This document shows, one piece after another, positions 1 to 20,768 of a stretch of DNA of 20,768 nt. The stretch is from a virus. The position numbers and the translations under genes were made by a program. The notes below the pieces were generated by a model. The model was given only the letters and a program-made list of their open reading frames with translations, was not told the DNA's origin and ran no database searches. Position 1 is the first letter of the stretch; the number at the start of each line of letters is the position of its first letter. The stretch covers positions 1 through 20,768 of the IMG/VR virus record IMGVR_UViG_3300031220_000021. One strand, given 5' to 3'.

Positions 1-423
1 CGTCTTGTACAACGCCCAGTTATAGAGATAGATAGCGTTACCGACCTTGACGGTGTAGAGCTAGATTACACGTACGACGGGTTCCAGTCTTTATACGACT
101 TGGGCTCTTACACCCCGGTACGGGTCAATTATGATCACGGCTCGGCAACTATACCCGACGACGTTGTGGCTGTTATCGCCGGTATGGTGGTGCGCACGGT
201 GCTTATCCCTGACGACGCTGCCGCTGGTATCCAGCAACAAAGCGTAGGGCCGTTTTCTCAGTCGTACGCTAACTGGGCTGTTGGCCGCCAAGTGTTGATG
301 AGCCCTAGCGACGTAGAGGTAGCTAATTACTACCGAGATAAAACTTTTAGGTCGGCTTCGACGATTGGAAACGGAAACTATGGAGTTAATTACCCGAGTC
401 CGACGAAGTTCGAGCGGTACTGA
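1..423 (+). CDS. Head-tail connector/adaptor protein (5' partial)
   Basis: The frame is open from the first base and ends at TGA 421-423, giving about 140 residues without a start, so the gene begins outside the window. An in-frame TTG at 100 is probably not the real start, because the residues before it read as normal protein (VIEIDSVTDLDGVELDYTYD). The segment from the DLDG region to the YANWAVGRQVLMSPSDVEVANYYR end is mixed alpha/beta, with no signal peptide or membrane segment. Its place, directly before a head-closure-sized ORF and a tail completion ORF, is where siphoviruses encode the adaptor that plugs the portal (gp6/gp15-like). The function is inferred mainly from gene order and size. 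The downstream gene overlaps its 3' end by 44 bp. Confidence 0.6.
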   Translation, partial: RLVQRPVIEIDSVTDLDGVELDYTYDGFQSLYDLGSYTPVRVNYDHGSATIPDDVVAVIAGMVVRTVLIPDDAAAGIQQQSVGPFSQSYANWAVGRQVLMSPSDVEVANYYRDKTFRSASTIGNGNYGVNYPSPTKFERY

Positions 424-703
424 TAGTTACGGCCAACCCGTTTACACTACGGCCTCGTCTGAAGTAGGGGCTATTGTTTCTGCTCGGGTGTCCGGTACCA
501 ATTTTGACGCCGACCAGATTGTGGTAACTGATGGGTTAACCGTCTACCTGCCTACAGGTTATGACGTGCAAGACGACGATAAGTTTATTATTCGGACGAA
601 GACGTACGAGCTCGACGGTGAGGCGTTTGATTGGCGCGACGGGTTGGGCTCGTGGTCGCCCGGCACGGTTGTCAATTTACAACGCGAGGTAGATCGTGGC
701 TAG
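380..703 (+). CDS. Head closure / head-tail joining protein
   Basis: This gene encodes about 107 residues from ATG 380. A TTG at 365 would add five residues, but the ATG is the better codon and follows a purine-rich GGAAACGG stretch. The protein is acidic and beta-rich, with GTNFDADQIVVTDGLTVYLPTGYDV in the middle and GEAFDWRDGLGSWSPG towards the end. That pattern resembles small siphoviral head-closure (gp16 / HK97 gp7-like) barrels, in which a short strand pair describes a measured value and a 'tolerance' loop. It overlaps the preceding gene by 44 bp and the next gene by 8 bp. The assignment relies on position between the adaptor and the tail completion protein as much as on sequence. No membrane segments or catalytic motifs are visible. 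Confidence 0.55.
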   Translation: MELITRVRRSSSGTDSYGQPVYTTASSEVGAIVSARVSGTNFDADQIVVTDGLTVYLPTGYDVQDDDKFIIRTKTYELDGEAFDWRDGLGSWSPGTVVNLQREVDRG

Positions 704-998
704 TAAAATACCTGGCGGTGGTGGCGAGGTAAAACTAGACTTTAAAGGTATGGGCGAGCTTTTGCGCTCTCCAGAGATAGCTAACGACCTACGGCAACGT
801 ATGACGCGGGTACAGGGTGCCGTACCTGGGAGCTTGTTGATAGTTGTCCGGTCTGGACGTAGGGCTAGGGCTAAGGTTATCAACGGCTCAGATTTTGACG
901 AGGCTAACACCGGCAACTTGTCGAGGGCTTTAGATTTATCTGGCGGTGAGCGAGGCTACAAAGTAAAAACTAATAAGCCTCGGGCGAGGAAGGGCTAA
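696..998 (+). CDS. Tail completion / HK97 gp10-like minor protein
   Basis: The gene starts at GTG 696 behind a GAGG Shine-Dalgarno and encodes 100 residues. It is basic and begins with a short glycine-rich stretch (IPGGGG). A predicted helix follows (LRSPEIANDLRQRMTRVQGA), then beta strands with many arginines (VVRSGRRARAKVINGSD), and a basic tail ending in KPRARKG. Small basic proteins with an N-terminal helix and a beta hairpin, placed between head closure and tail terminator genes, are typically HK97 gp10-like tail completion proteins of the neck. I see no enzymatic motif. The family call comes from order and general architecture. Confidence 0.5.
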   Translation: MASKIPGGGGEVKLDFKGMGELLRSPEIANDLRQRMTRVQGAVPGSLLIVVRSGRRARAKVINGSDFDEANTGNLSRALDLSGGERGYKVKTNKPRARKG

Positions 999-1000
999 CT

Positions 1001-1384
1001 ATGGCTAACGCGGTTATTTTTAGCGACATTATGAGCCACCTAGTTACTCGTCTTACAACCGAACTAACAACTTTAGGTTTTACCTCTACTCGGGTTGGTG
1101 TGCTCGCTAACGACTCGGGCTCGCAAGTAATTTTACGCCGTGATGGTGGTACACGTCGGTCTAAAACAATTATGACTGACTCTATCGGTGTAAACGTGTA
1201 CGAAACGTCTTTTGGTACTGCCGAAACTTTGGCCCGTACGGTTATGGCCGTCTTTGACGACTTGCCAAACGGTACCCCAATAGTGGACGTCGTACCCGAG
1301 AGCTCTATACAAGATGTAACCGACCTCAAGGCAGAGCGTAGATTTATGCGTTTTGCTGTAGATCATAGAGGTACAAACCTCTAA
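1001..1384 (+). CDS. Tail terminator protein
   Basis: The gene starts at ATG 1001 after an AGGAAGG ribosome binding site and encodes 127 residues. The N-terminal helix (IFSDIMSHLVTRLTTELTTLG) is followed by alternating strands, a typical order for tail terminators of the lambda gpU / HK97 gp10 fold. These form the hexameric ring that stops tail tube growth and joins the tail to the head. A central RRDGGTRRSKT segment precedes the strand DSIGVNVYETSFGTAE, and a helix (AETLARTVMAVFDDLP) follows. It sits immediately upstream of the major tail protein, where terminators are almost always found in siphoviral genomes. Confidence is moderate to good because position, length and secondary structure pattern agree. 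Confidence 0.65.
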   Translation: MANAVIFSDIMSHLVTRLTTELTTLGFTSTRVGVLANDSGSQVILRRDGGTRRSKTIMTDSIGVNVYETSFGTAETLARTVMAVFDDLPNGTPIVDVVPESSIQDVTDLKAERRFMRFAVDHRGTNL

Positions 1385-1400
1385 CGAAAGGATAGCTATT

Positions 1401-1934
1401 ATGGCTTTAGACTCTGACAACGTGAGAGTTGCTACTACGGGGGCCGTGTATGTTGCCCCTACAGGCACTACGGCACCGACCGACTCGGACACCGCTCTGG
1501 ACGCGGCTTTTATCGACCTGGGATACGTTTCAGCCGACGGAATTGCCGAGACCATTGACAAGTCCACTAACCAGATTCGCTCGTGGCAAGATGGATCGCT
1601 TGTACGTGAAGTTGTATCTGAGGGTACCTACTCTGTAGAAATGACCTTTATCGAAACCAACGAGGCCGTTTTGGAGCTTTACTACGGTGTCACTCAGACC
1701 AGCGGCAAGTTCTCTATTGACCCTCGTAAGACTGGTGGACGCCAGGCTTTCGTTATTGACGTTATCGACGGTACCTCTATCGAGCGTACTTATGTGCCCT
1801 CGGGTGAGATTACCTCGGTTGGCGAGCGTACGCTTGCTTCGGGTGAAGCTATCGGTTACCAGGTGACCGTTACCGCTTACGCTGACGCAAGCTCGACGGT
1901 TGTAGAAAAGTTCTTTTCTGACCTCGAGGCTTAA
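1401..1934 (+). CDS. Major tail (tube) protein
   Basis: The gene starts at ATG 1401 after an AAAGGA site and encodes 177 residues. It opens with SDNVRVATTGAVYVAPTGTTAPTD, a form common in actinophage major tail proteins. The body is beta-rich with acidic/Thr segments, including SWQDGSLVREVVSEGTYSVEM and a C-terminal strand group around GEAIGYQVTVTAYADAS. The protein would stack as hexameric rings to form the tail tube. Its codon use differs from the neighbours: it prefers ACC, TTC, CGT, AAG and GAG, as expected for one of the most highly expressed virion genes. A strong hairpin followed by T residues lies 7 bp after the stop and could limit transcription into the chaperone and tape measure genes. 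Confidence 0.8.
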   Translation: MALDSDNVRVATTGAVYVAPTGTTAPTDSDTALDAAFIDLGYVSADGIAETIDKSTNQIRSWQDGSLVREVVSEGTYSVEMTFIETNEAVLELYYGVTQTSGKFSIDPRKTGGRQAFVIDVIDGTSIERTYVPSGEITSVGERTLASGEAIGYQVTVTAYADASSTVVEKFFSDLEA

Positions 1935-1941
1935 CGTATTG

Positions 1942-1976
1942 CCCTCTAGGTTTCTTGCGGCGGCCTAGAGGGTTTT
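1942..1976 (+). terminator. Intrinsic terminator after the major tail gene
   Basis: A perfect 9-bp stem (CCCTCTAGG at 1942-1950 with CCTAGAGGG at 1964-1972) encloses a 13-nt loop and is followed directly by TTTT at 1973-1976. It lies 7 bp downstream of the major tail stop codon. The T tract is short, so partial termination is more likely than complete, leaving less transcript for the tail chaperone and tape measure genes. Confidence 0.7.
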
Positions 1977-1980
1977 AACT

Positions 1981-2018
1981 AGTGGGGGGCGTTATTGCCC
2001 CCAATCACTCCCCCCACT
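1981..2018 (+). repeat. Overlapping alternative G/C hairpins
   Basis: AGTGGGGGG (1981-1989) can pair with CCCCCCACT (2010-2018) over 9 bp. The same G run also pairs with a nearer C run: GGGGGC (1985-1990) with GCCCCC (1997-2002), over 6 bp with the 6-nt loop GTTATT. The two structures exclude each other. They lie between the terminator at 1942-1976 and the ribosome binding site of the chaperone gene, in the leader of that gene. Confidence 0.55.
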
Positions 2019-2053
2019 TTGCCGTAAACAAACTATCGAAAGGTATCGCCGCT

Positions 2054-2284
2054 ATGGGTTACAAAATTGAACACAAGGGTAAGACTGTTGAGCTGCCTAA
2101 CTTTAACGATATGCCTACGGGTGTTTTGCGTAAGGCCCGCCACGAAACCGAGTCCGAGCAGACTTGGTTCATCCTCGAGGGCGTACTTGACGATAAACAA
2201 TTACATATTTTAGACACGTTGCCGTTGTCCGAGTTTTCTAAGCATATGAAAGCTTGGACGGGTGGCGTAGCACTGGGGGAATAA
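2054..2284 (+). CDS. Tail assembly chaperone, short form (gpG-like)
   Basis: ATG 2054 follows GAAAGG at 2038-2043 and gives 76 residues ending GGVALGE before TAA 2282-2284. An upstream GTG at 1982 is rejected because it lies inside the G/C hairpins and has no binding site. The product (GYKIEHKGKTVELPNFNDMP, then helical segments to EFSKHMKAWTGG) matches the small gpG-type chaperone. That protein coats the tape measure protein during tail assembly and is absent from the finished virion. Its stop codon lies immediately after a slippery heptamer and inside a frameshift signal that produces the longer gpGT form. Size, position before the tape measure gene and the frameshift signal together make the call solid. 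Confidence 0.8.
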   Translation: MGYKIEHKGKTVELPNFNDMPTGVLRKARHETESEQTWFILEGVLDDKQLHILDTLPLSEFSKHMKAWTGGVALGE

Positions 2285-2311
2285 TTAAGGTCGTCGAGCT
2301 AATCGACGACC
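2275..2311 (+). promoter_or_regulatory. -1 programmed ribosomal frameshift signal
   Basis: The heptamer GGGGGAA (2275-2281) is read as G GGG GAA in the chaperone frame. It is followed by a 7-nt spacer (2282-2288) containing the stop TAA. A perfect 9-bp stem-loop comes next: GGTCGTCGA at 2289-2297, loop GCTAA, TCGACGACC at 2303-2311. Glycyl-tRNA can re-pair on GGG after slipping back one base, and reading then continues as GGA-ATA-ATT-AAG in the frame of the downstream ORF. Heptamer, spacer and stem-loop are the three classic parts of a -1 frameshift element, and lambda G/GT uses the same strategy. Confidence 0.85.
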
Positions 2312-2679
2312 ACACTGCCGCTTTTATTTACGACTTTAGATCACGTTTTAGTTTGGGCCTTGCCGACCTCGGGGAGAGTATCCCCTGGGTTGAGGTTGTG
2401 TATTTAGTTGCCGTCTTGTTGCGTGACCCAACCTCTTGGTTGCAAGTGAGCGTAAACGGTTGGCACCACCCCGTCTCGTACGAGTGGGCCGCTATGGTGG
2501 CGCAATACGATCTACACGCGCAAGTAAACAGCAAACGGAAACCTAAACCGTACCCTCGCCCCTGGTCTAATACTAACCAGGCTGGCGGTAAAGGTACGGT
2601 ACGGGCTGATGGTCGAGAAATTCTTAAACGCGCGCGAGAGGGAGCCTATAAATGGCAGAGCAAGCCTACGCTTATGTAA
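2275..2679 (+). CDS. Tail assembly chaperone, frameshifted extension (gpT part)
   Basis: This frame lies -1 to the short chaperone. From the slippery site it adds roughly 134 residues, starting GGIIKVVELIDDHTAAFIYD, to a fusion of about 208 residues (2054-2679). It has no ATG start with a ribosome binding site near its beginning; only a weak TTG at 2254 exists, so expression by frameshift is the natural reading. It contains FRSRFSLGLADLGESIPW and YLVAVLLRDPTSWLQ, a helical pattern seen in siphoviral gpT domains. It ends with a basic tail (SKRKPKPYPRP, then GREILKRAREGAYKW). The last 28 bp overlap the tape measure start. gpGT recruits the major tail protein to the tape measure-chaperone complex. 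Confidence 0.8.
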   Translation, partial: GGIIKVVELIDDHTAAFIYDFRSRFSLGLADLGESIPWVEVVYLVAVLLRDPTSWLQVSVNGWHHPVSYEWAAMVAQYDLHAQVNSKRKPKPYPRPWSNTNQAGGKGTVRADGREILKRAREGAYKWQSKPTLM

Positions 2680-4460
2680 CCCTAATACCGGTTGCTAAGG
2701 GGTTCCAACAAGCGGTAGCTAAAGAGATGGGCGGCGTTAACAACGTCGGGAAGACTGCCGGGGGGAAAGCCGGTAAAGGCTTTAGCGGTGGCTTTGGCGG
2801 GGCTCTAAAGGGTCTTGGCGGGGTTATCGCTGGCGGGCTTGCGGCGGCCGGTATTGGCTCATTCCTGAAGGACTCGGTATCTCAGGCGAGCGACTTAAGC
2901 GAGTCTCTTAACGCGGTAACTGTTACGTATGGTGCCGCGTCTGAGGGTATTGTGGCGCTGGGTGAAACGGCAGCCACACGCCTCGGGTTGTCCGCCACAG
3001 ACTTTAACGCCCTGTCAGTACAGTTTGCTTCGTTCGGTGACAATATTGCCGATAACGGCGACGTGGTCGGTTTCATTGACGACATCACTACCCGATCGGC
3101 TGACTTTGCCTCGGTGATGAACCTGGACGTCGCCGAGGCGTCCCGCATGTTCCAGTCCGGTCTTGCCGGTGAAACTGAACCACTTAAAAAGTTTGGTATT
3201 GACCTTAGCGCGGCAGCGGTTGACGCTTACGCTTTGGCTAACGGTATCGGGGAGGCTGGTAAACCCCTTACCGAGGCACAAAAGCAACAAGCCCGTTACG
3301 GCGCTCTCATGGAGCAGACGGCTAAGACTCAAGGCGATTTTTCTAACACGTCTGACGGGTTGGCTAACGCCCAACGTATCCTCGGGGCTAACTTTGACAA
3401 TATGAAAGCCCAGGTGGGCGGGCCTCTACTCGGGGCCTTTGCTGGCCTGACGACCGGGCTGTTACCGGTTGTTGAGACTATGGGCCCGTTGTTAACGGGT
3501 GTTATTGAAGACTTGGCCCCAATTATTACCGACTTGGCTGGGCAGATACCTGGGTTACTGGAAAGCTTTTTGCCTATGTTGCCGGTTATCGGTGAGCTGG
3601 CTGGTATTTTCTTGGAGCTCGCGGCCGACTTGTTACCTATTTTTGTTGACCTTATTATGGCGCTTATGCCGGCAATTACCGACCTGTTGCCTATCCTTGC
3701 CGAGTTTATCGGTAACGCTATGGAGGTTTTAGTACCGATTCTCGTCCAACTTATCGACGCGCTAGTGCCTATTATTGAGGCCCTGCTCCCGGTCTTTATG
3801 GAGCTGTTCGAGGCTCTCGCCCCGGTGGTGCTTACGCTTATCGAAGCTATGTTGCCAATTATTGAATTGTTGCTACCAATGTTTGTTGAGCTCATAGAGT
3901 TTTTGACGCCGATACTTGTAACCGTTGCCGAGATTATTGGCGACATACTCGTTTTTGCTATTGAGCTTTTTGTGGGCGCGATTACGGGAATAACTGAAAG
4001 CCTGGCAACCTTTGGCGAGTTTTTTAGCTCGCTTTGGGATGGTATCAAGGAGTTTTTTGTCAACACCATTAACGCGCTTATAAGCGGGTTCGAGGGTTTT
4101 GTAAACTTTGTTATTCGTGGTGTAAACAAGATTGTCGACGCGCTAAACGGTCTCAGCTTTGAGGTGCCCGACTGGGTGCCTGAGATTGGCGGGGCAACAC
4201 TCGGGTTTAGTATCCCTAAGATACCTGAGATTAGTTTGGGCCGTATTGCCCTCGCTAACGGTGGGCTTGTTACAGGGCCCACTAACGCGCTGATTGGCGA
4301 GGCTGGGCCTGAGGTTGTTATACCTTTGGATCGCTTCGAGTCGATGATGGGTGTGAACGGCCAGGGTGGCACGGTGAACTATTACGCGGCACCTAATAAG
4401 AGTTTTGACGCTGAGCAAGAGCTACGGTTGGCTATGACGAGAGCGAGAGTGTTGGCGTGA
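2652..4460 (+). CDS. Tape measure protein
   Basis: ATG 2652, after GGGAG, gives 602 residues. The first 60 residues are Gly/Lys-rich (GGKAGKGFSGGFGGALKGLGG) and lead into a hydrophobic stretch (VIAGGLAAAGIGSFL). A conserved tape measure region follows (LSATDFNALSVQFASFGDN, then MFQSGLAGETEPLKKFGID). Residues from about 275 to 440 form a long, very hydrophobic helical region with prolines at regular spacing. The C-terminus carries ANGGLVTGPTNALIGEAGPEV, the GEAGPEVVIPL signature of actinophage tape measures. The protein sets tail length and exits with the DNA. At about 0.15 nm per residue the length would suggest a tail of roughly 90 nm. The GTG of the distal tail gene overlaps its TGA stop. 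Confidence 0.92.
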   Translation: MAEQAYAYVTLIPVAKGFQQAVAKEMGGVNNVGKTAGGKAGKGFSGGFGGALKGLGGVIAGGLAAAGIGSFLKDSVSQASDLSESLNAVTVTYGAASEGIVALGETAATRLGLSATDFNALSVQFASFGDNIADNGDVVGFIDDITTRSADFASVMNLDVAEASRMFQSGLAGETEPLKKFGIDLSAAAVDAYALANGIGEAGKPLTEAQKQQARYGALMEQTAKTQGDFSNTSDGLANAQRILGANFDNMKAQVGGPLLGAFAGLTTGLLPVVETMGPLLTGVIEDLAPIITDLAGQIPGLLESFLPMLPVIGELAGIFLELAADLLPIFVDLIMALMPAITDLLPILAEFIGNAMEVLVPILVQLIDALVPIIEALLPVFMELFEALAPVVLTLIEAMLPIIELLLPMFVELIEFLTPILVTVAEIIGDILVFAIELFVGAITGITESLATFGEFFSSLWDGIKEFFVNTINALISGFEGFVNFVIRGVNKIVDALNGLSFEVPDWVPEIGGATLGFSIPKIPEISLGRIALANGGLVTGPTNALIGEAGPEVVIPLDRFESMMGVNGQGGTVNYYAAPNKSFDAEQELRLAMTRARVLA

Positions 4461-5308
4461 GTGGTTTTAGTTTGACGGGTGCGAACGGTGACGTTATCAC
4501 TTTTGATAACATTACTTACGTGCTTAACCCGTCGCTTATAGGTTTTGGTATCCCGCCGACGTCGGTGCGTATTGACGAGTCTGCCCGTTACGGTGGGGTG
4601 TGGCGTTATACTCGCCGGGGTGTCCGTAATGTTGATATGCCTGTAACGGTTTTTGGCGATACGGCGTTGGAGGTTGAGACGTCTTTGCGTCGTCTTGCCC
4701 GGTTGACTCAGGACACAAGCGGGCCTACAGTTTTGACGGCGTTGCGTGACGCTGGCGACCTTACTATGGCTTTGCATTACACGGGTGGCGCTGAGCTGGA
4801 GTACGGTGGCAGCGCTGGCGGTAAAACGTGGGCTACGATGATGTTGTCGTTTCAGGCCCCTAACCCGTATTGGGAGTCTGCCACTGTTGAGACTTTTACG
4901 GTTACGACTGGTAACACTGGTCGCGGGTTATTGCCTCAACTAACTAAGTTGCGGGTGTCTTCGTCTCAAGCACTCGGTATTATCAACGTGAACAACACTA
5001 GCGACGTACCGGTTTATCCCACGTTTGAGGTTGTGGGCCCGGTTGACGAGCTGGAGGTGTCGCTTAAAGGTCAAGGGTGGACTTTTACCGAGGCTGTTAC
5101 TACGGGTGATATTTTTACGGTGGATCACGAGACGGCTACGGTTACAGGTATTGGCGGTGTTAACCGTTACGACATTTTGGACACCGCGCCCAAGTTTTTC
5201 GCGTTGCCCCCAGGGTTGTCGAGCGTGCTTGTTACAGGTACCGACGCTGACCTAGACACGGTGATAAGGGCAACTTATAACCTCGCGTTTGAGGTGGTGC
5301 ACGGGTGA
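4457..5308 (+). CDS. Distal tail protein (Dit-like)
   Basis: This gene starts at GTG 4457, overlapping the tape measure stop (GTGA), and encodes 283 residues. The N-terminal region (SGFSLTGANGDVITFDNITY, then YGGVWRYTRRGVRNVDMPVTVFGD) and the central LSFQAPNPYWESATVETFT resemble the siphovirus tail component family. In that family a beta-sandwich N-terminal domain forms the hexameric ring at the tail tip and the C-terminal domain resembles a galectin fold. The stretch FQAPNPYWE is the commonest family landmark ('DPFW/NPYW' after a strand). The immediate downstream gene, which also starts with an overlapping GTG, is a Gp37-like protein, the usual partner order Dit then Tal/Gp37. No catalytic residues are expected. 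Confidence 0.82.
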   Translation: MSGFSLTGANGDVITFDNITYVLNPSLIGFGIPPTSVRIDESARYGGVWRYTRRGVRNVDMPVTVFGDTALEVETSLRRLARLTQDTSGPTVLTALRDAGDLTMALHYTGGAELEYGGSAGGKTWATMMLSFQAPNPYWESATVETFTVTTGNTGRGLLPQLTKLRVSSSQALGIINVNNTSDVPVYPTFEVVGPVDELEVSLKGQGWTFTEAVTTGDIFTVDHETATVTGIGGVNRYDILDTAPKFFALPPGLSSVLVTGTDADLDTVIRATYNLAFEVVHG

Positions 5309-6876
5309 ACGTTGACGACCTCTCTGTAGAGGTACGTAATAAAACTTTAGATCGTGTGGGCCAGTTGTCCGGTGCTGACCTTGTGGGTGCCGAGTTTATT
5401 TTACGCCACAATAAAGTCGGTGCTTGGAAGGTGAAACTTCACGCTACTTCGGCTATGGCTGAGTTGTTGCGGACACCGGGGTATGGGCTTATTGTTACCG
5501 GCCCTGATGGTGTAATTTTGTCGGGCCCTATGTTGTCGGCTGCTCTTGCACAGACTGATAACGAGCCCGAGGGTACTTGGGTTATTGAGGGTGCCGACGA
5601 CTCTGTTATTTTGTCTGAAAAGTTGTCTTACCCTTACCCGGCTAGTGCGGACGTTACAGCTCAGCTCGCCTCGCACGATATACGCGAAGATGTTGCCGAG
5701 ACGGTACTGAAGGGTTATGTAAACGCTAACCTTGTTACTGGGCCTACGGTTCGACGAGTAAATACGTTGACGGTGGCTACGGATGACGGCCGGGGTGGCA
5801 CGGTTTACGGTTCGGCACGCTTTGAGAATATGCAAGAGTTTTTTTACAACCTCGCCCAGTCTGGCGGTGTGGGTTACTCGTTGCAACAAGAGGGCTCTAA
5901 CCTTGTTTTTGACGTGTACGAGCCGGTTGATCGTAGCGCGCTTATCCGTTTTGATATTGACAACGGCCGGCTAACGTCGGCTAACTATTCTTACAGTGCC
6001 CCGTTGTTGACCCGCGCTATTATTGGTGGCGCTGGGGAGCAAGAGGAAAGACTATTTTTTGAGGGTACGTCGTCTGACTCTACGGCGGCTGAGACTGTGT
6101 GGGGTCGACGTATCGAGTCGTTTGTGGACGCACGTACTACCCAACTCGAGGCAGAGTTTGACCAAGAGGCTACTACGGCGCTTGTGGACAACGGTAAAAC
6201 TCGGGTCGCTATGACCGTCACACCGGCAGACAATACGACTATGTTGTTTGGGTCTGAGTGGGGTTTGGGTGACACTGTTACGGTGACGGTGCGCGACATT
6301 GTTGCTACGGCTGTTGTTTATACGGTGGCGTTGTCTATCCAGACTGACGGGGTTTACTTGGCGGCCGAGGTTGGCACCCCGGTGGCTTCGTCTTACGAGG
6401 CTAAGTTGAGACAGGCTACGGTTTCCCAGGGGCAACGGATTGGGCAGATAGAGCGCAACAATACGGGGTATGGCGTCGTTACAACGTTTGTCGGTGTCGA
6501 GGGTGGCACGAGTGGCACACAACCTACTTTTAGTGGTGACGTCTTTACAGCCACTTATACACGCTTTGGCGATATGGTCTATTTTGCCTACTCGGTCGAC
6601 TTTACCAATATTGTCACTTTTGGTACAGGTCAATATTATATGACGTTGCCGTATAACAGTCGCCGACCGGTAACGTTTTCGAGTGGATCGCTAACCGACG
6701 ACTCGGGTAGCACTATTTACTCTATTATTGGGCAGGTGGCCGCCGGCTCTAACGTTATGATTTTGGCTTATATCAAGTCGAACGGTGAGACAGAGCCGTT
6801 TGAGCACAATAAGCCGATAACGCTTACAACGGCGGATAGTTTCGATATTACCGGCACGTACGAGCTGGAACAATAA
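5305..6876 (+). CDS. Minor tail / baseplate protein, ReqiPepy6 Gp37-like
   Basis: GTG 5305 overlaps the previous stop (GTGA) and encodes 523 residues. The first roughly 390 residues match the Gp37-like tail protein pattern: an opening VRNKTLDRVGQLSGADLVGAEF, then GAWKVKLHATSAMAELLRTPG, then VILSGPMLSAALAQTDNEPEGTW, later GGAGEQEERLFFE, and a closing helix around SQGQRIGQIERN. This family forms the tail hub or spike base. The last roughly 130 residues (from TGYGVVTTFVGVEGGTSG) are a separate beta-rich, Ser/Thr/Tyr-rich domain that could be an added host- or glycan-binding module, although that is inference. It is preceded by Dit and followed by further tail-tip genes. Confidence 0.75.
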   Translation: MNVDDLSVEVRNKTLDRVGQLSGADLVGAEFILRHNKVGAWKVKLHATSAMAELLRTPGYGLIVTGPDGVILSGPMLSAALAQTDNEPEGTWVIEGADDSVILSEKLSYPYPASADVTAQLASHDIREDVAETVLKGYVNANLVTGPTVRRVNTLTVATDDGRGGTVYGSARFENMQEFFYNLAQSGGVGYSLQQEGSNLVFDVYEPVDRSALIRFDIDNGRLTSANYSYSAPLLTRAIIGGAGEQEERLFFEGTSSDSTAAETVWGRRIESFVDARTTQLEAEFDQEATTALVDNGKTRVAMTVTPADNTTMLFGSEWGLGDTVTVTVRDIVATAVVYTVALSIQTDGVYLAAEVGTPVASSYEAKLRQATVSQGQRIGQIERNNTGYGVVTTFVGVEGGTSGTQPTFSGDVFTATYTRFGDMVYFAYSVDFTNIVTFGTGQYYMTLPYNSRRPVTFSSGSLTDDSGSTIYSIIGQVAAGSNVMILAYIKSNGETEPFEHNKPITLTTADSFDITGTYELEQ

Positions 6877-6889
6877 GAGAGGTTAGGGT

Positions 6890-7510
6890 ATGACCCAGAC
6901 TAGTTTCCCTTTCGAGGGGATTGACACTACAGAGACCCAGTTTAGTCAGTGGGCTCGGCACTTCAATAATGGGGTGAACGATGAGCCTACGGGTACAGCT
7001 CTTGAGGTGAGCGCGGGTACTGGTCTTGCGGTGGATGTTGCCGCCGGTGAGGCTATGGTGCGTGGCCATTATTACATTAGTGACGCTACCGAGTCGTTGG
7101 CTTTGGCTACGGCTGACGCAACTAACGGCCGTATTGACACGGTTATTTTGCGTCTTGACCCTACAGCTAACTCGGTTGTTGTGGCGGTGAAGACTGGTAC
7201 GGCTGCCGGTTCACCGGTTGCGCCTACGCTCGTCCAGACTGACGCGGGTATTTTCGAGCAGGCTTTAGCTAACGTGCTTGTGCCTGCCACTGCCGGGGTG
7301 CCGTCCACAATTACGGATCGTAGAGAGTTTATGGGTACCCGTTTGGGGTCTTGGGCTACTGACGGTCGGCCCTTACCCGCTGGGCGAGTGCTCTTTGGTT
7401 TCAACACTACAACGGGTAGCGTTGAGTTTTACAACGTCAATACGGAGGCTTGGGCCCCCGTTGGCGGTGGCGTCGGGTTCGAGGCGTCTTTTCTACTGAT
7501 GGGAGCATAA
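6890..7510 (+). CDS. Minor tail protein, baseplate/receptor-binding type
   Basis: ATG 6890 follows AGAGAGG and encodes 206 residues. The segment TQTSFPFEGIDTTETQFSQWARHF, then VSAGTGLAVDVAAGEAMVRGHYY, then RIDTVILRLDPTANSVVVAVKTG, is a common arrangement in Gram-positive phage baseplate proteins. In these, an N-terminal beta domain (often annotated BppU-like or 'minor tail') attaches a distal binding part. The C-terminal end (GRPLPAGRVLFGFNTTTGSVEFYN, then VGGGVGFEASFLLMG) is short, so this copy probably lacks a large fibre. Composition is rich in Val, Thr, Ala and Gly. The function is inferred from family resemblance and tail-tip position. Confidence 0.62.
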   Translation: MTQTSFPFEGIDTTETQFSQWARHFNNGVNDEPTGTALEVSAGTGLAVDVAAGEAMVRGHYYISDATESLALATADATNGRIDTVILRLDPTANSVVVAVKTGTAAGSPVAPTLVQTDAGIFEQALANVLVPATAGVPSTITDRREFMGTRLGSWATDGRPLPAGRVLFGFNTTTGSVEFYNVNTEAWAPVGGGVGFEASFLLMGA

Positions 7511-7514
7511 CAAA

Positions 7515-7844
7515 ATGGCTAACGCATATAAGGTTTTAGCACAATCCGCACCTTCGGCCACTACAGCCACGGACGTGTACACGGTACCGGCGGCAACTGA
7601 AACGGTTATTAGTACGGTGATTATTGCTAACCGGGCGGCTTCGGCGGGTACTTTTCGTTTGAGTGTGCGCCCTAATGGTGGTGCCCAGACTGACGCCATG
7701 TATTGTGCTTATGATGTTCCCGTGGCGGCCAACGATTCTACTACTTTGACGTTGGGGCTTACTTTGGACGCTACAGACGTGCTTACGTTGTATTGCTCGA
7801 GCGCCGATATGTCGGTGAACGTTTTCGGTACCGAGATTAGCTAG
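7515..7844 (+). CDS. Minor tail / virion structural protein
   Basis: ATG 7515 gives 109 residues, all beta-strand-like: AYKVLAQSAPSATTATDVYT, then TVISTVIIANRAASAGTFRLSV, then a strand pair ending DVLTLYCSSADMSVNVFGTEI. The pattern 'tYKVLgQsaP..tt.tdlYtVPa.t..vvStivvaNr' is common in actinophage and other tail-associated beta-sandwich proteins of about this length. The exact role (decoration, fibre tip or chaperone for the next glycine-rich protein) is not determined. It sits 4 bp after the preceding structural gene and 10 bp before the glycine-rich adhesin, so it probably belongs to the same tail-tip operon. Confidence 0.6.
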   Translation: MANAYKVLAQSAPSATTATDVYTVPAATETVISTVIIANRAASAGTFRLSVRPNGGAQTDAMYCAYDVPVAANDSTTLTLGLTLDATDVLTLYCSSADMSVNVFGTEIS

Positions 7845-7854
7845 GGGGCTTGTT

Positions 7855-8751
7855 GTGGCTGTAACAAGTATGAGCAAGTCGAGCATTTCGGCGTTTGCTA
7901 AGTCGAACCAGGCGAGCGCATTTTCTGGGCCGTTCAAAGCTACGGTTTCAGGTACTACGGGTTCGCCTACTATTACGACCGATGGTTCGGCAACTATCTA
8001 CACGTTTACGGGTGATGGTACTATCACTTTTTCGCGCGAGGGTTTTGTGGATTTGCTGGTTTTGGGTGGTGGTGCTGGCGGTGGTAGTTCTGTCGGTGAC
8101 TCTGCTGGCGGTGGCGGTGGTGCTGGCGGGTTTGCATTATTTCCAAACCATATCGTTCCTTCCGGTGCAACCTCTGTCACTATCGGTGCGGGTGGCGCTG
8201 CTGGGAGTGGGAAGGGTTTTTCTGGCGGTATAACCACGTTTGGTGTTTTAGACGTTGGGCCGGGTGGCGGTGGCGGTGGTGCTGACGGTTCTGGTGTAGA
8301 CGGTGTTTCGGGAATATCTGGTGGTGGTGGCGGCGGCGTTGGTAGAACTGCTAGCGGTGTGGGCGGCATAAGTGCCCTCAACACACAAGGCAACGCGGGG
8401 GGAACAGGCAACGGGAGTTCGAATCTTTCCAATAGAAATGCGGGCGGTGGCGGTGGTGCCGGTGGCGGTGGCGGCTCCGCGACCAATGCCATTGGCGGGG
8501 ACGGCGGAATTGGCTTGCAATCCTCAATGACAGGGACAGCACTGTTTTATGCTGGTGGTGGCGGAGGAAGCACAAACAATAGCGGTGACACCCCCGGTAC
8601 GGGCGGTTCAGGCGTTGGCGGTGCTGGCGGTGCTGGCTCAGCCGGTGTTGCCGCTTTGCCCGCTAATCGTGGGAGTGGTGGTGGCGGCGGTAGTTCTAAC
8701 GATGCTGGCGGTGCTGGCTCAGCCGGTGTCGTCATAGTAAGGGTCGGATAA
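7855..8751 (+). CDS. Glycine-rich tail fibre/adhesin protein
   Basis: GTG 7855 gives 298 residues. Residues 1-65 are ordinary (SMSKSSISAFAKSNQASAFS, then TIYTFTGDGTITFSREGFVD) and lead into LLVLGGGAGGG. From there to the end the protein is dominated by GGGGG/GGAGG runs and closes with SAGVVIVRVG, the typical end of the phage glycine-rich domain. Such domains, as in the tip adhesins of some T-even-like phages, can fold into a sandwich of polyglycine-II helices with variable loops that contact the receptor. The DNA consists of GGTGGTGGC-type triplets that vary at the third base, so replication slippage has been limited. The TAA stop overlaps the next ATG. Confidence 0.7.
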   Translation: MAVTSMSKSSISAFAKSNQASAFSGPFKATVSGTTGSPTITTDGSATIYTFTGDGTITFSREGFVDLLVLGGGAGGGSSVGDSAGGGGGAGGFALFPNHIVPSGATSVTIGAGGAAGSGKGFSGGITTFGVLDVGPGGGGGGADGSGVDGVSGISGGGGGGVGRTASGVGGISALNTQGNAGGTGNGSSNLSNRNAGGGGGAGGGGGSATNAIGGDGGIGLQSSMTGTALFYAGGGGGSTNNSGDTPGTGGSGVGGAGGAGSAGVAALPANRGSGGGGGSSNDAGGAGSAGVVIVRVG

Positions 8752-9128
8752 TGGCTTACTACGCTTACTTACAAAACGGGTATGTCGCGCAGGTTCATGT
8801 TGTAGCCGATGCGATTCTGACTGACACCGAAGGAATCTTGCGGGAAAGTTTGGGGCAAGAGTTTCTCGCAGGCCTGTATGGATATTCGCTTGAACATTTA
8901 GTTCAGTGTTCAATTGAGGGAAGTTTCCGGTTTAACTATCCTGGACGCGGGTTTACTTACGATGAGGCCCGTGACGCTTTCATCCCGCCAACCCCTTACC
9001 CTTCATGGGTACTCGATGAGGCTACCTGTTTGTGGGTGGCACCTATAGATTATCCTGCCGACGGTGGGCGGTACGTGTGGGATGAAGAAACGACCGACTG
9101 GAGGGAAGTAGAAGATGAAACTCCGTAA
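8751..9128 (+). CDS. Tail-associated protein, short acidic, Trp/Tyr-rich C-terminus
   Basis: ATG 8751 overlaps the preceding TAA and gives 125 residues. The opening AYYAYLQNGYVAQVHVVADA and the segments GRGFTYDEARDAFIPPTPYPSWVLDEATCLWVAP and DDGRYVWDEET-like end match a small phage structural or tail fibre-linked protein seen widely in aquatic phages ('Y..GYtYDe.rDAFIPPkPYPSW.Lde.tclW.aP..yP'). Its role in the virion is not known to me. It is rich in Asp, Glu, Trp and Tyr and contains no membrane segment. It sits between the glycine-rich fibre gene and the endolysin gene, and its 3' end overlaps the endolysin start by 14 bp, so both are probably translated together late in infection. Confidence 0.6.
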   Translation: MAYYAYLQNGYVAQVHVVADAILTDTEGILRESLGQEFLAGLYGYSLEHLVQCSIEGSFRFNYPGRGFTYDEARDAFIPPTPYPSWVLDEATCLWVAPIDYPADGGRYVWDEETTDWREVEDETP

Positions 9129-9822
9129 CCCTTGGCCTGAAGGTCGAACAATCAACGCTCGGAGTCCTTACGGTTGGAGGCGTCACCCTATTACGGGGAG
9201 GCGCACTTTTCACCACGGGGTCGATGTGGCTGGCGTGTTCCCGGTCACGGTTGCCGGTGATGGTGTTGTCGTGAAGATTGGGTGGAGTCGCACAGGTGGC
9301 GGTCATACAGTCTTGATTGACCATGGGCAGATTGTGACGGTCTACTATCATGGGGCGCACCGTACCGGGTTGCGTAAAGGCCAACGGGTTGTGACGGGCG
9401 ACTTCATTTACACCTCTGGGACTACCGGCTCGAGCACAGGAAACCATCTCCATTTTGAGGTTCGGAAACGTGGCGGGCGTTGGGGAAATACGCAGGATCC
9501 TGTGCCGTTCCTTGACGGTGCTCCCGTCGTCGTAAAGCCTGCACTGCTAAAGGTGGATGGGCGTTTGGGGCGCAACACGTGGAAAGCTTTCCAGACTGCA
9601 CTCACGAACGCTGGTTTCCCTCTGGGCCGTATCGACGGCAGGCCGGGAAGGATGACCTACACAGCTATCCAGAGATGGGCTGGGGCGAAACCTGATGGGG
9701 TGTTCGGGCCAAACACTCGACGGGCTGTACAGTTGAGGCTTGACGTGAAACCGGATGGCGTGTGGGGGCGTCTAACAATTAGCGCCCTGCAGCGGGCCAT
9801 CAACGAAGGTGCTATCAGATGA
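9115..9822 (+). CDS. Endolysin: M23 metallopeptidase plus peptidoglycan-binding repeats
   Basis: ATG 9115 follows GGAGGGAAGTAGAAG and encodes 235 residues with no signal peptide. Residues 1-130 are an M23 (LytM-type) peptidase: zinc ligands H33 and D37 in FHHGVDVA, plus H111 and H113 in GNHLHFEV, with H79 as the likely catalytic histidine. This enzyme class cuts peptide cross-links in peptidoglycan. Residues 145-230 carry four short units of the form DGxxGxxTxxAxQ (D148, D174, D194, D214), a compact PG_binding_1-like wall-anchoring region. Export would depend on the holins encoded immediately downstream. Its stop overlaps the next ATG. Actinophages more often use amidase or lysozyme folds, so an M23 domain is a less common choice. 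Confidence 0.88.
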   Translation: MKLRNPWPEGRTINARSPYGWRRHPITGRRTFHHGVDVAGVFPVTVAGDGVVVKIGWSRTGGGHTVLIDHGQIVTVYYHGAHRTGLRKGQRVVTGDFIYTSGTTGSSTGNHLHFEVRKRGGRWGNTQDPVPFLDGAPVVVKPALLKVDGRLGRNTWKAFQTALTNAGFPLGRIDGRPGRMTYTAIQRWAGAKPDGVFGPNTRRAVQLRLDVKPDGVWGRLTISALQRAINEGAIR

Positions 9823-10058
9823 GTGACGAACAAGAAGCGCTCGCGGTAAGGGTTTCTATGCGGGATATTTATTTTGAGGTGCAACGGCAAGGGAAACTGT
9901 TAGAGAAAATTGCTAACAGTCTGCCCGATAGTGAGCTAAAGATTGAAGACCATGAGTTGCGGATTCGTAAACTTGAGATGCGGATGTGGCAGGCTATCGG
10001 TGCGTTCGGTTTCCTCGCCGCGGTAGTGTCGCCGTTGATTGCGGTGCTGACACGATGA
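9819..10058 (+). CDS. Small membrane protein, hemolysin XhlA-like / holin-associated
   Basis: ATG 9819 overlaps the endolysin stop (ATGA) and gives 79 residues. The first roughly 55 residues are charged and helical (MRDIYFEVQRQGKLLEKIANSL, then DHELRIRKLEMRMWQ). One hydrophobic C-terminal segment follows (AIGAFGFLAAVVSPLIAVL, about 58-77). A charged coiled coil plus one C-terminal membrane helix is the layout of XhlA-type proteins that work with a holin in lysis. It is sandwiched between the endolysin and two further membrane protein genes, with ATGA overlaps on both sides, so this is a four-gene lysis cassette. Whether it is a holin, an antiholin or an accessory protein cannot be told from sequence. 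Confidence 0.6.
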   Translation: MSDEQEALAVRVSMRDIYFEVQRQGKLLEKIANSLPDSELKIEDHELRIRKLEMRMWQAIGAFGFLAAVVSPLIAVLTR

Positions 10059-10273
10059 GCAACCCTAAGTGGAAGATTAGACGTAGATACATTTTCGCGG
10101 CCTTCGCGCTCGGTGTCGCCCTTGTTGTGTCATCGATTGTTGCGGTGTGGCAAGACCGGTTAGGTGCGGGCGACCTGATTACGGGTGGGGTTGCTCTGAT
10201 AAGTTTGATTCTTACGTCCTACATTTTTGGGGCGGCATATGACGATAAGAGAGTGGAGAACACGGATGGATAA
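10055..10273 (+). CDS. Small two-helix membrane protein, putative holin-like
   Basis: ATG 10055 overlaps the previous TGA and gives 72 residues. An upstream ATG at 9986 in the same frame would read through the preceding gene and is less likely. A basic N-terminus (NPKWKIRRRY) is followed by two hydrophobic helices, IFAAFALGVALVVSSIVAVW and LITGGVALISLILTSYIFGAAY, joined by a short loop with QDRLGAG. The tail is charged (DDKRVENTDG). Two transmembrane segments with a positively charged start and a charged tail fit a class II holin or a holin partner. It precedes an r1t-like holin gene and overlaps it by 8 bp. Confidence 0.6.
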   Translation: MSNPKWKIRRRYIFAAFALGVALVVSSIVAVWQDRLGAGDLITGGVALISLILTSYIFGAAYDDKRVENTDG

Positions 10274-10466
10274 GTTGAAAGCGTACTGGAATTTTTCGGC
10301 TGAGCGTGCAGTGAAAACTGTGGCGCAGGTGGCGATTGCAACTATTGGTGTGGGTGCTGTAGGCATTTTGGATGTGGAGTGGGGGCAGGTTGCTTCGGTC
10401 GCTGCCCTTGCCGGTGTCATGTCCCTGTTGACTTCAGTGCTGACTTACGACAAGGCCGCAAAGTGA
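10266..10466 (+). CDS. Holin, phage r1t type
   Basis: ATG 10266 follows GGAG at 10255-10258 and gives 66 residues. A start at 10227 would add 13 residues but lacks a good site. The sequence DKLKAYWNFSAERAVKTVAQ, then AIATIGVGAVGILDVEWGQVASV and AALAGVMSLLTSVLTYDK, matches the phage r1t holin family in which an N-terminal 'FW..aaeRAvkT.aQ' motif leads into two membrane helices. The holin would form the lesion that releases the M23 endolysin at the end of infection. The TGA stop overlaps the ATG of a 29-residue ORF (TGATG), so this region is continuous translationally. Confidence 0.8.
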   Translation: MDKLKAYWNFSAERAVKTVAQVAIATIGVGAVGILDVEWGQVASVAALAGVMSLLTSVLTYDKAAK

Positions 10467-10555
10467 TGGGGCGGCTTGACGCTGTGGAGCGCGTTGATGG
10501 CTATGAGGTACCTGTAGACCCTATGGACTTGTTACAGTGCGATAGCTGCCAGTAA
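10466..10555 (+). CDS. 29-residue ORF with C-terminal CDSCQ
   Basis: ATG 10466 overlaps the holin stop (TGATG) and gives MGRLDAVERVDGYEVPVDPM followed by DLLQCDSCQ and TAA. The peptide is acidic and has one CxxC pair at its extreme C-terminus. Start/stop coupling, in-frame fit, and position between the holin stop and the terminator at 10589-10626 suggest a real small gene. Its role is unknown. Short ORFs of this kind, directly after a holin, are easy to miss with length cut-offs. A metal-binding or redox role is possible from the two cysteines, but a single CxxC in 29 residues proves little. Confidence 0.5.
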   Translation: MGRLDAVERVDGYEVPVDPMDLLQCDSCQ

Positions 10556-10588
10556 GGTAATTTTGTTTGCCCCCTCTCTCAAGGGAAG

Positions 10589-10626
10589 AGACCCCCCAGG
10601 CTTAACGGCTTGGGGGGTCTTTTTTT
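10589..10626 (+). terminator. Strong intrinsic terminator closing the late operon
   Basis: A 13-bp stem (10589-10601 with 10608-10620: AGACCCCCCAGGC with GCTTGGGGGGTCT, one G-T wobble) has a 6-nt loop TTAACG and is followed by six more T residues. It lies 33 bp after the small CDSCQ ORF and separates the structural/lysis operon from the next transcription unit. No competing structure is obvious and the U tract is long, so termination should be efficient. Confidence 0.92.
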
Positions 10627-10627
10627 G

Positions 10628-10656
10628 TTACCTTTTTGTGAGATTCCTAATTAGGT
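10628..10656 (+). promoter_or_regulatory. Candidate sigma-A-type promoter for the second operon
   Basis: TTACCT (10628-10633) and TTAGGT (10651-10656) are separated by 17 bp, directly behind the terminator. Transcription would start near 10663 and precede the first gene of the unit by about 60 nt. A nearby alternative is TTGTTA (10625-10630) with TAATTA (10648-10653), also 17 bp apart. A similar TTACnn-17-TTAGGT pair occurs before the SSB-like gene at 17402-17430. Neither hexamer is a perfect consensus match. Confidence 0.4.
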
Positions 10657-10666
10657 GTTTCGTTAC

Positions 10667-10704
10667 AGGTGGTGGCAGACTGTAGACACAAAGCAACACC
10701 ACCT
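10667..10704 (+). repeat. Leader inverted repeat before the first gene of the operon
   Basis: AGGTGGTG (10667-10674) pairs perfectly with CACCACCT (10697-10704) across a 22-nt loop. It is in the 5' leader of the small ORF at 10722, just upstream of its GAGAGAGG ribosome binding site, so it could influence mRNA stability or translation. Confidence 0.5.
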
Positions 10705-10721
10705 AGAGAGAGGTAAACAAA

Positions 10722-10865
10722 ATGATTGAAACAGGAACGATTGTAAAAGTCTGGTACTCGAGCGGGCCTGCAGTAGTTGGCAAGTTTGCGGGAATGGTTG
10801 ACGGATACTACACAGTAGAGGGCAACGTGGGCCGCTACGCATATATTGAAATTGTGGGAGGCTAA
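10722..10865 (+). CDS. Small hypothetical protein, 47 residues
   Basis: ATG 10722 is preceded by GAGAGAGGTAAACAAA, a good ribosome binding site. The product begins MIETGTIVKVWYSSGPAVVG and ends with GNVGRYAYIEIVGG before TAA. It reads as a compact beta-type domain (alternating Val/Ile and Gly/Tyr) with no cysteines or membrane helix. It is the first gene after the operon boundary, where early regulators or host-takeover proteins are common, but I do not recognise a family. Function unknown. Confidence 0.65.
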   Translation: MIETGTIVKVWYSSGPAVVGKFAGMVDGYYTVEGNVGRYAYIEIVGG

Positions 10866-10870
10866 TCAAA

Positions 10871-11221
10871 ATGGGACACTATAAAAACCTCGAGGTTGCT
10901 ATGCAAGACGACGTAACTCGTTACCACAACTGGTACGAGGCGGTTGGGCACACACTCGACGCGGTTACGTGGGCTTGGTTGGATGAACGTAGCGAACGGT
11001 TGTGGAGCGCGATAGAGCTTTGGGAGCTGAGCCCATACCAGGCAAAACGCGCCGTAGATCACGTCGCTTTACAACCGGTGACGCGGGCGCAAGCTCTCGC
11101 CGCCGAACGTAACCAAAAACGTAACGTACAACTATCGAGCCTGGATTGGGCTTTAGCGTTTATCGGTATCGCCTTTTTTGGGTTGCTCTCGTTGACACTA
11201 TTCGTTATGGCCGTGACGTGA
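10871..11221 (+). CDS. Hypothetical protein with C-terminal membrane helix
   Basis: ATG 10871 is preceded by GGGAGG and yields 116 residues. Most of the protein is charged and helical, with many Trp (GHTLDAVTWAWLDERSERLW, then AIELWELSPYQAKRAVDHVA), and a hydrophobic C-terminal segment (WALAFIGIAFFGLLSLTLFV, about 93-112) predicts one transmembrane helix. The protein would sit at the inner membrane with the long N-terminal part in the cytoplasm. I do not recognise a family. The TGA stop overlaps the ATG of the next small membrane ORF (TGATG), suggesting a coupled pair. Confidence 0.65.
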   Translation: MGHYKNLEVAMQDDVTRYHNWYEAVGHTLDAVTWAWLDERSERLWSAIELWELSPYQAKRAVDHVALQPVTRAQALAAERNQKRNVQLSSLDWALAFIGIAFFGLLSLTLFVMAVT

Positions 11222-11367
11222 TGGGTTGGGTGTTAATGGTAATTGGGGCCGGGTTTTTGTTTGCCCCTGGAATGGTTGACCCGCTGGCACCTATCAACGG
11301 TGCCTCGCTTATTGGCTTAGTGTTGGTTGGTTGGGCGACCGTACGACTTGTAAGCGGTCGACGGTGA
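11221..11367 (+). CDS. Small two-helix membrane protein, 48 residues
   Basis: ATG 11221 overlaps the preceding TGA (TGATG). A longer frame starting at 11146 is less likely because it would overlap far into the previous gene. The product, MGWVLMVIGAGFLFAPGMVD then NGASLIGLVLVGWATVRLVSGRR, has two short hydrophobic helices linked by a Pro/Asp segment and ends with basic residues. It is probably an inner-membrane peptide. Its TGA overlaps the GTG start of the WhiB gene. The function is unknown; it may act with the preceding membrane protein. Confidence 0.6.
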   Translation: MGWVLMVIGAGFLFAPGMVDPLAPINGASLIGLVLVGWATVRLVSGRR

Positions 11368-11612
11368 GCTACGACTACAGCGACCTTATGCGCGCAATTA
11401 TTGACGAGGGCAGCGAGGTGCCTTGTATGACCTGGCCAGACTTGTTCTTTCCCGAGCTTGGGGAAAGCACCGTACGGGCTAAAAAGCTGTGTGGGTCGTG
11501 CCCGGTAAAGTTACAATGTCTCGAGTACGCTTTGGACGCCGGCGAGAGTATCGGTGTCTGGGGTGGCACGAGTGCTAAAGAGAGATGGAGGCTAAAAAAT
11601 GCAGGTAGTTAG
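11364..11612 (+). CDS. whiB: WhiB-family iron-sulfur regulator
   Basis: The chosen start is GTG 11364, which overlaps the previous TGA (GTGA); a TTG at 11331 in frame would add 11 residues. The 82-residue product has the four WhiB cysteines C21, C43, C46 and C52 (arranged C..CxxCxxxxxC in LCGSCPVKLQCLEYAL), the GVWGG turn (64-68) and a basic C-terminal end (SAKERWRLKN). Wbl proteins bind a [4Fe-4S] cluster and contact the primary sigma factor region 4; they occur only in actinobacteria and their phages, and phage copies can modulate host transcription. The aromatic WPDLFFPE segment before the cluster loop is also typical. Confidence 0.92.
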   Translation: MSYDYSDLMRAIIDEGSEVPCMTWPDLFFPELGESTVRAKKLCGSCPVKLQCLEYALDAGESIGVWGGTSAKERWRLKNAGS

Positions 11613-11775
11613 CACAGGTAACCGGGTTTTGGTTACCGCTACAGATAGTTGGAATATGGAAGAGGGCCGGCTTGTGCTGACCCTAAAAGAGGCGCGCACG
11701 TTACGTATAGCGCTGGAAAATATGCGGCTAACGTTTGGTATTGAGGGGGTGGGCGAAGATGGCGAGGACGGTTAG
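11599..11775 (+). CDS. Small hypothetical protein, 58 residues
   Basis: ATG 11599 follows GGAGG (11587-11591), a strong site with 7-nt spacing, and overlaps the end of the WhiB gene by 14 bp. The product MQVVSTGNRVLVTATDSWNM, then EEGRLVLTLKEARTLRIALE, then NMRLTFGIEGVGEDGEDG, has two beta hairpins and a helix, with an acidic Gly-rich end. It stops at TAG 11773-11775, overlapping the next start by 17 bp. No recognised domain. The good ribosome binding site and snug fit between neighbours support it as a real gene. Confidence 0.65.
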   Translation: MQVVSTGNRVLVTATDSWNMEEGRLVLTLKEARTLRIALENMRLTFGIEGVGEDGEDG

Positions 11776-12058
11776 AGCGCGTAGCACTGATCCGGTTACT
11801 TCACACTTGGCCGCTGACTCGGTAGACAACGTCACGGCGACGCAAGCGTATATTTTGCGGTGCTTGAAACGGCCACGTAACGACACCCAACTAATCGACG
11901 CTTACAGGGGTTACAAGACGGCACCTCGGGCGTCAGAGTCTGGTATTAGGTCGCGTAGGGCTGAGCTCGTAGATCGTGGGCTTGTGACCGATACGGGCCG
12001 TAGGGTGCTTTTAAACTCTGGCCGGTATTCGATTGTCTGGGGGTTGTCTAATGTCTAA
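11759..12058 (+). CDS. Winged-helix-like DNA-binding protein
   Basis: ATG 11759 follows GGGGGTGGG; ATG 11759 is preferred over an upstream in-frame TTG/GTG at 11735. The 99-residue product begins MARTVRARSTDPVTSHLAAD, a widespread phage opening (STDP.TSH.AA), followed by ATQAYILRCLKRPRNDTQLI and YRGYKTAPRASESGIRSRRAEL, then VDRGLVTDTGRRVL. The order helix, recognition helix (SGIRSRRAELVDRG) and beta wing (TDTGRR) suggests a winged helix. It would act as a small transcription regulator or nucleoid-type protein; its target is unknown. Good support as a gene, moderate support for the DNA-binding role. Confidence 0.72.
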   Translation: MARTVRARSTDPVTSHLAADSVDNVTATQAYILRCLKRPRNDTQLIDAYRGYKTAPRASESGIRSRRAELVDRGLVTDTGRRVLLNSGRYSIVWGLSNV

Positions 12059-12245
12059 ATGGGTTGTCGAGTTTCTTGAAGATGACCCCGAGACGTTATA
12101 CGTGAGTATTTACGAGCACCGTAAAGAAGGTAGCGCGGGGGCGCGGTTGGACTTGGTAACAAGTGCCCGGTTTTTCGCGTTGTCGGACGCAACTTTTTGG
12201 GTGGGACACGAGCTCTCGTCGCTGATGGGGGAGCACTGGTACTAA
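12051..12245 (+). CDS. Small hypothetical protein, 64 residues
   Basis: ATG 12051 follows GGGGG and overlaps the winged-helix gene by 8 bp. The product MSKWVVEFLEDDPETLYVSI continues with SARFFALSDATFWVGHELSS and ends GEHWY. It has alternating strands and a C-terminal aromatic segment. There are no cysteines, membrane helices or recognisable catalytic motif. It is coupled to the exonuclease gene by a TAATG overlap (TAA 12243-12245, ATG 12245), so it may be co-translated with the recombination module, but no function follows from sequence alone. Confidence 0.6.
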   Translation: MSKWVVEFLEDDPETLYVSIYEHRKEGSAGARLDLVTSARFFALSDATFWVGHELSSLMGEHWY

Positions 12246-12838
12246 TGCTCACCGCTGACCAGTTTGTGGCGTCTAAACAGCTTGACGAGGCCGGGTGGCT
12301 CGAAGCTCGAACTTTAGGGTTGTCTGCTACCACTATGGCTAAAGCTATGACGCCGGCGGGTTTCCGAGACGTTGTGGCGGAGTGGGATAACCATACCCCG
12401 ATACCTGTAAATGCTTATATGCAGTTTGGGCTTGATAATGAGCCGTGGCTGGCAATGTGGACTAAACAAGTGACGGGTGTTATGCCTAACGACTGGCTGA
12501 TACGCCACGAGTCGAACCCGATCGCGTTGGCAACACCTGACGGTATTAGCCTCGACGGCGACACTATTGCCGAGATTAAGACGACGGGTAAAGATTGGGG
12601 CAGCCTAGATAAAATACCTATCGTGTATATGCGCCAGGTGCAATGGCAGCTCTACGTTACGGGTGCTACTTCGTGCGTCTTTACTTGGTTGTTACGTGAG
12701 GAAAGTGACACCGGGGTTATGGTGCCGGCGTGGCTGGAACCTAAGTACGGGTTTATCCCCCGTGACGAGGACATAATAGAGGCTATGGTGGCGAGGTCTG
12801 CCGAGTTGTGGCAGGCCATTACTGAGAGAGAAGGGTAA
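12245..12838 (+). CDS. YqaJ-type viral recombinase exonuclease
   Basis: ATG 12245 overlaps the preceding stop (TAATG) and gives 197 residues. The catalytic signatures of the PD-(D/E)xK fold are in order: E66 in LDNEPW, D99 in ATPDGISLDG, and E110-I-K112 (EIKTTG), with Q131, Q133 and Q135 in RQVQWQLYVTG closing the lambda-exonuclease-like site. YqaJ/Exo enzymes degrade one strand from double-strand ends, leaving single strands for an annealing protein. The next genes include a probable annealing partner and a Holliday junction resolvase, so this is a red-like homologous recombination module. The length is typical for phage YqaJ enzymes. Confidence 0.85.
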   Translation: MLTADQFVASKQLDEAGWLEARTLGLSATTMAKAMTPAGFRDVVAEWDNHTPIPVNAYMQFGLDNEPWLAMWTKQVTGVMPNDWLIRHESNPIALATPDGISLDGDTIAEIKTTGKDWGSLDKIPIVYMRQVQWQLYVTGATSCVFTWLLREESDTGVMVPAWLEPKYGFIPRDEDIIEAMVARSAELWQAITEREG

Positions 12839-12841
12839 AGG

Positions 12842-12988
12842 ATGACGAGTGTAACAATTACGGTAGAGCTAGACGCTGAGGTTTATTCTTGGCTTTTGGC
12901 GGCAGCTAACGGGTCTAAAATGACTGTTAGCGATTTTGCTAACGATATGTTGGAGAGCTATCTGGAGGACAATTATGGCGAGGTTTGA
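12842..12988 (+). CDS. Ribbon-helix-helix-like small protein
   Basis: ATG 12842 has a GAAGGG site upstream and gives 48 residues ending at TGA 12986-12988. The sequence MTSVTITVELDAEVYSWLLA then AANGSKMTVSDFANDMLESY has a short N-terminal strand (TITVEL) and two helices with a turn (SKMTVSDFAN), the outline of CopG/Arc-type ribbon-helix-helix DNA-binding proteins, which dimerise through that strand. It overlaps the annealing protein gene by 14 bp. A repressor role for the recombination operon is possible; the fold is only inferred. Confidence 0.55.
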   Translation: MTSVTITVELDAEVYSWLLAAANGSKMTVSDFANDMLESYLEDNYGEV

Positions 12989-13526
12989 TTTATCAAAGTA
13001 TGCGACGGTGGCCGAGCGTTTAGCTATGCTCGAGGCCGAGTACCCAGATTACCGGTTGGAGACTATCGACTATTCGACGGCTGACGATCGTGCTAAAGGG
13101 GTTTGGCGGGTAAAAACGTCTTTGTACTTGACTCGTGAGGATCAACTAGACGGGTTGGCTAAAGCTACAGGTCACGCGTTCGAGGTGGACTCGGCTAACG
13201 GGCCACAGGCCACTAGCGCGCTTGAGGTGTGCGAAACGTCCAGTGTGGGGCGTTGCCTTGCCCTGGCTTCGTCTAAGTGGTCGGGCAATAAAGACGACGC
13301 TAGTAAGTCGTTGGCGTCGCGTGAGGAAATGGAAAAGGTACAGCGTGGGGCACCGGCACCGGCAACCGTTGAGGCACCGGCAACCTTTTTTGACGACGTA
13401 GCTAAAGCTAAGACGGTTGACGAGCTCGAGGCGTTGTGGAACGTGGCAAAAGCGGCGGGTTACGCTGACTTTGTGCGTAAAGTAGTTACCGAGCGTAAGG
13501 CAATGATTACAGGGGGTAAAAAGTGA
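12975..13526 (+). CDS. Probable ssDNA-annealing recombinase (ERF/Sak-like)
   Basis: ATG 12975, 8 nt after GGAGG, gives 183 residues; an in-frame start at 12936 would overlap the upstream gene much further. The core has ARFDLSKYATVAERLAMLEA, the strand region GVWRVKTSLYLTREDQLDGL and the helix SALEVCETSSVGRCLALASS. That last motif (xETSxxGRxLA) is typical of ERF/Rad52-like single-strand annealing proteins in phages. The remaining C-terminal third (SREEMEKVQRGAPAPATVEA onward) is a Pro/Ala linker followed by a helix. It follows the exonuclease gene closely, and exonuclease plus annealing protein is the standard recombination pair. Family recognition rests on one motif, so confidence is moderate. 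Confidence 0.62.
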   Translation: MARFDLSKYATVAERLAMLEAEYPDYRLETIDYSTADDRAKGVWRVKTSLYLTREDQLDGLAKATGHAFEVDSANGPQATSALEVCETSSVGRCLALASSKWSGNKDDASKSLASREEMEKVQRGAPAPATVEAPATFFDDVAKAKTVDELEALWNVAKAAGYADFVRKVVTERKAMITGGKK

Positions 13527-13723
13527 GTAATTGGACTAAGACGGATAAAGCTTTAGCGACTGAGCTGGCGTTGTATGTTGCCGCTGTGAGGTTGCGCGAC
13601 CCTAAAGTTTATTGGGTTGTGGGCGAGAAGGGTACGCCGTGGCAGCATTATTATTTAAACTCGAGCGCGTTATTTCGTAAAATGCGCCCGTCGAGGCGTC
13701 GCCGGGTGGCTGTAGGTGAGTAA
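13523..13723 (+). CDS. Small hypothetical basic protein, 66 residues
   Basis: GTG 13523 overlaps the preceding TGA (GTGA). The product begins MSNWTKTDKALATELALYVA, then contains VYWVVGEKGTPWQHYYLNSS, and ends with a strongly basic RKMRPSRRRRVAVGE. A short helix, an aromatic strand pair and an Arg-rich tail suggest nucleic acid binding, but I do not recognise a family. The 8-bp overlap with the next GTG gene and the GTGA start argue it is translated. Low annotation content beyond this. Confidence 0.6.
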   Translation: MSNWTKTDKALATELALYVAAVRLRDPKVYWVVGEKGTPWQHYYLNSSALFRKMRPSRRRRVAVGE

Positions 13724-14054
13724 CCTTACCCCGGCCGACATTATCGACACGTTATCGCGTATCGGTCGTGATATTGACGAGGCTACCGCTGATATTGCCA
13801 AGTTGGACGAGGCGGCCGTGAAGGCTAGGGCAGCGTATAAGACGGGTTACGCTCGAGCGTTTTTGACGTGCGAGGGTTCTATGGATGTACGGCGTTATAC
13901 GGCTGAGCTGGAGATGAGCGATTTAGCGTTTACGGCTGAGCTTGCGGATCAACAACACCGGGCAGCGGTTTCGCATATTCGTTCGTTGCGTGACCGTTTG
14001 GAGATTGGGCGCTCTTTGGGCCCGATGATTAGGTTGGAGTGGGGGCAAGCGTGA
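13716..14054 (+). CDS. Coiled-coil hypothetical protein
   Basis: GTG 13716 gives 112 residues. It is nearly all helix: LTPADIIDTLSRIGRDIDEA, then DIAKLDEAAVKARAAYKTGY, then AELADQQHRAAVSHIRSLRD ending RLEIGRSLGPMIRLEWGQA. Heptad-like spacing of Leu/Ile/Ala supports a coiled coil. Small coiled-coil proteins next to phage recombination genes are frequent but the function is generally undefined. It overlaps the previous gene by 8 bp and shares GTGA with the next. Confidence 0.62.
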   Translation: MSNLTPADIIDTLSRIGRDIDEATADIAKLDEAAVKARAAYKTGYARAFLTCEGSMDVRRYTAELEMSDLAFTAELADQQHRAAVSHIRSLRDRLEIGRSLGPMIRLEWGQA

Positions 14055-14224
14055 CTAAATGGCGTTGCGAAATAAAACGGTTACACGTGCTTGCAGGTTT
14101 TGGTCATAAATGGGGGGTAGAGCTCACTTGGGACACTTACGAGCCGGCTCTAACCGTCCAGGTCTTAAACTTTTGGGTTGTGCTCGAGTGGTGGCCCAAA
14201 GACACCGATATCTTTTATTACTAA
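14051..14224 (+). CDS. Small hypothetical protein, 57 residues, Trp-rich
   Basis: GTG 14051 overlaps the previous TGA (GTGA) and has a GGGGG site upstream. A GTG at 14039 in frame is less likely. The product includes TKWRCEIKRLHVLAGFGHKW, then GVELTWDTYEPALTVQVLNF, then WVVLEWWPKDTDIFYY. It reads as a small beta barrel or meander with five Trp and many aromatic residues. No family is recognised. It overlaps the resolvase ATG (TAATG), which ties it to the recombination operon. Confidence 0.58.
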   Translation: MTKWRCEIKRLHVLAGFGHKWGVELTWDTYEPALTVQVLNFWVVLEWWPKDTDIFYY

Positions 14225-14562
14225 TGTCTGGGGCAAGCTCGAGGCGCAAAGGTAACCAGGCTGAGGTCGAGGTTACTCACGCTTTGGAGCGGGCCGGGTG
14301 GACAGCTGTAACGTCGAGGGCAGCGCGTGGCGGTTACCAGTCCGGCGAAGACATTATTACTAATTTCCCGTGCTCGATTGAGGTAAAAAACCAGGCACGT
14401 TTAGACCTTGCAGGGTGGTGGGGGCAAGCTGTGGAGCAAGCTAATGATAAACCGCCGGTTGTTGTGCATAAGAGGGTGGGTAAGGGGCAGGCCGAGGACT
14501 GGTGGGTAACTATGGACTTGGCTACCCTGTTACGTCTTGTGAGACGCCCTGACGGCTTGTAG
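14224..14562 (+). CDS. Holliday-junction-resolvase-like PD-(D/E)xK nuclease
   Basis: ATG 14224 overlaps the preceding TAA and gives 112 residues. The opening SRRKGNQAEVEVTHALERAG (E14) is followed by GGYQSGEDIITNFPCSIEVKN, with D43 in GEDI and E53-V-K55 in IEVKN, matching the E...D...ExK active site of Hjc/RecU-like resolvases. The second half (LAGWWGQAVEQANDKPPVVV, then EDWWVTMDLATLLRL) is also typical of actinophage proteins annotated as resolvases. It probably cuts branched DNA made by the exonuclease/annealing pair or before packaging. The stop TAG overlaps the GTG start of the next gene. Confidence 0.75.
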   Translation: MSGASSRRKGNQAEVEVTHALERAGWTAVTSRAARGGYQSGEDIITNFPCSIEVKNQARLDLAGWWGQAVEQANDKPPVVVHKRVGKGQAEDWWVTMDLATLLRLVRRPDGL

Positions 14563-14972
14563 TGAGTATCGGTAAGAGATCTAAAAAACAGGTTGAGCGT
14601 ATCCGGCAGGTTGTGTATAACCGTGACGGTGGTGTTTGTGTTGGCCAAGGGTTTGGGTTGGCTTGCTCGGGTGGGTTGACGGTGCAACACCGGGTTAGCC
14701 GCGGGATGGGTGGTAGTGCCCAATACGATACAGAGCCCGCGTGGCTGATTACTTTGTGTTGGGCGCATAACGTGGCGGAAACGTCTAACGCGTCGCTTAG
14801 AGAGGCGTACGTGGCTCGTGGGTGGGGTGTACCGAGGTGGGTTGTGGACTCGTGGGCGATTACCGAGGTGCCGGTGAGGTATGTTGACGGTTGGTACGTG
14901 CTTGTCGAGGGTGATAGGTTACCGGTTACCGAGAGAGAGGTTCGAGAGATTATGAGGGCAATATATGGGTGA
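14562..14972 (+). CDS. HNH-type nuclease domain protein
   Basis: GTG 14562 overlaps the preceding TAG and gives 136 residues. The zinc-type cysteines C26 (GGVC) and C35 (LACSGG) precede QHRVSRGMGG with H43, and C66 and H69 (LCWAHN) follow. The CxnC..H..CxxH layout is the HNH/McrA pattern, though the DH pair of canonical sites is replaced by QH43, so activity should be checked. The second half (REAYVARGWGVPRWVVDSWA onward) is mixed. It sits between the resolvase and the replication initiator, overlapping the latter by 8 bp. It could be an endonuclease in recombination or a phage-specific nicking enzyme. Confidence 0.7.
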   Translation: MSIGKRSKKQVERIRQVVYNRDGGVCVGQGFGLACSGGLTVQHRVSRGMGGSAQYDTEPAWLITLCWAHNVAETSNASLREAYVARGWGVPRWVVDSWAITEVPVRYVDGWYVLVEGDRLPVTEREVREIMRAIYG

Positions 14973-15723
14973 GGTATCCGAGGTCGACACCGACCTAAAG
15001 TTTTCGATAATCCCCGAGTGGCTTTTAGACGCTGATATAAGCCACGTCGCCGTCCGGGTGTACGCGATTATCGCCAGGTATGCAGACAACCAGACACTTA
15101 CCGCGTGGCCGTCGAGGGCGACAATAGCCGAGCGGGCAAAGTGCACCGTAAAGTCTGTGGATCGTGCCGTAGCTGAACTAATCCAGTTGGGAGCTCTCGG
15201 CAAAGAGTTACGCAACGACCACGAGGGACAAAAGTCCAGCCTTTACACTCTCAAACGGGTTAAGAGGGGGGCGACAAAAACGACCCTGGGGGGGCGACAA
15301 AAACGACATCGGGGGGGCGACAAAAACGACACACGAACTATAACCAATGAACTAGACCCAATTAACTATATAAAAGAGTTTGATAATTTTTGGCAGTCAT
15401 ACCCGAAAAAGGCTGATAAGCGGGTGGCAGAGAAGGCTTTTATCAAAGCTCGCAAGAGAGCAACTTTAGACACGATCCTTGCCGGGGTTGTTTGTTACCG
15501 GGATGACCCTAACCGTAAACCCGAGTTTACGAAAAACCCGGCGACGTGGCTTAACGCTGACGCTTGGCAGAATGAGGCTTTGGCAGCACCGGCACCTACG
15601 AACGATTGGGGTAAACCGTTGAGGCCGCCGGCTGAGTTGCCAGACGCAAGGGCGTGGGTTAAGGCTATGCACGCGATCGGTGAGCACTGGGAATGCAGGG
15701 CGGGTGAGTTCGGTTGTCGGTAA
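14965..15723 (+). CDS. Replication initiation protein (O-like) with embedded iterons
   Basis: ATG 14965 follows GAGGG and gives 252 residues. Residues 1-95 are a winged helix: IIPEWLLDADISHVAVRVYA, then WPSRATIAERAKCTVKSVDR, then AVAELIQLGALGKELRND. The DNA-binding part is followed by a basic linker (RGATKTTLGGRQKRHRGGDK at about 101-120) encoded by three iteron repeats. The C-terminal part (FDNFWQSYPKKADKRVAEKA, then KNPATWLNADAWQNEA) is the domain found at the end of many phage replisome organisers. N-terminal DNA-binding domain, origin in the linker and replisome-contacting C-terminus repeat the organisation of lambda O. No helicase or polymerase gene is present, so host factors must be recruited. 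Confidence 0.82.
   Translation: MGEVSEVDTDLKFSIIPEWLLDADISHVAVRVYAIIARYADNQTLTAWPSRATIAERAKCTVKSVDRAVAELIQLGALGKELRNDHEGQKSSLYTLKRVKRGATKTTLGGRQKRHRGGDKNDTRTITNELDPINYIKEFDNFWQSYPKKADKRVAEKAFIKARKRATLDTILAGVVCYRDDPNRKPEFTKNPATWLNADAWQNEALAAPAPTNDWGKPLRPPAELPDARAWVKAMHAIGEHWECRAGEFGCR
15266..15330 (+). repeat. Three 19-bp direct repeats (iterons), 23-bp period
   Basis: The identical core GGGGGGCGACAAAAACGAC occurs at 15266-15284, 15289-15307 and 15312-15330, separated by 4-nt spacers CCTG and ATCG. The spacing is exactly 23 bp. Each copy itself has a CGAC-AAAAA-CGAC pair. The array is inside the initiator gene, in its linker-encoding region. Confidence 0.95.
15266..15391 (+). other. Candidate replication origin (iterons plus AT-rich unwinding stretch)
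   Basis: The three iterons are followed immediately by an AT-rich stretch; from 15361 to 15390 only 4 of 30 bases are G or C. Iterons bound by the initiator, next to an easily melted AT-rich DNA segment, is the layout of iteron origins, and the lambda origin lies inside gene O in the same way. The function is inferred from this layout and from the initiator-like host gene. Confidence 0.7.
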
Positions 15724-15881
15724 CAGAGCTGAAAGCGTTTTGGATGAAACCGGGGTATTGGCCTATGTCGGATGAGGCGATAGCTGATTTATGTAACGGT
15801 GACGCTACCGAGGATATTTTTTATTTACGTGGTAATACTTGGCTTATCCGTGTGACCGATCACCAGGGGGAAAAATGTTAG
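15714..15881 (+). CDS. Small hypothetical protein, 55 residues (TTG start)
   Basis: The frame opens after a stop at 15705. The first usable start is TTG 15714, overlapping the replication gene end by 10 bp, with GGCGGGTGAG upstream; ATG 15744 would give a 45-residue form. The product SVTELKAFWMKPGYWPMSDE continues with AIADLCNGDATEDIFYLRGN and ends VTDHQGEKC. It is helical with an aromatic middle. The TAG stop (15879-15881) overlaps the methyltransferase start by 7 bp. Length and coupling support translation, but I recognise no family. Confidence 0.5.
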   Translation: MSVTELKAFWMKPGYWPMSDEAIADLCNGDATEDIFYLRGNTWLIRVTDHQGEKC

Positions 15882-17086
15882 AGGTTGGTAACGCTCGAGT
15901 TTTTTTGGGCGATTGTCGTGAGGTTTTGAAGGCGTTGCCGGATAACAGCATCGATTCGGTGGTGACGGATCCCCCGTATGAGCTGGGGTTCATGGGGAAG
16001 AAGTGGGACTCGGCGGGGATTGCTTACGATGTGACGGTGTGGGAGGAATGTTTGCGGGTGTTGAAACCTGGCGGGCATATTTTGGCGTTCGGTGGGTCGA
16101 GGACTTTTCACCGGATGGCTGTGGCTATTGAGGATGCAGGGTTCGAGATTCGGGACAGCATTGCCTGGATGTATGGTTCGGGATTTCCAAAATCCTTGGA
16201 CGTGGAAAAAGCTATCAACAAGGCTGGCGGAGATGGGTCTGCTTTTGCTGGCGTTGGTACAGCGTTGAAGCCTGCGTTTGAGCCGATTGTGGTGGGGCGG
16301 AAACCGTTTGGGAAAGGTTCGACGGTTGCGGCGAATGTTCTTGAGCATGGTGTGGGTGGGTTGAACATTGACGCGAGCAGAATAGGGACAGAAACAATTA
16401 CTTCACATGGCGCTCAAATTGACGGCGTGGGGAAAGAAAGCGTCAAAGGTTCTGTGTTTGGGAATGGCACGCGGGACTATGTGACACCTGCTAGGCAGGG
16501 TCGTTGGCCTGCAAATGTAATCCTTGACGAGTACAGTGCGGGGCTACTCGACGAACAGAGTGGGGTTCTAACGTCTGGGGCAAAGAAGCCGTGGGTAAAT
16601 GGTTCGGTGGCGAGTAAGACGGTTGCCTCATTCTCGGCGGGGCTTGAGGGTAAAACGCGCGACTACACTGCCGATAAAAGTTCTGGTGGGGCTTCCCGCT
16701 TTTTTTATTGTGCGAAGGCTAGTAAGCGTGACCGCAACGAAGGGCTAGAAGGGTTAGAACCGCGTAACGCTTACAAGAAGGGCGGGGTTGGCGGTACTGG
16801 TGGCCACCGCAGTGTTAGCCAGGCGGAAAACGCAACCCCGAAACAGAATTTTCATCCAACGGTGAAGCCAACCACCCTAATGCGTTACCTAATCAAACTT
16901 GTTACACCTGCCGGCGGGACGGTGCTCGACCCGTTCACAGGTTCAGGGTCTACAGGTAAGGCTGCGCTACTCGACGGGTACAAGTTTGTGGGTGCAGAGT
17001 TGACGGAAGAATATCTGCCAATCATTGAGGGCAGGCTAAAGTGGGCTTTACAACAACAAAGCGAAAATGGGGGAAAACTATTTTGA
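15875..17086 (+). CDS. DNA methyltransferase, beta class (N6-A or N4-C)
   Basis: ATG 15875 follows AGGGGG with a short spacer and gives 403 residues; a start 12 codons upstream has no such site. Motif IV DPPY is at 32-35 (VVTDPPYELGFMGKKWD), and the SAM-binding DPFTGSGSTG is at 352-361. That order (IV first, I last) defines the beta class; DPPY favours N6-adenine. The roughly 260 residues in between, including RQGRWPANVILDEYSAGLLD and GASRFFYCAKASKRDRNEG, hold the target recognition region and the typical 'RFFYCAKASK.ER' phage motif. No cognate restriction gene is adjacent, so protection from host restriction is the likely role. Codon use has more GAT, AAT and TTC than most neighbours. Confidence 0.9.
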   Translation: MLEVGNARVFLGDCREVLKALPDNSIDSVVTDPPYELGFMGKKWDSAGIAYDVTVWEECLRVLKPGGHILAFGGSRTFHRMAVAIEDAGFEIRDSIAWMYGSGFPKSLDVEKAINKAGGDGSAFAGVGTALKPAFEPIVVGRKPFGKGSTVAANVLEHGVGGLNIDASRIGTETITSHGAQIDGVGKESVKGSVFGNGTRDYVTPARQGRWPANVILDEYSAGLLDEQSGVLTSGAKKPWVNGSVASKTVASFSAGLEGKTRDYTADKSSGGASRFFYCAKASKRDRNEGLEGLEPRNAYKKGGVGGTGGHRSVSQAENATPKQNFHPTVKPTTLMRYLIKLVTPAGGTVLDPFTGSGSTGKAALLDGYKFVGAELTEEYLPIIEGRLKWALQQQSENGGKLF

Positions 17087-17415
17087 GCTGGCAGGCTGAG
17101 CTACTGGGTATAAACCTGGACGAGCTCGAAAAGGAACGGTTTGGTACGTACGATAACGAGCGAGCTCACCACTTGCACGAGGTAAAGGCAGCGGTGTGGA
17201 CTAACCAACCTGTACGAAAACCGAGACCGTCTAAATGGGTTAGCGTTAACGAGGCTGCCGACCTTGTTTATTACCACCGTTCCACAATTTTACGGTGGCG
17301 CGAGTATGGTAAAATACGGCACTGTATGCAAAAAAATAAGATTATGGTCGACAAACGAGACGTTTTGCGACACGCTAGAAGATTATATACCGCTACTAAA
17401 GTTACAACGGTGTAA
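17083..17415 (+). CDS. HTH (MerR/excisionase-like) DNA-binding protein
   Basis: The preferred start is TTG 17083, sharing TTGA with the methyltransferase stop and preceded by GGGGGA with 8-nt spacing; a GTG at 17041 would overlap far into the previous gene. The 110-residue product has an N-terminal helical part (SWQAELLGINLDELEKERFG) and a C-terminal HTH_17-like region (KWVSVNEAADLVYYHRSTIL, then RWREYGKIRHCMQKNKIMVD). The pattern 'sv.EAA.l...srsTi.rW...Gki' is the MerR/excisionase type. Excisionase is unlikely without an integrase here, so a transcriptional regulator is more probable. Confidence 0.72.
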   Translation: MSWQAELLGINLDELEKERFGTYDNERAHHLHEVKAAVWTNQPVRKPRPSKWVSVNEAADLVYYHRSTILRWREYGKIRHCMQKNKIMVDKRDVLRHARRLYTATKVTTV

Positions 17416-17430
17416 TACGCTGTTTTAGGT
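17402..17430 (+). promoter_or_regulatory. Candidate promoter before the SSB-like gene
   Basis: TTACAA (17402-17407) and TTAGGT (17425-17430) lie 17 bp apart, with transcription expected near 17437 and the gene start at 17452. It overlaps the last codons of the HTH gene. The same -10 and a similar -35 with identical spacing occur at 10628-10656, which is some support for a real element. Confidence 0.35.
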
Positions 17431-17451
17431 AAACAATTTTAGGGGGTAACA

Positions 17452-17826
17452 ATGGCTAAGATTAGCCTTCACAACGTACAGGTAACCCGAGTGTTTTGGG
17501 ATGGTAAAGGGGCCGAGGTTTCTGAAAAGTACAAAGCTCGCGGTATGGACTTTACCGACCGTTACAGTTGCTTTTTTGACGAGCCCCACAACCTGCCCGA
17601 GGGTGCGCTTATTAGTGTCGAGGGTTTACTTGGGTTGAAGATTGACGAGTACACGAAAAAAGACGGCACACAAGCTCAGACGATTGCCCGGACAATCAAC
17701 AACCCGAAGGTAACCGCCAACGACTCACCCCCCTCGGACAAAACCGGGCCGGCCGCCATCCTCGAGCAATGGCCCACCGCAACTATTGGCCAGGGCAAAC
17801 CAGTAGACGAGAGTGCACCCTTCTAA
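17452..17826 (+). CDS. Single-stranded DNA-binding protein (SSB-like)
   Basis: ATG 17452 follows AGGGGGT and gives 124 residues. The strand pattern (MAKISLHNVQVTRVFWDGKG, then MDFTDRYSCFFDEPHNLPEG, then LISVEGLLGLKIDEYTKKDG) fits an OB-fold SSB with the family-like strand order. A linker follows (PKVTANDSPPSDKTGPAAIL) and the C-terminus ends in DESAPF, close to the acidic DDDIPF tip that recruits SSB-interacting host proteins. The gene directly follows a candidate promoter and precedes nuclease and repair genes. It would coat single strands during initiator-driven replication. It is shorter than typical host SSB, as phage SSBs often are. Confidence 0.75.
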   Translation: MAKISLHNVQVTRVFWDGKGAEVSEKYKARGMDFTDRYSCFFDEPHNLPEGALISVEGLLGLKIDEYTKKDGTQAQTIARTINNPKVTANDSPPSDKTGPAAILEQWPTATIGQGKPVDESAPF

Positions 17827-18577
17827 CGACGGTGACGACTTGCTAAACCTTGTCGATCGCCTAACACAACCCCACAAGTCTGGGGTAATAGTTTGGGACG
17901 ACGACGGCACCGAGCAAAAGGTTTACATTAGCCACGACCCCTTACTAAAACAGTTACGGCAACTTGTGCACTCAAGTCTTGGCTCCTCTGTCCAGGGGGC
18001 AGGGCTCGCCTCTGAGCGTAACGTTATCGACTCTGACGCGCTCGACCAATACGAGGCACTCAAACGGCAGATACGCCGGCTTTACGGTGAGGTGTCAGAC
18101 GCTAAACCGTTCCCCGAGCCCGAGAGCAACCTTAGACAGTGGTATATCGGCTTCAAGCGCCAGGTAGAGGCCCGTAAAGTCTCCGAAGACGTTGTGGCCG
18201 ACAAAACCCGCAAAATTGCCGGGATGGTGTACGCAATAGAGAACAAACTAAACCCGCCGACTATTTTAGAGATCACGGCAGCCTGTCCCCGTTGTGGCGC
18301 AACACACTCTAACGACGAGCAAGGGGTTTACCGTCGGGCTATCCTTATCGAGTCGAGGGTGGTGCAATACCGATCGTTAGATAACAGTAAAGCTCGCTGT
18401 ATTGCTTGCTTCGCTGTTTGGTTGCACGGCCGCGGTATGCGCCAGTTGCGTTACGAGATTGACCACGCCGAAGATACACAACACGCCGGCACCGAGGACG
18501 TAGAACAAATGTTCGATGATTATGGTACACTTGTAGAGCGCTCTACAAGTGTGCCCAAAAAGGGGACGAGGCTATAA
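17813..18577 (+). CDS. Zinc-ribbon phage protein of unknown function
   Basis: GTG 17813 overlaps the SSB end by 14 bp and gives 254 residues; an in-frame TTG at 17840 is a less likely alternative. The N-terminal region (LLNLVDRLTQPHKSGVIVWD) is followed by a long helical middle (DQYEALKRQIRRLYGEVSDA, then AENKL-type helices), and a zinc ribbon with C158 and C161 (CPRCGATH) and C196 and C199 (ARCIACFAVW). Proteins with this order are common and largely uncharacterised in actinophages. The 3' end carries a 32-nt near-perfect palindrome at 18524-18555. The stop overlaps the exonuclease ATG. A DNA- or RNA-binding role is inferred from the zinc ribbon only. Confidence 0.7.
   Translation: MHPSNDGDDLLNLVDRLTQPHKSGVIVWDDDGTEQKVYISHDPLLKQLRQLVHSSLGSSVQGAGLASERNVIDSDALDQYEALKRQIRRLYGEVSDAKPFPEPESNLRQWYIGFKRQVEARKVSEDVVADKTRKIAGMVYAIENKLNPPTILEITAACPRCGATHSNDEQGVYRRAILIESRVVQYRSLDNSKARCIACFAVWLHGRGMRQLRYEIDHAEDTQHAGTEDVEQMFDDYGTLVERSTSVPKKGTRL
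18524..18555 (+). repeat. 32-nt near-perfect palindrome in the zinc-ribbon gene
   Basis: GGTACACTTGTAGAGC (18524-18539) and GCTCTACAAGTGTGCC (18540-18555) are complementary at 15 of 16 positions. The central 26 nt (18527-18552) are a perfect inverted repeat with no loop. It ends 22 bp before the next ATG and is read as codons for YGTLVERSTSVP-type residues. It could be an operator or a strong RNA hairpin near the intergenic junction. Confidence 0.9.
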
Positions 18578-19314
18578 TGCGTATTCTCTTTTTTGATTTA
18601 GAAACGTCGCCATTGACGGCCCACACTTGGGGCCTCTGGCAACAAAACGTAGGACTCAGCCAGCTACTCTCGTCTACCGAGATGTTGTGTTTTGGGGCTC
18701 AATGGCACGGGGAAAATAAAACCCACTTCCACTCTGTCCACCAGGACGGCAAAGACGGAATGTTGCAAGCGCTACATAAACTAATGGACGAAGCGGACGT
18801 ACTCGTAGGTTGGAACTCTAAAGGGTTTGACCACAAGCACGTAAACCGTGAGTTTCTGGAGGCCGGGATACTTCCCCCCAGCCCTACCAAAGACTACGAT
18901 CTAATGCAGCTTGTAAAACGAAAATTCAGGTTTCCCAGTAACAAGCTTGACTATGTTGCCCAGCGCCTCGGTGTTGGGGCTAAAGTTTCTCACACGGGTT
19001 TCGATTTGTGGCTTGGCGTTATGGCCGGCAACGAGTCCTCGTGGCGGATGATGAAAAAATACCAGATACAAGACGTAAAACTTTTGGTTGAGCTGTACGA
19101 AAAGTTATTACCCTGGGGTGACGGGCAGATACCTAACCAGGCTTTGACTAACGGTAAACCCGAGTCGTGTGTTGCTTGCGGTGGCGACCACCTCACAATA
19201 CGCGGCCGACACTACAGCTCGAGCGGATCGTACCCGCGTTACCGTTGCTTCGATTGTGGCAAGTGGCAGCGCCGTAAGTCTGCTATCAACTCGACCGAAT
19301 ACCGCTCTATTTAG
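18577..19314 (+). CDS. DEDDy 3'-5' exonuclease (DnaQ/YprB-like) with zinc ribbon
   Basis: ATG 18577 overlaps the previous TAA and gives 245 residues. ExoI is D7 and E9 (FFDLET), ExoII is D85 (GWNSKGFDHKHV), and ExoIII is Y162/D166 (KYQIQDVKLL), all in order, so a DEDDy 3'-5' exonuclease fold is well supported. The C-terminus has four cysteines, C198 and C201 (CVACGGDH) and C224 and C227 (RCFDCGKW), forming a zinc ribbon after residues ending LTNGKPES. It may proofread or trim DNA or RNA ends; the metal-site residues all appear intact. It may work with the SSB-like protein and the zinc-ribbon gene upstream. Confidence 0.82.
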   Translation: MRILFFDLETSPLTAHTWGLWQQNVGLSQLLSSTEMLCFGAQWHGENKTHFHSVHQDGKDGMLQALHKLMDEADVLVGWNSKGFDHKHVNREFLEAGILPPSPTKDYDLMQLVKRKFRFPSNKLDYVAQRLGVGAKVSHTGFDLWLGVMAGNESSWRMMKKYQIQDVKLLVELYEKLLPWGDGQIPNQALTNGKPESCVACGGDHLTIRGRHYSSSGSYPRYRCFDCGKWQRRKSAINSTEYRSI

Positions 19315-19325
19315 AATTACCTTAG

Positions 19326-19415
19326 TGACCCCTGGCAATAGTCCACACTCTACACACACGACCGCTATTATGCGGCTGAGGCTCAAGCCATTAGGACAGA
19401 GACTAGGCCAGGTCA
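19326..19415 (+). repeat. Structured leader before the gene at 19431
   Basis: TGACCCCTGGC (19326-19336) can pair with GCCAGGTCA (19407-19415) over 9 bp with a two-base bulge. Inside, CCGC-TATTAT-GCGG (19362-19375) and GGCT/AGCC (19374-19377 with 19386-19389, sharing two bases with the previous stem) can form smaller hairpins. The long-range stem ends just 2 nt before GAAAGG, the ribosome binding site of the next gene, so folding could affect its translation. Confidence 0.4.
19342..19371 (+). promoter_or_regulatory. Weak candidate promoter
   Basis: TCCACA (19342-19347) and TATTAT (19366-19371) are separated by 18 bp in the 116-bp gap before the gene at 19431. TATTAT differs from TATAAT at one base and lies between CCGC and GCGG arms. 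The -35 match is four of six positions. Supported only by these matches and the intergenic location. Confidence 0.3.
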
Positions 19416-19430
19416 ACGAAAGGTTTTATT

Positions 19431-19664
19431 ATGTCGGCTGAAACTTACGACAACCTCTCCAGGGCTCTAACCGAGCACTGTTTAGACGAGGCGTTAGAGC
19501 CGGTCGACTTTGTACGCGATTGGGTTGTAGTTGCCTCGACCTCGACAATGGAAGACGACGGCGAAACCGCCGAGATTGGCGTTTACCGATCTATGACGAC
19601 ACCGTTATACGCGGTGACAGGGTTACTCGAGTGGGGCAAGTCTGCATATGGGGAGGTTGACTAG
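19431..19664 (+). CDS. Small conserved phage protein, 77 residues
   Basis: ATG 19431 is preceded by GAAAGG at 19419-19424 and gives 77 residues: SAETYDNLSRALTEHCLDEA, then LEPVDFVRDWVVVASTSTME, then EIGVYRSMTTPLYAVTGLLE, ending GKSAYGEVD. The order 'ETYd.L..AL..H..DE...vdyv.DWvvvasts....' then 'GL.eyg...' is a widespread small protein of actinophages. It has an acidic, mixed alpha/beta character and no membrane segment. Its role is unknown. The gene is the first of a pair closed by the 56-residue membrane ORF (TAGTG overlap). Confidence 0.65.
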   Translation: MSAETYDNLSRALTEHCLDEALEPVDFVRDWVVVASTSTMEDDGETAEIGVYRSMTTPLYAVTGLLEWGKSAYGEVD

Positions 19665-19834
19665 TGAGCGTATGGGAGTTTATCGGATGGCTGATTGCTG
19701 TACCCCTGGGGTTAGTGACAGTATTGTTTGTTTACGCTCTAATGTTTTCTGTTGTGAGGACTGTTGTGAGGGGTGCGAGGCGTCGGGCAGACCCGATTGC
19801 AACGGTTAAGTTGCGGGCTGTCCCAAAGGACTGA
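19664..19834 (+). CDS. Small single-pass membrane protein, 56 residues
   Basis: GTG 19664 overlaps the preceding TAG and has GGGAGG upstream (19651-19656). The product SVWEFIGWLIAVPLGLVTVL, then FVYALMFSVVRTVVRGARRR, then ADPIATVKLRAVPKD, has one long hydrophobic helix and a basic cytoplasmic end rich in Arg. No family is recognised. It is the last gene of the operon; a large gene-free region follows after 19835. Confidence 0.6.
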   Translation: MSVWEFIGWLIAVPLGLVTVLFVYALMFSVVRTVVRGARRRADPIATVKLRAVPKD

Positions 19835-19843
19835 CGCTATTCT

Positions 19844-19879
19844 TTGCGTGTAGTGGATGATAACCCCCATTACACGCAA
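19844..19879 (+). terminator. Inverted repeat after the last operon gene, possible terminator
   Basis: TTGCGTGTAGTGG (19844-19856) and CCATTACACGCAA (19867-19879) form 13 bp with one G-T wobble and a 10-nt loop. It lies 9 bp after the stop at 19832-19834. No T tract follows, so it is a weak or U-less terminator candidate rather than a classic one. Confidence 0.4.
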
Positions 19880-19890
19880 CGCCGCCCACT

Positions 19891-19920
19891 TACCAAAGGT
19901 AACCATGCAATCCTTTGGTA
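19891..19920. repeat. 9-bp inverted repeat
   Basis: TACCAAAGG (19891-19899) and CCTTTGGTA (19912-19920) are perfectly complementary with a 12-nt loop. A second short repeat follows: ACAGTT (19920-19925) with AACTGT (19933-19938). Confidence 0.6.
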
Positions 19921-20060
19921 CAGTTCCGGCAAAACTGTCTGCAATTTGTATGCGTTTTTCCGTTCGGGTTAGTGGCAACTATTCGGTATTCCCGAACAGT
20001 TCGAATCTGTGCCGGGAACGTGACACATAAAGCTATCTGTACCTAAAACTAGGCGACACC

Positions 20061-20076
20061 GTACCGGAAGCGGTAC
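20061..20076. repeat. 6-bp hairpin with GAAG loop
   Basis: GTACCG (20061-20066), loop GAAG, CGGTAC (20071-20076). The right arm can also pair with TGTACC at 20038-20043, so two structures compete. Confidence 0.5.
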
Positions 20077-20120
20077 ACATATGGCACAACTGTACCCACG
20101 TAGGAAATATAGTTTAGATA

Positions 20121-20161
20121 CAATAAAGTAAATCTTGCGGTGCTTTAAACACACTTTATTG
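20121..20161. repeat. 9-bp inverted repeat with 23-nt loop
   Basis: CAATAAAGT (20121-20129) and ACTTTATTG (20153-20161) are perfectly complementary in an AT-rich stretch. The loop is 23 nt. Confidence 0.55.
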
Positions 20162-20166
20162 CTTTC

Positions 20167-20217
20167 ACTTATAAGTTCGAGTACTACTTATAAGGTTTTC
20201 TACTTTTATTTATAAGT
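20167..20217. repeat. Repeated ACTTATAAG motif, three copies
   Basis: ACTTATAAGT (20167-20176, itself a palindrome), ACTTATAAGG (20186-20195) and a degenerate ATTTATAAGT (20208-20217) repeat every 19 and 22 bp. The last copy sits inside a larger inverted repeat, ACTTTTATTTA/TAAGTAAAAGT (20202-20223). Confidence 0.6.
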
Positions 20218-20249
20218 AAAAGTGACTCCACAGTGAAAGTAGATACTCC

Positions 20250-20274
20250 AAAAGTGTACACAGGGTACACTTTT
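20250..20274. repeat. 10-bp perfect hairpin flanked by A4 and T4
   Basis: AAAAGTGTAC (20250-20259), loop ACAGG, GTACACTTTT (20265-20274). Outer pairs are A-T only, so it could be a bidirectional terminator of moderate strength or an operator. Confidence 0.6.
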
Positions 20275-20276
20275 CA

Positions 20277-20338
20277 AGTAACATTAGTCCCGAAAGTGTT
20301 ACTAACTTACATTCTTATTCACACTAATGTCACACTAA
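20277..20338. repeat. Further short repeats
   Basis: AGTAACA (20277-20283) pairs with TGTTACT (20297-20303). The 9-mer TCACACTAA is directly repeated at 20319-20327 and 20330-20338, period 11 bp, about one helical turn. Confidence 0.5.
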
Positions 20339-20343
20339 GCCCC

Positions 20344-20361
20344 GCTTTGTCACTACAAGGC
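20344..20361. repeat. 7-bp hairpin with CACT loop
   Basis: GCTTTGT (20344-20350), loop CACT, ACAAGGC (20355-20361), including one T-G pair. Confidence 0.5.
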
Positions 20362-20379
20362 CCACTATTGCAGGCCCTT

Positions 20380-20399
20380 TAGTATCACTATTGATACTA
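20380..20399. promoter_or_regulatory. Operator-like 8-bp inverted repeat overlapping the -35
   Basis: TAGTATCA (20380-20387), loop CTAT, TGATACTA (20392-20399) is perfect. It overlaps the candidate -35 box TTGATA (20391-20396) of the HNH gene, so a repressor bound here would block it. Confidence 0.5.
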
Positions 20400-20419
20400 C
20401 CCTCTCGAGGTGCTACGGT
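20391..20419 (+). promoter_or_regulatory. Candidate sigma-A promoter giving a leaderless mRNA
   Basis: TTGATA (20391-20396) and TACGGT (20414-20419) are 17 bp apart; the -35 matches TTGACA at five of six bases and TAnGGT is a common actinobacterial -10. The expected start point is at or beside 20426, the A of the HNH gene's ATG. No Shine-Dalgarno precedes that ATG. Confidence 0.55.
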
Positions 20420-20425
20420 AAGCCC

Positions 20426-20731
20426 ATGACTCATAACTGGGACAGTAGCAAGAGAAGGCCAGACCCCGCCTACTGGCCCACCCTACGCCGGCAAATAATT
20501 GCCAGAGCGAAAGGGTTATGTGAACACGTTGACGGTTGCACATATACAGGGCAAGACGTAGACCACATTATCAACTTGGCTAAGGGTGGCACAGACGCCC
20601 CCGAAAACCTGCAACTCTTATGCCCTTGGCACCACAAACGCAAGACAAGCCAAGAAGCAACCGAAGCACGTAAGGCCCTCCCCACAATAACCGAGGCCAG
20701 ACGTAAACAAACTCACCCCGGACTCAGGTAG
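20426..20731 (+). CDS. Small HNH endonuclease
   Basis: ATG 20426 gives 101 residues, ending at TAG 20729-20731. The HNH signature is complete: C32 and C38 (LCEHVDGC), D46-H47 (GQDVDHIINLAKGG), N61 (PENLQLL), then C66 and H69/H70 (LLCPWHHKRKT). Free-standing HNH proteins of this size next to the terminase genes cooperate with terminase at cos sites in HK97-like and many Gram-positive phages. The position at the right edge of the window, after a gene-free region and before a G7/C7 hairpin, fits a packaging role, but terminase is not visible here. It lacks a Shine-Dalgarno and probably uses a leaderless mRNA. Confidence 0.88.
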   Translation: MTHNWDSSKRRPDPAYWPTLRRQIIARAKGLCEHVDGCTYTGQDVDHIINLAKGGTDAPENLQLLCPWHHKRKTSQEATEARKALPTITEARRKQTHPGLR

Positions 20732-20733
20732 TA

Positions 20734-20758
20734 GGGGGGGCAACCCCCCCACCCCCCC
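20734..20758. repeat. G7/C7 hairpin and second C7 run at the right edge
   Basis: GGGGGGG (20734-20740), triloop CAA, CCCCCCC (20744-20750) is a perfect 7-bp hairpin, followed by A and a second C7 run (20752-20758). It starts 3 bp after the HNH stop and continues into a C-rich end. It may be a terminator of unusual composition or part of a GC-rich packaging end. Confidence 0.6.
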
Positions 20759-20768
20759 GCCCCAGCCC

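Follow-up and report, generated by a model that had tools for sequence, protein, structure and literature searches.

The segment at positions 15266 to 15390 is very probably the replication origin of this phage, embedded in the gene for its own initiator, with the winged helix of that protein binding three iterons beside a 14-mer unwinding element. In-gene iteron origins are already known; what is new here is a widely shared, highly constrained unwinding element. The repeats, their DNA-level nature, their position across the family, the constraint on the 14-mers, the instability of the adjoining stretch and the disorder of the encoded linker were all computed. The window, that is, the whole stretch of DNA analyzed, is an entire IMG/VR record, 20,768 bp long and listed as linear, and is probably a fragment of a larger genome. 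An actinobacterial host is indicated by a WhiB gene in the record (4.5e-18), by the Arthrobacter phages among the relatives and by L103, a Microbacteriaceae assembly that has a copy of the initiator gene at 52% identity. No noncoding RNA or tRNA was found when the record was scanned, and a search for plasmid relatives gave weak matches only.

The initiator gene (14965 to 15723, plus strand, as are all features of the origin) encodes a 252-residue protein made up of a winged helix, a disordered linker and a helical C-terminal domain. The protein has an HTH_36 match in Pfam (8.6e-12, above the Pfam cutoff), with a weak DnaD_N match besides, and of the PHROG profiles it fits PHROG 270 best ("replication initiation protein," 1.7e-39); the presence of both the HTH_36 domain and the PHROG 270 profile places it among the HTH_36/PHROG 270 phage initiators. 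In an AlphaFold2 model based on 52 sequences (mean pLDDT, 75.8), the winged helix (residues 17 to 97, encoded by 15013 to 15255) and the helical C-terminal domain (residues 137 to 198) were predicted with confidence, while residues 101 to 132 had pLDDT values below 50. The codons of these linker residues, 15265 to 15360, cover the iterons and the 14-mers. Among the top Foldseek matches to the winged helix were 5kbj, a RepA_N Rep-DNA complex, and 2v79, the N-terminal domain of DnaD (E of about 0.004 to 0.008), and 4pt7 and 4pql also matched weakly; 5kbj, 4pt7 and 4pql are plasmid Rep structures of the RepA_N type. The C-terminal domain had no structural match in Foldseek. Its coding part, delimited by alignments and the model, runs from 15379 to 15558 (F..FW to PATWLN, about residues 139 to 198). 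The N-terminal winged helix that the earlier note had read from the sequence is borne out by HTH_36 and the model, while the C terminus that it called replisome-organiser-like is a small helical domain; it matches nothing in Pfam, and domains of its kind occur in PHROG 270. The gene also contains a perfect 15-nt inverted repeat (15038 to 15052, TAAGCCACGTCGCCG, and 15539 to 15553, CGGCGACGTGGCTTA) that brackets the origin; it is kept in L025 and L026 (93 to 94% identical) and is missing from relatives at 62% identity.

The iterons are three exact 19-mers, GGGGGGCGACAAAAACGAC, at 15266 to 15284, 15289 to 15307 and 15312 to 15330, with a start-to-start distance of 23 bp. Both their coordinates and the low pLDDT of the residues they encode match the earlier description of three identical units in the linker-coding part of the gene. 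No further copy with up to three mismatches occurs in the record (shuffled sequences average 0.02). A period of 23 does not divide by 3, so each copy falls in a different reading frame (VKRGATKTTLGGRQKRHRGGDKNDT) and the encoded peptide cannot repeat; a peptide repeat was rejected on the out-of-frame periods and on the constraint at synonymous sites. When codons were shuffled synonymously, with the protein and its codon usage kept, none of 2,000 shuffles reached the repeat score of the initiator gene (z = 14.6). Two other genes of the window gave p values of about 0.005 in this test, with scores of 12.5 to 13.5 compared with 35.5 for the initiator. Since the test was therefore not perfectly clean, it was extended as a control to 102 open reading frames of at least 150 codons in eight phage records. 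The six highest scores (20 to 35.5) belonged to exactly the six initiators, and the next was 16.5. The annotated iterons of lambda O, used as a positive control, were recovered by the same test.

Relatives of the initiator were drawn from IMG/VR, GTDB genomes and cultured phages. Repeats were expected at the homologous position if the site is an origin, and they were found there, in the same linker and with a period of 21 to 24 bp, in relatives ranging from 93% to about 30% identity. The iteron sequence itself has diverged and its repeat character has been kept, as would be the case for sites evolving along with the protein that binds them. Among 61 nonredundant initiators less than 70% identical to one another, 30 passed a test for repeats of 18 to 25 bp (p of at most 0.01 against synonymous shuffles), all but one of them with a period of 21 to 24 bp. 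The other 31 failed this test, and some carry palindromic repeats of 15-bp period instead: in L070-L074, L081, L086, L090 and L089-L102, such repeats, with palindromic cores (TCCGTTGTCGGA, CCACTGTGG), replace the 21- to 24-bp iterons in the linker. Gsput1 has only a simple GGAAG run, and ThulaThula has no repeats. Since there are members without 21- to 24-bp repeats, the architecture is common but not universal. Similarity between iterons correlated with identity between winged helices (partial r of 0.40; Mantel p of 0.001) more strongly than with C-terminal identity (0.21), a correlation to which physical linkage alone could contribute. Together with the model and the Foldseek matches, it makes the winged helix the presumed reader of the iterons. 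An initiator-like gene in a Ruminococcaceae genome (L122, region 1006 to 1242) contains about five near-perfect in-frame 21-bp repeats, CGGCACTGACAAAAATGTCAC, a strong iteron candidate in another phylum.

A second tandem, missed by the earlier note, lies between the iterons and the A+T-rich stretch and overlaps the latter. Tandem Repeats Finder (TRF) and the alignment of relatives define two 14-mers and a partial third copy, GAACTATAACCAAT (15335 to 15348), GAACTAGACCCAAT (15349 to 15362) and TAACTATA (15363 to 15370). From the start of iteron 3 to that of the first copy is exactly 23 bp, one iteron period, and the same offset from the last iteron is found in L028, L041 and L131. In DNA alignments of relatives the 14-mers, the first of which is nearly invariant, are conserved better than either the iterons or the flanking coding sequence. 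Among relatives less than 75% identical, identical residues used the same codon in 93% of cases for TITNELDP and 95% for ELDPINYI, compared with about 60% for the iterons, 46% for the whole gene and 37% expected from codon usage. As judged from these alignments, it is the 14-mer element, and not the iterons, that is the most constrained DNA of the initiator gene.

A pattern covering all codon choices for RTITNEL[ED], run on all IMG/VR contigs, gave 26 matches. Twenty were initiators, all with the identical 22 bases GAACTATAACCAATGAACTAGA; the remaining six were chance matches in unrelated genes and used different codons. The 20 include near-duplicates and form about eight groups. In two of these groups the initiators are only 28 to 31% identical to the window protein and have different iterons. 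In one of the two (L128, with an initiator gene of about 66% A+T) the C-terminal domain shows no detectable similarity; in the other (L124) the linker is much longer. The pattern CCTTATAGAACCNTTA gave 82 matches, only part of which are initiators, because it also matches at many unrelated places. L017, a distant relative, carries the same T-to-G change in both 14-mers, silent in one and changing Leu to Arg in the other. In more divergent initiators the segment downstream of the iterons has a different sequence made up of the same words: TAGAA occurs there in 16 of 30, compared with 3.7 in synonymous shuffles, and TAACC, ATAGA, CTTAA and AGAAC are likewise enriched in that segment. There, TAGAA is read in both stop-free frames and GAACC in all three.

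The C-terminal domain has been swapped for one of the GSKFKDWDRAFRNWL type in L015 (3001 to 3674) and L235, both of which retain winged helix, iterons and 14-mers, a natural domain exchange downstream of the origin. Retention of these three parts together despite the swap suggests that reader and origin form one cassette. Initiator halves have clearly been exchanged hereabouts, in L015 and L235 as well as in L124 and L128, and distant phages share the 22-mer unchanged, so the 14-mer element might instead be a recombination joint for the exchange of phage modules and not a melting element. We consider this unlikely, since it leaves unexplained the repeat structure, the concerted change in L017, the fixed 23-bp distance, the low stability and the related motifs in divergent phages.

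An unwinding element agrees with the energetics of the segment. By nearest-neighbor energies, no 30-mer anywhere in the record is less stable than 15360 to 15389, and only the 30-mers starting at 15360 to 15362 have four or fewer G/C in 20,768 bp; the stretch at 15360 to 15390 is thus the presumed site of strand opening. The A+T-rich 30 bp with four G/C bases described earlier therefore stand as the least stable stretch, but they do not follow the repeats immediately, as had been stated: the 14-bp tandem (15335 to 15370) lies between and overlaps them. In most contigs that carry the exact 22-mer, the equivalent stretch ranks first or second among 40-mer regions for low stability, and so it does in Altadena, an Arthrobacter phage rich in G+C (z = 4.3). 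The stretch is not unusually unstable in Kepler or in the A+T-rich genomes of L128 and L137.

Among 40-mers of the record itself, the initiator stretch ranks second, after a region at 20174. That region falls in the record's other least stable segment, 20100 to 20300, which is intergenic and lies 5′ of an HNH gene (20426 to 20731). The iterons could be real and the main origin be located elsewhere, for example in this A+T-rich segment, with the in-gene site secondary, as in SPP1 with its two origins, oriL and oriR. There is no further iteron copy in the record, however, and 20100 to 20300 holds no comparable repeats, which makes this another improbable account. An inflection of GC skew at the site, proposed earlier as a check, did not appear in the window or in the complete relatives Altadena and Kepler. 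The curve of the window is flat from about 17 kb on, and the minimum in Altadena, at 42 kb, lies where gene direction changes. The four DnaA boxes (TTNTNCACA) in the window are at chance level, and none is in the origin segment.

The in-gene origin proposed here, which the earlier note had described as lambda-O style, is supported by the repeats in relatives, by the conserved adjacent element and by parallels with lambda O, SPP1 and RepA_N replicons. The iterons of lambda lie in gene O (PMC7466680). As in lambdoid and Stx phages, where iterons of about 19 bp occupy the middle of the initiator gene and a flanking A+T-rich tract opens, the iterons here are inside the initiator coding sequence with an A+T-rich tract beside them. 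Unlike lambda, with four to six iterons, the window has three, of another sequence; 14-mers in tandem, with extreme constraint on synonymous sites, make up its A+T-rich part; and no homologue of lambda P was found in the 20.8-kb record, which is probably a fragment. O-like PHROG profiles match with their N-terminal parts only and cover no more than about residues 20 to 130 of the initiator (1.3e-10). In SPP1, oriL lies in gene 38 and comprises direct repeats and an A+T-rich unwinding element (PMC6316719). The presence of such elements inside the gene for a replisome organiser, gp38, is shared with the window, whereas SPP1 also possesses another origin and encodes a helicase and a loader. Neither these enzymes nor a second origin with the same repeats was seen in the present record, again probably a fragment.

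In the RepA_N plasmid pSK41, the rep boxes are central in rep and the interdomain linker is encoded by the origin (PMC5703833). The same review describes plasmid pPR9, in which the N-terminal domain and origin region have been replaced by an HTH_36 (pfam13730) domain resembling a phage replication protein and whose mini-replicon is functional (PMC5703833). pPR9 is the closest experimental support for reading the present site as an in-gene origin. The candidate origin here is likewise central in the gene and encodes the interdomain linker (residues 101 to 132). RepA_N initiators bind the central rep boxes through a winged-helix N-terminal domain and have two folded domains with a likeness to DnaD; the window protein too has an N-terminal winged helix and two folded domains, of which only the first gave a modest match to DnaD. 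The window protein lacks the RepA_N Pfam domain (Pfam gives HTH_36 and weak DnaD_N), belongs to a phage and has a different C-terminal domain, and the review passages on RepA_N origins describe no 14-mer element of this kind. In RK2 oriV, the initiator binds one single strand of the 13-mer repeats in the unwinding element (PMC4081077). These tandem A+T-rich repeats, also beside iterons, differ from the 14-mers in sequence and in period (13 compared with 14) and belong to a plasmid oriV that is not described there as coding, but they may serve as a model for a possible role of the 14-mers.

The repeats could also be an operator through which the initiator or another regulator controls transcription of the early operon, the 14-mers being part of that control. 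The winged-helix profile of the initiator does match MarR-type regulators, and an oligomer bound inside the operon could block transcription. Nevertheless, the site is in the middle of a gene, 300 bp into the coding sequence, an outstandingly unstable A+T-rich element at a fixed distance is typical of origins, and the characterized look-alikes (lambda O, SPP1 gene 38 and RepA_N) are origins; we regard an operator as quite improbable. It is scarcely credible that the peptide RTITNELE was selected and the likeness of the DNA is a mere consequence: the exact 22-mer is always in the same reading frame, but the codon identity of 0.93 to 0.95 (0.37 expected) and the other synonymous-site data contradict it, 20 of 20 initiators share identical codons where chance matches differ, in divergent relatives the related motifs occur in two or three reading frames, and the segment is predicted to be disordered.

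The best reading is that the arrangement functions as lambda O, SPP1 gene 38 and the RepA_N plasmids do, and binding by the initiator, melting and origin function are attributed to it by analogy with these systems. The winged helix would bind the three iterons, spaced at 23 bp, and oligomerize on the DNA. The oligomer would destabilize the adjacent A+T-rich 14-mer element, one iteron period farther on, and the element would open. The exposed strand and the C-terminal domain, the latter the presumed contact for helicase loading or priming, would then bring in these activities, and replication enzymes of the host (or undetected ones of the phage) would start theta replication. Because the encoded part of the protein is an unstructured linker, this DNA is free to carry such sites. 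The absence of a polymerase, helicase or primase from the record carries little weight, since the record is probably a fragment; in the phage relative Bolt007 an annotated helicase loader adjoins the initiator gene, and Gsput1 has an annotated helicase.

What reads the 14-mers may depend neither on the iterons nor on which initiator is present. Somewhat short of an even chance, in our judgment, is the possibility that (GAACTATAACCAAT)n is a portable, sequence-specific code for unwinding and loading, a single-strand site whose reader would be a factor common to many phages or hosts. The 22-mer, with up to two mismatches, is absent from 400 genomes of the family to which the L103 host belongs and from 395 of its class (about 795 actinobacterial genomes, a few of them in both sets), so in that sample it does not copy a host site, and mimicry of host oriC by the 14-mer element was rejected. 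The TAG triplets were also considered as a DnaA-trio; their spacing is 11 to 17 bp, not 3. Searches of the open-licence literature turned up neither an account of these iterons or the 14-mer element nor an experiment on this initiator subfamily, and this melting element seems to be without an earlier description.

Replication origins of actinobacteriophages are hardly known. In a study of mycobacteriophage RepA, no repeats were found and the origin was only suggested to lie upstream of or within repA (PMC7157519). For HTH_36 initiators the present data give a testable rule for where to look: in the linker, for 21- to 24-bp repeats with a GAAC-containing A+T-rich tandem after them. By this rule, candidate origins can be placed in dozens of uncultured phages and also in culturable Arthrobacter phages. 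With an unwinding element common to initiators that are barely alike, the identity of its recognizer becomes a directly testable question, and the segment could yield small replicons for actinobacteria.

Two further repeats were observed elsewhere in the window. A near-perfect 16-nt inverted repeat without a spacer lies at 18524 to 18555, at the 3′ end of the gene at 17813 to 18577. Two 16-bp repeats, GGCACCGGCAACCGTT, 18 bp apart, lie at 13355 to 13388 within the gene at 12936 to 13526, which, judged by its position, may encode a recombination partner of the YqaJ exonuclease.
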